This document shows, in pieces, positions 1 to 64,000 of a stretch of 64,000 nucleotides of DNA. The position numbers and the translations under genes are program-made. This DNA comes from a virus. Location of the stretch: IMG/VR virus record IMGVR_UViG_3300047564_006544, positions 16,005-80,004 of that record. One strand, 5' to 3'. The first letter of the stretch is position 1. Each line of letters opens with the position of its first letter. The notes under the pieces were generated by a model that searched no databases, was not told the DNA's origin, and worked only from the letters and a program-made list of their open reading frames with translations.

Positions 1-3000
1 AACTAGATTGAGTGATTTTTCTTCCATATATTCTCCAATCTCGCAGATTGCTTTAAATGGTATGCCATCCTTGAGGGTTGTAACATATTTCTCGTAATCT
101 TCGGTCCATAGAGTTAACCCAATTGTATTTCCTTCAAGATCTTCAATTAGGTACTTTCCAAATTTCCTTCCGATATTTTTACCATTCTTGATCTTGAACT
201 CTTTGCTGAGTGCTTTTACTATTCCCTCAACCTTGACTTTGGACTTAACCTTCATAAACTTTATGTCTTTAAACTTGAAGGTATCAGAGCCGCCCTTAAA
301 GAATCCCTTGAAAATCTCGTGAGTATCTCCAGATAGTGTTCTTCCCATAACCTCTCTTTCGTTATAAAGGAATTCTTTTCTTTCCCACTCCTCCTCTGTT
401 CTTCCAAGATCGGAATCCTTAATCATCTTGCCCTTCTTAATTGCGTTCTTTACTTTTGTTCGGTAAGAATCAAAGTTATCATAGATATCTTTTCTTGTTC
501 TACCAAATACATCTAGAGCACCACAGGCAGCAAGAGATTGAATAGAGCCTTTTCCAATGAAGGGCTGAGATTCAATTTTGCAAGTCTTTGGTAGTGCGTT
601 TCCTGTGCCAACCCAATCCATGGCTGGAGTTACAGTCTCTTCCTCTTCCTCAGTCTCGCCCTTGCAGATAATGCTGTTACCCTTTAGGAGAAAGTCACAG
701 AAATCTTCAAATGGCTGGGCCTTTAGAAGCTGGGAGATTGCTGCTGGTCCAACTCCCTTTACTGCCGCAAATCCCGTTGCAATCTTCTTATCATCAATAA
801 CCTTGTAGTTCTCAGCTCCCTTGTTTATATCTGGAGGAGTAATTACAATTCCGAGTCGCTTACACTCCGCTAGGTATTCCTGTGCTCCATCTGAGTTTGG
901 ATCAGTGAGATTTAGAGTGGCACACATAAACTCTGTTGGATAGTGACACTTAAGCCAAGCAGTTTGAACAGAGATAATGGAATATGAAATTGCATGGGAC
1001 TTGTTGAATCCGTAGCCAGAGAAGCTTGAAATCTCATGCTCCCAAACCTCTTGGGCTTCTTCATAAGTCATCTTTGAGTGCTCCATGCAGCCCTTAATGA
1101 AGTTTGCCTCTGTCTTTAGAGCTAGTTCTGGATCTTTACCCTTTAGCTTTGTTAACTTACGAAGATTATCTGCTTCATTTAGATCCCATCCAGCACAATC
1201 CCTTGCAATACTCATCATGCTCTCTTCATAGAGGGAAATTCCATAAGTATCTTTTAGTGCTCTCTCAAGAGTTGGATGAGTATATCTAATCTTTTCTATG
1301 CCAAAGCGACGTTGAATATAGGCCTTTCTCTGTTCTGGTGGACAGCTTGGACGACCTAGTGCATTGATCGCTGCAACAGTATCAACGTCTGTTGGCTTAA
1401 TCTTCATACAAAGTGGTGATAGCGAAGACTCTAGCTGAAATACTCCAAGATTATCTCCCTTGGAAATCATCTTGTATGTCTTTGGATCATCAAGCGGAAT
1501 CTCATCAATTCCAATCTTCTTGCCCGTTGTCTCCTCAATATACTTTAGTGTCTCAGAGATAATAATCAGAGTCTTCAGTCCAAGAACGTCCATCTTTACA
1601 AGACCAAATTCCTCTGCTCTTGTCTTTTCCCACTGAGTTGCAGTTACTGTTTCACCAGAGTCTTCATCGACACCAATTCTTAGAGGTACCATTTCATATA
1701 GTGGACGATCTCCAATCACCACTCCTGCGGCATGAACTGACCACTGACGAGTAAGGTTTTGAAGCTTTGTTGAAAACTCCTTTACATCAGGATACTTTTG
1801 CATAAATTTTGCAAATTCCTTATTTCCATCAATAGCCTCTTCTATCGTATGAACGTCTGGCATGATGGAAGTAAGGTGATTTGCGATTTCAAATGCAGAG
1901 GATTTATCACCACCAATTTCAAGAGATCTGGCAACGTCCTTTAGAACTACCTTTGGAGACAGTGTTGACCAGTTACTAATCTGGGCAACATATTCCTTTC
2001 CGTACCTTTCCTTAATATAGGCCTTAACCTTATCTGGGTGAGAAAAATCAGAGTCAATATCTGGGAAAGACTTCTTCTGCTTGTTGTGGAATCTCTCAAA
2101 AAGAAGGTTGTATTTGATTGGATCTACCTTTGTAATTCCAATTAGAAATGCAACAAGAGAGCCTGCTCCAGATCCACGGGCCGGACCAACAATAACGCCA
2201 TTATTATTTGCCCAATTGATATAGTCCGCAACGATTAACATATAAGACGAAAAGTTATGCAGCTCTAATACAGAAAGCTCATACTTTACTCGATTCCAAT
2301 AGTCTCTCTTTTTCTCTGGAGAGAAACCATCGGTGAATAGCTTGAAACCTTCTACGCAACGATAGCGAAGATATGCTTTATCCTCTGGCAGCTCCTCGCA
2401 ATTCTCCTGCCACCATACTTTAAATTCAATATAATCTTGCTGGTGCTTTACTGGAAACTGCGGAAGAATAGCTCCACGAGACTTAAGATAATGAGGCTCT
2501 TCACAAGCTGCTGCAATCTTAAGAGAGTTGTTCATAGCGATTGTTCCAACATGATTACCGAAGAAATCTGTAATCTCATGGAATGGCTTTAGGTACATTT
2601 CCTGTACGCCATAACGGAAGCGATTTGGATCTGACAGTGGCTTCTTATCTTTAATCGCAAGCATCATATCGTGATATTTTGCATGATCACGATCAAGATA
2701 ATGCGCATCGCAAGTAGCAACATATGGAATATCGTGCTTTCTAGATAGACCAATAAGTGTGTCGTTTAGCTTTACCTGATCTACATTTCCATCGTCTGTC
2801 TTAAGAGCATGTGGCTGAATCTCAAGAAACAACCTGTCCTTAAACACAGACTTTAATCTCAAGACATTTTCTTCAGCTTTATCAAGACGATCTTGAACGA
2901 TATCTCTTGATAGAACTCCATTTGAACAAGCAGTAAGGCAGAAAATATCTTCATTGAACTCTTCAATGTGATTCCAGGAGATTCTTGGTGTAAGCTTACC

Positions 3001-3342
3001 CATATAACCAGATGCCTGATTGTTATAAGCTTCATAATTTAGACGAAGAATGTTCTTGTAGCCCCTCTCTGTCTTTGGAACAAGAACCATGTGATTTGAC
3101 TTTTTCTCAGAAAGATCTGGAGCAAAATAAACTTCCATTCCTGGAATAAGCTTTACTCCAGTCTTCTGTGATGCCTTGTAAGCATCATAATGAGCAGTCA
3201 TTGTACCGTGATCGGTAATAGCAATAGAAGGATGATCTAGCTCCTTTGCCTTCTCAAAAAGAAGCCCTACATCATTCATTCCGTCTAGTGGGCTACCCTG
3301 CTCTGTGTGGTTGTGAAGAGATACGAAAGGTCCGTTGGGCAT
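1..3342 (-). CDS. dnaE: DNA polymerase III alpha subunit (C-terminus beyond window)
   Basis: Replicative C-family DNA polymerase. The minus frame is open from ATG at 3342 to the window edge (1114 codons), so the C-terminus is missing. Seen: an N-terminal PHP domain beginning SLHNHTEQGSPLDG and continuing with AITDHGT and DAHYLDRDH; the palm with RGSGAGSLVAFLIG and the catalytic motif PDIDSDF near residue 430; a third acidic motif VKMDVLGL near residue 584; then fingers and a helix-hairpin-helix region (TGFAAVKGVGPAAI). All catalytic aspartates of the family look intact, so it is probably the phage replicase. The ribosome binding site GGCGAGG lies about 6 bases before the ATG. Phages with a DnaE-type rather than family A or B polymerase are a minority. 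dnaE is preferred to polC because no exonuclease domain interrupts the PHP domain. Confidence 0.95.
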   Translation of the reverse strand, partial: MPNGPFVSLHNHTEQGSPLDGMNDVGLLFEKAKELDHPSIAITDHGTMTAHYDAYKASQKTGVKLIPGMEVYFAPDLSEKKSNHMVLVPKTERGYKNILRLNYEAYNNQASGYMGKLTPRISWNHIEEFNEDIFCLTACSNGVLSRDIVQDRLDKAEENVLRLKSVFKDRLFLEIQPHALKTDDGNVDQVKLNDTLIGLSRKHDIPYVATCDAHYLDRDHAKYHDMMLAIKDKKPLSDPNRFRYGVQEMYLKPFHEITDFFGNHVGTIAMNNSLKIAAACEEPHYLKSRGAILPQFPVKHQQDYIEFKVWWQENCEELPEDKAYLRYRCVEGFKLFTDGFSPEKKRDYWNRVKYELSVLELHNFSSYMLIVADYINWANNNGVIVGPARGSGAGSLVAFLIGITKVDPIKYNLLFERFHNKQKKSFPDIDSDFSHPDKVKAYIKERYGKEYVAQISNWSTLSPKVVLKDVARSLEIGGDKSSAFEIANHLTSIMPDVHTIEEAIDGNKEFAKFMQKYPDVKEFSTKLQNLTRQWSVHAAGVVIGDRPLYEMVPLRIGVDEDSGETVTATQWEKTRAEEFGLVKMDVLGLKTLIIISETLKYIEETTGKKIGIDEIPLDDPKTYKMISKGDNLGVFQLESSLSPLCMKIKPTDVDTVAAINALGRPSCPPEQRKAYIQRRFGIEKIRYTHPTLERALKDTYGISLYEESMMSIARDCAGWDLNEADNLRKLTKLKGKDPELALKTEANFIKGCMEHSKMTYEEAQEVWEHEISSFSGYGFNKSHAISYSIISVQTAWLKCHYPTEFMCATLNLTDPNSDGAQEYLAECKRLGIVITPPDINKGAENYKVIDDKKIATGFAAVKGVGPAAISQLLKAQPFEDFCDFLLKGNSIICKGETEEEEETVTPAMDWVGTGNALPKTCKIESQPFIGKGSIQSLAACGALDVFGRTRKDIYDNFDSYRTKVKNAIKKGKMIKDSDLGRTEEEWERKEFLYNEREVMGRTLSGDTHEIFKGFFKGGSDTFKFKDIKFMKVKSKVKVEGIVKALSKEFKIKNGKNIGRKFGKYLIEDLEGNTIGLTLWTEDYEKYVTTLKDGIPFKAICEIGEYMEEKSLNLV

Positions 3343-3358
3343 AAAATCCTCGCCTTAT

Positions 3359-3364
3359 ATTGTA
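3359..3364 (-). promoter_or_regulatory. Possible -10 box for the polymerase gene
   Basis: TACAAT on the minus strand, 16 bases before the polymerase ATG and just after the terminator at 3375-3406, so a fresh start is needed here. No convincing -35 box is visible. Tentative. Confidence 0.35.
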
Positions 3365-3374
3365 CGCGAACGAA

Positions 3375-3406
3375 AAGAGCGGGAGAATTCTACTTCTCCC
3401 GCTCTT
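3375..3406 (-). terminator. Strong rho-independent terminator
   Basis: A perfect 13-bp stem (AAGAGCGGGAGAA at 3375-3387 against 3394-3406) with a 6-base loop. T-rich runs flank it on both strands, so it could work in both directions. It closes the minus-strand transcript of the gene at 3429-4085. Confidence 0.85.
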
Positions 3407-3428
3407 CTTTTATTTTTAAAAGGCCGTA

Positions 3429-4085
3429 CTATTTTTCAATAGATTTTGCATGAGTTATTGCAATAACTTCTGCTACCTTGCTAACCGTCTCTAAAACATT
3501 TACTACAGTTCCATCTTTTTTGGTTGTAGTAAACTCCTCAGAGTAAACTGCATCTGGAAACATTCTGTTATATTCTTCTAGTGTTTTTCCTATTGAATCA
3601 GGAGCTTTTCTCTGTAATCCTTTTAGATTTCTTGCAGAAATACAGTGATGAGTTGTTCCAGATCCTCTTACTTCAAGCCATCCAAATTTTAGCATATTTG
3701 GTATATCAGCCCTTACTACAAGCCAATCATTTTGAATTGCTCTATCATATGCATCTTTTGCAGACTCTATGCTTTTGTGCTCTATATTTTCCTTTCTATC
3801 AGAATATGGATTGCTTGATATTCTTACTACTTTATCATACTTTGGATTTACCCAATGACTATGTTCCCTATCTATATTCTTTTGCATGGAAAAAACAGCA
3901 ACACTTTCATTTTTTTCAAGATCAAAGTACTGAGAGCCACCAATAAGATATCCAGTCTCTTCTTCTATTTCTTTTGTTAGATCATCGGATACGCTTTCTA
4001 CCAAATTAACACCATCTGAAAATTTTTGTGTTATAAAGTCATAAAAATCATTAGAGGTGCTTACCTGCTCTACTCTATTTATCAT
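3429..4085 (-). CDS. Hypothetical protein, 218 aa
   Basis: I do not recognise this protein. It is soluble, with no signal peptide or membrane segment. The N-terminal third is acidic (KEIEEETGYLIGG). The middle holds GWLEVRGSGTTHHCISARNL, which has a possible metal- or nucleotide-binding HHC, and the C-terminus is helical. The start has AGGAG 6 bases upstream. It is the last gene before the terminator at 3375-3406 and follows the coiled-coil gene at 4120-4401. Confidence 0.8.
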   Translation of the reverse strand: MINRVEQVSTSNDFYDFITQKFSDGVNLVESVSDDLTKEIEEETGYLIGGSQYFDLEKNESVAVFSMQKNIDREHSHWVNPKYDKVVRISSNPYSDRKENIEHKSIESAKDAYDRAIQNDWLVVRADIPNMLKFGWLEVRGSGTTHHCISARNLKGLQRKAPDSIGKTLEEYNRMFPDAVYSEEFTTTKKDGTVVNVLETVSKVAEVIAITHAKSIEK

Positions 4086-4119
4086 CTTATTACTCCTGAT
4101 TACTCTGCGCTATTAGCGA

Positions 4120-4401
4120 TCACTTCTGCTCTACAAGATCTGCAATGTGAGCGTAGATTGATGCTGTTACCTCAGGATCGATATCGGACTTAGCCATCTT
4201 GACGGCTTCCTTTACTTCCTTTAGTGGAACATTGTATTCATCAACAAAGTCTGCTACAACTCGCTTGCGCTCTTCACGAAGCTCTTTCATTTGAGCATCG
4301 AGTTCATTCAGCTGGCGAACCATTGAACGAACATTGTCCATACTGTAGTTGCCATTCTTTACTTCTGTCTTTGTGGTTGTTTCGGTAGATTCGGCGCTCA
4401 T
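4120..4401 (-). CDS. Small coiled-coil protein, 93 aa
   Basis: Function unknown. A Thr/Glu-rich N-terminus is followed by a strongly predicted helical segment (about residues 24-50, RQLNELDAQMKELREERKR) typical of a coiled coil, then a second helical part. It sits 8 bp downstream of the 2457-residue gene and is probably co-transcribed with it. Base composition is higher in GC than its giant neighbour. Confidence 0.8.
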   Translation of the reverse strand: MSAESTETTTKTEVKNGNYSMDNVRSMVRQLNELDAQMKELREERKRVVADFVDEYNVPLKEVKEAVKMAKSDIDPEVTASIYAHIADLVEQK

Positions 4402-4409
4402 TTATTCTC

Positions 4410-7400
4410 CTAATTGTAGTAGTTCTTGGCGATTGTGTTTAGGTACGCTTCCCACCACCTGCGGTAGAGGGACGTTATTATAGTACCGTCATCATCAGTT
4501 GCGGACTGTGCAATCTTTCTCCAGGACAAATCTTTTCCAACCTTCTTTGTATCTGAGGTCCAAAGATCCCTAAATATCTTTAGGGTTTCCTCTATAAGTT
4601 CGTTTGGCCTCTGAATATTTGGCACTGATGTAGATGCTTTTACAATAGAATCAATTGATAGGACTTCCTCTCCTGAGTTTAGAGCAGCAGCCTTTCTTCT
4701 TGATTCAAGTACATCCTTATGATTCATTACCTCTTCTATTGTTAGTCTCTTTAGTTCATTTAGAATTTTTTGATTAATTTCTTCGCTTGTCAATCCTACT
4801 GATTCTGAAGTTATTCTTTCTTCAACATCGCCTCTCATCTGCTTTACTTTGTTTCTTGCTTCTTTTAATATTGCATTAAGAGCACTATTTGTAAGATCGT
4901 TTAGAGAATGAGTTAATTTTGCTGGGTATATTACATGAGAATCTGGGTGAACTGCATAATCAGATGTTTGACATGACTCTATAACTCCGCTTATCTTTTT
5001 ATTTTTAACAGCAGATGCCTTTGGAGTTCCTAGCATATGAGTCTCTACATTATTATTTTCATCTAGTTGAAGATTAAAGAATTCTGCAACCTTCTTTAGT
5101 ATATCTTCGTTTACATTCTTAGACCTTAAGAAGAATCCTGGCAGATCGAATAAATCTTCTACTGTAAATAGATTTTCTGCAATCTTAGTTTCTGAATGAA
5201 CTGCAGATACTATATCCTGTAATCCAAATGTTGACTTTACAAATTCCTTATAGCTATCTATATCATCTGGATTTATTGGCCCACCAAAAGTGGTGTGCAT
5301 TGCTGGATTATTCAACATTGACCAAATTGAATATGGATCGAGCAACCTCAAACAGAATGCCTGCTGACTTGTCTTCTTTGTTTGTTTTCCTGCAGATTTT
5401 TTGTCAGCCAAATTTATTGCAGAAACAGAATCAATCATTGGAGTCTGCTCCATATATATCTTATTTACCTTTTGTGCTGCATTATAAAGGTCACACAATA
5501 GGCCAAGTTTTTCCATAAATGCCTGCAAAGTTATATTTGATTCTTTTGGATAAGCAGGAAGAACAGACTCATATTTTGCAGGATATGCTGTACGCAATCC
5601 AGACGAAAGATCTATGCTTATATTTACAAGCGGAGATACCTCAGATATCATGTTCTGCAAAAACATATCCTCTGTTTGAACAGATATATTCCAGCTTCTT
5701 CTAAACTTTTTCTTTTTTATCTCAAGAAGTATAGACTCCGTTTGCTTAAACCAATTATATAATTCTGATAGCTGAATAGATATATATTTTAACTTTTGTA
5801 CACATCCAGACTGAACTATTTTTGTCTTAACAACACCATTCTCATCTTTAAACTGTGGATCTTTTGCAATAAAGGCCCAAGAAATATTTAGTGGTGTCAT
5901 TCCATCTCTTGGAATAAATATATTTGACTCTGTTAATGTAAAGCTATCTTTTGTATCCTGAATTAACTCCTTATCAATTGAGTTTACTGCTCTTGATATA
6001 TTCTCATACTCTCCACCGACTGGCAATATTAGTCCATGTGATGATGAGGTTATCATGGTCTTTGATGTTTGTGACGTTGGAAATACATCTATATTTGTAA
6101 TAAAATCTCTAATACTTTCTCCAAGCAAGCTTCTGTAATATAGCTCTATATCCTTTGTCTTATCACCCCTAAATCCAGTCTTTAGATGCTCTGCCATTTT
6201 CTTGTCAATTATTGCATCTTCTTTATTTTGAATTTGTGGGGAAATACCTTTTGATAGTAGTATTTCATTGAGGTCTTCTATGTATTTTTTACTCACATCA
6301 CCAGGAGATCTTGCAACATAGTAATTATTCATAATCAAATTGTTTGGTGGTGGCCAAAATACTGGTGGTTCATCTATTTTTTGAATTCTTATTTCAAATA
6401 TATTATTTTGGTCTGATGATCCAGATATTGCAGAATCAACATGTGATTGAGTAAATAATATTCCAGTTCTTATGCTGGAATCAACTAGCAATAATCTTGA
6501 CTTATCAAATGAATCGATATTTTTTATATATCTTGATGCAAACTCAAGACCCTGCTTTGTATTGAGTCTTATAGTTCCACTTGGCATAATATCCATTATA
6601 TCAATATTTGGCAGATCTCCAACTTTGGATGGATCTTTTATTATAATATCTTTTGGAGCAATACATATATAAAGTCTTTTTGCAGAATCAGCTCCATCTA
6701 CAATAATTTCTTTTATTAAAATTAAGTAAGGCTCTTTTATTGTAGTTTGTGCAAACTTATATATATAGTTATTTCCATTGATTAGTTTGTTTTTGTTTAT
6801 TTGCATTGAATAAAACTGTTGAACAGAAAATACCATTGGAGCAGGATATATATCTTCTGTTGTGTCAAATCTTACTAAGTCTGGATTTAGCTGTATTTTT
6901 CCATATTGAACAGCATTTCTTTCAAATATTCTATCAGCTTCGCCATATAGCATTCTTGATTCTAATATCTTTGGTTTAATTATTTCAAAATTCTGAGGAT
7001 CTCTTTGCTTCATTAGCGGCTCTATACATAAATCAAGCTGCCTTGCCGCATTACCTATTGATCTTGATCCAATTGGCTTTGATATTAGGTCTAGAATGAG
7101 ATAGTCGATAGATGCTGTTGCCATCTTTATACATTGTTCAAATCGAGAAAAAACAATGGCTCTTTGCACGCTATATAGGCTTTTATTGCTTATATCAGGA
7201 GATATACCCTTAGATCTCATATATCCCAAAAAGACTGTATCTAAAGAATATGCATCTTTTAGCCCTGATTCTATTTCAGATATATTTGCATTAAATTCTT
7301 CATTATCCATTATTATAATCTTTGGAATAAATGCTGAATCTGCAGACTCATCAAACTTTGCAGATTGAAGAGATTCATTTATCAATCCAAATACATCAGA

Positions 7401-10400
7401 TCTTGCTCCAGTAACACCTATATAAAGCTGAGATGATTGATTTAAGAAATATCTTGAGTAAAAAGATCTTATGTTATTTACTACATCTATTGCATATGAG
7501 AATGTTATTGCCCTTCCTGTGTAGTTGACTATTGCATCTTCTAGTATTCTTTTTACTTCATAATTTTTATATGGAGAATAAAGTAATGCTGAAATATTAT
7601 TGCAAAATTCTCTTACCTTATTTTCTCCAACTATAGACGTTATGCTGCTCTCGTCTACTCCAAATATAAGACCGATGTTTTTATATACAGCGGATGATAT
7701 ATTCTCAATTATTGCGCTAACTGCTAATTTTTCATTAAGATTTGAAATAAATGGAACTGAAAAGTCCCTATAGTATTGTGCTATACCGGCCAAACTAACA
7801 AACTTATCAAAAGATACGTTTCTTTCAAATAAGCCATTTATATCATATGCGTTAAAAAAGTTAGAATAAACTACTTCCAGTTTATCATTACTTATGTTTA
7901 ATGTATTTGAAATAGACTGAAGTTCTAATTTTATTTTGTCAATTATCTTTGGATCTTTCTTTGGAACTGATAGCGGATTCATTAAGAAGTCAGCTTGACC
8001 ATCCGCAGATATCTTTCCCCAATATCTTGACATCTTCAAGAGCTTTACAAATTTATTTATAAATTCCGATACAGCCTCTGAAAATATTGAGGCAGAAAAA
8101 GATTCTGCATCTTCTGGAATCTCAGAATATGATCTAAAATATTCTTTTGTTATTCCAGGCATCAATGCCTCTAATAACCCATATTTTTCAATTATTTCTT
8201 TTGTATAAGTAGAGCCAATAATTTTAGTAGTAGCAGCTTTTGATGCCACCATTGATTCGTATGCTGATTCATCGGGCATTTCAGAGATATCTGCTATATC
8301 AAGCTCTGTAGTTCCACCCTCTTCGGATGATACAGTTGTGCTTTGAAGACCGCCTATATATCTTGTTACATAAAAATCAGTTCTTGATGGCATTGATAGT
8401 TTGCCATATTCCCAAGGATTCTTTTTAAATAAACCTGATGATGACTTTTGCCCAATTATATAGACCAAGCTACCAACTTTAAAATAAAGTCTTTGATCGT
8501 TTATTGCTCCAATCAGCTCCTCTATACTGGATGCTTGATTTGGCATGATATATCCAGATGGTATTGGCTCATTTTCGCTAAAAACTTTAATTATTCCAAT
8601 TCCATCAGAATACTTTGAAGATGTTAAAGTCTTTAGAATTGAATCATCGTCTCCAGATAGTAATGATAGTATTGCTTTTTTGCTCACAGTTCTTGTTGTG
8701 TGAGTGATTGCAATTGAAGAATGTGCTCTAGAAAACATCCAAGATTGCTCAAGAGTAAATCTATGGCCACTGTCACATACCAAGCCCAAATCCTTAATTA
8801 TATAAGCATCTGTTTCTTTTATCTCTTGTGCTGTTGATATTTTTGATTTTTTAAATAAAACATCAAGTATATTTTTTCTTGAAGATACAGATACTATATT
8901 GCCAACAACAGCTTCAACGTGTGGCCTCAAATCATTCATTTCTATTCCGTAATTTATAAGTGTTTTTACGGCTGAAACAAATGATTCTTTTCCTTTTGAA
9001 TTTAGAATATTCAAAAGAACGTTTCTAATATAATTTTTGCTAGAAGGATCCTTATCAAACATTGATATAGATACTTTCTTTCCGCAGATTGGATAAGCTA
9101 CCCTTGATAACTGATCACCAGAAGAAAGACTTCCATCTGGTGCAGTTGGCGGATAATATATATCCTCTCTTTTTAATCCAAGTCTTTCATTACCTACCAA
9201 CTCATCAACCATATTTCCTGGTACTTTTGGTATGGCTATAAAATTAATTAATCCTTCATACTTCTTTGAGCTAAGTATTGATGATCCTACTGCAGAATCT
9301 TGGCTTATATGACATGGACAATTTGCAGTATTTCTTGAGAACCTATAGCCAATCTTAAATCCACTTTCAGACTGCTCGCTTGAAACTCCGCTTCCAGAAT
9401 ATTCGCTATATGCAGCAAGTTGATATTCTGGAATTGATTCACCTTCGTTTATATAGCTCTTTCTAACTCTTGCAAGACAGGCATAATCTCTTTTTTCTTC
9501 TAGACTCTTAAGTATTCTTGTATCCTGCTTCATTGATGCAGCAAGCTTAATTAATGATGCCGCACAGAGTGTTTTATTTTGGAAAATTCCTCTAACTCCA
9601 GATGAAGATGCACCAAGAGATTTTAACTTATCATTTCTTATTATATGCCCAATTACGTTTAATAAAATCTTAGATTCTTGAGATCCATCAATTGCCTCTG
9701 GATCATATATCATACGATTAATTTCTTCCCAAGGATAACTCTTATTTAGTATGCTATTTAATATAGAGGATAGCTCTGTTGCTGATTTTTTTGAATATTG
9801 CTTATTTATTATTGCTGATATCATATTTTTTGCATCAGCAGATAGACTGTGAGATTGGGATGCTAATTCTGATTCTGATATAAAATCTCCATTTTCTTTA
9901 AAGAAAGAATATTGATTTTCAGATCTTGAAAATTCAGTTAGCTCATCTTTATATTCCGATGGAACCTGCGTAACTTGACCGCACACTCCGCATGCAATAG
10001 TGTTGAATGATTGCTGGTCTAGTATATTTTCTTCTGATTGAAAATATTTTTGAATCTCGTTATTTATATATGACTGAAGGCTAATATCATTAAGTGCCAA
10101 TTCATCAATAACTGATGATGCATCAATCATATCCAATAATGAAGTTGAAATTATTCTATCTATTTTTTCTTTTATTGCATTTTTTGCAACTTTTTCTAAT
10201 ATAACTAAGATATTTCCATATACATAATATGCCGCATCTTCAGTTCCATCGCTATCTATTTTTATGTTAGATCTTGCAACGTATTTTGATACCTTTATAT
10301 CAATATCTTTTTTTATCTTTTGCTCTCTTCCAAAAAGAAAAGACTTCATTAATCTGTAAAAAAATGAACTTATATTTTCAAATGTTTCTTTGTTTTCAAA

Positions 10401-11783
10401 AAGTCTTTTTGTAATAGAAAATCTGCTTTGAAATTCCCACTCAGCAGACTTTGTTTGTGTCCACTCTTGGCTTAAAAGAAGAGGATTTTTTCTTCTAAAC
10501 TCATATATCAGCTGCTTAATTTCTCTATCTTTTTTTATGCTTTTTTCAAAAAACTCTTTTAGCTGATCAAAGCATTTGTCAAGCGTTCCATCAATTGCTT
10601 CGTCTGTTATTTTTGAAAGCTCTGCTGATTTAATGCTCATCTGAGTTATAAACTCAGAGATTTTAGAATCAGAAAGCATATCTGCATCCTGTTCGTCAAC
10701 TATAGATATTGATTGAAGTCCAGATGAATCAAATGCATTATATACTGCTTTTGATAGTGGAACATCACTCTTTGGCAGGTCTAGTTTTTTCTGATTATTT
10801 TTTGAGTTTAATTCTAATATTGCTTCTGATATATCCTTTTTTTCTTCATTAACTTTATCAGGCTGAACTTCTACTGGAACATCTTCTTCTTTTTTGGACT
10901 TAAGCAAGCCAAGTTTATTCAAATAATAAGTTGCAAAATCTTTTATAAAGTTTAAGCTTAAAACATTGTTAATTTTTAATATTGAATCGATTGAAGATTC
11001 AGAATTTTTATCCTCTATATAATCAGCTAAAGAATAAAATAAATCTTCATTTTTTGATATATCTGCATCAATGGAACCAGAGGAAAGTTCTGATATAACC
11101 TGTAGAATTGCACCAGATATATTTGCATTTAAAACTGGCTCATTTTTTATATCGCTTGATCCATCAAGATCGAGTATATTTTTGTCAAACCCTCTTAGTG
11201 AGTTTAGAGCTTGTGCTGCAGAAAGAACTGTATTTTCTCCTGCAGCACCACTTGGATGTATCAATATCGAATGTAGAATTGCTTCTGTCTTACTTTGAAA
11301 TGGACCAAAGAAGCGCTCTGATGGTGAAAAAGATTGTCCGCTAGTTACATACCAGCCATATAAGTTATCCTCTGCTGGTAGCTCTTCTGTTACTACCTCT
11401 TGTTCTACAACCTCTTCTGGTTTATTTTTTGAATAAAATTCTGTTTTATACTTATTAAAAGCAGAGGTTATTCCTTCTAATAATATGTCAGCATCAAGAT
11501 CTGATGTTAACATTATTGTTCCGGCTGCAGTTATTAGAGTCTTTCTTTCTTCCTGTGATAATGTGTTATAATCTGGAGACCCAAAAAGCTTTTCAATAAA
11601 ATCAGTATTATAATAAAAGGGATTATTTCCGGCAGCAATAGCCTCTTGCGCTTCTTTAATTGCATATTCAGAAATTCTTATTCTATCTTGAAGCGATGGC
11701 CTTATATCTTCTGAATTATTAAAGACTATATTTTTGTACATATAGTCTAGTTCTTCTAAGCTCTGTGCGGTCTTTTTAATCAT
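4410..11783 (-). CDS. Giant protein of unknown function, 2457 aa
   Basis: The largest gene of the window, uninterrupted over 7.4 kb. I recognise no family. It is rich in Ser, Ile, Asp and Lys with long helical stretches and has no clear signal peptide or transmembrane segment. Cysteine pairs that could bind zinc occur between about residues 594 and 1003: ACGVCGQ, NCPCH, YPICGKK and VCDSGH. No polymerase motif (NADFDGD), protease triad or Walker box was found. It is followed by the coiled-coil gene and preceded by the 344-residue gene and the sigma factor, all same-strand and tightly spaced, so they are probably one operon. A large virion or injected protein is possible, but that is a guess. 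The ribosome binding site is weak (GAGTG). Confidence 0.9.
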   Translation of the reverse strand: MIKKTAQSLEELDYMYKNIVFNNSEDIRPSLQDRIRISEYAIKEAQEAIAAGNNPFYYNTDFIEKLFGSPDYNTLSQEERKTLITAAGTIMLTSDLDADILLEGITSAFNKYKTEFYSKNKPEEVVEQEVVTEELPAEDNLYGWYVTSGQSFSPSERFFGPFQSKTEAILHSILIHPSGAAGENTVLSAAQALNSLRGFDKNILDLDGSSDIKNEPVLNANISGAILQVISELSSGSIDADISKNEDLFYSLADYIEDKNSESSIDSILKINNVLSLNFIKDFATYYLNKLGLLKSKKEEDVPVEVQPDKVNEEKKDISEAILELNSKNNQKKLDLPKSDVPLSKAVYNAFDSSGLQSISIVDEQDADMLSDSKISEFITQMSIKSAELSKITDEAIDGTLDKCFDQLKEFFEKSIKKDREIKQLIYEFRRKNPLLLSQEWTQTKSAEWEFQSRFSITKRLFENKETFENISSFFYRLMKSFLFGREQKIKKDIDIKVSKYVARSNIKIDSDGTEDAAYYVYGNILVILEKVAKNAIKEKIDRIISTSLLDMIDASSVIDELALNDISLQSYINNEIQKYFQSEENILDQQSFNTIACGVCGQVTQVPSEYKDELTEFSRSENQYSFFKENGDFISESELASQSHSLSADAKNMISAIINKQYSKKSATELSSILNSILNKSYPWEEINRMIYDPEAIDGSQESKILLNVIGHIIRNDKLKSLGASSSGVRGIFQNKTLCAASLIKLAASMKQDTRILKSLEEKRDYACLARVRKSYINEGESIPEYQLAAYSEYSGSGVSSEQSESGFKIGYRFSRNTANCPCHISQDSAVGSSILSSKKYEGLINFIAIPKVPGNMVDELVGNERLGLKREDIYYPPTAPDGSLSSGDQLSRVAYPICGKKVSISMFDKDPSSKNYIRNVLLNILNSKGKESFVSAVKTLINYGIEMNDLRPHVEAVVGNIVSVSSRKNILDVLFKKSKISTAQEIKETDAYIIKDLGLVCDSGHRFTLEQSWMFSRAHSSIAITHTTRTVSKKAILSLLSGDDDSILKTLTSSKYSDGIGIIKVFSENEPIPSGYIMPNQASSIEELIGAINDQRLYFKVGSLVYIIGQKSSSGLFKKNPWEYGKLSMPSRTDFYVTRYIGGLQSTTVSSEEGGTTELDIADISEMPDESAYESMVASKAATTKIIGSTYTKEIIEKYGLLEALMPGITKEYFRSYSEIPEDAESFSASIFSEAVSEFINKFVKLLKMSRYWGKISADGQADFLMNPLSVPKKDPKIIDKIKLELQSISNTLNISNDKLEVVYSNFFNAYDINGLFERNVSFDKFVSLAGIAQYYRDFSVPFISNLNEKLAVSAIIENISSAVYKNIGLIFGVDESSITSIVGENKVREFCNNISALLYSPYKNYEVKRILEDAIVNYTGRAITFSYAIDVVNNIRSFYSRYFLNQSSQLYIGVTGARSDVFGLINESLQSAKFDESADSAFIPKIIIMDNEEFNANISEIESGLKDAYSLDTVFLGYMRSKGISPDISNKSLYSVQRAIVFSRFEQCIKMATASIDYLILDLISKPIGSRSIGNAARQLDLCIEPLMKQRDPQNFEIIKPKILESRMLYGEADRIFERNAVQYGKIQLNPDLVRFDTTEDIYPAPMVFSVQQFYSMQINKNKLINGNNYIYKFAQTTIKEPYLILIKEIIVDGADSAKRLYICIAPKDIIIKDPSKVGDLPNIDIMDIMPSGTIRLNTKQGLEFASRYIKNIDSFDKSRLLLVDSSIRTGILFTQSHVDSAISGSSDQNNIFEIRIQKIDEPPVFWPPPNNLIMNNYYVARSPGDVSKKYIEDLNEILLSKGISPQIQNKEDAIIDKKMAEHLKTGFRGDKTKDIELYYRSLLGESIRDFITNIDVFPTSQTSKTMITSSSHGLILPVGGEYENISRAVNSIDKELIQDTKDSFTLTESNIFIPRDGMTPLNISWAFIAKDPQFKDENGVVKTKIVQSGCVQKLKYISIQLSELYNWFKQTESILLEIKKKKFRRSWNISVQTEDMFLQNMISEVSPLVNISIDLSSGLRTAYPAKYESVLPAYPKESNITLQAFMEKLGLLCDLYNAAQKVNKIYMEQTPMIDSVSAINLADKKSAGKQTKKTSQQAFCLRLLDPYSIWSMLNNPAMHTTFGGPINPDDIDSYKEFVKSTFGLQDIVSAVHSETKIAENLFTVEDLFDLPGFFLRSKNVNEDILKKVAEFFNLQLDENNNVETHMLGTPKASAVKNKKISGVIESCQTSDYAVHPDSHVIYPAKLTHSLNDLTNSALNAILKEARNKVKQMRGDVEERITSESVGLTSEEINQKILNELKRLTIEEVMNHKDVLESRRKAAALNSGEEVLSIDSIVKASTSVPNIQRPNELIEETLKIFRDLWTSDTKKVGKDLSWRKIAQSATDDDGTIITSLYRRWWEAYLNTIAKNYYN

Positions 11784-11795
11784 AGTTCACTCTAA

Positions 11796-12830
11796 TTAAA
11801 TAATACTTTTTAATATATTTGAAAAAATAGCAGAAGATTCTTTTAGCGCATCCCTAATGCCCTCATCTTCTGTTCTTGATGATGGTATTAAGATTTCAGA
11901 TGAATTTGTATCTATTTTTAGGTTATTTTTTCCACTTAGTTTTATATGAAAAATTTTCTTTATTAACTCTTCATATTTTTCCAATAATACCAGATTATCT
12001 TTTATTTCATCCAAAGATACAAGTGTTATAAACTTATAATATTCATCATCCAACAGAACTGCTCTTGGTGCATTCAAAAATAATTTTGACAGATTAAATC
12101 CATCTTCATCAAATATACTCATATAATATGGCCTTAGAGTTTCTCTTCCAGAGTGCTTTGATGGCAAGAAAAATCCAAATAGCTTTCTATTTCTAAATGA
12201 TTTTTGTTTTATTTCAAAAAAACCACTTTGGTGGTCGGCTGAAATATTATCTAGCTTTTTTATTTCAGATATTATTTCTCTTGAAGATTCGCTTAAAAAT
12301 GCAAAACTTTTAATATTTTCAATAACATAATTATAAAAGATAAAAATATCATCTTCGTATTTTTTGCTTATTTCAATAAGAAGGTCGCCTTCATTTATAT
12401 TTAAGCCTAGACCATTTATTTTTCTAACACTTTCATTTAAATATAAATGAATGCACAAAAGAATTGTCAGAACCCTTGCTCTTTCTCTTGCCTGCTTTAT
12501 CTTTAGTCCATTCATTCCCTTGTCTATTTCTAATATTTTTTCTTTAACTTTATCTTGAAATAAACTTAAGACGTTATTTTTTATTTTTTTATCATCTGGA
12601 TAAAGATCGTGAAAGGCAGTTCTTGAATCTCTAAATATTTTTATAGCGGACAAAAGCTCTGAGAGACTTCCTGCAATATTTTCAAAAGGAATCTGTAGAA
12701 ATTCCTCCTCTATTGCAAGAAGCCTCCTTGTTGATGCATCACCCTTGTGAAGCATTTTTTTTAAATATTCAATTTTAAATTGAGATATTTCTCTTTCTGT
12801 ATTTAAGTATTTTAAATAATCTTGTTCCAT
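11796..12830 (-). CDS. Hypothetical helical protein, 344 aa
   Basis: Not recognised. It is Lys/Glu/Ile/Leu-rich and mostly helical, with segments that look like coiled coils (residues 10-35 and 90-120), and it has no signal peptide. Its ATG overlaps the stop of the sigma-factor gene by one base (TAATG), so translation is probably coupled. It lies between the sigma factor and the giant gene, which suggests a shared function or expression time. Confidence 0.85.
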   Translation of the reverse strand: MEQDYLKYLNTEREISQFKIEYLKKMLHKGDASTRRLLAIEEEFLQIPFENIAGSLSELLSAIKIFRDSRTAFHDLYPDDKKIKNNVLSLFQDKVKEKILEIDKGMNGLKIKQARERARVLTILLCIHLYLNESVRKINGLGLNINEGDLLIEISKKYEDDIFIFYNYVIENIKSFAFLSESSREIISEIKKLDNISADHQSGFFEIKQKSFRNRKLFGFFLPSKHSGRETLRPYYMSIFDEDGFNLSKLFLNAPRAVLLDDEYYKFITLVSLDEIKDNLVLLEKYEELIKKIFHIKLSGKNNLKIDTNSSEILIPSSRTEDEGIRDALKESSAIFSNILKSII

Positions 12831-13609
12831 TACTTCTGAAGCATATCACGAATCTTTTTATTCCTAGAAAGATTCTTTAATCTTAGATTTGCAGCCCAAG
12901 GAGAAAGTCCAACCTCCTCTGCTGCGTCCTTAATGCTATAGTCTTCAAGTGAAATTAGTCTCAAGATTTGAGATGTTTTATCATCAAGACCGTCACAAAT
13001 AGATGCTATTGATGCCTCAGCCTCTAGTGCATCTGATTCGGCTCTCATATTTCCGAATATTGCATCTTCATTTCCGACTGAATCAATAAACAATACCTCT
13101 TCATCAAGGTTTGCGCTCATTCTGGTTCCAATTTCAGAAAAAAGAACTTCTTTTTTTGCTGTTCTAATTTCTTTTCTATATACCTTATCACATGATGAGC
13201 ATTCGCGAGAAATCTCTGCACCATCTTTAATTTCTGATTTAAATGCCGTTGAGCCACACTCACAGGTCGATGGTAGTGATGCATCCTCAGAAACAGAAAA
13301 TGCATTGTTTGAAAGTTTATTTTTGCTACGAATTTTTGAAATTATCTTGTTGTGAAGATGAATGTGAAGAAATGTGCTAAGCTTCACATTCTTTGTAGAG
13401 TCATAAGATCTAACACCCTCAATTGCAATTATTGCCAACTCCTGCTTTACATCTTCTGGCGCATAGTTTGGAATAAATAGAGAGTTTGACATCTTAAATA
13501 GGAGTGGATCGATTTTCTTTAGAACTCTGTCTAGTCCCTCTCCTGTATTTGTATTTACATAAAATTCTTCATTGTAAAGCCTTACATTGCCTTCGAAATG
13601 AGTGCTCAT
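12830..13609 (-). CDS. Sigma-70-family factor with zinc-ribbon insert
   Basis: A divergent sigma factor, 259 aa, probably redirecting host RNA polymerase to phage promoters in the manner of T4 gp55. Region 2-like helices lie in the first 95 residues (EDVKQELAIIAIEGVRSYD, then STFLHIHLHNKIISKI). A region 4-like helix-turn-helix lies near the C-terminus (SIKDAAEEVGLSPWAANLRLKNL). Between them is an insert with CxC and CxxC pairs (C116, C118, C137, C140), which looks like a zinc ribbon. GGAG sits upstream of the ATG. The gene is the first of a unit that continues with the 344-aa and 2457-aa genes. The sigma assignment is good; which promoter class it reads is unknown. Confidence 0.8.
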   Translation of the reverse strand: MSTHFEGNVRLYNEEFYVNTNTGEGLDRVLKKIDPLLFKMSNSLFIPNYAPEDVKQELAIIAIEGVRSYDSTKNVKLSTFLHIHLHNKIISKIRSKNKLSNNAFSVSEDASLPSTCECGSTAFKSEIKDGAEISRECSSCDKVYRKEIRTAKKEVLFSEIGTRMSANLDEEVLFIDSVGNEDAIFGNMRAESDALEAEASIASICDGLDDKTSQILRLISLEDYSIKDAAEEVGLSPWAANLRLKNLSRNKKIRDMLQK

Positions 13610-13650
13610 ATTTTCTCCTTTTGGTTTTTTATTAATCAGCTAGGAATCAG

Positions 13651-14409
13651 TTAGTCAGACCAGTTGCTAATACAAAGCTCTTTATAATCACAGAAGTCGC
13701 AGAGCTTAGAGGGCTTCTTCTGCCAAGTATCTTCTTTTAGGATTAGGTGCCCATATTTTAAAATCTTCTCCTCACATTTTTTAAGATCATCAAATGTAAA
13801 ATCCCAAGACTTTTCCTTGCAATCGTGCTTTAGAAGAGTGTAGCTTCCGGAAATCTTTTCTAGGTCGGGAAGCTCATTCTTTAGAACCATCGCATAAACG
13901 AGCAACTGAAAGCTGTCGAGGTAGGCAGGGTTCTTCGTCGTCTTGTAGTCCACTACTTTATAAGCACCGGGGCCGGTGCGGTCAACCCTATCTATAAATC
14001 CTTTGAGAAAAAAATCTCCGATGGTTATTTCGAATGGTTTTTCTACCCAAAGAACGTTGGGGAGACCCCTGGTCTTTATGTCATTTAAGTAGGACTGCAT
14101 TATCAATTGCATGTTTTTATATTCTGGCTCCAAAAGCTCCTGATTGAAATCTTTTATTGCAGCCTCCATGCACTTCTTCATTAGGCCTGGATACTCTGTT
14201 GATGGTAGCTGATTTTCCATTAAGAATTCATGAAAATTCTCAAGTACTAAATGTAGGCATGATCCAAACTCAAGATGGACCCATGGCTTCTTTTCTATTG
14301 GAGGCTTCTCTACATAGCCATACCAATATTTTTTTGGACAGTCCTCGTATGTTTTGATTGATGATACTGAAAGTTTTATTTTTTTTGGTGTTGAATTTTG
14401 GTCTTGCAT
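13651..14409 (-). CDS. Cas4/RecB-like PD-(D/E)XK exonuclease
   Basis: Predicted single-strand DNA exonuclease of the Cas4/AddB-like type, 252 aa. It starts with the family signature SSIKTYEDCPKKYWYGY, has the nuclease core GFIDRVD followed by VVDYKTTKN, then the QLLVYAM helix. Four cysteines fit a [4Fe-4S] cluster: C24 and the C-terminal trio C237, C240, C246 (CDFCDYKELC). There is no cas1 or cas2 nearby and no CRISPR array, so a role in phage recombination or end processing with SbcC/SbcD is more likely than spacer acquisition. The gene touches the 293-aa gene upstream. Confidence 0.9.
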   Translation of the reverse strand: MQDQNSTPKKIKLSVSSIKTYEDCPKKYWYGYVEKPPIEKKPWVHLEFGSCLHLVLENFHEFLMENQLPSTEYPGLMKKCMEAAIKDFNQELLEPEYKNMQLIMQSYLNDIKTRGLPNVLWVEKPFEITIGDFFLKGFIDRVDRTGPGAYKVVDYKTTKNPAYLDSFQLLVYAMVLKNELPDLEKISGSYTLLKHDCKEKSWDFTFDDLKKCEEKILKYGHLILKEDTWQKKPSKLCDFCDYKELCISNWSD

Positions 14410-15290
14410 TAGAATATTTTACTCATAATTGGATCCTGAATCCAGGAAAAAACCTTTGGATTGCCAACTTGTTGGCCGAGATCCAATGGCCTTGGTGTAA
14501 CCTGCTGAATAGATTGAATCCATCTGCACTCTCTTGAATCAAAATAATAAAAGACCATTTTTCCAGTCTTTGGATTTATAAAATATCTTACAAGATTGCT
14601 GCTTTGAACAGAGTCAAGCCCGACCCTAAAATTATAGGAATCAGATCTTGGTGCCATAGTATCTGTTGGCCTATTTATTATTTTTATAGCTTGTGCTGTC
14701 ATTTTTTCTGGAGTAGATCCATCAATTATTACTAGTCCTGCCTTTGGATCAAAATCAAGATTGTTGTTTACCGTAGATACTTTTGATTGATATGGCTGTT
14801 CATTTATTAAAATTTCAAGTCTAAAATTAATAAAATCTAAGCTAGTTTTTCCTCCGTCAAATTTTTTATATTTATCTCTATCTGTTGCCTTCATTTCAAG
14901 GTCAACAAATTCTATTGATGTTTCTCTTGCTGGACTACCTGACTCAGTTACAGCAAGTGAATCAACTACTTCTGCATTTGGAGGAAGAATATTTATTCCT
15001 TGATTTTCTTCAAATCTTCTTGTTATTGCATTTAGAATGGTTCCCCACTCATGCTCAAATACATCAGAAGATTCTGATCCTGCTATAGCTACAAGTTTCA
15101 AGAGAACGCTGTTTCCAGAGGTCGGAAGCAAAAGCCTTGTTCCGGTTAAAAACTCAGATTCTATTGTTGGATCTGTACCATCAAATGTATAAAATACAAC
15201 TGACGGTACATTTGTCTCTACCTCGACATACTCTGGTATACCTGATATTATTTGATTTGTGCTTTGAACTACTGTAAGAATGATTGCCAT
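14409..15290 (-). CDS. Protein with chitobiase-type C-terminal-like domain, 293 aa
   Basis: The N-terminal segment VVFYTFDGTDPTIESEF matches the short beta-sandwich motif (Y-T-D-G-T-D-P-T) of chitobiase/beta-hexosaminidase C-terminal domains, often found as an accessory module in virion proteins. The rest is beta-rich with no enzyme motif. It sits between the nuclease and SbcC genes, an odd place for a structural gene. A baseplate or other virion role is inferred only from the module type. Confidence 0.75.
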   Translation of the reverse strand: MAIILTVVQSTNQIISGIPEYVEVETNVPSVVFYTFDGTDPTIESEFLTGTRLLLPTSGNSVLLKLVAIAGSESSDVFEHEWGTILNAITRRFEENQGINILPPNAEVVDSLAVTESGSPARETSIEFVDLEMKATDRDKYKKFDGGKTSLDFINFRLEILINEQPYQSKVSTVNNNLDFDPKAGLVIIDGSTPEKMTAQAIKIINRPTDTMAPRSDSYNFRVGLDSVQSSNLVRYFINPKTGKMVFYYFDSRECRWIQSIQQVTPRPLDLGQQVGNPKVFSWIQDPIMSKIF

Positions 15291-15293
15291 ATC

Positions 15294-17408
15294 TTAAGCA
15301 GATATATTACCAGTGTAAAAAGAAATAGAGCTATCTCCATTTATTTTTGAAACATCTAGAACATTCTCAAACCTTTCTTTTAGAGAGTCATCATGTGTAA
15401 TTACCAAAATCTTATATTTATTTTCAAGCTGCTTTATTATATTTACAAATAGAGTCTCTACACCACTTTTATCTAGAGGTGAATTTATTTCGTCAAGAAG
15501 CAGGAACTCTAGTGCAGAACCGCCATGTTGGGTTGCAATTTCTGACAGGGCGATTCTAAGTGATAGAGCTATTCTAAATTGCTCTCCACCACTGAGAGAG
15601 GAGAATCCGCAGAGAGCACCATCTTTCTTTACATTAAGATCAAGAGTTTCTACTGTAGAAATACCATCGGATCCAACCCTCTGTGTTTCTAAAGAAATTG
15701 AAAACTGATCAGAGATAGAAGAAAGAATTCTATTTGCTGTTCTCTGAAGATCTTCAATTACAGCCTCAAGAAGAAGTGCTTGAATTCCACTCTTTCCAAA
15801 CATTTTTACCATCTTGTCAAAGATTGCCATTTGCTCATTCTTTGAGTCAAAAGATTTCTTTAGTTCATTTAGCTCAATCTTCTTTGCCGATAAAGATTCT
15901 GTTTTCTCTCTAAGAGAGCCAACCTTTATTCCTGCCTGCAGTATTTCATTAGAAATGACTTGAAGCTTTTCCTTTCCTGCCTTTAAATCATCGTGTAGGA
16001 TTTGAAAATCTTCATTCTTTAGCGAATTTAAAATATCTTCATTTGCAGATATTTTTCTCTTTACTTCTACCATTCTTGAATAAAGATCTTCTTTTTCTTC
16101 TTCTCCAGCAGAGATTTCTTCTTTTAATATTTCTTTTTGAGAAAGAAGGTTTTTAATCTCTTCCTTTCCCCTCTCTATTTCTAGGTTATCTGCCTTTTGC
16201 TTCTCAAGTTCTTTTTTCAGCTCTGATAGGTACTGAATTCTTTTCTCTGCATTTGCCTTCTTTTTTGTATAGTAATCAACACTTGACTGATGCTCTGTGT
16301 GCAATCTTGATGCAATTTCTTCATTTACCTCCTGAAGACAAACATGACACTTTCCAGTGTGAAGATGAACATCAGAAAGCTCTTTTAGCTTTATCTTTGA
16401 TTGCTGAATTGATCCAGAATATTCAATCCACTCTGTGGACATTCTCTCAATCTTTTGCTCAACATCTGGATCAAAAGATAGTGTCTTGATCTTTTTTTCA
16501 AGTAGGCTTATTTTTGATACTAACGAATCGCTTCTCTCCAATCTTTTTGTAAGAGATTGTAATACTTGATCAAATCTAGCCTTTAGATCCTTTCCGGATG
16601 CCTTTAGAGAGGCTATCTCTGCGATTGCCTTATCCCAGCTTGCAGTATCAATGTTGTTTTTCATCTTAAGATACTTTTCGGAAAGTGCCTCTACAGACTC
16701 CTGCAGATCCTCTTTCTCTTTCGACTTTGTCTCAAGTATCTTTGTAGCAGTCAAAAGCTCTGCTTCACTAGCAATAAGAGCTTGAACCTCCGCATTTAAA
16801 GAGTCATATCTTGCCTGATATTTTACAATTTCAGTTTGAATATCTTTTGCTTTTTTCTTTGCTTCTTTTTCAAAAGAGTCCCATTTTGAAATATCTACAA
16901 TACTTTTAAGAATTTCTTTTTTCTTTGAAGCTTCTGATGTTGCAAATTCTGAGATATCATTCTGTCTAAAGTAAGCTGAATTTACAAATGTTTTATAATC
17001 AATCTTTAAAAGATTGACAATTCTGTCATTTGTTTCTCCTGATGTTGAGCCAGATAGTGACTTCCATTTTCCTTCTGAGTCAAGAGTAAAAAGATCTACT
17101 GTTGAAGTAGAAGTATTTCTTAGCCTAACTCTCTTTACGAGATAAGTTCCATCGCCATGAGAAAACTCCAACGAAACCTCACACTTATTTTCTCCCCATG
17201 TTATTACATCGTCCATTGTTGTTGCTCTGGACTTGTTATATAAACACCATAGGATTGATTCCATTATTGCAGATTTACCAGATCCATTTGATCTGTAATA
17301 ATCTCCATCAACAGAGCCAACTAGAAGTGCAGAGTTAAAAAGTGAAAAATCTATTTCACTTACTTTGTGAGAAAAGAAGTTTTCTAACTTTAGTTTCTTT
17401 GGAAGCAT
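15294..17408 (-). CDS. SbcC/Rad50-like recombination ATPase (T4 gp46-like)
   Basis: ATPase subunit of the SbcCD/Mre11-Rad50 (gp46/gp47) nuclease, which trims DNA ends for recombination-dependent replication. 704 aa. Seen in order: Walker A SNGSGKSA around residues 40-47; long coiled coils; the zinc hook CHVC near residue 355; a second coiled coil; the ABC signature LSGGEQFRIALSLRIALSE near residue 606; Walker B LEFLLLDEIN; and the switch histidine ITHDD. The length is shorter than cellular SbcC but normal for phage versions. It directly follows sbcD, with one base between. Confidence 0.95.
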   Translation of the reverse strand: MLPKKLKLENFFSHKVSEIDFSLFNSALLVGSVDGDYYRSNGSGKSAIMESILWCLYNKSRATTMDDVITWGENKCEVSLEFSHGDGTYLVKRVRLRNTSTSTVDLFTLDSEGKWKSLSGSTSGETNDRIVNLLKIDYKTFVNSAYFRQNDISEFATSEASKKKEILKSIVDISKWDSFEKEAKKKAKDIQTEIVKYQARYDSLNAEVQALIASEAELLTATKILETKSKEKEDLQESVEALSEKYLKMKNNIDTASWDKAIAEIASLKASGKDLKARFDQVLQSLTKRLERSDSLVSKISLLEKKIKTLSFDPDVEQKIERMSTEWIEYSGSIQQSKIKLKELSDVHLHTGKCHVCLQEVNEEIASRLHTEHQSSVDYYTKKKANAEKRIQYLSELKKELEKQKADNLEIERGKEEIKNLLSQKEILKEEISAGEEEKEDLYSRMVEVKRKISANEDILNSLKNEDFQILHDDLKAGKEKLQVISNEILQAGIKVGSLREKTESLSAKKIELNELKKSFDSKNEQMAIFDKMVKMFGKSGIQALLLEAVIEDLQRTANRILSSISDQFSISLETQRVGSDGISTVETLDLNVKKDGALCGFSSLSGGEQFRIALSLRIALSEIATQHGGSALEFLLLDEINSPLDKSGVETLFVNIIKQLENKYKILVITHDDSLKERFENVLDVSKINGDSSISFYTGNISA

Positions 17409-17409
17409 T

Positions 17410-18573
17410 TTACACCATAATCTTTTTTGCTTCTTCTAGAAGCTTGTTTAAGAAATCGTCGTTAAGACCTTGGGTTTTTGCAAAAGCCTGAAATACCTCA
17501 TAGTCTGTTTTGTGAGAAAGAATTTCTTTATCTTTCTCAAGCTTTACCTGCTCAACGTCCCATATTATTTTTGAAACATGAAATGCTCCAGCAGAATAAA
17601 GAGTTTTCTCTATCTCACCCCTTGAAAATAATGCTTGGGTTCCATCTTTTATTTTAATTTTTGCTCTGCAAATTTTATCATCAAGTGAGAACTTTTTAAT
17701 CTGCTCACTATAATCTTGAAGATAAGTAAAAGCTGTAGATCCAGAAAGATCAAATGATAAGTCTAATAGTTCTCTGGTTGGAATCTTGACCTGTTCAAAG
17801 TCAGATTTTTCTGAATCAAAAACTAAAAAGAACTTTTCAACATCTGCATCACCAAAATTTGTCTTTTCAAGAGATCCAACATAATAAGCTTTTGGACCTG
17901 ACTTTCTAATTCTTCTAAACTCATGATGATGACCCATTACCACACCACTTAGATTCTTTAGAGAATCTGGTGATACAAGAACTTCGTGTCCACCATAGTC
18001 AAAATAATTTCCTTCAAAGAAGAAATTGTGACCAACCGCTATTGATGGGATATCATCTGGTATTCTCTCTGCCATTTCTTTTAACTGCAAGTTAAAAAGA
18101 TCTGTGCATTCTTTTGCTCCGGTACCGGCATACATTCTTTTGTCACGGTATGGAATAAGAAGCATGGCTTGAGATTCGCCATTTTTATTTGAATAGATTA
18201 TTGACTCTGGCTTAAGAAGAATTCTAACATTCTTGTAGGAGTTTGCCTGCATTGTTGCTAATGCGCTGGTATAGCTATCTCCAGTCTTTCTGTAGTCATG
18301 ATTTCCCATTATGACTACAGTAAAGATATTTGCATCAGAAAGTCTTTTTATTGCACGATCTGCAATCTGAATATGCTCAGTGGTTGGATTTCTTACTTCA
18401 AAAAGATCTCCAGTCTGAATAAATACTTCAACATTATTTGAAATGCAGTAGTCAATTATAAAGTTTAAGGAACGCTCGTAATCATCAACTCTGGTGTTTC
18501 CACCAGATCCGTTGGGGCGTCCAAGCGACATGATATTACCAATGTGGGTGTCACCGCAAATAACAGTTTTCAT
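17410..18573 (-). CDS. SbcD/Mre11-like nuclease (T4 gp47-like)
   Basis: Calcineurin-type metallophosphoesterase, the nuclease partner of the SbcC-like protein. 387 aa. Metal-binding motifs are in the normal order: GDTH (residues 8-11), GDLFE, GNHD near 92, VGHNF, then GHHHEF near 212. All expected ligands are present. Its ATG overlaps the stop of the GIY-YIG gene (ATGA). The first five codons (MKTVI) are duplicated 0.8 kb upstream at 19386-19409, which indicates that the homing gene landed at this position. Confidence 0.95.
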   Translation of the reverse strand: MKTVICGDTHIGNIMSLGRPNGSGGNTRVDDYERSLNFIIDYCISNNVEVFIQTGDLFEVRNPTTEHIQIADRAIKRLSDANIFTVVIMGNHDYRKTGDSYTSALATMQANSYKNVRILLKPESIIYSNKNGESQAMLLIPYRDKRMYAGTGAKECTDLFNLQLKEMAERIPDDIPSIAVGHNFFFEGNYFDYGGHEVLVSPDSLKNLSGVVMGHHHEFRRIRKSGPKAYYVGSLEKTNFGDADVEKFFLVFDSEKSDFEQVKIPTRELLDLSFDLSGSTAFTYLQDYSEQIKKFSLDDKICRAKIKIKDGTQALFSRGEIEKTLYSAGAFHVSKIIWDVEQVKLEKDKEILSHKTDYEVFQAFAKTQGLNDDFLNKLLEEAKKIMV

Positions 18574-19322
18574 TTTTCCTCGTTATTTATTCTATATATT
18601 TTCCAACAACCGTTGATTAATTTTTCTGTATATTTTTCGTGATCTTTATTTAGTCTGCGCTGAATTGCAGAGCGAGAAACTCCAAACATCTTTGCTATAT
18701 CATTATAGGATGATCCTGTCTTTATTTCTCCAGTATTAACATTTTTTGCTTCAATCTCGGAAATATAACCTGGATTATCGCTTCCCCACCTTGAATCGCT
18801 AATTTTCTTTTTAGTCTCTGCAGAGCGTTTCTTACCAAAGTTTGGATTTTTTTCTCCACTATTAATTTCGCTAAGGTGTCTCTTCTGCTCTTCGGTAAGG
18901 CTCTTACCCTTATTATGTGGAGTTTTGCCACTCATCTTTTGTATTGTCTCTTTGGAATGTTTTCTTCCGGCCATAGGCGAGTTTGACATAACTGCCATAT
19001 TATAATGGTAATCGTAGTGATTTTTGATCTTAAAAATATCATCTAAATACTTTTGTTCTACAGAAAGAAGATCAGTAGTAGCAAGTGAATTGCTGCATAT
19101 CTCTAAAATTTTAAATTCAAAAGAATCATTTCCATATTTGTTATATGCATTTTGCAGAAAAATATTTGCATGCCTCTTAGCCGTAAGATTTTTAAAATGA
19201 TCTCGCAACCTATTTTCAAAGTTAGAGGTGGATCCAATATACATCTTCCCATCCTTAAGGTTTAAAATGCAGTATATTCCACATTTATTAAGATCATCCT
19301 TATTTCCTTTGAATTTTATCAT
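18570..19322 (-). CDS. GIY-YIG homing endonuclease
   Basis: Free-standing homing endonuclease, about 250 aa. The GIY-YIG domain opens the protein (CGIYCILNLKDGKMYIGST, then the FENRLRDH helix). It is followed by NUMOD-type DNA-binding repeats (SPMAGRKHSKETIQKMSG; EKNPNFGKKRSAETKKKIS) and ends with an IENR-like helix-turn-helix (SSYNDIAKMFGVSRSAIQRRL). I chose the ATG at 19322 over the GTG at 19328 because GAGG lies 5 bases upstream of it. That ribosome binding site is part of the hairpin at 19329-19352. The gene separates the primase domain from sbcD. Confidence 0.9.
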   Translation of the reverse strand: MIKFKGNKDDLNKCGIYCILNLKDGKMYIGSTSNFENRLRDHFKNLTAKRHANIFLQNAYNKYGNDSFEFKILEICSNSLATTDLLSVEQKYLDDIFKIKNHYDYHYNMAVMSNSPMAGRKHSKETIQKMSGKTPHNKGKSLTEEQKRHLSEINSGEKNPNFGKKRSAETKKKISDSRWGSDNPGYISEIEAKNVNTGEIKTGSSYNDIAKMFGVSRSAIQRRLNKDHEKYTEKLINGCWKIYRINNEEK

Positions 19323-19328
19323 AAGCAC

Positions 19329-19366
19329 CTCACTTTATTATACCAAAGTGAGTGTCACTAAAGCAA
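19329..19366 (-). promoter_or_regulatory. Hairpin masking a ribosome binding site, promoter in its loop
   Basis: The stem CTCACTTT (19345-19352) pairs with AAAGTGAG (19329-19336). The right arm contains most of the GAGG used by the GIY-YIG gene. The 8-base loop carries TATAAT preceded by TGG, a consensus extended -10 box (19337-19342), and TTGCTT lies 18 bp upstream (19361-19366). A transcript reading through from the primase gene would fold and hide the site. A transcript starting from the loop promoter would lack the left arm. Confidence 0.7.
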
Positions 19367-19385
19367 ATTTATTTATGATAATATA

Positions 19386-19409
19386 TCAGTTATTAATTAC
19401 GGTTTTCAT
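19386..19409 (-). pseudogene. Remnant of the original sbcD start
   Basis: ATGAAAAC opens a 7-codon frame reading MKTVINN then stop. Its first five codons match the first five codons of the intact sbcD gene (13 of 15 bases, with both differences synonymous). It has GGAG 5 bases upstream and an ATGA overlap with the primase-domain stop, as expected of a former gene junction. Confidence 0.7.
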
Positions 19410-19933
19410 TTTGACTCCAGCATTTTTTTCAATTTTTCATTTAGTCTTTCTATTTTATCAGGATCTTCCTTTGAGCTTTCAAAAGAAATACGATCTATTT
19501 TTCTCAATAGTCCAGACATATTATCTATTTGGCCTGGGTTCTTTGAAAGAAACTCTCTAATTATTGCAGATGTATTTAAAAGAATTGGAAAGGCAACCCT
19601 TTTTTGCTCTATTACATCTTGATATGCTCCTGGATTTTTAACCATAGACCTCATTTCAACCATTGCTTCTGAGAATGTCTTGCCTGTGCAAAACATATAA
19701 AAGTCAATTGATGAAACACCCTGATTGCATCCATAACAAAAGAAATTATTATCTCTTGAGTTTATATAGCAAGAAGATGTCTTTTCTTTTCCATGTTTAT
19801 GATCTACAGATGGGCAACGACAACGGTAATCAAAATTACCTGCTGAAGTTGATTCAAGCTGAATTCCAAATTGTGATGCAAGCTCTAATATTTTTACTTG
19901 CTTTGCTATGTCTGTTCTGGATGCAATTTTCAT
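19406..19933 (-). CDS. Primase CHC2-type zinc-finger domain protein, 175 aa
   Basis: The N-terminal part matches the zinc-binding domain of DnaG-type primases: CRCPSVDHKHGKEKTSS, CYINSRDNNFFCYGCNQG, then the helix SSIDFYMFCTGKTFSEAM. The protein ends at 175 aa with a charged helix and has no TOPRIM catalytic domain. It could be a template-recognition subunit working with a separate catalytic protein outside the window, or a truncated primase. Its stop overlaps the sbcD remnant. Confidence 0.8.
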   Translation of the reverse strand: MKIASRTDIAKQVKILELASQFGIQLESTSAGNFDYRCRCPSVDHKHGKEKTSSCYINSRDNNFFCYGCNQGVSSIDFYMFCTGKTFSEAMVEMRSMVKNPGAYQDVIEQKRVAFPILLNTSAIIREFLSKNPGQIDNMSGLLRKIDRISFESSKEDPDKIERLNEKLKKMLESK

Positions 19934-19937
19934 TTTA

Positions 19938-20984
19938 TTACTTAAATATTGAAATTAAATTTGACCAAAATGACGTACCCTTTTGCTGTGGCTCAATTTT
20001 TGCAATATCATTCTTTGCAACTCTAAAATAGACGGGCTGCCTACAGCTCTGGTCTATATAGTACGCCATTCCTGGCTCAGTTATATTTGCTGCAAGAGAA
20101 GAATTCATAATAATTCTTGATTCCATATCTGAAGAAACTCTCATTGCAATTCTTCCTGTAAAGTTTGCCTTAATTTGACCTGGAAGAATTGATGATGATG
20201 GACGCTGTGTTGCTAGGATAACAGAGATTCCTGCGGCTCTACCTTTTTGAGAAATTGTAAGAACCTTGTTTAGATTCTTTTTGTCAGAAAGGTAAACATC
20301 TGACCACTCATCAATAATTAAGGCATATGGGCAAATCTTCTGAGAACTCATCATATTGTTCTGGACTGCAGAGACATATCCTCTTTTGCTCAAAAGAGAA
20401 TAAATTGTATTCATCCTATCTATAATAGAATCAAGCGTTCTTCCGAAATCATCAGGATCGGAAACAACCGTACAGGGCCGTCTTTTGCTAAATTCATTGA
20501 AGTCTACAATTTTAGGGTCAATTATTGTTACTGCAACACCAGATGTCAAAAGGCACTCAACCATTACCTTTAAAAGCGTACTCTTTCCTGCGCCGGGGGC
20601 ACCTGCCACTAGGGTATTGGGGACAGCCCCTTGATCCACTACCAGCGGCCCGCCTAGCGCGGTGCAGCCAAGCACCATAGGGGAGAGGGCCGAAGCGGGC
20701 AGGAGGGCTAGGGCTTGACTTAGGAGCATCTGGTCAACGTCCCTTCTTTGGATCGAAATCTTGTAGGAACCCGTTTGGTAATTGATCTCACCATTTGGCT
20801 CACTCATTGATCCCATGTAAAGTGCAAAATCTCCAATTGATTTTGCAAGTTTAGACAGTTTTGTTCCAAATTCTGGATAAACGTCAAATATGTCAAAAGA
20901 CCCAATCTGGGTCTTTTTGATTTCTGCAACTTGGATTTTTTGAATGAAGAAGAAGTGTCTTGCTCTCTCTACATCTTTATCCAT
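19938..20984 (-). CDS. FtsK/HerA-like DNA-translocase ATPase, 348 aa
   Basis: P-loop ATPase of the FtsK/SpoIIIE-HerA group. Walker A GAPGAGKST at residues 128-136, Walker B ALIIDEWSDVY near 223, and the sensor-like segment SVILATQRPSSSILPG that is typical of FtsK. It lacks the membrane domain and the gamma DNA-reading domain. A role in DNA translocation, in replication or packaging, is plausible. Neighbours are the primase domain and small coiled-coil genes. About 150 bp around the Walker A region are strikingly GC-rich compared with the rest of the gene (see findings). Confidence 0.9.
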   Translation of the reverse strand: MDKDVERARHFFFIQKIQVAEIKKTQIGSFDIFDVYPEFGTKLSKLAKSIGDFALYMGSMSEPNGEINYQTGSYKISIQRRDVDQMLLSQALALLPASALSPMVLGCTALGGPLVVDQGAVPNTLVAGAPGAGKSTLLKVMVECLLTSGVAVTIIDPKIVDFNEFSKRRPCTVVSDPDDFGRTLDSIIDRMNTIYSLLSKRGYVSAVQNNMMSSQKICPYALIIDEWSDVYLSDKKNLNKVLTISQKGRAAGISVILATQRPSSSILPGQIKANFTGRIAMRVSSDMESRIIMNSSLAANITEPGMAYYIDQSCRQPVYFRVAKNDIAKIEPQQKGTSFWSNLISIFK

Positions 20985-20986
20985 AT

Positions 20987-21328
20987 TTACCTCTTGAGTT
21001 TTTTCAACTCCCTTTCAAGTTCTCTTAACTTAACCTCGTTTTTTACCAGCTCATCCCTCGTTTTTAACGAGGAGCGAAGGGAAAGAATAATGAGGCCGAA
21101 TATTCCTTCACCCGGTACTACCTTATCCAACTCGTCAGCCGTTGTCAATAGCCTTGTTAAAATTGATTTGACATTGTTATGATAGGCTTGTGTCTGGTTG
21201 TCAGGATGCGTTTTATCGGCTAATAACTTTTTATATTCCTCTATGACTCCAGAGAATCTAATCTTTGCTTCTTGCTTTTTATTATCAAGATAAGAAGAGT
21301 TTTTTGGAATTTCTATTTCGTCACTCAT
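20987..21328 (-). CDS. Small coiled-coil protein, 113 aa
   Basis: Not recognised. It starts at ATG 21328 (MSDEIEIPKNSSYL) because CCGGAG lies just upstream and the ATG overlaps the stop of the 107-aa gene (ATGA). It ends in a charged coiled-coil tail (ELVKNEVKLRELERELKKL). The gene is directly followed by the FtsK-like ATPase, so it may be an accessory subunit of that protein. Confidence 0.75.
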   Translation of the reverse strand: MSDEIEIPKNSSYLDNKKQEAKIRFSGVIEEYKKLLADKTHPDNQTQAYHNNVKSILTRLLTTADELDKVVPGEGIFGLIILSLRSSLKTRDELVKNEVKLRELERELKKLKR

Positions 21329-21648
21329 TTTTTCTCCGGTATTAACACTAGGTAAATTCCGCATTCTTTATGCATCTGAAAGAATTTCTGAATTTTTAAA
21401 ATTTTATCTGAACTAAATATACCAAAATCTCGATGCAAAAAATTAATAACATTAAATGCTTTGTTATAATTTTCTACTGGCCCAGAGAAAAGATCCGCTG
21501 CGCTATCTAAGAAGTTCATTAGCTTTTGCTGCTTTTCAGCAGGAACCGTAGATAGATCTAGCAGCAGATTATTATTAGAAGAACAATAAATAAAGCCGTC
21601 CTTATCAGCATTTCCGTGGCATCCTAAGTATAAGTTCAATTTTGTCAC
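21325..21648 (-). CDS. Hypothetical protein, 107 aa
   Basis: No family recognised. A small soluble protein with a mixed helix/strand pattern and four cysteines (CHGN, YCSS and two near the C-terminus). It is translationally coupled (ATGA) to the coiled-coil gene downstream. It begins 24 bp after the fibre gene on the other side. No promoter box is obvious. Confidence 0.7.
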   Translation of the reverse strand: MTKLNLYLGCHGNADKDGFIYCSSNNNLLLDLSTVPAEKQQKLMNFLDSAADLFSGPVENYNKAFNVINFLHRDFGIFSSDKILKIQKFFQMHKECGIYLVLIPEKK

Positions 21649-21672
21649 TGTTTTTCATTATACTGAAAATAA

Positions 21673-23316
21673 TTATATATAGTTAAACTTGATAAATGAT
21701 TTCGCCAAAATATCTAGTGTATTCACGCCTGAATTATTATTTATATTTATTGATGGTGTTGCTGTTGTTCCACCATTCACAATAACTCCGCTGAACCATA
21801 GAGCATGAACATTTGAATCATTTAATGCTGCTGTTGTAAAGCCTGGTACACTTGACGTTATCTCTGCATTTTGAACACCAAGCTGTAGATCTACTCCGGC
21901 GTGAGTAAATGTTCCGCTTGTTGCAAGAGTAAAGTTTATAGTATTGTTTGCTCCTGCTCCGCTAAACTTTAGTAAAATTACTCCTCTTATTTCTACAGCA
22001 GAGTTTACTGGCATATTTGCAATATTAAAAAATGTATTTGGGCCAGATGGAGCTATTGGTATTGTAGTTGTTCCTGCCAATATTTTTGATGTTTCCGTCA
22101 TTGATATTGTTGCAGTATTTGGGCTTGTTGTAACTTTTACTCCGTTTGTTCCAGACAAAGTCATAGTTGTGTTGCCCAAGCTAGCAGTTGTTGGAGTTGC
22201 ACCATCTGTAAATGTGCTATAAGTATATGTAGCGCCAGTTCCACCGTTAAGGGATGTAACGCCGGTATTTGATATTGTTATATTATCTGATGCAGATGAG
22301 ACCAAAACTCCAATGCCAGTTCCTGGAACAAAGGTAAATGTATCATTTGCAAGATCTGCGGCTGCTGTATTTGTTCCATCTGACATGGTTCCAAATGAGT
22401 TATATGTTATTGCTCCCTTTGCGCCATTAAATGTAGTTACGCCATCATTATTTACTGTTACATTTCCTGAGCCAGATGTTGTAATGGCAGTTCCTGCTGT
22501 TATGGCAGTAACACCAGTGTTACCTATTGTAACGCTTCCCGTTCCAGCAGAAACAGAAATCCCTGTTCCAGCTACAGCCTGAGTTACGCCAGTATTTGAT
22601 ATTGTCATAGAATCTGCTGGGCCGTTTACCAATACCCCAATTCCTGTTCCGGCAACAAAAGTAAATGTATCATTTGCCTGATCTGCAACTGCAGATACAT
22701 TTCCATCTGACATTGTTCCAAATGCTGGCTGGGAAGAATTTATAGTTAACGTATTTTGATCTGTTCTTACTACGTTAACATTTGTGCCACCAACAAAAGT
22801 TACATTGTCTGTTGATGCATCAGATCCGGTAAGTCTTAGGTCTGCTGATTTTGGTGTAGCATTTGTTTCTGCTGAAATACCATATGTAGTATTTGTATCG
22901 TTTGCTGATGCAGAAATTGTAATTTTATTTGCATCAGTCCTAACTATTGTTACGTTACTTCCGCCGGTAAAAGTTACATTATCAGTATAGCCATCTGTAT
23001 CTGTTAACCTTAAGTCTGCAGAATTTCCTGTTTGACTTGTCTCTGCTGATACAGAATACTTTGTATTGGTATCAATATCTGCCGTTGAAAATGTAATTGT
23101 ATTTTCATTTGTTCTTATTATTGTAACGTTTGTACCGCCAACAAAAGTTACATTGTCGGTATAACCATCGGAGTCTGTCAGTCTTAGATCTGCAGAATTT
23201 CCTGTTTGACTACTTTCAGAGGATATGCCATAGCTTTTTACTGCAACTTTTGTTGTAGCATATTCATAGCCATCAATTCTAATTTCATTATTATCATTGT
23301 CAATTTCAATTGGCAT
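21673..23316 (-). CDS. Repetitive tail-fibre-like protein, 547 aa
   Basis: Built from tandem beta-rich modules. Units such as SADLRLTDSDGYTDNVTFVG followed by GGTNVTIIRT recur in the N-terminal half with small changes. A second unit type recurs in the middle (FGTMSDGN.. NDTFTFVAGTGIGVLV .. ISNTGVT). The last 150 residues are non-repetitive and may form a receptor-contacting or trimerising tip. Similar repeats are common in fibres of T4-like marine phages. It lies next to a second fibre-like gene, so the two probably act together in host adsorption. No chaperone or peptidase domain was recognised. Confidence 0.8.
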   Translation of the reverse strand: MPIEIDNDNNEIRIDGYEYATTKVAVKSYGISSESSQTGNSADLRLTDSDGYTDNVTFVGGTNVTIIRTNENTITFSTADIDTNTKYSVSAETSQTGNSADLRLTDTDGYTDNVTFTGGSNVTIVRTDANKITISASANDTNTTYGISAETNATPKSADLRLTGSDASTDNVTFVGGTNVNVVRTDQNTLTINSSQPAFGTMSDGNVSAVADQANDTFTFVAGTGIGVLVNGPADSMTISNTGVTQAVAGTGISVSAGTGSVTIGNTGVTAITAGTAITTSGSGNVTVNNDGVTTFNGAKGAITYNSFGTMSDGTNTAAADLANDTFTFVPGTGIGVLVSSASDNITISNTGVTSLNGGTGATYTYSTFTDGATPTTASLGNTTMTLSGTNGVKVTTSPNTATISMTETSKILAGTTTIPIAPSGPNTFFNIANMPVNSAVEIRGVILLKFSGAGANNTINFTLATSGTFTHAGVDLQLGVQNAEITSSVPGFTTAALNDSNVHALWFSGVIVNGGTTATPSININNNSGVNTLDILAKSFIKFNYI

Positions 23317-23324
23317 ATTATCCT

Positions 23325-25037
23325 CTAAAATTTACAAGTAGTTAGCTTTACTGTTGCAACCCAAGCAGATGGATAGAAGGATAGTGCGGGGTGATTATCA
23401 AATACATTTATTTGTATTATATTTGTTCCTCCAAGGGTCATTGTTGCCCCTACCCATCCCGGTCCAGCAGTAAAATAAGGTGTTCTTGATATATAGGTAA
23501 TAAGTGGAGCAGATATTGATCCTGGGGCTGGAGTTGTAACTGGTCCAAACCCCATTGATTCAATCTTATATGCTCCAACTTCTTGAATTGGTCCAGCTAA
23601 TTTTCCAACCAACATTACAGATATGTGGTATGCTGAATTTAAATCCATACTATAATTTGCGCCAAGACCATCAATGCTGAGAACTAATCCTGGTGGACCA
23701 AATGGATTAAGAATCTTACCCCTTACGGTATATTCGCTTGTTTGGGCATCGCCAACTACGGCAAACTTTCCAGATCCATGAGCAAATTCACCCTGTACTT
23801 TTGATAATGAATCAACACCAAATGTTAATGATGCTTTTCCAAATACTCCATTGCCAACTCCAAATACTGCTGAATCATCTGCACCAAAATTAGTTAGATT
23901 TTGAGTTCCAGCAGATATTGAATTTTTTGCCTTTATAGAATTTTTGAAACCAGATATATTTGTTCTTTGTGCATCTGCGCTAATTCCACCGTCATTATCT
24001 GCTGAGTTTTCCTCTCCAGATACGGCATTATAATTTCCACGAACATAATTCTTTGTTCCAGATACTATATTACCATCATCATCTACGTCAGAAACATACC
24101 CAGTTACAGCATTAAAATCTCCCTCTACCTCATTTTCTCTTCCGGTTATAAGGGAGTTATTTGCAGATGATAGGTGCTCTCTTCCTCCGACAAGATTTGT
24201 CGAGCCGCCAGCTATATTATTTGCCTCTCCAGATACTAAAGATCCGGTAGATGCTACTGTATTTGAGTTTCCAAATACTGCAGCATTATTTGCTGATGCA
24301 GTATTTGATGCTCCTCCTACAAATGAGTTTTGACCTGATGCAGTATTTTCTGCTCCAGCTGCAAATGAAGAGGTTCCACTCGCCGTGGTATTTCTACCTA
24401 GTGCTGCAGAGTAATTACCTCTGCTACCATCATTCCATTGAGTTGACTCTACGCTTCCTGCTCTAAAGGCACCTTTTGATTTATCAAAAAGAAATCTTTC
24501 ATTACCCTTTGTTCCATCGTTCATATCATCAAGCTTTGATGATCCGTAAACAAAGTCCATTCCTGTTGTATAGTCTGTATCGGCTTGCCTTACTACATCA
24601 TCAACTGTATCTGAGTTTGTATCTGCAGTTTCAAAAGGAGAAGAACCAATGACTACTGATGCAACTGCAGCATCAGTATATTCATACACTTCTCTTAGGT
24701 CAAGATAATAATATCTTGTTCCATCAATATCCTGATACTCTGGTATTGCAGATGCCTGATCTTCAAATCTTGCGACATTATTTACCTCAACAGCATTATC
24801 GGCAAGATTCTGGTGCTGCAACTTTGACTTAACATGAGCAACCAAATCAATTTTTCCTGCATGACCATCATATGGCTCTCCGTCGTGAACGTGACCTGTT
24901 AGCCTTGGATCATCTGCATCTAATAGGGAGCCTTCATAACTTCCATATAGGCCTCCAAACCAAGAGTTTGCAACATCCGCAGTTACTATCGTGGAGCCAG
25001 AAGTATATTTTGTTAATTTTTTGCTTGAGGTTGCCAT
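23325..25037 (-). CDS. Fibre protein with YadA-head-like repeats, 570 aa
   Basis: The middle (about residues 205-400) is a run of roughly 14-residue repeats of the type SFAAGAENTASGQN and SFVGGASNTASAN, the left-handed beta-roll signature of trimeric adhesin heads. After it comes GKFAVVGDAQTSEYTVRGK, a segment often found after such repeats in phage tail proteins, then a beta-rich C-terminal domain. The N-terminus (DPRLTGHVHDGEPYDGH) is typical of phage fibre attachment regions. It probably forms a trimer and works with the neighbouring fibre. Confidence 0.85.
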   Translation of the reverse strand: MATSSKKLTKYTSGSTIVTADVANSWFGGLYGSYEGSLLDADDPRLTGHVHDGEPYDGHAGKIDLVAHVKSKLQHQNLADNAVEVNNVARFEDQASAIPEYQDIDGTRYYYLDLREVYEYTDAAVASVVIGSSPFETADTNSDTVDDVVRQADTDYTTGMDFVYGSSKLDDMNDGTKGNERFLFDKSKGAFRAGSVESTQWNDGSRGNYSAALGRNTTASGTSSFAAGAENTASGQNSFVGGASNTASANNAAVFGNSNTVASTGSLVSGEANNIAGGSTNLVGGREHLSSANNSLITGRENEVEGDFNAVTGYVSDVDDDGNIVSGTKNYVRGNYNAVSGEENSADNDGGISADAQRTNISGFKNSIKAKNSISAGTQNLTNFGADDSAVFGVGNGVFGKASLTFGVDSLSKVQGEFAHGSGKFAVVGDAQTSEYTVRGKILNPFGPPGLVLSIDGLGANYSMDLNSAYHISVMLVGKLAGPIQEVGAYKIESMGFGPVTTPAPGSISAPLITYISRTPYFTAGPGWVGATMTLGGTNIIQINVFDNHPALSFYPSAWVATVKLTTCKF

Positions 25038-25038
25038 T

Positions 25039-25320
25039 TTATTTATTCTTTACTTTATCTTTAATATAAGTAGATGGCTTAAACTTTACAGACAAAAATT
25101 CATCCAATACCATTTCTTGCATTGTCTTTGGATTTCTTACCGGTCTTGGCTTCTGCTTATATAGCGTAAATTTTCCAAAATTAACTATAGAAATTTCATT
25201 TCCTGATGAAAGCTCTTCTGTAATGCAGTCGAAAAGAACATCTATCATTTGTGAGCTTTCTTTTATTGAAAATAAAGTTTTTTCTGATAACTTTCTTGCT
25301 AATTCTTTTTTGTTAACCAT
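25039..25320 (-). CDS. HU/IHF-family DNA-binding protein
   Basis: Histone-like DNA-bending protein, 93 aa, full length for the family. Family features: helical N-terminus (NKKELARKLSEKT), the core GNEISIVNFGKFTLYKQKPRPVRNPKT with the proline-tipped DNA-binding arm, and the end VKFKPSTYIKDKV. It may organise phage DNA or assist replication and recombination. A TATAAT at 25340-25345 upstream is a candidate -10 box. Confidence 0.95.
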   Translation of the reverse strand: MVNKKELARKLSEKTLFSIKESSQMIDVLFDCITEELSSGNEISIVNFGKFTLYKQKPRPVRNPKTMQEMVLDEFLSVKFKPSTYIKDKVKNK

Positions 25321-25339
25321 TTCTCATATCCTTAGTTTT

Positions 25340-25345
25340 ATTATA
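25340..25345 (-). promoter_or_regulatory. Candidate -10 box for the HU gene
   Basis: TATAAT on the minus strand in the 56-bp gap before the HU gene. No good -35 box stands at the right distance. Tentative. Confidence 0.35.
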
Positions 25346-25376
25346 CATACTATATAAGTATAAATAGTAAATATGA

Positions 25377-25580
25377 CTAGATTATATCTACGTCCGAAAA
25401 ACTATTCGCATGAGAACTTGACTTTTTTAAATCTTCGGCAAGTTTTTCAATATTTGATTTATAAAACTCAACAATCCTCTTGAATTCTTCATCTTCCATT
25501 ACTAAGATGTCAATTCCATAGTTTTGGTATAGTTTTTTTATTCTCTCTAATATTTTTTCTTCACTAATTTTTTTCTTCAT
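25377..25580 (-). CDS. Hypothetical small protein, 67 aa
   Basis: Not recognised; charged and helical. Its start lies inside the end of the HNH gene (17-bp overlap), so expression probably depends on coupling. The ribosome binding site is weak. Confidence 0.55.
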   Translation of the reverse strand: MKKKISEEKILERIKKLYQNYGIDILVMEDEEFKRIVEFYKSNIEKLAEDLKKSSSHANSFSDVDII

Positions 25581-25944
25581 TATGCTTCACTATATTCTTA
25601 CATATATTAATAATTTCTTCTTTTTCCATTTTTTGTTTGAAAGAATTTACGCAATAAATACACCAAACTATATTTTCTTTTTTATATCCAAGTTCTGATT
25701 TTTTACAATCAAGTGTCATCTTATATGGATCGTGAAGAATTGATTTATTAGCTTTTGATATGTTCATTTCTAGGCCAGAATAAAAACACCTACCATCTTG
25801 AGATATAAACTGATGAATTATATCATCAATAGATATCTCAAATGGTAGGTTCTTTTTTGCTGCTCTTCTGTTTGCAGCACGATGGGCCTTCTGAAACATC
25901 GACAGTGCTTTTTTATCAATTAAATTGTTCCAGAATGCGCTCAT
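25564..25944 (-). CDS. HNH-type endonuclease, 126 aa
   Basis: Small nuclease of the free-standing HNH class found in phages. The basic N-terminus (KAHRAANRRAAKKN) is followed by GRCFYSGLEM, MTLDCKKSELGYKKENIVW and CIYCVNSFKQKM, the arrangement of a zinc-stabilised beta-beta-alpha metal fold. AGGAAA precedes the start. It is probably a selfish homing gene inserted between the KH and HU genes; no split host gene is evident. Confidence 0.75.
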   Translation of the reverse strand: MSAFWNNLIDKKALSMFQKAHRAANRRAAKKNLPFEISIDDIIHQFISQDGRCFYSGLEMNISKANKSILHDPYKMTLDCKKSELGYKKENIVWCIYCVNSFKQKMEKEEIINICKNIVKHNEEKN

Positions 25945-25952
25945 AATATTTC

Positions 25953-26201
25953 CTATGCTGACTTATTTAAAACATTTACCATTACTCTCTGGTTTGATTT
26001 TGCACCAGCTGCTTTTGCAATTGTTCTAATTGCATTTGCAATACGGCCCTGCTTTCCAATAATCTTGCCAACATCTGAGGCTCCAACACGAACCTCATAA
26101 AGTGGACCCTTTGGTGAGCTTACCTCGGAAACTGCTACGGCAGCAGGATCATCTACAATGGCCTTAATCATAGTTCCAATTAATTCAGATATACCAGTCA
26201 T
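25953..26201 (-). CDS. KH-domain RNA-binding protein (KhpA-like), 82 aa
   Basis: One KH domain with the GxxG loop (VGKIIGKQGRIANAIRTIA), nearly the same size as bacterial KhpA, which binds RNA broadly. I chose the ATG at 26201 because GGAG, which overlaps the end of the Hsp20 gene, lies 6 bases upstream. A longer in-frame reading would overlap Hsp20 extensively. The coupling suggests co-expression with Hsp20. KhpA-like proteins are unusual in phage genomes. Confidence 0.85.
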   Translation of the reverse strand: MTGISELIGTMIKAIVDDPAAVAVSEVSSPKGPLYEVRVGASDVGKIIGKQGRIANAIRTIAKAAGAKSNQRVMVNVLNKSA

Positions 26202-26202
26202 T

Positions 26203-26721
26203 TTATTCTCCATTTTGAATTTCAATTTTATTTGTTGTAATTTCACCCTTTGCTGGGATTGTAATGTGCAAGAGTCCATCCTTTACAGATGCTTTTGCTG
26301 CAGACACATCAAAGTCATGACTTATTAGAAAGTTTGTTGAGAAATTTCTTCTAGCAATTCCTCTTACTATTGCACCATGATGGATCTTTGGTAGGGAAGA
26401 ACTTCTATTGTTTGGAACGTCAATTATAACTTCGCTTGTTACACTATCTTCAGTAAGCTCAACTTCTTGATTTGTCTTTGTTGATTTAACTATAAGCTCC
26501 TGTCCATAGTAACAAACTTCAAGATCCTTTTTTGCATATCCGGCTAAAGCAAATTCCATATGAAATCCTTCAGCATCGCACCACTGATCATACTTTGGAA
26601 AAGTACCTGCTGTTCCAACCTTCTTTATATTTGTAACTTCTCTAAAAAACTCATCATCGTGAAGAAGTAGTTGTACTATTCTTCCTGGTATTGATATTCT
26701 GCTAGCCTTATTTCTATTCAT
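26203..26721 (-). CDS. Hsp20/alpha-crystallin small heat-shock protein
   Basis: ATP-independent holdase chaperone, about 172 aa. The alpha-crystallin domain includes FHMEFALAGYAKKDLEV, RGIARRNFSTNFLISHDFDV and KASVKDGLLHITIPA. Similar small heat-shock proteins are frequent in T4-like cyanophages. ATG 26721 was chosen because GAGGAA lies just upstream and the overlap with the DUF1360 gene is only 8 bp. It pairs with GroEL elsewhere in the window. Confidence 0.93.
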   Translation of the reverse strand: MNRNKASRISIPGRIVQLLLHDDEFFREVTNIKKVGTAGTFPKYDQWCDAEGFHMEFALAGYAKKDLEVCYYGQELIVKSTKTNQEVELTEDSVTSEVIIDVPNNRSSSLPKIHHGAIVRGIARRNFSTNFLISHDFDVSAAKASVKDGLLHITIPAKGEITTNKIEIQNGE

Positions 26722-27049
26722 TTTGTTCCTCAGCAATAGATTCGGTCTCTGTTTCTTTTACAATTTGTGTTGCATACCAAGTGCTTTTAGTACTAAAGTA
26801 ATCAACAACTGAATATAGCGCCCAAGAAAGCACGCTTACTAGCCCACCAACTATTATTGGTGGCGCAATTTCAGATAGAAAACCAAAAAAGAATCCTACC
26901 CAAAATCCAGTACACATTGGACAGTTTATTAGTTTTCCTAGTACCTGAGAAATATTAGATACTTTTTCTCTTAGCTCTTCAAAAATAGCACCAGTAGTTA
27001 TTATTATTGTAATTCCAACTAGCCCTAGGATTATAAGTTCTGTGCTCAT
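26714..27049 (-). CDS. DUF1360-like membrane protein, 111 aa
   Basis: Small inner-membrane protein: an N-terminal hydrophobic helix (residues 4-24), then CPMCTGFWVGFFFGFL, the hallmark of DUF1360, then another hydrophobic segment and an acidic cytoplasmic tail. The role is unknown. No ribosome binding site precedes the ATG; the promoter at 27056-27084 would start transcription at or next to the start codon. Confidence 0.8.
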   Translation of the reverse strand: MSTELIILGLVGITIIITTGAIFEELREKVSNISQVLGKLINCPMCTGFWVGFFFGFLSEIAPPIIVGGLVSVLSWALYSVVDYFSTKSTWYATQIVKETETESIAEEQNE

Positions 27050-27055
27050 GATATT

Positions 27056-27084
27056 AATATACTTTTTTTCTTATTGATAATCAA
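27056..27084 (-). promoter_or_regulatory. Promoter giving a nearly leaderless transcript
   Basis: TTGATT (27079-27084), 17 bp spacer, TATATT (27056-27061). Seven bases after the -10 box is the A of the DUF1360 ATG, so the message would be leaderless or nearly so. Confidence 0.65.
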
Positions 27085-27091
27085 AATATTT

Positions 27092-28132
27092 TTATATTTT
27101 TTCTTTTAATTTTTCATTCAGGGTCTTTTTCATCTGTTGTGCAACGTAGATGTGCTCTGTTTGAGCATGGGGAGAGTCACGAAGCTGAAGATAGTGAATA
27201 AAATCTGGAAGGTAGAATGTGCAGTATAGCTCTGTCATTCTACCTTCTGGCAGAACGTAACGAGCAAATTCTCTGAATCTCTTATACTCATCGTTTGTAA
27301 TTTTTCCATCTTCCTTTGCTTTTTTTGACTCTTTCATTGCCCAATCGTAATCACGAAATGATTCGCTGGTGTTCCTGAATTTTGCCTTGAATGAAAGCTC
27401 ACACCACTTAGCAGTGTCATTTGGTGACAAGTTTGGATCAAATATCTTTCCCATTATTTCCTGTATATCTACATAGGGATGAACCATATCCTGGTTGAGT
27501 GTTCGATACCTTCCGCTGGTCATGTTCCAGCTTCCTGTCCTATGACGAAGCATTTGGACTGCGATGGATAGCGGGCAGCAGATACGCCATGTTGCACGCA
27601 CATGCTCACGCACGGGTGCGTGGTGAACGTCTACCAACTCAACGGTAATCCCTGTCTCTCCAATAAGGCTGGATACATCTGGAGCACCACCGCTATAAGG
27701 CTCTGGTGCCTTAAATCCATCTACCGTTGATGCAAGCAGCGGATCTTGTCCTTCAAAAATCTTCCAGAAGGTTGTGCTCTTATACTCGCCATTCCTATAT
27801 GCAGACTTTGCAATCTTTATGAAGTTAAAGAGATCTGTTGTAATATATGCAACCGATCCATCTTCAGACTGAGAAGACTTTACATATGGAGAGGCAAGGA
27901 ATGGAGCCATTTCCCAATGCTGGTAAGATGCATCTTCTGATTCTTCTGAGGTTGAGAATGAGAAGGTTAAGGTTACCGATTCAAATGGCGAGGTATGATT
28001 ATTTTCAACTAAAAACTTTGTTACACGAATAACCTCTTCATCTGATTTTGCAGCCGCCTTTGATTCATCAAGTGTAGAAACCCAAGCAGAATTTGCAACA
28101 CTTCTTAAATTTCCTGTAATTATTAAATTCAT
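27092..28132 (-). CDS. thyX: Flavin-dependent thymidylate synthase ThyX
   Basis: Makes dTMP from dUMP using FAD, NADPH and methylenetetrahydrofolate. The signature RHRTGSWNMTSGRYR (RHR...S) is near residue 196, and an upstream histidine/glutamate region (NNHTSPFESVTLTFSF) fits the family. At 346 aa it is longer than typical bacterial ThyX, with extra sequence between these blocks. Its ATG overlaps the M16 peptidase stop (TAATG). It supplies thymidylate for phage replication, consistent with the purine enzymes nearby. Confidence 0.95.
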   Translation of the reverse strand: MNLIITGNLRSVANSAWVSTLDESKAAAKSDEEVIRVTKFLVENNHTSPFESVTLTFSFSTSEESEDASYQHWEMAPFLASPYVKSSQSEDGSVAYITTDLFNFIKIAKSAYRNGEYKSTTFWKIFEGQDPLLASTVDGFKAPEPYSGGAPDVSSLIGETGITVELVDVHHAPVREHVRATWRICCPLSIAVQMLRHRTGSWNMTSGRYRTLNQDMVHPYVDIQEIMGKIFDPNLSPNDTAKWCELSFKAKFRNTSESFRDYDWAMKESKKAKEDGKITNDEYKRFREFARYVLPEGRMTELYCTFYLPDFIHYLQLRDSPHAQTEHIYVAQQMKKTLNEKLKEKI

Positions 28133-29331
28133 TATTCCACCTTCTTTGCTACAGCAATAACATTCTTTCCTACAAAAATCTTCTTTGCTGCTGCCATTAC
28201 ATCTTCTGCTGTTACTTTTGAAAGCTTACGGTTTGTTGCTGCAATACTTGGAATCTTCTTCTTCATAAAGTAATGATCTACGCACTTAAGAGCAATTCCT
28301 TCTGCTGACTGCCAGCTTCTATAGATTCCTGTACGCATCTTATTCTTTGAACGCTGGACCTCTTCCTCTGTTGGAAGGGTAGTCATAGCCTTCTGAATCT
28401 CTGCAAGAATGATGCTCTTTGCCTGCTCCATATTCTGTGGTCTAGTTGAGAAGTGGATTGAGAAAGATCCAGATGTACGATCTGTTGAATTACCGGCACC
28501 GATTCCATACACAAGGTTTGCCTTTTCTCTTACCTCTTGAAATAGTCTGCTATCCATACCATCACCAAGAATATTTCCTAGGACTGCCGCTGCATATACC
28601 TCCTTGGAGCCATACTTGAATGAAGGCCAAGCCCAAATAACGTGAGCTTGCTCTAGATCGTTTCTTGGAACCTCTACAGTAAGAGTCTTTTTGACCTTTG
28701 TCTTTTCTGGAGTAAGAAGGAAGTTTGCCTGTCCATCCTGCTCACCAAAGTATTTGGTGATAACTGCCTCTGTCTCTGATTGCTTCATTGGAGCGCAAAC
28801 AGAGATAAGCATATTCTCCTTCTTGTAGAAGGTAGAGAAGAAGTGCTTTAGGTGATCTAGCTGGATTGCATTAATTGACTCTTCTGTTCCAATTACAGGA
28901 CGGGAAAGATAGTTTGAGTAGAACTTGCTTGCAAATTCCTTTCCAAGTGCTCGATTAACAGAGTCATTTCCAGATGCAAGCTCCTCTAGGATTACCTGCT
29001 TTTCCTTGTCAAACTCGGACTCTGGAAAGGCTGGATTTGTAACCATATCATGTAGAATCTCTACTCCAGCCTCAAAGTGATCTACAGGCAGCGTAATAAA
29101 ATATACAACCTCTTCATGTGAGGTATAGGCATTTGAGTCACCGCCATAGAAAGCAATCTGGCGAGAAAGCTCAAAAGAATCGCGAGTAGGAGTACCCTTG
29201 AAGAGAAAGTGCTCAAGGAAATGAGCAGTACCATCTGGCACAGATGCCTCTCGCTCTAATGCCGAACCTGCCTGAAATGCAACCGCAATTGTGGCCAGCT
29301 TTGATGGATTTTTATTGATAATGAACTTCAT
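28132..29331 (-). CDS. M16-family (insulinase/pitrilysin) zinc peptidase
   Basis: Single-unit M16 peptidase, 399 aa. The inverted zinc motif HFLEH is at residues 37-41 (GTAHFLEHFLFKGT) with the distal ligand region in VILEELASGND. The R/Y substrate-binding part occurs near 265 (ANLVYGIGAGNS), as in family members. No signal peptide is visible, so it should act in the cytoplasm or in the virion. Coupled to thyX. Its substrate is unknown; processing of phage proteins is one possibility. Confidence 0.92.
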   Translation of the reverse strand: MKFIINKNPSKLATIAVAFQAGSALEREASVPDGTAHFLEHFLFKGTPTRDSFELSRQIAFYGGDSNAYTSHEEVVYFITLPVDHFEAGVEILHDMVTNPAFPESEFDKEKQVILEELASGNDSVNRALGKEFASKFYSNYLSRPVIGTEESINAIQLDHLKHFFSTFYKKENMLISVCAPMKQSETEAVITKYFGEQDGQANFLLTPEKTKVKKTLTVEVPRNDLEQAHVIWAWPSFKYGSKEVYAAAVLGNILGDGMDSRLFQEVREKANLVYGIGAGNSTDRTSGSFSIHFSTRPQNMEQAKSIILAEIQKAMTTLPTEEEVQRSKNKMRTGIYRSWQSAEGIALKCVDHYFMKKKIPSIAATNRKLSKVTAEDVMAAAKKIFVGKNVIAVAKKVE

Positions 29332-29384
29332 TTTGACTCCCTAAGGATAATACTTAATTTTTTGACTTTTAATAGATACAAAAA

Positions 29385-29414
29385 TAGCCGGGAAGATTTT
29401 AACCTGCCCGGCTA
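29385..29414 (-). terminator. Rho-independent terminator after the VWA gene
   Basis: TAGCCGGG (29385-29392) pairs with CCCGGCTA (29407-29414), followed on the minus strand by TTTTTG. Confidence 0.8.
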
Positions 29415-29423
29415 GTTTTTGGC

Positions 29424-30569
29424 TTACTTCTTCTTCTGTTCGATCATTACCTTCTTGCCGAAGGTAATGTGATTGAAGTGATGCTCGTTAGCCTTAACAC
29501 CACACCACATTACGCGGCACTTTGGCTTTGGAACACCGATACCGAAGCCACCATCGGTCATTACGATTAGACCATCGTAATGCTTTTCGTCTGCCATTCG
29601 GAGAACGGGATCGACATTTGTGCCACCTCGACCGACTATGCCAAGCCTCTTTACCTTCTTCTCAAATGGCTTCGGGTCAGACTTGATCTCATGGTCAAAC
29701 TGAAGCAAGTCCACCTTGACATGGGAGATCATACCGTTCAATTCCTGAAGGAAGTATTCTAGCTCTTGATCGGATACAGAGCCAGAGGTATCAATCGCAA
29801 CAAGAATCTTGCTGGTGTAATCTCGCTTAGAGCCTGGGTCTTTGTAGCCGAAGCGACGGTTAGGACGCATACGGGTTGACTTTCGACCCATCATGATAAT
29901 CTGATTGATGAAGTAACGAACCTCACGCTTCCAATTTACCACAGGCTTGTTTGCAGCGATGATCTGCTGAGCAAGGTTACCGGAAATATCTCCCCAGCCC
30001 TTCTTCTCCTGCTCCTTAATAGCTTGCTCTGCGATATTACGGACCTTCTCCTTGATAATATCGTCGTCGCACTCACCCCACATTTCGTGGTCGTCTACAA
30101 GCTCTCCCTTGCCTTCAAGGGCACCTTCTCCCTTCTCTTCCTCTTCCTTCTTAAGCTTCTCGTAGTACCACTCAGAGGACTCGTTATCTGGAAGCTGGAA
30201 GTTCTTAGGATAGAGGGCACCTTCTGGCAGACCCTCGATATGACAGTTGATTGCCATATCTGCTGCGTAATTGTAGCCCTTCATGTTGTAGTTGAAGTAT
30301 TGATTACGAGAGATATGGTGAAGAAGAACGTGGAGAGCCTCATGCTTAAGGACTGCACGAAGCTGAGTGTAAGTCATCTTCTTCACAAAGTCTGGGTTGT
30401 AGTAAAGAGCGAGGTCAACACGACGAGTAGTGCCGACTGCCATTGTTGGCAAGTCCTTTCGCTCGATCTTGTTCAGATAGAGGAACACAGTACCGTAAAG
30501 AGGATAGAGAAGAACAAGAGTGGAGATTGCGGATTCAAGACTGTCACGCGCAGCACGATCATACGACAT
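29424..30569 (-). CDS. DUF2201-type metallopeptidase/VWA-domain protein
   Basis: 381 aa. The N-terminal half holds HEALH (H76, E77, H80) and AADMAINCHIEG, typical of the predicted metallopeptidase domain DUF2201. A charged linker follows. The C-terminal half is a VWA-like domain with the metal-site motif DTSGSVS near residue 262 and a later MTDGG. Such proteins pair with MoxR ATPases, here the next gene upstream, and the pairs are thought to remodel or mature partner proteins. The DNA is clearly richer in GC than the neighbouring genes, suggesting strong codon selection. Confidence 0.88.
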   Translation of the reverse strand: MSYDRAARDSLESAISTLVLLYPLYGTVFLYLNKIERKDLPTMAVGTTRRVDLALYYNPDFVKKMTYTQLRAVLKHEALHVLLHHISRNQYFNYNMKGYNYAADMAINCHIEGLPEGALYPKNFQLPDNESSEWYYEKLKKEEEEKGEGALEGKGELVDDHEMWGECDDDIIKEKVRNIAEQAIKEQEKKGWGDISGNLAQQIIAANKPVVNWKREVRYFINQIIMMGRKSTRMRPNRRFGYKDPGSKRDYTSKILVAIDTSGSVSDQELEYFLQELNGMISHVKVDLLQFDHEIKSDPKPFEKKVKRLGIVGRGGTNVDPVLRMADEKHYDGLIVMTDGGFGIGVPKPKCRVMWCGVKANEHHFNHITFGKKVMIEQKKK

Positions 30570-30606
30570 AATTTCTCCTTGGAAAGATTGGTGTTGTGTA
30601 AAAAAG

Positions 30607-30641
30607 AATAAGAGGGGGAGGGGACGCCTCCCCCTCTTATT
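30607..30641 (-). terminator. Very strong hairpin between MoxR and VWA genes
   Basis: A perfect 15-bp stem (AATAAGAGGGGGAGG at 30607-30621 against 30627-30641) with a 5-base loop, then TTCTTTTTTA on the minus strand. It probably terminates most MoxR transcripts and lets a fraction through to the VWA gene. Confidence 0.8.
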
Positions 30642-30652
30642 AAGGGTAGACC

Positions 30653-31717
30653 CTAGTTCTTAGAGTCGATACCGTATACCTTGCGGAGAACCTCGCAGAA
30701 ATCTGCATCGGACTGCCAAGGCATAACGATCTTCTTTGTCTTTGGATTGGAGAGGAGAGAAGTCCAGAGGTTAGAAGCAACATCCTTTGGAACCATGCCA
30801 AAGAACTTCTTAAGAGCCTCTGTCTGCTTCTCCTTCATCTTAGCGGCAGAGCGACCTGCAACCTCGTCAATGATGGAGTTAGCGAGTGCAGCGATTACCT
30901 CAATGTCTGAGCAAGCAGCCTCGATCTTTGGCTCCATTTCCTCAAACTTGTCAAGAACATCTGCTGCCTTAAGCTGAGAGAATTCGTTAGTCATGAACTT
31001 CTGGAACATAACTGCGACCTCTCGACCAACCCAGCCCTTAGCGATCTGAGTTACCATACCATCCGTATCATCGGTGAGATTCATAGCGATGATGGTATCG
31101 GAAAGAGCAGACCAAGAACGACGAGAAGGATAGACGCGACCAGACTCGATGTTACCGACTGGTGGATCAAGAAGGTTCTGATTGCGAGCAACAAACTCTA
31201 CAACGGCAGGATGAACCTTCGCGGAACGTGCCCAATCAATCCATTCCTTTGGAGTAGGATCGAAATCGATCATAAACCAACGGTCAAGAAGAGCGGGGTC
31301 CATCTCGACAACATCGTAGTCATCATCGGCGTTAACTGCCGCTACGACACGCCAACCATCGGGAAGCCTCTCACCGTCAAGGCGACGGTCAAGGCAGATC
31401 TCGAATACTGCCTGAAGAACGTCCTTGCTGGCGCGGTTAAGCTCGTCAAAGAAGAGAATACCCTTGCTCTGAGGATCGCGAGGCCACCAGTAAGGCTTGA
31501 GGAAGGTGGTGATACCCTTCTCGGTATCAAGGTGAGGCAGACCCTTAATATCACCAACCTCACACTGAGAAAGGCGAACATCGAAGAAGGCGACACCCTG
31601 ATCGGCGGCAGCCTGCTTGATTACAGAGGACTTGCCAACACCGTGCTTTGCGCGAAGCATGATGGACTTGTCGATTGGCATTTCACGAAGAACACGCTTG
31701 GTATGAGAAACGTTCAT
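30653..31717 (-). CDS. MoxR-family AAA+ ATPase
   Basis: 354 aa. Walker A KHGVGKSS at residues 24-31, Walker B GILFFDELNRASKDV near 86-100, and sensor-like VVAAVNADDDYDVVEMDPALLDRWF. This is the standard MoxR architecture. It is the probable energy-providing partner of the DUF2201/VWA protein downstream. Its promoter and structured leader lie at 31718-31861. GC content is high (34 of 60 bases at 31381-31440), unlike most of the window. Confidence 0.9.
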   Translation of the reverse strand: MNVSHTKRVLREMPIDKSIMLRAKHGVGKSSVIKQAAADQGVAFFDVRLSQCEVGDIKGLPHLDTEKGITTFLKPYWWPRDPQSKGILFFDELNRASKDVLQAVFEICLDRRLDGERLPDGWRVVAAVNADDDYDVVEMDPALLDRWFMIDFDPTPKEWIDWARSAKVHPAVVEFVARNQNLLDPPVGNIESGRVYPSRRSWSALSDTIIAMNLTDDTDGMVTQIAKGWVGREVAVMFQKFMTNEFSQLKAADVLDKFEEMEPKIEAACSDIEVIAALANSIIDEVAGRSAAKMKEKQTEALKKFFGMVPKDVASNLWTSLLSNPKTKKIVMPWQSDADFCEVLRKVYGIDSKN

Positions 31718-31801
31718 GATTTTTTTACTCCGGTAGTTGCGATTATTGAGTTAGAACGATTGTTGACTATTGACTGCTATGGGGCTTTCCCCGTTTCCGT
31801 A

Positions 31802-31821
31802 CCGTGGCAACCTCGCCACGG
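31802..31821 (-). promoter_or_regulatory. Leader hairpin of the MoxR operon
   Basis: CCGTGGC (31802-31808) pairs with GCCACGG (31815-31821). It lies at the very 5' end of the predicted transcript. A second small hairpin (GGGG/CCCC, 31781-31792) follows in the leader of about 100 bases. It may stabilise the message. Confidence 0.55.
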
Positions 31822-31830
31822 CAACCCTAT

Positions 31831-31861
31831 ATCATAGATGGGTGCGATTTTTAGATTTTTT
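31831..31861 (-). promoter_or_regulatory. Class B phage promoter for MoxR-VWA
   Basis: TATGAT (31831-31836), followed by ATAGGG, with AAAAAATCTAAAAA at 31848-31861. The same box, spacing and GCACC between the boxes recur at 40886-40916. The region is also inside an inverted repeat (31834-31842 with 31869-31877). Confidence 0.6.
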
Positions 31862-31876
31862 GAATTTGCCCATCTA

Positions 31877-32188
31877 TCACTTTTCTGAACCGACGCTCTC
31901 TGCATTTTGTAGAGCCTCATTTAAGCTGCCCAACGAAGCGAGAGAGGCTCTTAGCTTAAGGAGATTATCCTTAAGTGACTGAACATCTGGCGACTCAGAA
32001 TCCCATTGTGCCTTGAATTCCTCATATTCTGCTCTTAGACCATCTGTTGTATTCTCCCCGGTTGTCTGTCTAACGCTAAGAGAAGAAACATCTGCTCTTA
32101 GTGCCTGAACTTCTGCCTCTACATTTGATAGCTTTCGGTAAATATCATCTAAAGCATTTCTAAGAAAAAGAAATTGTGAATTGTCCAT
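31877..32188 (-). CDS. Small coiled-coil protein, 103 aa
   Basis: Unknown function. Helical throughout with heptad-like segments (NVEAEVQALRADVSSL; QSLKDNLLKLRASLASL). I chose the ATG at 32188 because AAAGGAGG stands 5 bases upstream. It is driven by the promoters at 32228-32255 and 32349-32376. It resembles a small scaffold or adaptor; no homologue recognised. Confidence 0.75.
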   Translation of the reverse strand: MDNSQFLFLRNALDDIYRKLSNVEAEVQALRADVSSLSVRQTTGENTTDGLRAEYEEFKAQWDSESPDVQSLKDNLLKLRASLASLGSLNEALQNAESVGSEK

Positions 32189-32227
32189 CCGTCCTCCTTT
32201 GTGGGCCACCTTGCCGCCCGCCCCTAT

Positions 32228-32255
32228 AGCTTAACCACCTAGCGGTGAGCGGCAA
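32228..32255 (-). promoter_or_regulatory. Second, weaker class A promoter
   Basis: TTGCCG (32250-32255), 16 bp, TAAGCT (32228-32233), then ATAGGGG. It has the same spacing, GGTG before the -10 box and ATAGGG start region as the other class A sites. It lies within a 7-bp inverted repeat (32211-32217 with 32249-32255). Confidence 0.4.
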
Positions 32256-32257
32256 CC

Positions 32258-32291
32258 TATTTTTTAAATCCAATCTTTTATTTTTTAAATC
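32258..32291. repeat. 13-bp direct repeat in a leader region
   Basis: TATTTTTTAAATC occurs at 32258-32270 and again at 32279-32291, between the two promoters of the 103-aa gene. The whole 32189-32394 gap has no gene; it holds these promoters, repeats and small hairpins. Confidence 0.6.
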
Positions 32292-32348
32292 GGCTTTCTT
32301 TTTGCCGTTGAGTCATTCGCCTTACCCATTCCGGCTGGCGACATTATG

Positions 32349-32376
32349 AATATAGGCACCGAACCGCAGAGGTCAA
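32349..32376 (-). promoter_or_regulatory. Class A promoter (sigma70-like)
   Basis: TTGACC (32371-32376), 16 bp, TATATT (32349-32354), with CGGTG just before the -10 box. A 5-bp stem (32317-32321 with 32337-32341) forms right after the expected start site. Confidence 0.75.
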
Positions 32377-32394
32377 GTGCCATTCTAAAAAACT

Positions 32395-32685
32395 TTATTC
32401 TAACTTCTGAACGCCTAACCCAACGACATGAATCTGGTATCCTTTGTTGTCTAAAATCTCGACTTCCTCCTGGTCTTCCCTTCTGACTACAAGGGTCTTT
32501 TTCTGTATGGGCGTAGGCTTTGATACCTGCTGCTCTTGTGTAGTTGGATCGGCCTGTTTTGCTGCCAAGATAGACTTAAGCTCTTCAAGTTGAGAGTGAA
32601 TCTTTTCAAGCTCTCTTGAAAAGAGACCTATACCACTTTTAAGCTCTATTACTGATTTTATTGTTTCGTTTATTTTGTCGCTCAT
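32395..32685 (-). CDS. Hypothetical coiled-coil protein, 96 aa
   Basis: Unknown. The N-terminal half is a helical segment (SRELEKIHSQLEELKSIL), the middle is Gln/Pro-rich, and the C-terminus is a short beta-like tail (RREDQEEVEILDNKGYQIHVV). It overlaps the end of the IMPDH-like gene by one base, so it is probably coupled to it. Confidence 0.7.
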   Translation of the reverse strand: MSDKINETIKSVIELKSGIGLFSRELEKIHSQLEELKSILAAKQADPTTQEQQVSKPTPIQKKTLVVRREDQEEVEILDNKGYQIHVVGLGVQKLE

Positions 32686-33761
32686 TATACCTTCCTTGTT
32701 CCAAAAGCATGAGACTCAAGGAGTCCAGCGTGGGTTATTCTTATAAACTTAGAGTTTCTTCTAAGCTCTTCAAGACTTGTTGCATTAGCATAAGTCATTC
32801 CAGATCTTAGACCTCCAGCAAATTCTTCTAGTATTGGAGTTACTGATCCTTTTGCTGGAATTCTAGTGGATACTCCTTCTGCACAGGTTAATGGCTTTAA
32901 GCCTCCTCGATGATCTCTCTGAACTTCTGCTGATGCCATGCCTCGATAGACCTTGTATGTTATGCCGGCATTTTCATCGTGGATGGAGGCTCCCGGTGTC
33001 TCGTCGGTAGCAGCAAAAAGACTTCCGCACATTACAGCGTCAGCACCAGCAGCAATTGACTTAACAACATCCGATGGATAGCGAATACCACCATCTGCTA
33101 TAATTGCTATTTTTCTGTGGTTATAAACTGCATTTCTCATATATAGGCACTGCATTATAGAATGAAGAAGTGGTACACCAAATCCTGTCTGAATTCTGGT
33201 AGAGCAGATACTTCCTGATCCTATGCCGACTCTTACTGCATTTACCATTCCTGTGGTTGCAAGAAAATGAAAGCCCTCTCCTGTTGCAACATTTCCTGCG
33301 ATTATATTCACATCTGGTGCAATATCCTTTATTTTTCCAAGCCCATCTGCCATATAAGATGAATGACCATTTGCAACATCAACAAGAACTGCATCAAGCG
33401 GAACAGATGCCCAAAGCTCTTTAAATCTTGCTACCTCATCTTTTCCAAGTCCAACTGCAGCAACCTTTGGAATCTCTCTTTTGTTCGCATCTTCTGCTCT
33501 TACAATAGAGCGAATATTATCGATTTGCTCTGAAGTTGACATAAACCGATGAATAACTCCCATTCCGCCTGCAAGGCCAATTGCTATTGCCATAGCAGAT
33601 TCAGTCACAGTATCCATTGGAGAAGAAATCATTGGTAGTGACATCTTTACTCCAGCAATCTCGGTATCAAGATTTGGAATAGATCTCGATCTTACTTCTG
33701 TAAATGTTGGTACCAAAAGTACATCATCAAATGCTAGAGCTTCAGTAATATTCATAGTCAT
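32685..33761 (-). CDS. IMP dehydrogenase/GMP reductase family enzyme
   Basis: A (beta/alpha)8 enzyme acting on IMP or GMP, 358 aa. The catalytic cysteine lies in GIGSGSICSTR near residue 186; phosphate binding is seen in ADGGIRYPSDVVKSIAAGADAVMCGS; the C-terminal part GGLRSGMTY and ITHAGLLESH is family-typical. It lacks the CBS pair of cellular IMPDH, which explains the short length. Sequence details (GGIRYPSD, SLFAATDETPG) lean to IMPDH rather than GMP reductase, but I cannot separate them safely. With PurA nearby, it suggests the phage steers IMP toward both purines. The start at 33761 has AAAGGAG. Confidence 0.85.
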   Translation of the reverse strand: MTMNITEALAFDDVLLVPTFTEVRSRSIPNLDTEIAGVKMSLPMISSPMDTVTESAMAIAIGLAGGMGVIHRFMSTSEQIDNIRSIVRAEDANKREIPKVAAVGLGKDEVARFKELWASVPLDAVLVDVANGHSSYMADGLGKIKDIAPDVNIIAGNVATGEGFHFLATTGMVNAVRVGIGSGSICSTRIQTGFGVPLLHSIMQCLYMRNAVYNHRKIAIIADGGIRYPSDVVKSIAAGADAVMCGSLFAATDETPGASIHDENAGITYKVYRGMASAEVQRDHRGGLKPLTCAEGVSTRIPAKGSVTPILEEFAGGLRSGMTYANATSLEELRRNSKFIRITHAGLLESHAFGTRKV

Positions 33762-34296
33762 TAAACTCCTTTAGGGAAAATTGTATTTCTTGAGCAAATT
33801 CTTCAGATGTCATATTGGTATATTCTTCAAGACAATAATAAGAATACCAATGATGGGCAACCTCATGGGTTATTATCTGAAAGTTTATAAATGGAGAATT
33901 TTTTGTTAAAACAATTGAATCAACTCCACTATCCGAAGGCCTAGGATCAAAATAACCTAACATATCTTCTTGTAGTGGAAGTTCCGCTGGAACAAGATTA
34001 TCTCTGCTTATTTGGTTAAAGCCAACCTCAAAAAATTCTATTTTTTGATTTATTCTACACGGTGTTATATTTGAATTTATTTCTTTTATTTTTTTCAAGC
34101 TAGCAATAGAGGATACTAATATTCCTCTTTTTGTTAGGGAAACAGAATATCCTGTTTTTTCTTGTCTACGAAAAGAATATTGTACCGTATTTTTTTCGCC
34201 AATCTTAACTACATCATTTTGAATCCAGTCCTGAAATTTAATCTCATCAACTGGATAATAAGCCAGTGCAGATGATATAAGAAAAGTATATAGCAT
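33742..34296 (-). CDS. Secreted HExxH protein, copy 1
   Basis: About 184 aa from the ATG at 34296 (AAGGTGG upstream; the ATG shares a base with the stop of copy 2). An N-terminal hydrophobic signal-like segment ends in ALAY. The motif THEVAHHWY carries HExxH (H144, E145, H148), and a glutamate follows in TSEEFAQEIQ. It is paralogous to the next gene upstream. Predicted zinc peptidase acting outside the cytoplasm. Unknown substrate. Confidence 0.75.
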   Translation of the reverse strand: MLYTFLISSALAYYPVDEIKFQDWIQNDVVKIGEKNTVQYSFRRQEKTGYSVSLTKRGILVSSIASLKKIKEINSNITPCRINQKIEFFEVGFNQISRDNLVPAELPLQEDMLGYFDPRPSDSGVDSIVLTKNSPFINFQIITHEVAHHWYSYYCLEEYTNMTSEEFAQEIQFSLKEFNDYEYY

Positions 34297-34844
34297 TATT
34301 TCCACCTTACCTTTTCTTGTATTGCAATTGCAAACTCTTCTGTACTGACTTTTGTAAACCTATCAAGACAGAATTCAGAATACCAATGGTGGGCTATTTC
34401 ATGCACCATAACTCTGTAATTTGATTTATCATTATGTGATGTAATTACTATTGCATTATATCCTGGCTCATTTGCCCTTGGATCAAAGTATCCCCAAAGT
34501 GAGTCACGGCCAGTTTTACCACCACCTATATATTGAGAAGGAAATCTAGATGGATCATTTAACTGATTTTCTGAAATTTCATATATCTCAATAAAATCAT
34601 CTTTTCCACACTTTTTATCAATTGCTCCTAATGACCGGATTTCTTTAAATGAAGCTAATGTAGAAGAATAAATTGCATCATAAATAAGATTATCATAATA
34701 GCCAGAGTTAGCCTGTCTATATATTTTATACTTAAGATCTATGTTGTGATAAAAGTTATATTCTTCCACCTCTGATTCATTTGGGAAGCTAATTCCTTCA
34801 ACCGGTTCATAAGCTAGAGCAAATCCGGCCATTAGAAGAAACAT
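34296..34844 (-). CDS. Secreted HExxH protein, copy 2
   Basis: 182 aa, paralogue of the gene downstream (shared: P-V-[DE]-x-I-x-F near the N-terminus, GYFDPR, and [IV]xHE[IV]AHHWYS). Short signal-like start MFLLMAGFALAY. HEIAH at H148, E149, H152, followed by STEEFAIAIQ. AGGAG precedes the start. The tandem pair looks like a duplication with considerable divergence. Predicted secreted metallopeptidase. Confidence 0.75.
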   Translation of the reverse strand: MFLLMAGFALAYEPVEGISFPNESEVEEYNFYHNIDLKYKIYRQANSGYYDNLIYDAIYSSTLASFKEIRSLGAIDKKCGKDDFIEIYEISENQLNDPSRFPSQYIGGGKTGRDSLWGYFDPRANEPGYNAIVITSHNDKSNYRVMVHEIAHHWYSEFCLDRFTKVSTEEFAIAIQEKVRWK

Positions 34845-34847
34845 TTT

Positions 34848-35027
34848 TTACTCCTGGTCTTCTCTCTGTGCTCTAGAATCTCTTGTCTGTGGCTCGTGTG
34901 ATTCGGATCGAATCTCTACAACTAGATTGCTATTGCACTGTATCCATCCAATCTCCTCTTTTGTAAGGCCATCGTGATACCATACTGTCTTTGTTTCTTT
35001 GTTAGTTACTCGGATGTTGTATCTCAT
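34848..35027 (-). CDS. Small hypothetical protein, 59 aa
   Basis: A real small gene: the ATG at 35027 has TTAGGAG upstream, and it overlaps the stop of the 242-aa gene (ATGA). Begins MRYNIRVTNKETKTVWYHDG, a beta-rich start, and ends in a charged tail. Unknown function. Its last codons hold the ribosome binding site of the secreted HExxH gene. Confidence 0.7.
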   Translation of the reverse strand: MRYNIRVTNKETKTVWYHDGLTKEEIGWIQCNSNLVVEIRSESHEPQTRDSRAQREDQE

Positions 35028-35752
35028 TTTTCTCCTAAATTACTCATTCTTTTCTGAAGGATTGAATTAACGAAGCTTTCTTTTAGATGCCTGCTTCCTA
35101 GCATCATTGGAATCTTTGATTTATTTACTTTTTTCAATACTGAGTAAAAAACCCATTTAGATCTATCATTAACCATATTTTCTAATGCTGGGTGATTATG
35201 TGGCAAAACTTGACATATTGCCGCCCTAATCTTTGCTGACTTATCCTTCGACATTTCCTCGGCGCAGGATAGCATCCCCCTTCTATGGTACGCTTCCATG
35301 CGGACCTTATCAGAGGGATCTTTTAAAAATCTTTCTACCTCATCTGAGGAGCAAATCTTTATGTATTCTACCTTTGCCGCAGCATCATAATCTTTAAAAA
35401 TAGAGGGGTCTATTTTATCGACGTATAAACCATTTGATATTACTGTTTGTTTATATGGAAAAAGATTGCTTTTCTTATCAGAAGATAAAATCTCAACTGC
35501 CAACTCTGGATGTAAAGATGCTGCATGAAGCACTACTGCCCTAAAAGCATAAATAGATCCTGTTTTTGCAGAAATAAATCTATAAAAAGATTTTTCATTA
35601 AAAAGAGTTAGGCTTTCTTCTTTTGATATCTCAAAAGAGTTCCATATAGACCAACCAACCCCAATTGGATACTTAGAGCCTTTTGGGGTTAGATTTGTTA
35701 TATACTTTGATATTTTTTCTTTTAGTTTTTTTACACTATCTTCATTGCTCAT
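35024..35752 (-). CDS. Hypothetical protein with HEAT-like repeats, 242 aa
   Basis: No named family. The second half has repeated helical pairs (RFLKDPSDKVRMEAYHRRG; MSKDKSAKIRAAICQVLP) with the D-x-x-[VI]-R pattern of HEAT or leucine-rich variant repeats, which usually bind proteins. It is coupled at both ends to neighbouring genes. Confidence 0.75.
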   Translation of the reverse strand: MSNEDSVKKLKEKISKYITNLTPKGSKYPIGVGWSIWNSFEISKEESLTLFNEKSFYRFISAKTGSIYAFRAVVLHAASLHPELAVEILSSDKKSNLFPYKQTVISNGLYVDKIDPSIFKDYDAAAKVEYIKICSSDEVERFLKDPSDKVRMEAYHRRGMLSCAEEMSKDKSAKIRAAICQVLPHNHPALENMVNDRSKWVFYSVLKKVNKSKIPMMLGSRHLKESFVNSILQKRMSNLGEK

Positions 35753-36575
35753 TTAGTTCCTTAAGATCTTTAACCTTGAAACCTGAAGCAGCCCTATGGC
35801 CCCCTCCTCCAAATTTTACCGCAATTGCAGAAACGTCAAAATCTTTTTCTTTTCCACATCTGATAGAGAAAACATAGCCGTCTCCATCAAAATAATAGGC
35901 CAACCCATATTTGGTGCCTACTTCATCTGCAACTCTATGTGCCAGCTCCGATTGATATAGTGGAGAGTTTACCGCTGGAATTTCCTCTCCAAGAACCATT
36001 AGAGTATGTCTTTTGGCATAGATTTCTTTTATTTTCTTTTCTCTTTGGCGAAGAAGTGCTGATCCTTCCTCTAGAAACTCTGAAAACTTTTTATCGTCCA
36101 TTAGCCTAGAGTTTAACTCTTCCCATAGCCTAAAAGAATAATCATAGCTATCTATTACTGCAAGTATTTCTTTTGCAAATGGCATCTGCCATTTCCAAAG
36201 ATCTTGATCTTCTATATACTTTAAAAGTATTGGTGGTTCTTTATTTAGTCCGTTACAATAATACCAAGAAAGTATTGAGCCACAATGAGACATATCAAAG
36301 TGACAAAAGTCAAGATCTTTTAGTGCCTCTTCTGCTGTTTTGTGATGATCTATTACTGTTATAGATTTGTTTTTTTCTTTTAGATTTAGCAGAGTTTCTT
36401 TTGAATATGAAAAATCTGCAATCCAAATATCCTTATCTTCTAGGCCTTCTGGTGGTGGAGAGCCGTGGGAAACCGGAATGTAAGTCATTTCCTCTCCCCA
36501 CTTCTTCTCAAAGCACCAACGAGAGCCATAACCATCTGGGCAGTTTTTATGATATAATAAAACTTTGTCTTTCAT
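35742..36575 (-). CDS. DHH/DHHA1 phosphoesterase
   Basis: 277 aa. The N-terminal HKNCPDGYGS, WIADFS and VIDHH (D76, H77, H78) form the DHH metal site. The C-terminal FGGGGHRAASGF is the DHHA1 substrate-binding motif. Family members degrade short oligonucleotides or cyclic dinucleotides, or act on pyrophosphate-type substrates. A role in nucleotide recycling or in destroying a defence signal is possible, but the sequence does not decide it. Confidence 0.9.
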   Translation of the reverse strand: MKDKVLLYHKNCPDGYGSRWCFEKKWGEEMTYIPVSHGSPPPEGLEDKDIWIADFSYSKETLLNLKEKNKSITVIDHHKTAEEALKDLDFCHFDMSHCGSILSWYYCNGLNKEPPILLKYIEDQDLWKWQMPFAKEILAVIDSYDYSFRLWEELNSRLMDDKKFSEFLEEGSALLRQREKKIKEIYAKRHTLMVLGEEIPAVNSPLYQSELAHRVADEVGTKYGLAYYFDGDGYVFSIRCGKEKDFDVSAIAVKFGGGGHRAASGFKVKDLKELNEQ

Positions 36576-36582
36576 GTCAAAC

Positions 36583-37656
36583 CTAAATTGTTAATCCCTC
36601 TACAACATCTGTAGACGAAGAGTAATAGATTCTTTCCAACTCTGGGCACTCTACAGACAGCCTTGCTAGTATAAATTTTTTCATTAAATCAATTGATTCA
36701 AAAGTTAATAAATCGTTTTTGTAAAATAATTTATAAATATTTACTGCTTCTAAGATATCACATTTTGATATAATCAGATGATTTCCGCCAGCAGTATTTA
36801 GTGCAAAAATTAATCTATCAAGATTTAGATAGTTTACCTTACGACGGCGACCTGTTGTTGTTCCGTATTCTTGACCAGCATCTGCAATACTTAAAAGCTC
36901 TGGGTTATCAAAAAGTGTTTCTGGAAAATCTGGATCTTCTCCAGATCTTGTATCATAAATTTTTGCTACTGCAAAAATGTTTTTAATTTTCTTTGGTGAA
37001 AATCCAATTGAGCAAGCAGCATAAGGAAGTGTTTCGCTACTTGTTACATATGGATAATTTCCCCAATTTATATCAAGAAAGAATCCCTGAGCACCTTCGC
37101 AAAGTATGTTTCCATAAAGCCTTCCATCAAATAGGTGCTTTTTCCAGAAGGAATCTAACGCCGCAACATCTTTAAATTGAATTCCTGTTCTGGCATATTT
37201 ATCAGAATATGCTGGAGCTATTCCCTTTGATGTTGTTCCGAGTTTTTTTGCAAGATTTTTTCTATCTTCATCTATATGCTCTGCTGTTACGATGTGTGTA
37301 GATGGAGAAATCTTTATAAGGTTTGGATCAAATCCAGATTCTCTTAGATAAGAGAATTCTTCTTTTAATAGCTCTAGATTTACAACGCAACCTGGGCCAA
37401 TTAGTGAGGTAACTCCGTGAAATACTCCTGATGGAACCATATGTGTTTTGTATTTCTTACCACCTACAAACACTGTATGACCAGCATTTTGTCCGCCACC
37501 CCAACGTGCAACAAAATTATAGTGCTTATCATCTGCTCCAAAAATCTTTGCTGCTTTTGATTTAAAAGATGATAAGTAGCTTGATACTTTTCCTTTGCCA
37601 CCATCACCATAGTCTGCGCCGTACACAACATCAACAGAAATAATTTCGCGGCTCAT
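36583..37656 (-). CDS. purA: Adenylosuccinate synthetase (PurA/PurZ superfamily)
   Basis: GTP-dependent ligase joining aspartate to a purine monophosphate. 357 aa, shorter than E. coli PurA and near the length of archaeal forms. The P-loop reads YGDGGKGK: the catalytic aspartate (D18) is kept, but the next residue, normally Glu, is Gly. The catalytic histidine H60 is in GGGQNAGHT. Later motifs: TSKGIAPAYSDKYARTGI and TTTGRRRKVNYL. In aminoadenine-making PurZ the catalytic Asp is replaced by Ser, so this enzyme looks more like PurA. A GGAGGG site precedes the ATG, with a TATAAT further upstream. Confidence 0.88.
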   Translation of the reverse strand: MSREIISVDVVYGADYGDGGKGKVSSYLSSFKSKAAKIFGADDKHYNFVARWGGGQNAGHTVFVGGKKYKTHMVPSGVFHGVTSLIGPGCVVNLELLKEEFSYLRESGFDPNLIKISPSTHIVTAEHIDEDRKNLAKKLGTTSKGIAPAYSDKYARTGIQFKDVAALDSFWKKHLFDGRLYGNILCEGAQGFFLDINWGNYPYVTSSETLPYAACSIGFSPKKIKNIFAVAKIYDTRSGEDPDFPETLFDNPELLSIADAGQEYGTTTGRRRKVNYLNLDRLIFALNTAGGNHLIISKCDILEAVNIYKLFYKNDLLTFESIDLMKKFILARLSVECPELERIYYSSSTDVVEGLTI

Positions 37657-37671
37657 TTGCCCTCCGCAACA

Positions 37672-37677
37672 ATTATA
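37672..37677 (-). promoter_or_regulatory. Candidate -10 box for purA
   Basis: TATAAT 16 bases before the purA start, between it and the stop of the 92-aa gene. No clear -35 box. Confidence 0.35.
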
Positions 37678-37684
37678 CCGATTG

Positions 37685-37963
37685 CTACTCCGCTGCCTTG
37701 CGACGTGCTTTCTTTTTCTTTCTCATTTTTAAGAGGTACTGAAAATACTTTGCGGCAACAGGATCTTCTTCATATCCGGCATCTTCTGGAACCTCATGTC
37801 TTTTTTTTACTATAGGAACGGCATTCTCATTGTGATCGTCAGAAAATTCTTTTCCAAAAAATCTATTTGAGACAGCAGAATTTGCTGCATCCATACCGGT
37901 TCTATTTTCGTATGGTGCTCCCGGTATTGCCATATCATTTAATCCCAAAGCTTTCTTTTTCAT
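37685..37963 (-). CDS. Small basic-tailed protein, 92 aa
   Basis: Unknown. A Gly/Asn-rich flexible middle and a very basic C-terminus (LLKMRKKKKARRKAAE) that could bind nucleic acid. The start overlaps the preceding gene by 4 bp. It belongs to the cluster with the HExxH protein at 37960-38640. Confidence 0.7.
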   Translation of the reverse strand: MKKKALGLNDMAIPGAPYENRTGMDAANSAVSNRFFGKEFSDDHNENAVPIVKKRHEVPEDAGYEEDPVAAKYFQYLLKMRKKKKARRKAAE

Positions 37964-38640
37964 TTTGAGAAAAGTTTTTCTAAGTCCCTTTTCAAAACAT
38001 CTAAGTCTTTGCTTGCCATTTTCTTTGGAAGTTCGTTTGCCTTCTCTTCTTTTGGAAGAAGTGATGCAATACGATAAACATCCTTTACAAAGGATACTTC
38101 GCCAAGATCATCAAGTTTTGATGCTAGTTTTTTTAACTCTAAATTAGGATCTACCTTTGAATTCACTTTAAAACTTTGCATTGCTCTATCTGCCTCCGCT
38201 TCTGCAAACTCTTCTGATTGTAATTTGCCTGTATCTTTAAATCCTTTCTTATGACCTTTTTCATGAGAAAAAATATGTAACATTGATGATAATAAAATAA
38301 TAATAGTATTTATTTTTGGATTATTTTCTAAATTTGAAAGATCCAAAGAAGAAAGTTCACTTGGATCTATTTTTTGCTTTCTCATTTCATCTTGAATTGC
38401 TTTTTCTATTGCAGGCAAAACAAGATGTATATCGTCTCTTTTGTCTGGATTTGGATCATTTGTAACATATGCTAGAGCATTTGGATTATCACTTGGTGGA
38501 GAATTTTCTATTATGATTTTATCTACGGCGGGAAGATCAAACTGTGGGTCAAATTTAATCTTTCCGCCACCACCAGATTTTAGCAGCTCTAGAATTCTGT
38601 TTATTTTTGACTGATCTAAAAATCCAGCTCTTTTTATCAT
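37960..38640 (-). CDS. Predicted HExxH zinc metalloprotein, 226 aa
   Basis: Carries SHEKGH (H126, E127, H130) after a hydrophobic helix (INTIIILLSSMLHIF), with an acidic follow-up EEFAEAEAD that could give the third ligand. No signal peptide; it begins MIKRAGFLDQSKINRIL, similar in style to the basic leader segments of other probable virion proteins here, and holds KKLASKL and YRIASLL later. The zincin prediction rests on the motif only. Confidence 0.7.
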   Translation of the reverse strand: MIKRAGFLDQSKINRILELLKSGGGGKIKFDPQFDLPAVDKIIIENSPPSDNPNALAYVTNDPNPDKRDDIHLVLPAIEKAIQDEMRKQKIDPSELSSLDLSNLENNPKINTIIILLSSMLHIFSHEKGHKKGFKDTGKLQSEEFAEAEADRAMQSFKVNSKVDPNLELKKLASKLDDLGEVSFVKDVYRIASLLPKEEKANELPKKMASKDLDVLKRDLEKLFSK

Positions 38641-39425
38641 TTTAAGTAATCTCCTCTCTGCTTTCTTTCGCCTTTACCAAGTCTTGATGGCGTCCAATCT
38701 TTCTTTACTGTTCCCTCTCTATATTTCTTTAGTTTTTCTGATAGCCATTGTCCTTGAACAGAAATGATATCACAGTATTGCTCGTCTAATATTGTTACGA
38801 AAAACTGATTTGATCCAAAGCTACGAATCTCCATTATATTTTCTGATTTCTTTGGATTTTTCCATATATGCCTTATATTATTAGAGTTTTTTGCATAAAG
38901 ATCGGCAATATATTTACTAAGCTCAAGTATACCGGCATTTTCAAAAGTTTTTATTATATTTGGTGGAAAGGCCATTGTTTTATAGTCTTGTTTAAAAATT
39001 TTTCTAACTGTAGTATTTACTCTTATTTCTTTTCCGCGAGCAGGATCTGTTATTCCTGTTGAAACTCTTGAGCCAAACTCTGGAGGAGGAGGACCCTCTT
39101 TAATTGATTCTTTTACTGCAATAAGTCTATTTATCGAATCAGCTGCTATACAAATATAATATATTCCAAAAGATTTTGATTTGTATATTATTCCAAGCTC
39201 TCTTTTTTTATTAGAAACTGAACTTGATCCTGGAATAAATGTTTTTACATTTTCAGAATTAGCAACATCACTTCCTATAATATTGTTTAATTCAGCGTTA
39301 TTTACATTTCCAAAGTCTTTTGCAAATTTTTCTCTAAAAAACATTCTTGGCCCGGTAGAAATGTGTATTTTTCTTCCTGACTCATCTGAAAAATCTGTAG
39401 GATCTATTGAAGCTAGCTTTTGCAT
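38637..39425 (-). CDS. Hypothetical protein, 262 aa
   Basis: Not recognised. Starts MQKLASIDPTDF. Mixed alpha/beta, no membrane segment. The C-terminus is basic (KKDWTPSRLGKGERKQRGDYLK). No ribosome binding site is visible before the start, which lies right beside the terminator at 39436-39461, so how it is expressed is unclear; a later start is possible. Confidence 0.65.
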   Translation of the reverse strand: MQKLASIDPTDFSDESGRKIHISTGPRMFFREKFAKDFGNVNNAELNNIIGSDVANSENVKTFIPGSSSVSNKKRELGIIYKSKSFGIYYICIAADSINRLIAVKESIKEGPPPPEFGSRVSTGITDPARGKEIRVNTTVRKIFKQDYKTMAFPPNIIKTFENAGILELSKYIADLYAKNSNNIRHIWKNPKKSENIMEIRSFGSNQFFVTILDEQYCDIISVQGQWLSEKLKKYREGTVKKDWTPSRLGKGERKQRGDYLK

Positions 39426-39435
39426 GGGTAATAAA

Positions 39436-39461
39436 AAAGGCCCCTACTAAGAGGGGCCTTT
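39436..39461 (-). terminator. Rho-independent terminator
   Basis: AAAGGCCCC (39436-39444) pairs with GGGGCCTTT (39453-39461), followed on the minus strand by TTTATT. It ends the operon 40838-39475. Confidence 0.85.
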
Positions 39462-39474
39462 ATTAGCAGATCTT

Positions 39475-39735
39475 TTACAGCTCAACCATCATCGCTACCA
39501 ACTTAAGTAGATCGTCCATGCTTTCGATCTTCATTTTCTTTGGTGGCTTCTCGTATCCTAGTCGGATATTCTGAATCTCTGGGATAGAAATAAGATTCTT
39601 TACTGCTGATTCACGAACACCTTGAATTGCCCCCTCAAAAGAAAAGAGGAATAGATCTCGTGATTCATCTGGAATCTTGAAGTTCACAAAATAGTTTGTG
39701 TGAAGTGGAGAGTTTAGGTAAAGAAAATCAGACAT
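39475..39735 (-). CDS. Hypothetical protein, 86 aa
   Basis: Unknown small protein with alternating strands and helices. Its start overlaps the end of the 294-aa gene by 8 bp. It is the last gene before the terminator at 39436-39461. Confidence 0.7.
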   Translation of the reverse strand: MSDFLYLNSPLHTNYFVNFKIPDESRDLFLFSFEGAIQGVRESAVKNLISIPEIQNIRLGYEKPPKKMKIESMDDLLKLVAMMVEL

Positions 39736-40612
39736 TAGCCGCCTCCTGCATACGATTTACGACTACCTCTCTAACCGATTGATCTTGACAAACTGCCATA
39801 AATGGCAGATATTCCTTTGGAACAGTCCTTGCGAGATATAGAGCAGAATTATGATGCTTTGTGTCCATTACCTGACTAAGAACCTCTGCTGCATTTTTAA
39901 ACTTTGTGATGTTATCTGCAATTGCCTTGACGCCCATTTCAGATGCCTCTTCCGAAGAATCTGACCGAACCTTTCTTGCAGCCTTCTTTGTTAGGCAACC
40001 TACTGAAGCAAGAGCAGAAAAGATTTCACCACGAAGAGTGTGTGATACGCGAGATCCAAACTCGGTATCTTCTACTGCTTCAATCATACTAGCAGTAGAC
40101 CTTCTTGCGATTGCTGGTAGCAGAGCAATATCAAAGAAATTCTTATATGATGCTTTATTTCTGCTATACCGAATCTTAAAAAGACGATCTGGGTCAGACT
40201 TTCCTGCTATAAATCCTGACTCAATAAGGCCAATATATTCTGGAGGAGGCTTTTGCCAATAAGAATTATATGCTCCTTCGGAAACCATCCTGTCTAGGCG
40301 GCTTCCATTGTCTTGAATCCATTTGGCAAAGTTAGGATCTTCATTTAAATTTAGATTGTTGTGAATTGCATAGGAAAAAAGAAAAGATATTGCCTCTCCC
40401 CAAACATCACGATTCAGTGGAACAAAATCTGGATTAAACACTATTTCTCCTGCTGCGCCAGAAGTAATAATGCTTTTAATCATATCTTCAGTGATAAGAT
40501 TGCGGTATCCGCTCCTCTTTCGACTAAAGATTTCATAGACAGCATCTAGCAAAAGCTGATTTGCCTTTGCCTTTCCCCATCCATCAGATGTTACTTCAAG
40601 AAGATTAACCAT
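39728..40612 (-). CDS. Hypothetical helical protein, 294 aa
   Basis: Not recognised. I start it at ATG 40612 (MVNLLEVTSDGWGKAKANQLL), which overlaps the previous gene by 8 bp and has GGAG 12 bases upstream; a longer reading would overlap by 53 bp. Mostly helical with short hydrophobic helices. Its neighbours and class B promoter tie it to the same expression class as MoxR-VWA. Confidence 0.75.
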   Translation of the reverse strand: MVNLLEVTSDGWGKAKANQLLLDAVYEIFSRKRSGYRNLITEDMIKSIITSGAAGEIVFNPDFVPLNRDVWGEAISFLFSYAIHNNLNLNEDPNFAKWIQDNGSRLDRMVSEGAYNSYWQKPPPEYIGLIESGFIAGKSDPDRLFKIRYSRNKASYKNFFDIALLPAIARRSTASMIEAVEDTEFGSRVSHTLRGEIFSALASVGCLTKKAARKVRSDSSEEASEMGVKAIADNITKFKNAAEVLSQVMDTKHHNSALYLARTVPKEYLPFMAVCQDQSVREVVVNRMQEAANV

Positions 40613-40838
40613 TTTTGTTTGACTCTCCACCAGACTTGATCCAAGAAATAAGCTCATCTTGGTGATTGTTGATAATTTGAAGCTTTGTCTGATCTGAAAA
40701 GCTCGTCCAAAAGTCTGCCAAATCCTTTAGAGGAAGAGAGCAGAATCCTTTTAGAACACCATTGTCACGGTGAGGAGACTGAGCAAGACCATTGATTGCA
40801 ACTGTAATTAGCTGGTTAAAGATCTCTTCTTTTGTCAT
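40605..40838 (-). CDS. Hypothetical protein, 77 aa
   Basis: Unknown helical protein (KEEIFNQLITVAINGLAQ; DLADFWTSFSDQTKLQIIN). First gene of the operon driven by the class B promoter. AGGAG is 7 bases before the start. Followed by the overlapping 294-aa gene. Confidence 0.75.
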   Translation of the reverse strand: MTKEEIFNQLITVAINGLAQSPHRDNGVLKGFCSLPLKDLADFWTSFSDQTKLQIINNHQDELISWIKSGGESNKNG

Positions 40839-40856
40839 TATACACTCCTGCTATAA

Positions 40857-40877
40857 AGCGCAGGGGATACCTGCGCT
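40857..40877 (-). promoter_or_regulatory. 5' leader hairpin
   Basis: AGCGCAGG (40857-40864) pairs with CCTGCGCT (40870-40877), an 8-bp stem with a 5-base loop. It begins within a few bases of the expected start site of the class B promoter and is not followed by a T-run long enough for a terminator. It could also slow read-through from groEL. Confidence 0.6.
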
Positions 40878-40885
40878 AATTCCAT

Positions 40886-40916
40886 ACCATAGGTCGGTGC
40901 TGTTTTTAGATTTTTT
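40886..40916 (-). promoter_or_regulatory. Class B phage promoter
   Basis: TATGGT (40886-40891) with AAAAAATCTAAAAA at 40903-40916, the same spacing as at 31831-31861, and GCACC between. It sits directly against the groEL stop codon. Confidence 0.6.
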
Positions 40917-42536
40917 TTATTCTTGGATTAGGTCGGAAAGATCCTGGTAAACACAAACTTCTGTTGTCAGGAGAGTACCTGCAGCTGATACGGCATTTTC
41001 TACGCCCTTTCTAACTACCTTTACAGGATCAATGATGCCTCTTTCCATCATATCTTCTACAAACTCTCCTCTTAGAGCGTCAAATCCAACAAACCCTCCG
41101 GTTGAAATTATCTTTTCTTGTGGGCCATGATAATCAAATCCTGCATTACGCATAATCTGAATAAATGGCTCCCTAAGAGCAGTACGAAGAATATTTAGAC
41201 CCGCAACTTCTTCTGGAAGAAGCTTTCCTGCTGGCTGAGCATTGATATAATCTCCAACAACTCTTGATGCCTGAAGAAGAGCTGAGCCTCCACCTGGAAC
41301 AATTCCCATTTCAATTGCTGCACGAACTGCATTTAGAGAGTCTTCAACTCGATCCTTTCGCTCTCTCATTTCTCCTTCGGTAGAACCACCAACACGGAAT
41401 ACTGCTGCTCCACCAGCCAGCTTTGAAAGTCTGTCTTTTAGAGACGCCTTTTGGTGATCAAAGATTGTTGAATCTCCCATTTGAGACTTAATCATTCTAA
41501 CTCTCATATCAACAGATTCTTTTCCACCAGCACCATCCACAATTAGAGTTGTATTTCTTGTGCAGAGGATTCTTCTTGCTCTACCAAGATCCTCTAACTC
41601 TGCATCGCGTAGTGCTCTTCCGTTAGAATTGTCAAATACTTTTCCGCCAACAACTGCTGCAATATCTTCTAGCATATCGCGTCTAACGTCACCAAATCCT
41701 GGTGCTTTTATTGCACAACAAAGAAGATTTGCTTTCTGTCTATTTAGAACGAGAGTTGCAAGAGCTTCACCTTCAACATCACGAGCAATAATAAATAGTG
41801 GCTTACCTGCTCCATGTGCCTTCTGGATAATCTCTAGAAACTCTGATGATGATGAAATTTTATCATCATAAAGTACAATATAAGCTCCCTCAAATTCGCA
41901 AGATAGCTTTTCAACATTTGTAACAAATGCTGGAGATAGCCAGCCCTTTGCAACCTGAAGTCCCTCTGTATAAGATACTTGAGTTTGACCTCCTGTAGAT
42001 TCTTCTAGGGAAATTACACCATCCTCACCAACATTAGATACAACCTCACCAATCATTGAACCCAATTCTGAGTCATTGTTTGTTGAGATTGTGGCAACAT
42101 GCTTTAGTGTTTCTTCCGAATCAATACTGCGAGATAGCGATGATAGGAATGTTGTAACCTGAGAAAGACCAATATCTAAGCCTCTTTTTAGAAGGACTGG
42201 ATTGTGTCCTGCTGCAACCATCTTAAGACCATCATTAAAAATTGCCTGAGATAGAACGGTTGCAGTGGTTGTTCCGTCACCAGCCATAGAATTTGTTGCA
42301 GAAGCAGCAGTCTTAATAAGTTGCGCTCCAATATTTTGGAGAGGATCTTTTAGCTCAATTGCTCTTGCGACGGATACTCCATCTTTTGTAATTACTGGAG
42401 GACCATAGCCTCTCTCTAATGCTGCATGGCGACCTCTTGGACCAAGAGTGCATTTTACTGCATCTGCCACAATATTTACGCCTTTCTGAATTTCTGCTCT
42501 TGCCTCAGAACCAAACTTAACTTCTTTTGCTGACAT
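40917..42536 (-). CDS. groEL: GroEL chaperonin (60-kDa)
   Basis: ATP-dependent folding chamber subunit, 539 aa, full length. Seen: [21 protein letters not shown], the ATP loop [13 protein letters not shown], the catalytic [11 protein letters not shown], the apical domain with [17 protein letters not shown], and [11 protein letters not shown]. The C-terminus ends in SDLIQE and lacks the flexible GGM tail of bacterial GroEL. No groES was found in the window; the phage may use the host co-chaperonin or its own elsewhere. It probably folds virion proteins, as proposed for other phage GroELs. It follows the methyltransferase by 9 bp. Confidence 0.97.
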
Positions 42537-42545
42537 ACTTACCTC

Positions 42546-43172
42546 TTAGGTATAAATATTACTATAAGATGCGCCAATTTTTTGCATTAAATTTTGATTG
42601 TTATTCAATGCAATTGAAAGAGGGTCGGAACCTGCGAATGGGTCGCAAACCACCTCCATTTCTTTGAGCTGTTGCTCCATGATTGTCTCCCATATTTTGG
42701 GTGGTTTTGCAGACAATCCAGCTGGCTTTTTCTCATGAAAAATGTTTGGCATACCTGTAACGTATTTCTTTGTTGCACCCTTTGTGCAATAGACAATATA
42801 TTCAACTTGATTACGCCAATGGTATCCCATAGTCATATTGACCTTATCCCAAACAATTATATTTCGGAATGTCCATCCTGCTTTTTCCAGAGAATCTTTT
42901 GTTGGAAATAAACCGTCACGATTGGCAAAAACATAGCAGCCAGCTCCAGAGTTTGAGATCTGAAACATTTCATTATAAGATGACTCTAGATCTTTGTATG
43001 TTAGCCTAACATACATCTCATCTTTGCCATCTTCAAATTTCATTCTTCCTGTTCCATTTTGGTTTTCAAATGGATAAGGAGGATCTGTAATCCAAAGATC
43101 AACTTTAGAGGTTGCTTTTAGGTGATTAAAAAAATCTTTAATTTCTAGCTTTGTTATATTTATTTTTGACAT
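42546..43172 (-). CDS. DNA methyltransferase (N6-A/N4-C, beta-type order)
   Basis: 208 aa. Motif IV DPPY (residues 30-33) comes first, the SAM-binding motif I (VCDPFAGSDPLSIAL, near 176-190) last, the order of the beta class. In motif I the usual second glycine is Asp. No restriction enzyme gene is adjacent, so it is an orphan that may protect phage DNA or regulate genes. Its target sequence cannot be read from the protein. It lies between a nucleotidyltransferase-like gene and groEL. Confidence 0.88.
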   Translation of the reverse strand: MSKINITKLEIKDFFNHLKATSKVDLWITDPPYPFENQNGTGRMKFEDGKDEMYVRLTYKDLESSYNEMFQISNSGAGCYVFANRDGLFPTKDSLEKAGWTFRNIIVWDKVNMTMGYHWRNQVEYIVYCTKGATKKYVTGMPNIFHEKKPAGLSAKPPKIWETIMEQQLKEMEVVCDPFAGSDPLSIALNNNQNLMQKIGASYSNIYT

Positions 43173-43180
43173 TTTAAATC

Positions 43181-44215
43181 CTAAAAAACAATATCATCAA
43201 ATGCTTTATCTAGTTCTGACTTCTTGTCGGAATCAACCAACTTTTTCTCTATAATACTCTTTACCGGAAATAAATCAGAATCTCCAATAAAAAGTGCATG
43301 AGAAATATCCCAATGAGACATCTTCTGCATTTCTGCAAAATATGTTGCCAACCTCTTAATCATACTGTTGGTACTCTCTTTTGTTACCACTTCCTGCTCA
43401 TAGTTATCGCTGGTGGTAATTTTAACTTTTACACCGGCAGTAACGCCTCCCCACTGTGAAATAGCACCAAGCTTCTTGCACTCCTGCCAATAAGTGTTAG
43501 AATCAGACATTACTTCTAGAGTTCTCTGGTATAGCTCTCTTGAAAACTCGAAACCTGTTTTTTCATAATATTTAAAATGTCTTAGAGCCTGAAATACTTT
43601 TGATGCAAGACTCTTTCTCATCAGGCCTTGGTTATTTATTGTAAGCTGCTTTTTATTCATTGAGTCCATAAATGATGAATGAATAATAAATTCACCATTA
43701 TAAATTGCAACAGAACAAACGCCAAGATCAAAAGAGGATAAGAGTGATTCTACAGAATCTTGCTTTCTAACAATACACTGAATTGGCTTTAGCTTTACTT
43801 TTCTTTTTGAACTAGAAAACATAAATGTATTTGCCCAATCAGAGGTTCTATCTATCGAAATAGATTCTCTATTTGATAATGAAATATTTTTATATGAAAT
43901 TGACAATAAGCTGTTGTTATATGAAATTTTATCTTTTAATTCTTTTGAAAATAGAATATCTATTCCAGAATCATTGCAATCATTTGTTATCCATAGATCA
44001 ACATCAGAAAATGGAACTAATGGATTTTGAAACATATTCTTTGAGATTAAAGAGCTAGCCAAACTATCAGATAGACTCTGCATCATTTCATTTACAATGA
44101 ATGCGTTTAAAGCAAATCCACCAGCAATAATAATATCTTTATTATTTGCAAGATCTTCGGGAAGATATGTTTTAATTAAATCTACTACTAATTTTGCATC
44201 TTTTTTGATAAACAT
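43181..44215 (-). CDS. Nucleotidyltransferase-fold-like protein, 344 aa
   Basis: Contains IIIAGGFALNAFIVNE followed about 40 residues later by FSDVDLWI, which matches the GG...DxD core of minimal nucleotidyltransferases such as AbiEii or MNT. The remainder is unassigned, with a basic middle (SSKRKVKLKPIQCIVRK). A function as RNA- or protein-modifying enzyme is possible. It is divergent from the plus-strand gene at 44234 with only 18 bp between. Confidence 0.6.
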   Translation of the reverse strand: MFIKKDAKLVVDLIKTYLPEDLANNKDIIIAGGFALNAFIVNEMMQSLSDSLASSLISKNMFQNPLVPFSDVDLWITNDCNDSGIDILFSKELKDKISYNNSLLSISYKNISLSNRESISIDRTSDWANTFMFSSSKRKVKLKPIQCIVRKQDSVESLLSSFDLGVCSVAIYNGEFIIHSSFMDSMNKKQLTINNQGLMRKSLASKVFQALRHFKYYEKTGFEFSRELYQRTLEVMSDSNTYWQECKKLGAISQWGGVTAGVKVKITTSDNYEQEVVTKESTNSMIKRLATYFAEMQKMSHWDISHALFIGDSDLFPVKSIIEKKLVDSDKKSELDKAFDDIVF

Positions 44216-44233
44216 TATTGCTCCGAGGTTATA
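44216..44233. promoter_or_regulatory. Shared 18-bp spacer with two opposed ribosome binding sites
   Basis: In CTCCGAGG, GAGG serves the plus gene (start 44234) and its complement GGAG serves the minus gene (start 44215). No room for promoters, so each gene must be transcribed from within the other. Confidence 0.6.
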
Positions 44234-45487
44234 ATGAGAAGCTTAGGTAAGATTAGAAGATTATTAAAAATTGCACAAGAAGGTAGTGTAGAAGTCTGGC
44301 AACAAGTAAAGGCAGAAGCCGAAAGTGAAGAGCTTCCGCCAGAGTTAGACGTAGCTTCTATTCAAGAGTCTGCAAAGGTTGCAGAGGATTTGGGCGAAAA
44401 AGCTGAGGCTGCAAAAAAATCTGCAGAATCTCTTTCTGATGAAGAAAAGAGCACTCTAAAAGAAGCATCTTCTGAACCTGGATTTTTAGAAAAAGTAATG
44501 TCATCCGGTAACATTGAGGCATCTGCATCGTTCGTTATTGATACGCTATTCGTGAAAGCAGCTTCTAAAAAAATAGGAAGAAAAAGAGCTACCGCAATTA
44601 TACGCGACATAAATATATATTCCTCTTTGCATGGTAGCAATTTAAAAATTGCATCAAGAAATTCTATTGAGCTTGCTCTTATTAGAAAAAAAGAAGCATT
44701 TGATAAAATGCTTTCAGATGAAAATTTCTTAAAAAATGCATCCCCAGAGTATTTGATGATAAAAAAGAGCGATTTTATGTCTGGACTAAAGGGATTGGCA
44801 GAAGGTATTTCTGGTGCTGCCGGATCAATAGGAAGGGGAATAAAAACAGTGCTCTCTGGAGTATGGGGATTTATATGGAAAGTATTTCCTATAATTACTC
44901 TTTTTTACTCAATTAAAGATGGATATAATTCTTACTCTATGGTTCAAGAGTCTCTTAAAAAAATAGTGTCTAATTTTTCAGATCTTGGAAGCGAAGAGTC
45001 TCTGCTCGATCCAAAGCATATTTCTGGGCTTATTGAAGAATTTAAAAATATTCCAGAAACACTGCTTAGAGTGACAAGGCTAAACAAAATTGCAATGTTT
45101 TATAAAAAGCACTGGTACAACATTTGGTTTTCTGTTGCTTCAGCAGTAGAAGATATAATCTCAATAGTATTACTATTCTTTACTGGCGGAATGTCTGCTG
45201 TAGTAGCAAGAGTAGCAGGAATAGTCGGAACTATATTGGGACTTGGCTCGCTATTTGGATATTTGGCAACTTCATTTTTTGATCTTGGAGTCGGAGATTA
45301 CGTTGCAAATAGCAAGGCAATATCCGGTATAGCCGGAGAGCACATATCTGAAGTTGATGCTGGTGTTGCGCCAGAGTCAGAAGAAGGAGCCGCTCCTGCT
45401 GACAGCGGCAACGAAGAAGCACTAAGAACATTTAGACTTCTACAGGATTCTATGTCCGCAGGAAAGGCAGTGCAATCAGTAGGGTAA
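44234..45487 (+). CDS. Probable virion membrane-associated protein, 417 aa
   Basis: Not recognised. Begins with a basic amphipathic stretch MRSLGKIRRLLKIAQEG, has an acidic coiled region (residues 25-80), then several hydrophobic segments (WGFIWKVFPIITLFYS; IISIVLLFFTGGMSAV; AGIVGTILGLGSLFGYLA), then an acidic Ala/Glu tail. Style and strand match the long genes at 58562 and 61302. Perhaps a virion protein that interacts with host membranes; this is inference. Confidence 0.8.
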   Translation: MRSLGKIRRLLKIAQEGSVEVWQQVKAEAESEELPPELDVASIQESAKVAEDLGEKAEAAKKSAESLSDEEKSTLKEASSEPGFLEKVMSSGNIEASASFVIDTLFVKAASKKIGRKRATAIIRDINIYSSLHGSNLKIASRNSIELALIRKKEAFDKMLSDENFLKNASPEYLMIKKSDFMSGLKGLAEGISGAAGSIGRGIKTVLSGVWGFIWKVFPIITLFYSIKDGYNSYSMVQESLKKIVSNFSDLGSEESLLDPKHISGLIEEFKNIPETLLRVTRLNKIAMFYKKHWYNIWFSVASAVEDIISIVLLFFTGGMSAVVARVAGIVGTILGLGSLFGYLATSFFDLGVGDYVANSKAISGIAGEHISEVDAGVAPESEEGAAPADSGNEEALRTFRLLQDSMSAGKAVQSVG

Positions 45488-45503
45488 AATAAACAACAAG
45501 ATA

Positions 45504-45911
45504 CTAAGAGATTTTTTCATCAATAATAAAAAATTCTTTATCTGCCCAAGAAAATTTAACCCTATTTACCAATAGATTTGCCATATCTTTTACAAAAGAA
45601 AGATTAAGCTTTAAATCTTTTATCTCGCTATCCAGATCTTCAATCTTTTTTAGAAAATCTAAAGGGCTACTTTCTGCAACAATAGAAAAATAATTTACAT
45701 AGTCTTCCATTGTTGCGATTGTTACATCTCCCTTTGCCTTCTTTATTGGCTTACAGATTATAAGATCTTTTCCTGATGGAAGCTCGTTACGCTCCTCCCA
45801 TCCAACGAGAATCTTTCCGTCTTTTTCTGGCGGGAGCTGACGGTAGCCAAGAATTTTATCTACCTTGTAGGTTTTTAGAATCTTAGGTAATGTTGCCAAC
45901 TTTTCCTCCAA
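45504..45911 (-). CDS. Hypothetical protein, 135 aa
   Basis: Unknown. The N-terminal two-thirds are mixed alpha/beta, the C-terminal third is a helix-rich Lys/Asp segment (KKIEDLDSEIKDLKLNL). It starts inside the end of the preceding gene (29-bp overlap) with TTGGAGGAAAAG close to the ATG. It converges on the plus gene ending at 45487. Confidence 0.7.
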   Translation of the reverse strand: MEEKLATLPKILKTYKVDKILGYRQLPPEKDGKILVGWEERNELPSGKDLIICKPIKKAKGDVTIATMEDYVNYFSIVAESSPLDFLKKIEDLDSEIKDLKLNLSFVKDMANLLVNRVKFSWADKEFFIIDEKIS

Positions 45912-46551
45912 TCTTCTTTATGGTAGCTGCATTACCGTGAACCTCAAACATTACAGTCTTTTCTGCCGTCTTATTATCAACGCGACAAAGAGTGCAGTCG
46001 TTACAGGTAATGTCCTTCTTTCCTTCTACGCCATGACGAGCGGGGCACATAAATGCCTTCTCACCATTTGGCAAGGAAAGTGACTTCTGTGTTCCCTTTG
46101 GTACGATTAGTGTTGCAGACCAGCCCATAGAGCGTGCCTCCATCACTTCATCAAGGTTTGCACAGGAAGCCCTAAAATAGCCCTTTAGAGGCTGGGCTTC
46201 ATCTGCTCGCCAATTATGAGTGTAGCCAATATTGATAAGCCCTTCGCTCTCAACGAGCTTACACTCATTAAGTGTTTCTTTTACATCGCCAACAATATCT
46301 CCGGCAATTCTATGCCGAACAATTCTTGCCGTATGTAGTCGCTCTCCTAGAGCATCCGTGATAGACTTAAGCTTAATTGTTCCCTTGTCAATCTTTGATG
46401 AAAGAACGCCAAGGTAAAACAATCCCCAAGCATAACACCCGCCTTCTTTTAGTGAGCAGGAGTCTGGGCAGCTTTCCTTTGTAGAATAGGATGCAACAAC
46501 CTTTCCTGTCTTTTTGTCATTAGAAGAAGAAACCCAATGAACCTTTCGCAT
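45883..46551 (-). CDS. Cysteine-rich conserved phage protein, 222 aa
   Basis: Has SCPDSCSLKEGGCYAW near the N-terminus and CPARHGVEGKKDITCNDCTLC near residue 170, two cysteine clusters that could hold a metal or iron-sulfur centre. I believe it belongs to a phage family resembling GP88/DUF7227, but cannot confirm. Biochemistry unknown. No strong ribosome binding site at the start. Confidence 0.75.
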   Translation of the reverse strand: MRKVHWVSSSNDKKTGKVVASYSTKESCPDSCSLKEGGCYAWGLFYLGVLSSKIDKGTIKLKSITDALGERLHTARIVRHRIAGDIVGDVKETLNECKLVESEGLINIGYTHNWRADEAQPLKGYFRASCANLDEVMEARSMGWSATLIVPKGTQKSLSLPNGEKAFMCPARHGVEGKKDITCNDCTLCRVDNKTAEKTVMFEVHGNAATIKKIGGKVGNIT

Positions 46552-46591
46552 TTGTCTACCACGGAAAATGAAAAAGAATTACTTTTTCTAG

Positions 46592-47173
46592 TTAAATGTT
46601 TTTTGAGTTTTCTAAATAAAATATTGCAGACTTTAATATCTCTACGTTTTCTTTTAAGAGACCTATGCCTGTATTACATTGGCTGCAAAGAAGTCCTCTT
46701 ATTTTTAGGGTATTGTGATCGTGATCTACATGAAGAGAATGGCCTAAATTATCCTGAGATATTCCACATATTTTGCAGCACCATCCCTGAGAATCTCCAA
46801 TCTCTTTGAATTTCTCTAGGGTCAAATCTATACCAAGCTTTTTCCAAGTATGAGGCCTAAATTTTCCCTTAGATCTCATTTCCCTTCCATACCTTATTTT
46901 ATGCTGCCTTCTTCTTTCTGCCTCTTCTGGCGGCAAAGATTTTAAATATTCTTTTCTTTTTTCTAAGATTTTTTCTTTTCTTCTTAAATATCTTTTTTTG
47001 CTTTGCTCCGCAAGCTTTTCTCTATTCTCTTCATAATATTTTTTAAGATATTCTTTTCTTTTTTCTACGTATTTTGGCGCATTTTTCTTATCACGTTCTT
47101 TTTTTGCTTCTTTATTTTTTTGATAATATTCTCTGCAATATTGTTTTCTTTTTTCTTTCTTTTCTTCATCTAG
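46592..47173 (-). CDS. Endonuclease VII-type nuclease, 193 aa
   Basis: The C-terminal domain has CCKICGISQDN, LHVDHDHNTLKIRGLLCSQCN and TGIGLLKEN, the recombination endonuclease VII (HNH/His-Me) motif with zinc-binding cysteines. A very basic helical N-terminal half (KRKEYLKKYYEENREKLAEQ repeats) should bind DNA. It could resolve branched DNA like T4 gp49 or be a homing-type relative. ATG 47173 was chosen because GGAGG lies 7 bases upstream; that site is inside the hairpin at 47184-47210. Confidence 0.88.
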   Translation of the reverse strand, partial: LDEEKKEKRKQYCREYYQKNKEAKKERDKKNAPKYVEKRKEYLKKYYEENREKLAEQSKKRYLRRKEKILEKRKEYLKSLPPEEAERRRQHKIRYGREMRSKGKFRPHTWKKLGIDLTLEKFKEIGDSQGWCCKICGISQDNLGHSLHVDHDHNTLKIRGLLCSQCNTGIGLLKENVEILKSAIFYLENSKNI

Positions 47174-47183
47174 CATAGATGAA

Positions 47184-47210
47184 CCTCCAGAATAATTTAT
47201 ACTCTGGAGG
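47184..47210 (-). promoter_or_regulatory. Hairpin masking a ribosome binding site, TATAAATT in its loop
   Basis: CCTCCAGA pairs with TCTGGAGG (47184-47191 with 47203-47210); the right arm contains the GGAGG of the endonuclease VII gene. The 11-base loop contains TATAAATT (47194-47201), close to the T4 late-promoter box TATAAATA. Transcripts from upstream would mask the site; transcripts initiated in the loop would not carry the left arm. Confidence 0.7.
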
Positions 47211-47224
47211 CTCATATCTTTTAA

Positions 47225-47479
47225 TTAACTATCAAGGTGCTTTTGAAGAAAGGCGAGAAGTGACTTTGCCTCTCTTACAGTCATCTTGATTACAGACTCG
47301 CTACGAGAATCTGGAACAGTAATAGTAAGTCGATTTGAAAGCTTCTTCTTTCCTACGGAATCGCGTGAAAGTCGAACTCTAAATCCTGAAAAATCTCGAC
47401 TTACTACCTTCTCTCGATCTGCAAGTGCTGGAACTTTACTGCGTGAATTTGACTGCTGAGTAGTGGTATCGGTATTCAT
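47225..47479 (-). CDS. Hypothetical protein, 84 aa
   Basis: Unknown; a Ser/Thr-rich N-terminus, then a compact beta-rich part (RLTITVPDSRSESVIKMTV) and a helix at the end. Good GGAG site at the start. It follows the 57-aa gene closely. Confidence 0.7.
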   Translation of the reverse strand: MNTDTTTQQSNSRSKVPALADREKVVSRDFSGFRVRLSRDSVGKKKLSNRLTITVPDSRSESVIKMTVREAKSLLAFLQKHLDS

Positions 47480-47488
47480 TTTTTCTCC

Positions 47489-47662
47489 TTAAAAAAGTTT
47501 CTTAATGCGAATATAGGATTTGCCTTCTTTCTTCATCTTTTCTAGAAGGTCTGCTGCGCTCTGTACGTCCTCTACCTCCTCTGTCTTTTTTACAGGGGTC
47601 TCTTCTGTAGTTGACTCAAATAACTTTGAGATATCTTTATCAGTATTTTTTGCTTTTGCCAT
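47489..47662 (-). CDS. Small charged protein, 57 aa
   Basis: Short gene with AAGGAG before the ATG at 47662. Lys/Glu-rich, begins MAKAKNTDKDISKLFES, ends YIRIKKLF. Unknown. Confidence 0.65.
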   Translation of the reverse strand: MAKAKNTDKDISKLFESTTEETPVKKTEEVEDVQSAADLLEKMKKEGKSYIRIKKLF

Positions 47663-47672
47663 TATAAACTCC

Positions 47673-47966
47673 TTAGTTATTTTCAGTAGTTGTCTTTGTG
47701 TTTCCTATCCAGCCACGATCTTCGCCTACAACTAGGACTTTCTTTTGTGGTTCACTTTTAGTTCCAAAGTTTCCACCAAAAAGCTGTTTTGCTAGTTTAT
47801 AGCGCAATTGGTCTGGATTTAGATTTTGAGTAGCAGCAATTCTTTCAACCGAAGATTGAAGAATCTCCTCTGCAATCATAAGACCATCGTATGGTGACAC
47901 TCTTTCTTCATTTAAGATGATAAAGATTTTTTTAATTATCTCTTCCATCTTTTTTTCATCAAGCAT
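47673..47966 (-). CDS. Hypothetical helical protein, 97 aa
   Basis: Start set at ATG 47966 (MLDEKKMEEIIKKIF), which overlaps the previous stop by 8 bp; GGAA is immediately upstream and GAGG further away, so the start is somewhat uncertain. Helical N-terminal domain, basic flexible tail. Unknown. Confidence 0.65.
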   Translation of the reverse strand: MLDEKKMEEIIKKIFIILNEERVSPYDGLMIAEEILQSSVERIAATQNLNPDQLRYKLAKQLFGGNFGTKSEPQKKVLVVGEDRGWIGNTKTTTENN

Positions 47967-48207
47967 TTCCAAGCCAACCTCGCTCTGAGTCTGAAAGAAA
48001 TACAACATCATTAATATTGCATACTCCGGTTCCAGAGCGGTGACGATAGAAGATCGTTCCACTCTTGTGGACCACTTCCTTTACTAGACCACGAATCTTT
48101 CCATCATCTGTCTGAACTAGGATTGCGTTTCCTACCTCAAAATCAGTAATGTGAAAACAACCAAACTCATCAAATCCTGCTGCAAAAGCTACGCTTGCGT
48201 TATCCAT
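47959..48207 (-). CDS. Hypothetical beta-rich protein, 82 aa
   Basis: Small barrel-like pattern (GNAILVQTDDGKIRGLVKEVV). Unknown. First gene of a unit with a leader of about 130 bases and the promoter at 48341-48369. Confidence 0.7.
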   Translation of the reverse strand: MDNASVAFAAGFDEFGCFHITDFEVGNAILVQTDDGKIRGLVKEVVHKSGTIFYRHRSGTGVCNINDVVFLSDSERGWLGNA

Positions 48208-48310
48208 TTTTTAATCCCTTTTTAAAATCGCAAAATTAACTAAAATTAAAATTCTTAAAAGACAAAAGTAATTCGCTATCTACACGGTTTCTCCGGGGAA
48301 TGGGGTTCTT

Positions 48311-48334
48311 GTCGGTGGCTGCGCTCCTCCCGAC
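48311..48334 (-). promoter_or_regulatory. 5' leader hairpin
   Basis: GTCGG (48311-48315) with CCGAC (48330-48334), at the predicted 5' end of the transcript. The rest of the 48208-48407 gap has no gene; it is leader plus promoter. Confidence 0.45.
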
Positions 48335-48340
48335 CCTATA

Positions 48341-48369
48341 TTTATACCACGCTGGACTCTTACGGTCTA
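48341..48369 (-). promoter_or_regulatory. Class A-like promoter with TATAAATA
   Basis: TAGACC (48364-48369), 17 bp, TATAAA (48341-48346), continuing TATAGGG. Shares the ATAGGG start region with the other class A promoters. Confidence 0.6.
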
Positions 48370-48407
48370 TAAAATCTTTTAACGTAAAGTTTTATTTTTT
48401 AGCGCGG

Positions 48408-48710
48408 CTACTCTTTAGAAAAGCTATCTGGACTATTTGGGTGATGCCCTAGCATATCAACAATTTTCCATCGAATATCTCTTACATTTATTTGTTTATC
48501 ATAAGAAAAATAATTATATGTTGATCTTATAATGTTTTTATTTAATCTTGCATCAGCAATTTCTCTTCCTATTTTCTTTGAAAATCGGTCTTTATCTGAG
48601 CAAAATGTGGCATCCCAAACAACTAGTCCATGAATATGGTCAATTCTGAATGCAATAGTGGCCGGAGAAGATCCGGCCCTATAGTGAAAGAAATAAGATT
48701 TGCTTAACAT
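48408..48710 (-). CDS. Hypothetical protein, 100 aa
   Basis: Unknown. Mixed alpha/beta (MLSKSYFFHYRAGSSPATIAF; VVWDATFCSDKD), no membrane segment. GGAAAAAATG at the start. Confidence 0.65.
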   Translation of the reverse strand: MLSKSYFFHYRAGSSPATIAFRIDHIHGLVVWDATFCSDKDRFSKKIGREIADARLNKNIIRSTYNYFSYDKQINVRDIRWKIVDMLGHHPNSPDSFSKE

Positions 48711-48733
48711 TTTTTCCTCTTCAAAATATTTTA

Positions 48734-48952
48734 CTATTTTGAAAGATGATCGCCAATTCTATTATAAAGATCTTCTAGCTGCTCTTCTGTTAGGTCATCT
48801 ATTAGTGATTCAAAAACTTCATCTACCTGAATATCAGATTCTGAAAATCCATCTTCAAAATCTTCATCATCATAACCGTCTTCAAACTCATCATAAGATT
48901 CTTCGTCATCAGAAAAGAAGTCATTATCATCATCATCATCATAACTTGGCAT
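48734..48952 (-). CDS. Very acidic small protein, 72 aa
   Basis: The first two-thirds are almost entirely Asp, Glu, Ser, Phe and Tyr (begins MPSYDDDDDNDFFSDDEE), then a short helix (LTEEQLEDLYNRIGDHL). The charge resembles DNA-mimic inhibitors or acidic chaperone tails; family unknown. Confidence 0.75.
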   Translation of the reverse strand: MPSYDDDDDNDFFSDDEESYDEFEDGYDDEDFEDGFSESDIQVDEVFESLIDDLTEEQLEDLYNRIGDHLSK

Positions 48953-48979
48953 AAACTATCTCCTTGTAATTTATTTTAT

Positions 48980-49909
48980 CTATGTAGTAGATTTTTCCCT
49001 GTTATAATAATTAATTAGTGCAAGATCTTTCTTCTTTGCCTCTACCATTACATCGACTTCCATTCCATAGGTATTGATTTCTTTTCTGATATAGTCAGAA
49101 TGTGCTTGTGGCTTGATCTTTGGATCGCCAACTTCTTCAGAAAGTGACTCTGAATAATGAATTACTGGTCTAATCCCTTCTGGCCATGTTGTAGCAGCAA
49201 GCCTCATAGCCTCCTCTTGTGTTAGTCCACCATCACAAAATAGATGATGGTGTTGGTCGTGAACAATAGGAATTCCGGTATGAGGGAAAAGATCCTCAAC
49301 AAGTTCTTTTGTGGAGTATAGCGATGGCTTATCATCATTTTCGACTGTAAGTCTTTTGCTTACAGACTCTGGCAATCTCTTAAAGTTTTTGATGAATCTA
49401 GCAACTGCAACTTCTTTTTCACCATATGCTCCACCAAGATGAATATTGATCTTTGCATCGTGTGTCTTTGGTAGACCAATTAGATCAAAAACTTCTCCAT
49501 GAATCTTAAGATCGGTAATTGTATTATTGACTACTGATTCTGACTCAGAACACAGCTTGTTGAATGGTCCTGGGTGACTAGTGATTCTAATTCCATTTTC
49601 TTTTGCAAACTCTCCTGCTTGCTTTAGTGCTAGGGAGATTTCTTTGTAATCCCTTAGGCTTTCAATCTCGTATTCAGATGCCCAAGGAAAAAGGTTTGAA
49701 GAAAGACGAAAGAAATAAATTTTATTTTCAACATTTGACTTCAGAATTGGAAGAAGGTCTCTACAATTCTGTAGTGCAAGCTCTGAAGCATAATTAACGC
49801 CCTTTTGATCAAAGGTCTTGCGGATCATTGTCCTGTTTGTTGTTGGCGCAGACTTGCCAAGCTTTTGTTCTAGAAAACTCGAAATACAGGCATAACCGTA
49901 GCGAACCAT
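48980..49909 (-). CDS. uvdE: UV damage endonuclease (UvdE/UvsE family)
   Basis: Metal-dependent TIM-barrel endonuclease that nicks next to UV photoproducts and other lesions, starting an alternative excision repair. 309 aa from the ATG at 49909, which has AAGGAGG upstream (a longer reading to 49939 lacks one). Family motifs: MVRYGYACIS, FFRLSSNLFPWASEYEI, SHPGPFNKL, NIHLGGAYGEKE, TVENDD, and PIVHDQHHHLF. It probably repairs phage DNA, for instance in sunlit habitats. Confidence 0.92.
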   Translation of the reverse strand: MVRYGYACISSFLEQKLGKSAPTTNRTMIRKTFDQKGVNYASELALQNCRDLLPILKSNVENKIYFFRLSSNLFPWASEYEIESLRDYKEISLALKQAGEFAKENGIRITSHPGPFNKLCSESESVVNNTITDLKIHGEVFDLIGLPKTHDAKINIHLGGAYGEKEVAVARFIKNFKRLPESVSKRLTVENDDKPSLYSTKELVEDLFPHTGIPIVHDQHHHLFCDGGLTQEEAMRLAATTWPEGIRPVIHYSESLSEEVGDPKIKPQAHSDYIRKEINTYGMEVDVMVEAKKKDLALINYYNREKSTT

Positions 49910-49957
49910 GCTACCTCCTTGCCTCAATAAGCTAATCACGGTGGGGCCATTCGTCTA

Positions 49958-49976
49958 TAGTTCGTTTAAAAACTAT
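49958..49976. repeat. Inverted repeat in a divergent gene gap
   Basis: ATAGTT and AACTAT face each other across an A/T-rich centre, in the gap between uvdE (minus) and the plus gene at 49997. Could be an operator or part of opposed promoters. Confidence 0.4.
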
Positions 49977-49996
49977 GAATTTTTTTTCTATTAAGC

Positions 49997-50545
49997 GTGA
50001 AACCCTCAAAACATAATCATCCTTTTTTAAACGAAATAAACCATAGGGTTGAGGTAATAGGACTTGTAAATTCTTTTTTAGAAAGAAATTTTAAATTAAA
50101 AATAGGTCAAGCTTTAATTGGTCATCTATTTTTTGGACAAAGAGCATTTTCTATACCTGGCAGGGATATAGGCTTTATATATGGAGAGGAAACAAAATAT
50201 TATCCAGAAAATTTTGAAGAAACTATATTTCCTGGACCAATAATCTTGATTGATGAAACGGGATTATCTTTTGATATTGGAATCGGAGAAATATTAAAAG
50301 ATGATATTGGTTTTTATTTTAAAAATATATTGATAAATATTAAAATATTAAAAAATAATCCAAATGATCTTGATTGTTTTTTGGGTGATAAATTTTTTAT
50401 TCAAATATATAAAATAGATAATTATGGATTGTTAAAAGAGATTGATTTAAAAACTTTTTTAGAACAAAAAAAATTGTGCTCAGATTTTATTCTAAGCACA
50501 ATCTTCTTTAATTTAGAAAAGCTTTCCGGTTCTATTTCCGTATGA
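49997..50545 (+). CDS. Hypothetical protein, 182 aa
   Basis: Unknown; starts at GTG with no ribosome binding site, so the start is uncertain. Very AT-rich, Ile/Lys/Phe/Asn composition, with the segment RDIGFIYGEETKYYPENFEE. The last 33 bases overlap the minus gene at 50513. Confidence 0.6.
   Translation: MKPSKHNHPFLNEINHRVEVIGLVNSFLERNFKLKIGQALIGHLFFGQRAFSIPGRDIGFIYGEETKYYPENFEETIFPGPIILIDETGLSFDIGIGEILKDDIGFYFKNILINIKILKNNPNDLDCFLGDKFFIQIYKIDNYGLLKEIDLKTFLEQKKLCSDFILSTIFFNLEKLSGSISV
50473..50502 (-). terminator. Terminator of the 80-aa minus gene
   Basis: ATTGTGCT (50473-50480) with AGCACAAT (50495-50502), then eight T on the minus strand. Lies inside the end of the plus gene. Confidence 0.75.
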
Positions 50546-50755
50546 TGAAATACCATATCTTTCTTTATTGATTGGTTTTGGCTTCCAATCTGCCCAATCA
50601 TCTAGATATTTATCTGGAATTTGAGATATGTCCTCTACTTTTCTGCAATATGTAAATTTATCTTCTTCAAATTTTTCAAACCAAAAACCACCAAAAATAA
50701 AAAACTGATCTCTTATTTCTGGACCTTTTCTCTTTTTTCTATCTAAAAGTGCCAT
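50513..50755 (-). CDS. Hypothetical protein, 80 aa
   Basis: Unknown; aromatic-rich (FFIFGGFWFEKFEEDKFTYC), ends with a Tyr/Gly/Asn tail. Preceded by the 56-aa gene, followed by a strong terminator. Confidence 0.65.
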   Translation of the reverse strand: MALLDRKKRKGPEIRDQFFIFGGFWFEKFEEDKFTYCRKVEDISQIPDKYLDDWADWKPKPINKERYGISSYGNRTGKLF

Positions 50756-50762
50756 TTTAACC

Positions 50763-50933
50763 TCATTCTTCTTCTGCTTTTATTAAGAATTTTTCAGAAT
50801 AGCTGACTACTTTTATTATACCAGATTGGCTTTTCAAACCAACCAAATTTGTTTCGCCAGAATCGTCAATCCATTCTACCGTAAAAAACTCTTCAGAATA
50901 AAGAACTATATCTCCTACTTTTATTTTCTTCAT
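50763..50933 (-). CDS. Small beta-rich protein, 56 aa
   Basis: Begins MKKIKVGDIVLYSEEFFTVE and looks like a small SH3-like barrel. AGGG site upstream of ATG 50933. Unknown; co-directional with the 80-aa gene. Confidence 0.65.
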   Translation of the reverse strand: MKKIKVGDIVLYSEEFFTVEWIDDSGETNLVGLKSQSGIIKVVSYSEKFLIKAEEE

Positions 50934-50976
50934 TTGGAATCCCTGCTATTATTTTTTTATTTAATAGAGGAATTTT

Positions 50977-51726
50977 ATGGATAAAATAAAGAAGGGCCTT
51001 GGCTATATAAATATTATAGTATCAACTCTTATTTTAATCATTTTTAGCAAAGAGCTTTTAATTCCAAAAGACGGTCCAATTAGTATATTGGAAGAAAAAA
51101 GAAATTTTGCAGAAAAAAGAACTCTTCTAATAGAGTGGAAGACGGCAAGCTGGAGCGGCGTTTTATTTAAATCAGACAATAAATCTTCAAAAATTCTAAC
51201 GATAATACATGAAGATTCTATGAAAAAAATAAAAGAATCTGGAGATATAAGTCTAAAGATTTCAGATCGTGAAGGAAAAACTCATACTGCATCAATAAAA
51301 GCTTGGAACAATTGTAATGAGCTGGCTCTTTTAGAAATTTCTAGTGGATATACTGATTATACTAGTCCAATACATATGGAAAATAAACAGGAGAATTTAT
51401 CACAAGGTTTATTTTCATTTGGTCATCCACTTGGTCTAAACTTACATTATTCAGAAGGATATCTTAGTTCTACTGGAAATAAAATAAAACCATGTGGAAT
51501 GGTAACAAACGGATTTTCTGGAGGAACAGTACCTGGTCAGACAGGTTCAGGCGTTTGGAATAAAAATGGAGAGCTTGCTGGATTGATAGTTGCAACATCT
51601 GCAATGCCAGTAAAGTCATATGACTCAAGCGGAAATCAGTCAGGTGTTTCTGTCATTCCTGTTACATTTCTTGGAAGATTTGTTCCGGCATCAGAAATAA
51701 AAATATTTTTAAAAAAACTACTTTAG
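50977..51726 (+). CDS. Trypsin/HtrA-fold protein with altered catalytic triad, 249 aa
   Basis: Membrane-anchored (hydrophobic helix, residues 9-25) with a chymotrypsin/HtrA-like domain: SKILTIIHED holds the catalytic-type His78, NNCNELALLEI occupies the Asp site with Asn114, and PGQTGSGVW occupies the serine site with Thr189. A Thr could in principle replace Ser, but with Asn for Asp activity is doubtful. GAGG precedes the ATG. It is one of few plus-strand genes here. Perhaps a binding protein derived from a protease. Confidence 0.75.
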   Translation: MDKIKKGLGYINIIVSTLILIIFSKELLIPKDGPISILEEKRNFAEKRTLLIEWKTASWSGVLFKSDNKSSKILTIIHEDSMKKIKESGDISLKISDREGKTHTASIKAWNNCNELALLEISSGYTDYTSPIHMENKQENLSQGLFSFGHPLGLNLHYSEGYLSSTGNKIKPCGMVTNGFSGGTVPGQTGSGVWNKNGELAGLIVATSAMPVKSYDSSGNQSGVSVIPVTFLGRFVPASEIKIFLKKLL

Positions 51727-51936
51727 TGGCTTTGAGTTTAAATCATAAAGATAAACTATAACGTAATAATTTAATTGCTCTGCATAATTTAAAATATAAT
51801 CTATATTTTCTGATTCAAAACCTTTTATTATGCGTTGTTCTTCTGATAAATTTAATTTAGAAAATATTTCAATTACAGCATCACATTGAGCCGTACCACT
51901 ATATAATCTATGGTCTATTACTTTTTTTATCATCAA
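51718..51936 (-). CDS. Hypothetical protein, 72 aa
   Basis: Unknown helical protein. No clear ribosome binding site; overlaps the upstream 56-aa membrane gene by 29 bp and the plus gene end by 9 bp. Start uncertain. Confidence 0.5.
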   Translation of the reverse strand: MMIKKVIDHRLYSGTAQCDAVIEIFSKLNLSEEQRIIKGFESENIDYILNYAEQLNYYVIVYLYDLNSKPLK

Positions 51937-52078
51937 AATTAAAATAACATATTATTAGAAATAATAAATTAATTATTACAAATATTGTCCATGCCGTCCA
52001 AAATCTTTTTTTATCAATAATAATCCAAAATATGGTTCCAAATATTGGATTAAGTATTTCAAATAAAAGATCTTCCAC
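51908..52078 (-). CDS. Possible small membrane protein, 56 aa
   Basis: GTG start sharing a base with the previous stop, AGGA upstream. Contains WTAWTIFVIINLLFLIICYF, a clear membrane span. Its AT-rich codons make chance plausible, so confidence is low. Confidence 0.45.
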   Translation of the reverse strand: MEDLLFEILNPIFGTIFWIIIDKKRFWTAWTIFVIINLLFLIICYFNFDDKKSNRP

Positions 52079-52245
52079 TACATCCTATCTGTTATTATAA
52101 ACTCTAAAAGATTTTCAGGAACATAAAGCTCTTCTTTTTCTACACCAATCCAATCAACTGGATAAACTCGATATAGTGTTCCAACTTTTTCTAGAACATT
52201 TACTAAGATCCATGATTTATCAGGACAAATATATCTAGCTTGCAT
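52078..52245 (-). CDS. Small hypothetical protein, 55 aa
   Basis: ATG 52245 has AAAGGAG upstream. Beta-rich, begins MQARYICPDKSWILVNVLEK. Unknown. Confidence 0.65.
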   Translation of the reverse strand: MQARYICPDKSWILVNVLEKVGTLYRVYPVDWIGVEKEELYVPENLLEFIITDRM

Positions 52246-52246
52246 T

Positions 52247-52558
52247 CTACTCTCCTTTCTTAAGATCTATTAGTGCTTTTGCTAGCAGGCTCATTCCTTG
52301 AGCCTTTCTTTTATCTAATTCTTCAAAATATTCTGAAAGGCTCATCCCAAGTATTTGTAATGATTCAGACTCCATTATTCCAAATATTGAATTTGAAGAA
52401 TTAAATTTTACAAGAATTCCGTTGTTTAATTTCTTTTTTATTTCAAATTTAGAGCCAGCAGGAAACCTGGGATTTTTTCTTTCTGTTGGAATAAGAAAGC
52501 CACGAGATCCAAGCGGAAGGACTGAGCAATTTACAAGAATTTCATTTAGCTTATTCAT
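52247..52558 (-). CDS. Hypothetical protein, 103 aa
   Basis: Unknown; beta-rich first half (GSRGFLIPTERKNPRFPAG), helical C-terminus (MSLSEYFEELDKRKAQGMSLL). Coupled to the 55-aa gene with one base between. Confidence 0.7.
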   Translation of the reverse strand: MNKLNEILVNCSVLPLGSRGFLIPTERKNPRFPAGSKFEIKKKLNNGILVKFNSSNSIFGIMESESLQILGMSLSEYFEELDKRKAQGMSLLAKALIDLKKGE

Positions 52559-52596
52559 TTTGTTCTGCCTAAAAAAATAATACTAAAAAAAGAAGA

Positions 52597-52625
52597 GCCA
52601 CCAAGAGGTTTTATTTCTTGGTGGC
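52597..52625 (-). terminator. Terminator after the 37-aa lipoprotein gene
   Basis: GCCACCAAG (52597-52605) with CTTGGTGGC (52617-52625), then TCTTCTTTTTTT on the minus strand. Confidence 0.85.
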
Positions 52626-52627
52626 AA

Positions 52628-52647
52628 AACTTACTTATAAGTAAGTT
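52628..52647. repeat. Perfect 20-bp palindrome
   Basis: A complete self-complementary sequence with no spacer, AACTTACTTA and its mirror, overlapping the stop of the lipoprotein gene and right next to the terminator. Could be a protein-binding site or extra 3' structure. Confidence 0.6.
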
Positions 52648-52759
52648 ACTCTGCGCTATCTACAACAGATGTGCTGTCTGAGCTATCGCCCTTGTCTGCT
52701 GTACAAGCTGCGAGTGTTGCTACTGCTGCTACTAAAACCATGGTTACTAACTTTTTCAT
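52646..52759 (-). CDS. Tiny lipoprotein, 37 aa
   Basis: Signal peptide MKKLVTMVLVAAVATLAAC with lipobox LAAC, then a short Asp/Ser-rich tail. GGAG is upstream of the ATG, which overlaps the previous stop (ATGA). Probably lipid-anchored outside the inner membrane. Such phage lipoproteins often block superinfection; here this is inference. Confidence 0.75.
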   Translation of the reverse strand: MKKLVTMVLVAAVATLAACTADKGDSSDSTSVVDSAE

Positions 52760-52998
52760 TTTGTCTCCTCAATATTTTTTTGATCTTTTTTTACAATAAT
52801 TTTCCATATTTTTGGCCACCCTAACTCAAAACAAAAATGAGTTATATAACCAATAATATTAGAGACTATAGTCATTCCTATTACCACTTTTATTGAATGA
52901 AAATAAATATAATTTATAAGCATTGAGAGTGGTATTGAAAATACTATTCTCCATATTAGAACTTTCCAAAATATTTCTTTTTCAGAGGAATGTTTCAC
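52756..52998 (-). CDS. Small membrane protein, 80 aa
   Basis: Two hydrophobic segments (VLIWRIVFSIPLSMLINYIYF; VVIGMTIVSNIIGYITHF). The WR and HFCFELGW spacing resembles DUF2061 membrane proteins, tentatively. Coupled to the lipoprotein gene. Confidence 0.65.
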   Translation of the reverse strand: MKHSSEKEIFWKVLIWRIVFSIPLSMLINYIYFHSIKVVIGMTIVSNIIGYITHFCFELGWPKIWKIIVKKDQKNIEETK

Positions 52999-53017
52999 TC
53001 TATATAAAAAAATATTA

Positions 53018-53033
53018 GTCGGTGTCGTCCGAC
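53018..53033 (-). terminator. Possible terminator
   Basis: GTCGG/CCGAC, 5-bp stem, with a T-rich stretch on the minus strand. Weak. Confidence 0.45.
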
Positions 53034-53069
53034 CAACGCTGACATTTTAATTCTTCAGTGAAGTATTTT

Positions 53070-53336
53070 TTACTGAGCTGCAGTTGAGCTTGAAGAGCTG
53101 CTGCTTGACTGAGTTGCTGGGGCTGTAGTCACAGTTGAGGTGGTTCCAGCGGTGCTCTCAGTGGTAGAGGTTACTACTGAAGTGGTTCCTGCTGCATCAG
53201 TGGTTGCGGTTGCCTCGGTTGTTACTGCAGTTGTCTCAGTTGAAGTTGGTGTGGTTGCAGCCTCAGTTGTGGCTGGAGCCTCTACCTTCTCTGCTGTTGA
53301 GCAAGCAAGTAGTGCAGATAGTACTAATGTTAACAT
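53070..53336 (-). CDS. Ser/Thr-rich lipoprotein, 88 aa
   Basis: ATG 53336 chosen (AGGAG 5 bases upstream). Signal MLTLVLSALLAC with lipobox LLAC, then a low-complexity Thr/Ala/Ser/Val tail ending SSSSSSSSTAAQ. A flexible lipid-anchored stalk. With its own promoter at 53395-53423. Confidence 0.75.
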   Translation of the reverse strand: MLTLVLSALLACSTAEKVEAPATTEAATTPTSTETTAVTTEATATTDAAGTTSVVTSTTESTAGTTSTVTTAPATQSSSSSSSSTAAQ

Positions 53337-53363
53337 TTTAACTCCTATTTTGTCGTTTAAATC

Positions 53364-53391
53364 GCTGCAACGATGAATTTCGTTGGGCAGC
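53364..53391 (-). promoter_or_regulatory. 5' leader hairpin of the lipoprotein transcript
   Basis: CAACGA pairs with TCGTTG inside an outer GCTG/CAGC pair. It starts at the expected transcript end. Confidence 0.55.
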
Positions 53392-53394
53392 ATA

Positions 53395-53423
53395 ATAATA
53401 CCCTTGTCGGGTAATCCTGTCTA
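53395..53423 (-). promoter_or_regulatory. Promoter of the Ser/Thr-rich lipoprotein
   Basis: TAGACA (53418-53423), 17 bp, TATTAT (53395-53400). The -35 box resembles that of the promoter at 48341-48369. Confidence 0.55.
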
Positions 53424-53430
53424 AAAATTC

Positions 53431-53649
53431 TTATATCCTTTTTTGATCTGGATTATAAAAGACTACTGTTCTCCAGCCCTCGTAATTTAAAGGAATAAGC
53501 TTTCTAATTTCTTCTGATATTTCTTTTCCTTGAACATAAATCTCCAATATAGAGCCACCATCATCAGAAGATATTTTGGTTACAATGTCTTTATCACCAA
53601 ATTCTCCTAATATTAATTTTTCTATTTCTTCTGGTGATGGTTTTTTCAA
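53431..53649 (-). CDS. Hypothetical protein, 72 aa
   Basis: Unknown small alpha/beta protein (SSDDGGSILEIYVQGKEISEE). Overlaps the next gene by 4 bp. Confidence 0.65.
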   Translation of the reverse strand: MKKPSPEEIEKLILGEFGDKDIVTKISSDDGGSILEIYVQGKEISEEIRKLIPLNYEGWRTVVFYNPDQKRI

Positions 53650-53915
53650 ACCGTAAATACCTTTATTTTGTGTGCTATTATTTTTTCGCCTTGCTCCAAC
53701 TTTATTTTAACAGGCTCTGCCTCATACTGTTTTAATAAAACTATTATTGGTGAATTTGATTTTTGATCAAAAAAAACTTCAACCAATTTTCCCTTTATAT
53801 TTTGGCCAAAGGAATCTTTTATAGATATTTCTATAAAATCTGAGTCATCTAAAGATGATCTTAATTTCTCAACAAAGGCTTCTGATTTTGAGCTTATAAT
53901 TTTTTCTAACTTCAT
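53646..53915 (-). CDS. Hypothetical protein, 89 aa
   Basis: Unknown; beta-rich (KGKLVEVFFDQKSNSPIIVLL) with a helical N-terminus. Coupled to the 72-aa gene. Confidence 0.65.
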   Translation of the reverse strand: MKLEKIISSKSEAFVEKLRSSLDDSDFIEISIKDSFGQNIKGKLVEVFFDQKSNSPIIVLLKQYEAEPVKIKLEQGEKIIAHKIKVFTV

Positions 53916-53930
53916 GCTAGTGAAAAAAGA

Positions 53931-53938
53931 TATAAATA
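53931..53938 (+). promoter_or_regulatory. T4-late-like TATAAATA box
   Basis: TATAAATA followed by G, 45 bases before the 60-aa plus gene. The same TATAAATAG precedes the long plus gene at 58562. Confidence 0.5.
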
Positions 53939-53982
53939 GAAAATTGATATGCTAATAATATTTTCTTAAATTGGAGGTTAAT

Positions 53983-54165
53983 ATGTCAGAGCAGGTTAAA
54001 ATAAAAATTCCATTTGGTAAAGTTGCTGCATTTGCCGCAAGCCTAGTAGTAAAAGCTCGTGGTGGATTCACCAAAGAAGAGGGTCACCAGATTCTAGCTG
54101 AGTTCATGGAGCTTCTTGCTGACGTTCTTGTTGAAAACGCTGGTGCAGTAGCCGGAAAAAAGTAA
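53983..54165 (+). CDS. Small helical protein, 60 aa
   Basis: ATG 53983 has GGAGG upstream. Helical with a hydrophobic patch (GKVAAFAASLVVKARGG) and GC-richer codons than neighbours, hinting at strong expression. Own promoter box and terminator make it a single-gene unit. Unknown; possibly an abundant virion protein. Confidence 0.75.
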   Translation: MSEQVKIKIPFGKVAAFAASLVVKARGGFTKEEGHQILAEFMELLADVLVENAGAVAGKK

Positions 54166-54182
54166 TTTTATAAAATAAAATT

Positions 54183-54206
54183 GGAGGGCTTATGCCCTCC
54201 TTTTTT
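54183..54206 (+). terminator. Rho-independent terminator
   Basis: GGAGGGC (54183-54189) with GCCCTCC (54194-54200), then six T. Confidence 0.88.
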
Positions 54207-54207
54207 A

Positions 54208-54480
54208 TTAGCTCAATCTCTGAATTTCTCTCTGAATATACCAGAGAGCTTTTTGTAAATCCTCTACTTCTGTACCTTTATCTTTTAGTCCTGCTCTTGC
54301 AATATATTTTATTGCATTACCTCTACTGAAGTTTAGGCTCCAATCTTCAATGGCATCAATAACTTCAATTTTTCCTGAGTTATAATGGGCAGGATGATCT
54401 ACCTTGGCTGATTCCTTGCTGCTTTTTTGCACTACCTTTTTTTGTGAGCTATCATCTTCAAAAATATCATCTGAAGCCAT
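54208..54480 (-). CDS. DUF3310 protein, 90 aa
   Basis: Matches the DUF3310 phage family: DHPAHYNSGKIEVIDAIEDW, then RGNAIKYIARAGLKDKGT and EDLQKALWYIQREI. Its activity is not known; it is often near nucleotide genes. A disordered acidic N-terminus of about 25 residues is extra. Confidence 0.88.
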   Translation of the reverse strand: MASDDIFEDDSSQKKVVQKSSKESAKVDHPAHYNSGKIEVIDAIEDWSLNFSRGNAIKYIARAGLKDKGTEVEDLQKALWYIQREIQRLS

Positions 54481-54533
54481 TTTGCACCTCTAGATTGATA
54501 TTACCATCAAAAAAGAAGCCCCTTATATAAATA

Positions 54534-56048
54534 TTAATTTATTGATTCTTTCATTATTTTAAATGCTTCTGATGGTGTAGATGGTGGCGGATCTTCTTTT
54601 GATAGTGCATTTAATATTGGCTTTACATCCTCTGGAGTAAGTTCTTTTATTCTTGTTCCTGTCAAGTGAACTATATATTTTTGAATCATTTCTTTATCAG
54701 GATATTTCATTACAGAGTTTGGTGATATTGTATCCTGCTCAATATCTATATGAGTTGGATCATCTGGAAGCAGTATTCCTCTCGCGGCAAGAAGACTTCC
54801 TATTCTATCTATAATTATTCCTTTTTTATTTTCAGGCTGATCGACTCCTGTCCAGCCAGAAATTTCTTTTGCAAAAAGATCAGAAGATAAGTTTCCAGAT
54901 TCATCTTTTATGTTTGATATAAACTGCCTGAGATTTTTTCTTCCAAAATTAAAAGAAAGTCTTGTCAGGGAATCATACATACCTCTTGTTATTGGCGTAT
55001 CGCTATTTACTCCAACCTCATCAATTGTATGCCTTATGATATCATCAACTTTTACTCTGTTTGCATCCTCTTCGCTTATTCCTTTTTTCCACTTAATTTC
55101 TCTTCCATTTTTAAGAGTAATTACGCCTGAGCTAAGCTCCTCTGGAGTTAGCTTATGACCATATCCAATTGTCCATCCGACGCTTGTCTTGTCCTTATCT
55201 CTTGGCCATACCAATGACTTATCATCATTGTATACGTTTTTCTTGTATCCCTCATCTGTCTTTAGGCTACTTATTGCAATATCGGACATATCCATTCCGC
55301 CGACCGTGCCAACTTCATCTACAAAGTATTCTTTGCCTATTCTTCTTGCAAATTTTGCCATAACCTCTTTTAGATCTGGATAAGCAACTTCTGCTCGATT
55401 TGTATGAGGAAATAATTCTGATTGCTTTAGCTGCAAACCAGATTCTTCAAATACAAGATTTGGATTATATTCTTTTAAAAATTCAATAATTATATCTTTT
55501 TTGTTTTCAACTTGTATATTTGGATATAATTGATTTATTATATCATCAGTTTGTGTTCCGATTGGAAACTGTTGTTTTAGCTTTGTTAAGTTTGGAGATT
55601 CTTCAAGAGAAAAATCTGCAATTGCCTCTTCAATTTTTTCTTTTCCGCCAAAATTATATGCAGCACCACCAATAAGACTCAATCCAAGGAAGGCTCCAAG
55701 AAGCATTGATTTTATGCTGTTCTTTATAGCAGCAGCTTCTTTTCTGAATCCAAATCCTTGTAGCGCAGCCTTTGCTGCTTTTAGCTTTGAAAGCTTTTTC
55801 TTTAGGACTTCGCTTCTTTCCCCATAATCAAGATTCTTTCTAAAGAACTGAGGAACATCACCTTGTCCACCGCGAGGAAAAACATGATTATCGTCAGAAG
55901 AATTTTCATGTTTAAAATACTCAATCTGGCGAAGTCTTTTTTTTGCACTGCTCATTGAGCTATATGTTCCCATGTTTTTTCCTTTTTCAGAATAAACACG
56001 GAATTTGTTAGGGCCTATTTTTTTAATATAAGATTCTTTGATAAACAT
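54534..56048 (-). CDS. Phage lysozyme (GH24-like) with N-terminal extension, 504 aa
   Basis: Cleaves peptidoglycan. The lysozyme domain spans about residues 255-425: TDEGYKKNVYND with the catalytic Glu near 265, WTIGYGHKLT near 290, and SLTRLSFNFG with a later SGWTGV. The N-terminus has the phage segment KFRVYSEKGKNMGTYSSMSSAKKRLRQ (in parts: FRVYSEKGK, KRLRQIEYFKH), followed by one hydrophobic helix near residue 115 and a long linker. This long, modular form suggests a virion-associated lysozyme rather than a free endolysin. Confidence 0.88.
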   Translation of the reverse strand: MFIKESYIKKIGPNKFRVYSEKGKNMGTYSSMSSAKKRLRQIEYFKHENSSDDNHVFPRGGQGDVPQFFRKNLDYGERSEVLKKKLSKLKAAKAALQGFGFRKEAAAIKNSIKSMLLGAFLGLSLIGGAAYNFGGKEKIEEAIADFSLEESPNLTKLKQQFPIGTQTDDIINQLYPNIQVENKKDIIIEFLKEYNPNLVFEESGLQLKQSELFPHTNRAEVAYPDLKEVMAKFARRIGKEYFVDEVGTVGGMDMSDIAISSLKTDEGYKKNVYNDDKSLVWPRDKDKTSVGWTIGYGHKLTPEELSSGVITLKNGREIKWKKGISEEDANRVKVDDIIRHTIDEVGVNSDTPITRGMYDSLTRLSFNFGRKNLRQFISNIKDESGNLSSDLFAKEISGWTGVDQPENKKGIIIDRIGSLLAARGILLPDDPTHIDIEQDTISPNSVMKYPDKEMIQKYIVHLTGTRIKELTPEDVKPILNALSKEDPPPSTPSEAFKIMKESIN

Positions 56049-56074
56049 GCCCTATTTTGAAAAAGTAATAGAAA

Positions 56075-56100
56075 AGGCGGGAAGTTTTTTCTTCCCGCCT
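56075..56100 (-). terminator. Rho-independent terminator
   Basis: AGGCGGGAAG (56075-56084) with CTTCCCGCCT (56091-56100), then TTTTC on the minus strand. Ends the transcript of the 320-aa gene. Confidence 0.82.
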
Positions 56101-56109
56101 ATCTATTGG

Positions 56110-57072
56110 TTAGTAGCGATAGCGTCCTTTCCAATCGCTATAATCACCATCCTTCCTTGCTATACACTGCTCAACCAAGCGATTAAGACCAAGCTTTGAT
56201 GCTACAGGAGCAGCAAACATTAGGTCTTGACGCTTTAGGTGTGGAAGGATCATCTGTTGAACACCATAATCTTCACAGGAAGCAAACTTTCCAATTACAG
56301 ATTGTGGATAAGCAATTCGCTCTGTAATCATTTCATCTGGAAGTGATAGACGCTTTGTCTCCTCAATTCTTCTTGTAAAAATTCTTACAACTGACTGCTT
56401 GTTCTTTGCATGACCCGAGGAAACAAGCTCAGAGATAATATCCTCTGGAAATACACTACACTTCTCTGCAGAAGAAATAATATGATCCCTTTTGTCGGTA
56501 TATCCCTTGCTTCTTTCAACCCTAGACCACACCATAGAATAAAAGTCAGAGTCTTTTGATCTGGCAAGACCAGAATCTGTCCAGAACCTAACATTCTCCT
56601 TGTTATTCTCAATATAAGCTTGAGTTAGCCGCTTTGTATAATCAATTTCAAAGTTAGGATCATCAAGCAGAGTTGAGATATTTACCTTTGCTTGCTTTAT
56701 CTCAACTGAATCAGAATCATCTGGAAGCTTATTCCAAACATCTGTCAAGATGCCCTTAATAAACTCCTTATTTTCTGCACCAATTCCATTCTTAAATTTT
56801 GGAGAATAATAATCAGACCAGGTGTAGTATCGACAATAAAGCTCAAAGATTGAGCCTCTATTATCATAAAAGTTATTCCAAGTCCAAGCAAGAGCATTTG
56901 GATTCATCAAAATAGCAAATTCATTACCTCGCTCTCCTCGAGTATAATAGCTGTTATTATCACAAAAAATACTCTTAGCAGATGCTTTAAAAAGATCCAT
57001 TAGGGTTTGATGATCTGGCTGCCAATCAGAATCAACAGAAACAGTAGACAGAATATCCTTAAGTTGCGACAT
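56110..57072 (-). CDS. Hypothetical protein, 320 aa
   Basis: Not recognised. Aromatic-rich N-terminal half (WNNFYDNRGSIFELYCRYYTW), helical C-terminal half with repeat-like helices (KFASCEDYGVQQMILPHL; APVASKLGLNRLVEQC). No membrane segment. It follows the deaminase gene by 8 bp and shares its promoter. Confidence 0.75.
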   Translation of the reverse strand: MSQLKDILSTVSVDSDWQPDHQTLMDLFKASAKSIFCDNNSYYTRGERGNEFAILMNPNALAWTWNNFYDNRGSIFELYCRYYTWSDYYSPKFKNGIGAENKEFIKGILTDVWNKLPDDSDSVEIKQAKVNISTLLDDPNFEIDYTKRLTQAYIENNKENVRFWTDSGLARSKDSDFYSMVWSRVERSKGYTDKRDHIISSAEKCSVFPEDIISELVSSGHAKNKQSVVRIFTRRIEETKRLSLPDEMITERIAYPQSVIGKFASCEDYGVQQMILPHLKRQDLMFAAPVASKLGLNRLVEQCIARKDGDYSDWKGRYRY

Positions 57073-57080
57073 TTATACTC

Positions 57081-57459
57081 CTAATAGTTAAGAATTTCCT
57101 TTACCCAATTACCATCAGCATCAACATAATGAATCCTCTTGATTCCCGCACGACGAATATGGGTCATGCAGTATCGACAAGGACGAGAAATGCAAAGAGA
57201 ACCATCCTTTCTGAAGCGAGCAACCCAAAGAACGTCCCTTGAATTAGCCCTTGCCTTCTCAATTGCCTGCATTTCAGCATGACAGCAATAGGCAACTTCC
57301 TTCTTATCTGCAAAGAATCTACGAAACTTAGGAGAGGACTTCTCTCCGTTCGTTCCGTAAATGACGGTATTGCCTCGTGGAATCCACGCAATAAGATGAA
57401 ATGGCTGACCGTTAGAAAGAGCAGTTTCGCGAAGAAACTCCTAGAGACACCCTAGGCAT
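57081..57459 (-). CDS. CMP/dCMP deaminase-like protein with a frameshift
   Basis: Zinc deaminase fold: CCHAEMQAIEKA supplies HAE, and SRPCRYCMTHIRRAGIKRI supplies PCxxC, the full zinc site. A perfect ribosome binding site (AAGGAGG) leads to ATG 57459, but that frame reads only MPRVSLGVSSRNCSF and stops. The deaminase frame has no start codon upstream of HAEM and has a TAG just before EFLRETALSNGQPF. Joining them needs a +1 shift around 57440. Either a sequence error, a real mutation, or rare recoding. Confidence 0.7.
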
Positions 57460-57479
57460 GAAAACCTCCTTATATCGTT

Positions 57480-57492
57480 GAGCACCATGCTC
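57480..57492 (-). promoter_or_regulatory. 5' leader hairpin
   Basis: GAGCA and TGCTC with a 3-base loop, at the predicted 5' end of the deaminase transcript. Confidence 0.45.
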
Positions 57493-57498
57493 CCCTAT

Positions 57499-57526
57499 AA
57501 TGTACGCACCGCGAGGAAAAGGTCAA
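57499..57526 (-). promoter_or_regulatory. Class A promoter
   Basis: TTGACC (57521-57526), 16 bp, TACATT (57499-57504), then ATAGGGG; CGGTG just before the -10 box. Confidence 0.72.
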
Positions 57527-57560
57527 TTGATGAAGTAAAATTTTTTATATTAAGAAGATA

Positions 57561-57920
57561 TTAATCTGCTCGACCTTTGTTATTAAAGTTGCCCCCATAC
57601 TCAGCTACCATTCTTCCCCCAAAAGAATCGGTATGCATGATGTTTGTCGAACCCAAATGGCAAATCTTACCCTTGTTAAATCCGGTAGAGTTCTTGTAAG
57701 CCTTCATATAAGCATTGGCATTAGTCTTATTATCAAATCGCATTACAGTGATCATGGTTGTTTTTCCATCCCCTGCCCCAACCCCAATTGATACGGGTGC
57801 TCTTTCTGTCTTAAGAGAAACAACACAGTCAGAACACTCGTTGATCTTTCCGCCTACCATAATCTTCTCAGCGGACTTTGTATCAAACTCTTCGCCACAA
57901 TGAACGCAGGACTTAATCAT
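57561..57920 (-). CDS. Zinc-ribbon protein, 119 aa
   Basis: Starts MIKSCVHCGEEF and has NECSDC about 28 residues later, a four-cysteine zinc ribbon. The rest is a compact basic domain (TTMITVMRFDNKTNANAYMKAYK). ATG 57920 chosen over a GTG six bases before because GAGG fits it. Possible nucleic-acid binder; unknown. Confidence 0.75.
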   Translation of the reverse strand: MIKSCVHCGEEFDTKSAEKIMVGGKINECSDCVVSLKTERAPVSIGVGAGDGKTTMITVMRFDNKTNANAYMKAYKNSTGFNKGKICHLGSTNIMHTDSFGGRMVAEYGGNFNNKGRAD

Positions 57921-57938
57921 TCGCACCTCGACCCTATG

Positions 57939-57966
57939 AATATATCCACCGTGGGGCGAAGATCAA
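57939..57966 (-). promoter_or_regulatory. Class A promoter
   Basis: TTGATC (57961-57966), 16 bp, TATATT (57939-57944), then CATAGGG; CGGTG just before the -10 box. Short leader to the zinc-ribbon gene. Confidence 0.75.
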
Positions 57967-57983
57967 GTGTAGAACAAAAGTTT

Positions 57984-58409
57984 TTAAGTTTTTTTCACGG
58001 CATCGATCAGCCAAGAGGAAGATTGGGTTTTTCCGCCGCCAATATTCCACAACATTTCGATTCCAAGCTCGGCGCAAACGTCGCCCTCTGGTGTGTTTCC
58101 TGCTTTTCTATCGCCACCATTTGCAAAATAATCTGGACGAATACGACGGAGAGCTTCGCAAACAGTTCCATCTGAATCATCAACAGGAACAACAGACACA
58201 ACCCCTTTAAATGCAAGAAGAATTTCGGCTCTTTCTTCCCAAGACATAAATTTATAGCCCTTCTTCCTCATAAGCCAATCGTCAGAATTTAAAATAACTA
58301 CTACATCGCCGTAAGTAGCTGCCTCAAGAATCATTCTAACGTGACCAGAATGACATGGATCACAACCACCTGATACAGCAACTACTTTTCTTTTATTATT
58401 AATACTCAT
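57984..58409 (-). CDS. Cytidylyltransferase-like nucleotidyltransferase, 141 aa
   Basis: Rossmann-type nucleotidyltransferase: GGCDPCHSGHVRMILEA is the HxGH signature, SSSWLI the C-terminal signature. Similar to RfaE/TagD-like domains that activate sugar or polyol phosphates with CTP or ATP. Its substrate is not evident. A possible link to surface sugar or nucleotide chemistry. AGGATAT upstream. Confidence 0.85.
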   Translation of the reverse strand: MSINNKRKVVAVSGGCDPCHSGHVRMILEAATYGDVVVILNSDDWLMRKKGYKFMSWEERAEILLAFKGVVSVVPVDDSDGTVCEALRRIRPDYFANGGDRKAGNTPEGDVCAELGIEMLWNIGGGKTQSSSWLIDAVKKT

Positions 58410-58537
58410 ATTATATATCCTGTTGGAAGTATTATCTATTAACTTAGTTATTATATATAGAGGGCTTTATATATATACTGCAAAATTTTTAAAAAGCTTA
58501 AGCAAAAATAATTTTTTCTATTATTTTATTTAGAGTG

Positions 58538-58545
58538 TATAAATA
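58538..58545 (+). promoter_or_regulatory. T4-late-like TATAAATA box
   Basis: TATAAATA ending 16 bases before the ATG of the 912-aa gene. Transcription starting about six bases after it would leave just the GGAG site as leader. The remaining 58410-58561 gap shows only AT-rich DNA. Confidence 0.5.
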
Positions 58546-58561
58546 GTTTTATGGAGAGTTT

Positions 58562-61300
58562 ATGAGAAGAATTTCAGCAAGAAGTTTTGATAATTTTATA
58601 AAAATTGCTAGTCCAGAAGGGTTTTTTCAGGGAATAGCTTCTGGAAAATTAAATCCTTATTTGGGCGATCATAATAAACTTTTTGATCAGCTAATTGCAA
58701 AAAATCCAAATGGAATGCAAAGAGCATACAATGCACTTAATTCAGCAGATAAAATAAAAGTAGATAGCTTTCTTGATCAAAGCTACTATGGTGGATCTGG
58801 AAATGCACAGCAACAGCTTGCTAACGCAGTAAAAGCAAATCCAGCCATAGTAAGGACCCCAACTGTTTCTCCACCTACAGTATCAGGCCCAACAACCTTA
58901 CCATCTGGAACTAGTCCAGTTATACCACCAACAAATACTCCAACTACTATGCCACCCGGCACTCCAACAGTAAGTCCTCCAATTCGTCCAACTACTATGC
59001 CTCCTGGTACTCCAACAGTAAGGCCTCCAATTGGCCCAACTACTGTGCCATCTGGAGTTCCACAAGCAACCAGAACAGTTGGACAAGGTGCGGCTGGTGC
59101 AGGAAGGGCAGGAGCGGCACTAAGAGGTGCCGGATCAGCACTAAGAGGTGCTGGTTCTGCAGCGCTAAGAGGCGGAGGAGCATTATTATCTGGAGTCGGA
59201 GGAGCAGCAGGTACTGCCGTAGGAGCAGTTGGAACAACATTAGGCGTTGGAACTGGAGCAGCAGCAGCAGTTGTAGTTGGAATTCCACTCATTTTAGCAA
59301 CACCATTTCTTATGGAAAAATGGTTTGGCTCAAGAGATGCATTGGTCGGAAAAACAGAGTTAGAAAAGCAATTTGTAAGCAAAGCAGAAGAATTATTTGA
59401 ACCAATTTGGGATCATGATGTCACTGTAACATTTAACCCTTGGGCTAGTACTTCATGGTCCGATGAAAAGTCTGGTGATCTTGGAGAAATATCTGGTCCA
59501 GAAAAGAATAATATTATAATGATAATTCTTGGTGCTGCATTATCTGGAAATGTAAAAGAAGTTTCTTCTGAGGCTATATTAGAACAGCTAAGGGGAACCG
59601 GTCGTGCAAGCTTAGAAGATATGAAAAATGACGAAGATCTTATGGCTGATATAAATGCTGCATCAAGTTATTTTACAGCTCTAGCAAAAGATATGGCTGA
59701 TGCTATAAGAATTGCTCAGAGAAACGCCCCGAAGGATTCGGGCCAAGTTGCTGGCCCTGTTGCACAAACAGGTGGAGGTGGCTCAATTCCAACCGGAACA
59801 AGAGGAGAAGCTCTTGATTACGTTGGAGCCTCAAATATAATGATTGAAAATGGATTCCTTGACTCAGTTCAGACAGATTGGACTCCAGAGTTTGATGCTG
59901 GATTTAGAGGATTTATTGATGCTGCAACAAGAGGTGCAGATAATATTCCAGATTCAAATCTTTCTTCTGGTCAGACCTGGGGAGAAGCTGCTGATGACCT
60001 TGGCTTTTCGCCAGATGCTCGCGGAGCAATAGTAGCTGTAAAGAGATTGGCAAAGTTTATTGGCAAAGCTCCAACACCATCTGCAATTCCAGATGCAAGT
60101 CCCGCAGGGCCAAATCCAAAGGGAGAGGCACCAGTAGTTTCTGGAAAAGAAAATATATTGGCTCAGATGGTAGGAATTCTTTACAACGAAAGACTCGTTG
60201 AAGGTGGAGGATTCCTCTCTTACGAAAAGAAGCAGACACAGAGCTTGGTTGATGCCCTTGGTGGTGCTGGATTATCTGGATTTCCAAATGCTGCAAAGAA
60301 GCTTATGGAAAGAAATCCTCAGTTGGCATCAGTTATTCCAGATGAATTAAATATGCCTGTTACAAAAAAGACAATAAAAGGAACTCAATTGCTTCCCGCG
60401 TTTAAGATGGTTCAGGAGACGATTCACGACATTTACGAGGCAGCAAACCCAGGAATGATAAATCCAGGAAAGAATAAGGCAACAGAAAATGTTAAAAAGT
60501 ACTTTGGAATAACGGCTGGCTTTTCTGAAAACCGTTTCGTAAAATTAGCCAAAGAAAACGAAATAGAAAAAGCATCAAGAATTATGATGGAAAAGGGATA
60601 TTTGGACTCAATTCAGACCAGCTGGACGCCAGCTTTCGATGCCGCATTTAGAGAGTTTATTGACGCCTCAACAATGCATATAAAAGAAAAAACAAATTTA
60701 ATGAGTGGTGTTCCATGGCAAAAAGAATTTAAGAGATTTTTTGGTGATGTAACTCCAGATCAGGCTGGTGCAGTAAAAGCAGTTGTAGACTTTGGAAAAA
60801 ATGCTCCATATAAGTCTAGTGGAATGGGAACAGGAAGCTCTTCCAAGGGATTCGGAGGATCTCAAGATAAAGGATTTGGTACTTCAAAAGTACCAAGCCC
60901 TGATAGCGAAATAGAAAAAGCATCAAGAATTATGATGGAAAAGGGATATTTGGACTCAATTCAGACCAGCTGGACGCCAGCTTTCGATGCCGCATTTAGA
61001 GAGTTTATTGACGCCTCAACAATGCATATAAAAGAAAAAACAAATTTAATGAGTGGTGTTCCATGGCAAAAAGAATTTAAGAGATTTTTTGGTGATGTAA
61101 CTCCAGATCAGGCTGGTGCAGTAAAAGCAGTTGTAGACTTTGGAAAAAATGCTCCATATAAGAAAAAGGCAGCATTTAACTCTGATCGTTTCGTAAAATT
61201 AGCCGAAGAGCGCAGAGAGAGAATTAGAAGAGAAATCGAGGCTAATTTGACTCCAGCCGAAAAAGCAGCAATGAGAAGACTAAGAATGAGAGGGGCATAA
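58562..61300 (+). CDS. Long repeat-containing probable virion protein, 912 aa
   Basis: Begins MRRISARSFDNFIKIASPEG. Then a Pro/Thr-rich linker (repeats of TTMPPGTPTV), Gly/Ala-rich segments leading into a membrane-like stretch (GVGTGAAAAVVVGIPLILA), and an acidic domain. The C-terminal half has three copies of an 85-residue domain: one diverged (about residues 420-505) and two identical (from about 666 and 782), separated by FVKLA motifs. The end is basic (RRERIRREIEANLT). GGAG precedes the ATG. No enzyme motif; a structural or ejected protein is the best guess. Confidence 0.85.
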   Translation: MRRISARSFDNFIKIASPEGFFQGIASGKLNPYLGDHNKLFDQLIAKNPNGMQRAYNALNSADKIKVDSFLDQSYYGGSGNAQQQLANAVKANPAIVRTPTVSPPTVSGPTTLPSGTSPVIPPTNTPTTMPPGTPTVSPPIRPTTMPPGTPTVRPPIGPTTVPSGVPQATRTVGQGAAGAGRAGAALRGAGSALRGAGSAALRGGGALLSGVGGAAGTAVGAVGTTLGVGTGAAAAVVVGIPLILATPFLMEKWFGSRDALVGKTELEKQFVSKAEELFEPIWDHDVTVTFNPWASTSWSDEKSGDLGEISGPEKNNIIMIILGAALSGNVKEVSSEAILEQLRGTGRASLEDMKNDEDLMADINAASSYFTALAKDMADAIRIAQRNAPKDSGQVAGPVAQTGGGGSIPTGTRGEALDYVGASNIMIENGFLDSVQTDWTPEFDAGFRGFIDAATRGADNIPDSNLSSGQTWGEAADDLGFSPDARGAIVAVKRLAKFIGKAPTPSAIPDASPAGPNPKGEAPVVSGKENILAQMVGILYNERLVEGGGFLSYEKKQTQSLVDALGGAGLSGFPNAAKKLMERNPQLASVIPDELNMPVTKKTIKGTQLLPAFKMVQETIHDIYEAANPGMINPGKNKATENVKKYFGITAGFSENRFVKLAKENEIEKASRIMMEKGYLDSIQTSWTPAFDAAFREFIDASTMHIKEKTNLMSGVPWQKEFKRFFGDVTPDQAGAVKAVVDFGKNAPYKSSGMGTGSSSKGFGGSQDKGFGTSKVPSPDSEIEKASRIMMEKGYLDSIQTSWTPAFDAAFREFIDASTMHIKEKTNLMSGVPWQKEFKRFFGDVTPDQAGAVKAVVDFGKNAPYKKKAAFNSDRFVKLAEERRERIRREIEANLTPAEKAAMRRLRMRGA
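60559..60814. repeat. 256-bp perfect direct repeat, copy 1
   Basis: Identical to 60907-61162 by eye, base for base. The copies are 348 bp apart (116 codons), so the reading frame is kept. It codes the second copy of the 85-residue domain in the 912-aa protein. Confidence 0.93.
60907..61162. repeat. 256-bp perfect direct repeat, copy 2
   Basis: Second copy of the repeat, coding the third domain copy. The 92-bp spacer codes a Gly/Ser-rich linker. Absence of silent differences points to recent duplication or gene conversion. Confidence 0.93.
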
Positions 61301-61301
61301 T

Positions 61302-63053
61302 ATGAGCAGCCTAAGATTAGCAAAATTAACACAGTTGATGAAGGAAGCCCAAAAGCAACAGATTGTAACAAAAAACTTTGGGCAAAGAGTTGATCTTTAT
61401 ACTAACTTTAATCTGTTAAATGACATGAAAGACTCTATATATGTAGAGCAGGAAGGTCGTACAGTAGGTGATGTGGAAGTTTTGCCCGGAAAAACATTAT
61501 CCGGTTGCCTTACAAATTCTAATCTTACTGTTCACTTTACAAACCTAATGGGAGGAAAGGACTCAAAGGTTATTGATTCAAATGAGCTGAGAACCTTGAT
61601 TCCATCCCTAACGGTAAAAGCAGGTGAGCTAAGCCCAACTTTAAATGTATCTAAAGTGCTAATTGATATTTCTATCAAAAAATTTAATTCTGTTAATAAA
61701 TTAGCTGAAATGAGAAAGATTGCTGCAACATTTGAAGATACAAAAGCAGAATGGGCAAAAATTGACAAAGAGATATCTCCAATAACAGAAGAAATGCTCG
61801 ATACAGACTATGTTTATGGTGATAGTGGCGGAGATATGGATGATATAGATTCTGCTGCAAAACAAAGAATTACTGATTTTGTAAGAAATAATATCTTTGC
61901 AAAATCCTTAACTTTGCAAAATCTTTACACAAAAATCTCAGAAGAATTTAAAGCAAAAAAATTAAAACCTCCACCATCTGAAAAGACTACTAGTTTTGGT
62001 TCTGATATAAAAGAATTTTTTAATCAATATAAACCAATCCAAGATAAGTGGATAAAAATAGTTGAAGATAAAAAATTGCCTCTAACAGAGGTTGCTGGTA
62101 ATTCTGCAGCTACCACTCAAATTGATGATAAAGGCAGAGCGCAACCTACACAAAAAGCAAATAGTAGTGGCGCAGTAGCAAAAACATATGCTGATGTAAT
62201 AAAGCAAGAACTTTGGACAAAAACAGTAAGAGATAATGCTGGATATACATTTGAAATAGGTGCAGATGGAAAAAGCCTAACTTATAGCAAGGATGGATCT
62301 GTGCCAAAAACATTAAATCAGTCCTATAAAAATTGGCCTCAGCTAGTTAAAAATATAAACGAACTTACTCCTGTTGCTGGCTCAGATTCTGCCGCAACAG
62401 CCGGTACTGCAACAGATACACAGCCAGCAACCGCACCAGCAGCAAAGACTGAAGAGGCAAAGCCAGCAGAAGCAACGAGACAATTTGATCCTAGCACTCT
62501 TGCTGGAGTAAAGGCAGTTTTAATTAGAGCCGCAAAACCAGGAGGATTTGGACTTTCAGTTGGAACAGCTGCAAATGAAAGAAGAAGAATTCAGAAGATG
62601 ATTGAAACTATATCAAGCTCAGAAGGACCAAGTATTGATGCCTATGATTTTCTAACCAAGATGTTGCTAGTATCTCCAAGAGGGGATACTTACTTAACAG
62701 CTTTCTTTAGAGGTGCTTCACAAGATGATATTGATGCAATAATGAGAAGCCCAAGAAAAGATGTTGTTGCAGATCCAAAGGGTGGAAAATATAATCGACA
62801 GGTTGCAGCCGTATTGAGTGTATTAAATGAAGTGTATGATGGTGATTTTTCAGAAGATAATACAAAAGCTATTAAAGATTTTAAAGCAAAATATGTAAAA
62901 GCATCAAAATTAAATAATAGTATTATAAAAATTTCATCAAAGGTAGATCCGAAGATTAAGAAGCTTGCAACACTTCGCAGACTAAGAGTTCGCTCTCAGA
63001 TGGAAGAGGCAACAGAATCAGCAACAAGATTTGGTCGCTCTAGAATTTCTTAA
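61302..63053 (+). CDS. Probable virion protein, 583 aa
   Basis: Begins MSSLRLAKLTQLMKEAQKQQ, an amphipathic basic segment. A beta-rich domain follows (about 30-115), then helical parts, an Ala/Thr-rich linker (about 350-390), and a C-terminal helical domain ending in a basic tail (KIKKLATLRRLRVRSQMEEA). One base after the 912-aa gene, thus the same transcript. Not recognised. Confidence 0.82.
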   Translation: MSSLRLAKLTQLMKEAQKQQIVTKNFGQRVDLYTNFNLLNDMKDSIYVEQEGRTVGDVEVLPGKTLSGCLTNSNLTVHFTNLMGGKDSKVIDSNELRTLIPSLTVKAGELSPTLNVSKVLIDISIKKFNSVNKLAEMRKIAATFEDTKAEWAKIDKEISPITEEMLDTDYVYGDSGGDMDDIDSAAKQRITDFVRNNIFAKSLTLQNLYTKISEEFKAKKLKPPPSEKTTSFGSDIKEFFNQYKPIQDKWIKIVEDKKLPLTEVAGNSAATTQIDDKGRAQPTQKANSSGAVAKTYADVIKQELWTKTVRDNAGYTFEIGADGKSLTYSKDGSVPKTLNQSYKNWPQLVKNINELTPVAGSDSAATAGTATDTQPATAPAAKTEEAKPAEATRQFDPSTLAGVKAVLIRAAKPGGFGLSVGTAANERRRIQKMIETISSSEGPSIDAYDFLTKMLLVSPRGDTYLTAFFRGASQDDIDAIMRSPRKDVVADPKGGKYNRQVAAVLSVLNEVYDGDFSEDNTKAIKDFKAKYVKASKLNNSIIKISSKVDPKIKKLATLRRLRVRSQMEEATESATRFGRSRIS

Positions 63054-63312
63054 TCTTTAAGATTAGCTCTCCAGAGCCTTTAACCAAACGATGCCACTCA
63101 CCCTTACGGATTGAGTGGCATTCTCCTTTCTTAAGCAATACAGGAAGTTTATTATCTCTCTGAAACTCCCAACCATCGCCAGCAACTAGGATAATCTCCC
63201 TATCTTCTCCATCCCTGTGCCATGTAAGCTCTTCGTCGTGAACACTATCAGAAAAGCGACGGATAAACCACCCGTCGCCCTCCTCAACCTCTTTAAAAGG
63301 TAAGCCTACCAT
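63040..63312 (-). CDS. Small cupin-like protein, 90 aa
   Basis: A short beta-barrel: LTWHRDGEDREIILVAGDGW then GECHSIRKGEWHRLVKGSG, with histidines spaced like a cupin metal site. Might be an oxygenase-like or sugar-binding fold. Its last codons overlap the end of the plus gene by 14 bp. Unknown substrate. Confidence 0.75.
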   Translation of the reverse strand: MVGLPFKEVEEGDGWFIRRFSDSVHDEELTWHRDGEDREIILVAGDGWEFQRDNKLPVLLKKGECHSIRKGEWHRLVKGSGELILKIKKF

Positions 63313-63965
63313 CTACCCTCAAACTTTAGACCCAACTGCTTCTTATAACGGTGTAGGTTGCAAGACCAATATCTTGCACCAGTCTTTGGGCCGGGACTAT
63401 CGCAGTTATGTCTGGCAAGGAATGACTTTCTTCTTTCTGGATTACCAGCCTTAACAGAAAGGTTTGCATCACCAAAAGTAATTGTCTTTACATTTCCGGT
63501 AGAAGGATTCTTAACGTGAACAATAAACTTCTTTTTTCCATAGCCTGGATCACCCTTTCCAATTCTTCTTGGAGAGTTTAATCTTCCTGGGCTTTTCTTC
63601 TTTTTTGCTGCAGCAGTCTTAACATAGTAGGACTCATCGTCATCAATCTCTATTGGAAGATCTAGAGGAACCTCAACGCCATTTAGCATGGCAGTCTTAC
63701 CAATGTCTGTATTTAATAGCCACTCATCTTCTTCGCAAACAGAGAGTGCTCCGATCTTCCAAAGGTCCCTTGCCTCATTGAATAGTGAGAGATACTCTGA
63801 AGAGTGAATGCGAAATGTGTTTGAAGCAAGCTTAATTCTATTATCAAGATGATATTTTAATGCAGCTGATACATGAAGCTCAGGAATAAGCAGAACTGCT
63901 CCCTTGCTCTTCTCAATTTTATCTGAAAGTGATGCTATTTTTTGAAGTCTTTCTGCTCTTTCCAT
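63306..63965 (-). CDS. Conserved phage protein with RHNCDSPGPKT motif, 219 aa
   Basis: The C-terminal 80 residues (KKFIVHVKNPSTGNV, FGDANLSVK, RRKSFLARHNCDSPGPKTG, ARYWSC) belong to a motif I have seen in many tailed-phage proteins, sometimes fused to head-related proteins; the function is uncertain. The N-terminal half is unrelated and starts MERAERLQKIASLSDKIEKS, in the style of the other K-[IL]-A leaders. ATG 63965 chosen as GGAG lies 5 bases upstream. Confidence 0.78.
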   Translation of the reverse strand: MERAERLQKIASLSDKIEKSKGAVLLIPELHVSAALKYHLDNRIKLASNTFRIHSSEYLSLFNEARDLWKIGALSVCEEDEWLLNTDIGKTAMLNGVEVPLDLPIEIDDDESYYVKTAAAKKKKSPGRLNSPRRIGKGDPGYGKKKFIVHVKNPSTGNVKTITFGDANLSVKAGNPERRKSFLARHNCDSPGPKTGARYWSCNLHRYKKQLGLKFEGRW

Positions 63966-64000
63966 TTTATCTCCATTCAAAATGATAGATAAAATATTAG

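Follow-up and report, generated by a model that had tools for sequence, protein, structure and literature searches.

Two questions arise at the endonuclease VII gene of this virus: whether its ribosome-binding site is hidden in a hairpin, as it is in T4 gene 49, and whether such an arrangement would have descended with the nuclease or been acquired independently of it. The window analyzed here is a stretch of 64,000 nucleotides corresponding to bases 16005–80004 of the 80,004-base virus record IMGVR_UViG_3300047564_006544, and a search of the phage collection returned no DNA match to near-identical records. On the minus strand, the conserved gene up84 is followed in turn by the hairpin, the endonuclease VII gene, and the DUF7227 gene (Table 1). 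Close relatives of the flanking genes are found in records G002 and G003 (L116 and L117; about 85% identical) and in record G004 (L118; about 75%). The window also encodes a GroEL (40917–42536), which is about 45% identical to the GroEL proteins of other phages.

Table 1. Features of the endonuclease VII locus and of the second endonuclease cassette in the window.
Feature	Position	Strand	Details
Endonuclease VII-domain gene	46592..47176	-	194 aa, ATG 47176; catalytic domain C-terminal
up84, conserved upstream gene	47225..47479	-	Last 16 codons differ from the G002/G004 version
DUF7227 gene, conserved, downstream	45883..46551	-	PF23872 5.1e-24; 99% identical in L116/L117
16-bp hairpin burying the ribosome-binding site, AUGAGCCUCCAGAGUA-UAAAU-UAUUCUGGAGGUUCAU	47179..47215	-	Folding, shuffles, opening cost
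Shine-Dalgarno GGAGG in 3' arm of hairpin	47184..47188	-	Sequence reading; 7 nt before ATG 47176
TATAAATT, candidate -10 or T4-late-like box	47194..47201	-	Sequence reading
Cassette without counterpart in G002/G003	46570..47268	-	blastn of records; empty site in L116/L117; contains up84 tail, hairpin, endonuclease VII gene, and a 3' A/T-rich hairpin
GIY-YIG + NUMOD3 homing-type endonuclease gene, second cassette	18570..19322	-	ATG 19322; PF01541 1.7e-12, PF07460 1.9e-18
Weaker hairpin CTCACTTT/AAAGTGAG on GIY-YIG ribosome site	19329..19352	-	Folding; TGGTATAAT (19345-19337) at loop

The first-pass annotation had described an 8-bp stem that buries a GGAGG and carries TATAAATT in its loop. The sequence CCTCCAGA-GTATAAATTAT-TCTGGAGG is located exactly at 47210–47184 on the minus strand, but it forms only the core of a stem of 16 pairs, 2 of which are G-U, closed by a 5-nt loop; because the stem is longer than 8 bp, TATAAATT, although present, straddles its tip rather than lying inside the loop. 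The burial of the GGAGG itself is stronger than had been claimed: the hairpin has a folding energy of −24.8 kcal/mol (z −7.4), which was equaled by 0 of 200 dinucleotide shuffles, and its pairing extends to 3 nt upstream of the AUG. Of the minus-strand hairpins detected across the 80-kb record it ranks third in stability, and no other of the most stable hairpins has a Shine-Dalgarno (SD) sequence in its 3' arm followed directly by a start codon. No known element was found in it by Rfam, which returned a sub-threshold miRNA match only.

Closure of the start was expressed as the cost, on read-through RNA, of opening positions −18 to +3, with 214 genes from this record and two sister records serving as the reference. 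Opening the endonuclease VII start costs 26.9 kcal/mol, a value attained by 0 of the 214 group genes (median 5.9, maximum 21.2 kcal/mol) and exceeding those of the T4 genes 49 and e (17.0 and 17.6 kcal/mol, respectively); the T4 control starts, pin and ipIII, cost 4.1 and 2.5 kcal/mol. When the part upstream was shuffled and the SD and start were kept, 0 of 300 sequences reached this cost, and in silico removal of the 5' arm lowered it from 27 to 10, with most of the residue contributed by a small hairpin (UUCAUCU/AGAUGAA) that has the AUG near its loop. Since a well-paired SD is seen in about 5% of genes and the CCTCCAGA/TCTGGAGG palindrome precedes many unrelated phage genes, for which reason we rejected this stem as a family marker, a palindrome could in principle have come to overlie an SD by chance; the z-score, the two sets of shuffles, and the rank of this start as the highest of 215 make such a coincidence exceedingly improbable.

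The nuclease itself matches Pfam PF02945 (4.8e-19, residues 114–190) and the PHROG endonuclease VII, and shares 38% identity over 53 aa with the core of T4 gp49, including the VDHDH and C-N-G motifs. Its endonuclease VII domain stops 4 residues short of the C-terminus, and the dimerization domain PF09124, detected in T4 gp49 (1.5e-33), was not found in the window's protein. Although described as the homologous nuclease, it therefore shares with gp49 a catalytic domain and, because PF09124 is missing, does not qualify as its orthologue. No close homologue that might reveal compensating base changes in the stem was found in IMG/VR or in the species genomes, where the best match was about 34% identical. 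In a 332-kb relative, G005 (L263), an endonuclease VII domain forms an in-frame fusion with a class II aldolase-like protein.

A second in-frame ATG, at 47215 within the 5' arm, lies 9 nt past the up84 stop codon, and ribosomes finishing up84 might re-initiate there and cross the hairpin, yielding a form of 207 aa; T4 gene 49 is likewise said to make two nested proteins (Barth et al. 1988, cited in PMC2988022). Against such coupling, this ATG has a weak SD, compared with the GGAGG that serves 47176; a ribosome terminating on up84 would probably touch only the base of the stem; and the N-terminal extension would consist of the palindrome itself. We consider this explanation improbable.

Comparison with the sister phages revealed where the nuclease gene came in. 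In G002 and G003, up84 and the DUF7227 gene are joined with no endonuclease between them, the gap holding a different hairpin, GCCGGAGAGG/CCTCTCCGGC-ATTTT, and the homology of G002 to this record (blastn of records) ends at 47268. G004 keeps the GCCGGAGAGG/CCTCTCCGGC-ATTTT hairpin and has, in addition, another endonuclease VII gene, whose product is about 40% identical to that of the window and which sits across the shared CATTTTCCGTGG, on the opposite side from the insertion in the window. Because the insertion points differ between the window and G004, these genes look like two separate insertions into a single up84-DUF7227 gap. The G004 gene is also preceded by a hairpin that covers its ribosome-binding site (−18.8 kcal/mol, z −4.1, opening cost 15.2), of unrelated sequence. 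The final 16 codons of up84 in the window are unlike those common to G002 and G004, as expected if the cassette had brought in a foreign junction through gene conversion. The endonuclease VII gene is a presence/absence polymorphism at a conserved site among close relatives, and seems to have jumped into the virus recently.

The same comparison bears on the main rival explanation, in which the hairpin belongs to up84, as a 3' hairpin shared across the group for termination or mRNA protection, with the nuclease borrowing its 3' arm as a ribosome site and silencing arising as a by-product. Of the relatives examined, 8 of 8 have a stable hairpin directly behind up84, with energies of −22 to −34 kcal/mol and unrelated sequences, and since relatives without any endonuclease also carry one there, the hairpin in the window may belong to up84. 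Furthermore, the ancestral GCCGGAGAGG...CCTCTCCGGC-ATTTT hairpin is missing here and its slot is occupied by the endonuclease VII hairpin. Hairpins behind up84 were seen in L116, L118, L121, L123, L124, L125, L128, and L129, often without a T run. However, the stem in the window lacks a subsequent T run whichever way it is read, which makes it a poor intrinsic terminator; a terminator scan made no call, unlike for the ancestral hairpin of G004, and termination of up84 by a GC-rich hairpin plus T run was rejected. In the relatives in which the leader was read, the SD of the next gene lies outside the hairpin, whereas here it lies inside, at normal spacing, with pairing that stops 3 nt short of the AUG. 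Moreover, G004 has both the old terminator and a separate hairpin on the ribosome-binding site of its endonuclease VII gene, and the HNH220 and GIY-YIG cassettes (see below) carry such hairpins to sites that previously had none. The endonuclease VII hairpin could shield up84 RNA at its 3' end, and a dual role is possible, but that it is up84's own and silences the nuclease by accident seems to us rather unlikely.

If the hairpin closes the start on read-through RNA, expression of the nuclease would call for an RNA without its 5' arm, most likely one that begins near the stem tip. Read as a -10 element, TATAAATT provides TATAAA, with TTAAAA 17 nt upstream at 47224–47219, and RNA initiated from it would begin around the 3' arm, which makes it a plausible candidate start; the promoter scan called no promoter in the hairpin. 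The resemblance of TATAAATT to the T4 late box had also been pointed out. As a promoter class of this phage, T4 late promoters proved unsupported: TATAAATA occurs 11 times in the window against 6.3 expected, and the regions upstream of genes show no enrichment for it (2 of 15 sites). The phage carries a sigma-70-family factor gene (window 12830–13609) as well as strong promoters with the pattern TTGACC-N-TAGATTAT. A promoter-like CACTTGACC-N-GTGCCTAGATTATAG recurs in the phage group, with upstream sites near 32376 and 57551.

The dyad symmetry is centered on TATAAATT, and the palindrome might accordingly be read as a DNA operator overlapping a promoter, through which the nuclease might, for instance, repress its own gene, as with I-TevI and the operator that it binds across its promoter (PMC2988022). 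Yet the two positions at which the palindrome is imperfect give G-U in the sense RNA, where they pair, and mismatches in DNA. The pairing also coincides with the SD, and we regard an operator as highly improbable.

The first-pass annotation had reported the same design at the GIY-YIG gene of the window. A hairpin exists there, on a cassette for which an empty-site relative is available, but it is statistically weak (z −2.2; 21 of 214 genes and 30 of 300 shuffles equally closed) and the weakest case among the mobile endonucleases of the group. The gene is missing from G002, in which its flanks are joined. The cassette (window 18570–19345; L251) is inserted 15 nt into the start of an SbcD-like phosphoesterase gene, which in G002 reads uninterrupted, ...AAAATGAAAACCGTAATTTGCGG...; in the window the cassette comes after ATGAAAACCGTAATT, and the SbcD-like gene, preceded by a ribosome-binding site of its own, restarts downstream of the GIY-YIG gene as AAATGAAAACTGTTATTTGCGG and differs there by synonymous changes. 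The arrangement resembles the outcome of homing into a target that has become protected. The loop of the GIY-YIG hairpin is entered by TGGTATAAT, which has the consensus of an extended -10.

A third family is represented by HNH220 (about 213–220 aa), present at G003:25696–26358 and G004:31331–31972, the corresponding site being empty here (window 57551–57589). The stem formed by its leader, TTTTGGCGGAA...TTTGGAGTTCCGCCAAAATG, extends as far as the AUG, with energies of −28.2 kcal/mol in G003 and −24.5 kcal/mol in G004 and opening costs of 23.1 and 17.3, respectively. The outer 12-bp stem is invariant between the 2 records, and all 4 of the differences fall in the inner part, where the pairing is re-formed despite them, more weakly in G004. 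Six distinct endonucleases, a small set whose membership was chosen after looking at the data, have more tightly closed starts than the 214 other group genes (p 0.0018; 0.0001–0.02 with other windows for the calculation). Counter-examples without a closed start are HNH222 of G004 and the HNH-like gene at 25564 of the window; the closure of the GIY-YIG gene of G003 is at chance level compared with shuffles, and several endonucleases of the 332-kb relative G005 are without a hairpin that hides the ribosome-binding site. That hairpins recur on several mobile endonucleases of the group favors a convergent, cassette-borne origin.

Ribosome-binding sites at two further genes are also paired. That of a trypsin-like protease gene is covered by a moderate hairpin, CTGCTATTA...TAATAGAGG, which is conserved in three phages (window 50977, plus strand; G003:19083; G004:24667), and a small, conserved zinc-finger-like gene (MIKSC.HCGEEF) has a closed site at window 57920 (minus strand) and G004:32398, with differing stem sequences.

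The deep conservation that had been offered as one reading of the locus is not supported: the gene is missing from sister records, the stem, whose conservation in relatives had been set beforehand as the test, is replaced in G004 by an unrelated one, and among distant endonuclease VII homologues in IMG/VR 0 of 25 reach an opening cost of 15 kcal/mol, against 4 of 368 neighbors. Across IMG/VR, hairpins on the ribosome-binding site were found in 6 of 58 GIY-YIG and endonuclease VII relatives versus 35 of 735, a difference that is not significant (p 0.07). A leader element common to the endonuclease VII family was rejected, since the homologues show no excess of strong hairpins. With none of the 25 homologues reaching 15 kcal/mol and no broader excess, the stem is cassette-specific: the hairpin is neither deeply conserved nor a general property, and belongs to particular cassettes.

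Direct observation covers an exceptionally strong hairpin, its placement over the ribosome site of a gene that is polymorphic for presence, and the recurrence of such hairpins on other endonuclease cassettes of the group. We propose, with somewhat more confidence than doubt, that the locus is a mobile free-standing endonuclease cassette whose leader acts as a translational lock against read-through mRNA. On mRNA coming from the upstream genes, the 16-bp hairpin would sequester the GGAGG together with the leader to within 3 nt of the AUG, so that in vivo the nuclease would not be made. Its translation would require RNA without the 5' arm, most likely started internally, at or near TATAAATT at the stem tip, or else processed. 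The purpose of the lock would be to insulate a potentially harmful nuclease from neighboring promoters.

A wider version of this proposal holds that in three families (endonuclease VII, HNH, and GIY-YIG) independently acquired cassettes of this non-T4 phage group each brought along or evolved a hairpin that hides the ribosome-binding site and has a built-in promoter, making them self-insulating, with host-type promoters in place of a T4 late system; we put it forward tentatively and consider it doubtful. If true, hairpins with TGNTATAAT between their arms before unrelated phage genes would point to a general phage design. Hairpins that bury a GGAGG, enclose TGNTATAAT between their arms, and immediately precede an ORF were seen in the phage contigs L141, L439, L390/L343, L401, L441, L409, and L420, the ORFs including dCMP-deaminase-like and zinc-motif (possibly HNH) genes. 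ORF starts behind CCTCC-TGNTATAAT-GGAGG hairpins show a sense-strand bias of 80 versus 22; this bias is not clearly stronger for strong hairpins, and since any promoter-SD-gene order would produce it, we set it aside as proof and treat it as a lead.

The lock proposed for the endonuclease VII cassette is a new example of a known T4-type design, not a new mechanism. A comparable effect is provided by fold-back inhibition of the IS10 and IS50 transposases, in which the ribosome site pairs with upstream sequence missing from the element's own transcript; there, too, a mobile element blocks translation of read-through RNA, but the arms derive from terminal repeats, whereas here the hairpin is local. 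Structures that sequester ribosome-binding sites are known from the T4 genes 49, e, and soc and from I-TevI, I-TevII, I-TevIII, segB, and Aeh1 mobE (PMC3014915, PMC2988022), and for I-TevI, e, and other endonucleases a promoter just upstream yields RNA unable to form the structure (PMC2988022, PMC3014915). The identity of design that had been claimed with T4 gene 49 holds for the leader, which in both cases buries the SD and the sequence leading up to the start codon of a gene with an endonuclease VII domain, within a polycistronic unit, and not for the protein, which is without the gp49 architecture. The stem sequence is also different, and the window's gene has no PF09124, a C-terminal catalytic domain, and the character of a presence/absence cassette; furthermore, gene 49 has a late start, whereas the TATAAATT promoter here is a candidate. 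Gene e shares the box in the hairpin, TATAAATA lying within its 5' strand/loop (PMC3014915), as well as a high opening cost (17.6), but it is a structural/lysis gene native to the phage, with a mapped late promoter. The homing endonucleases of T-even phages (I-TevI/II/III, segB, and Aeh1 mobE) resemble the window's gene in being mobile, in having the ribosome-binding site in a stable hairpin with a promoter-like sequence near its loop, and in being inserted within an existing transcription unit (PMC2988022). Unlike them, the gene described here resides in a non-T-even phage, has a candidate promoter without a consensus late box, and encodes an endonuclease VII rather than a nuclease of the GIY-YIG or HNH mob type.

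Hidden ribosome sites on mobile endonucleases were previously worked out in T4 and its kin. That an equivalent solution, built from unrelated sequences, appears on several cassettes that have empty-site relatives, in a phage group that is uncultivated and unrelated to T4, argues that a lock against read-through is repeatedly favored when a nuclease gene enters an operon. The empty and filled sites of the sister phages constitute a natural experiment, which makes the idea of the lock directly testable.
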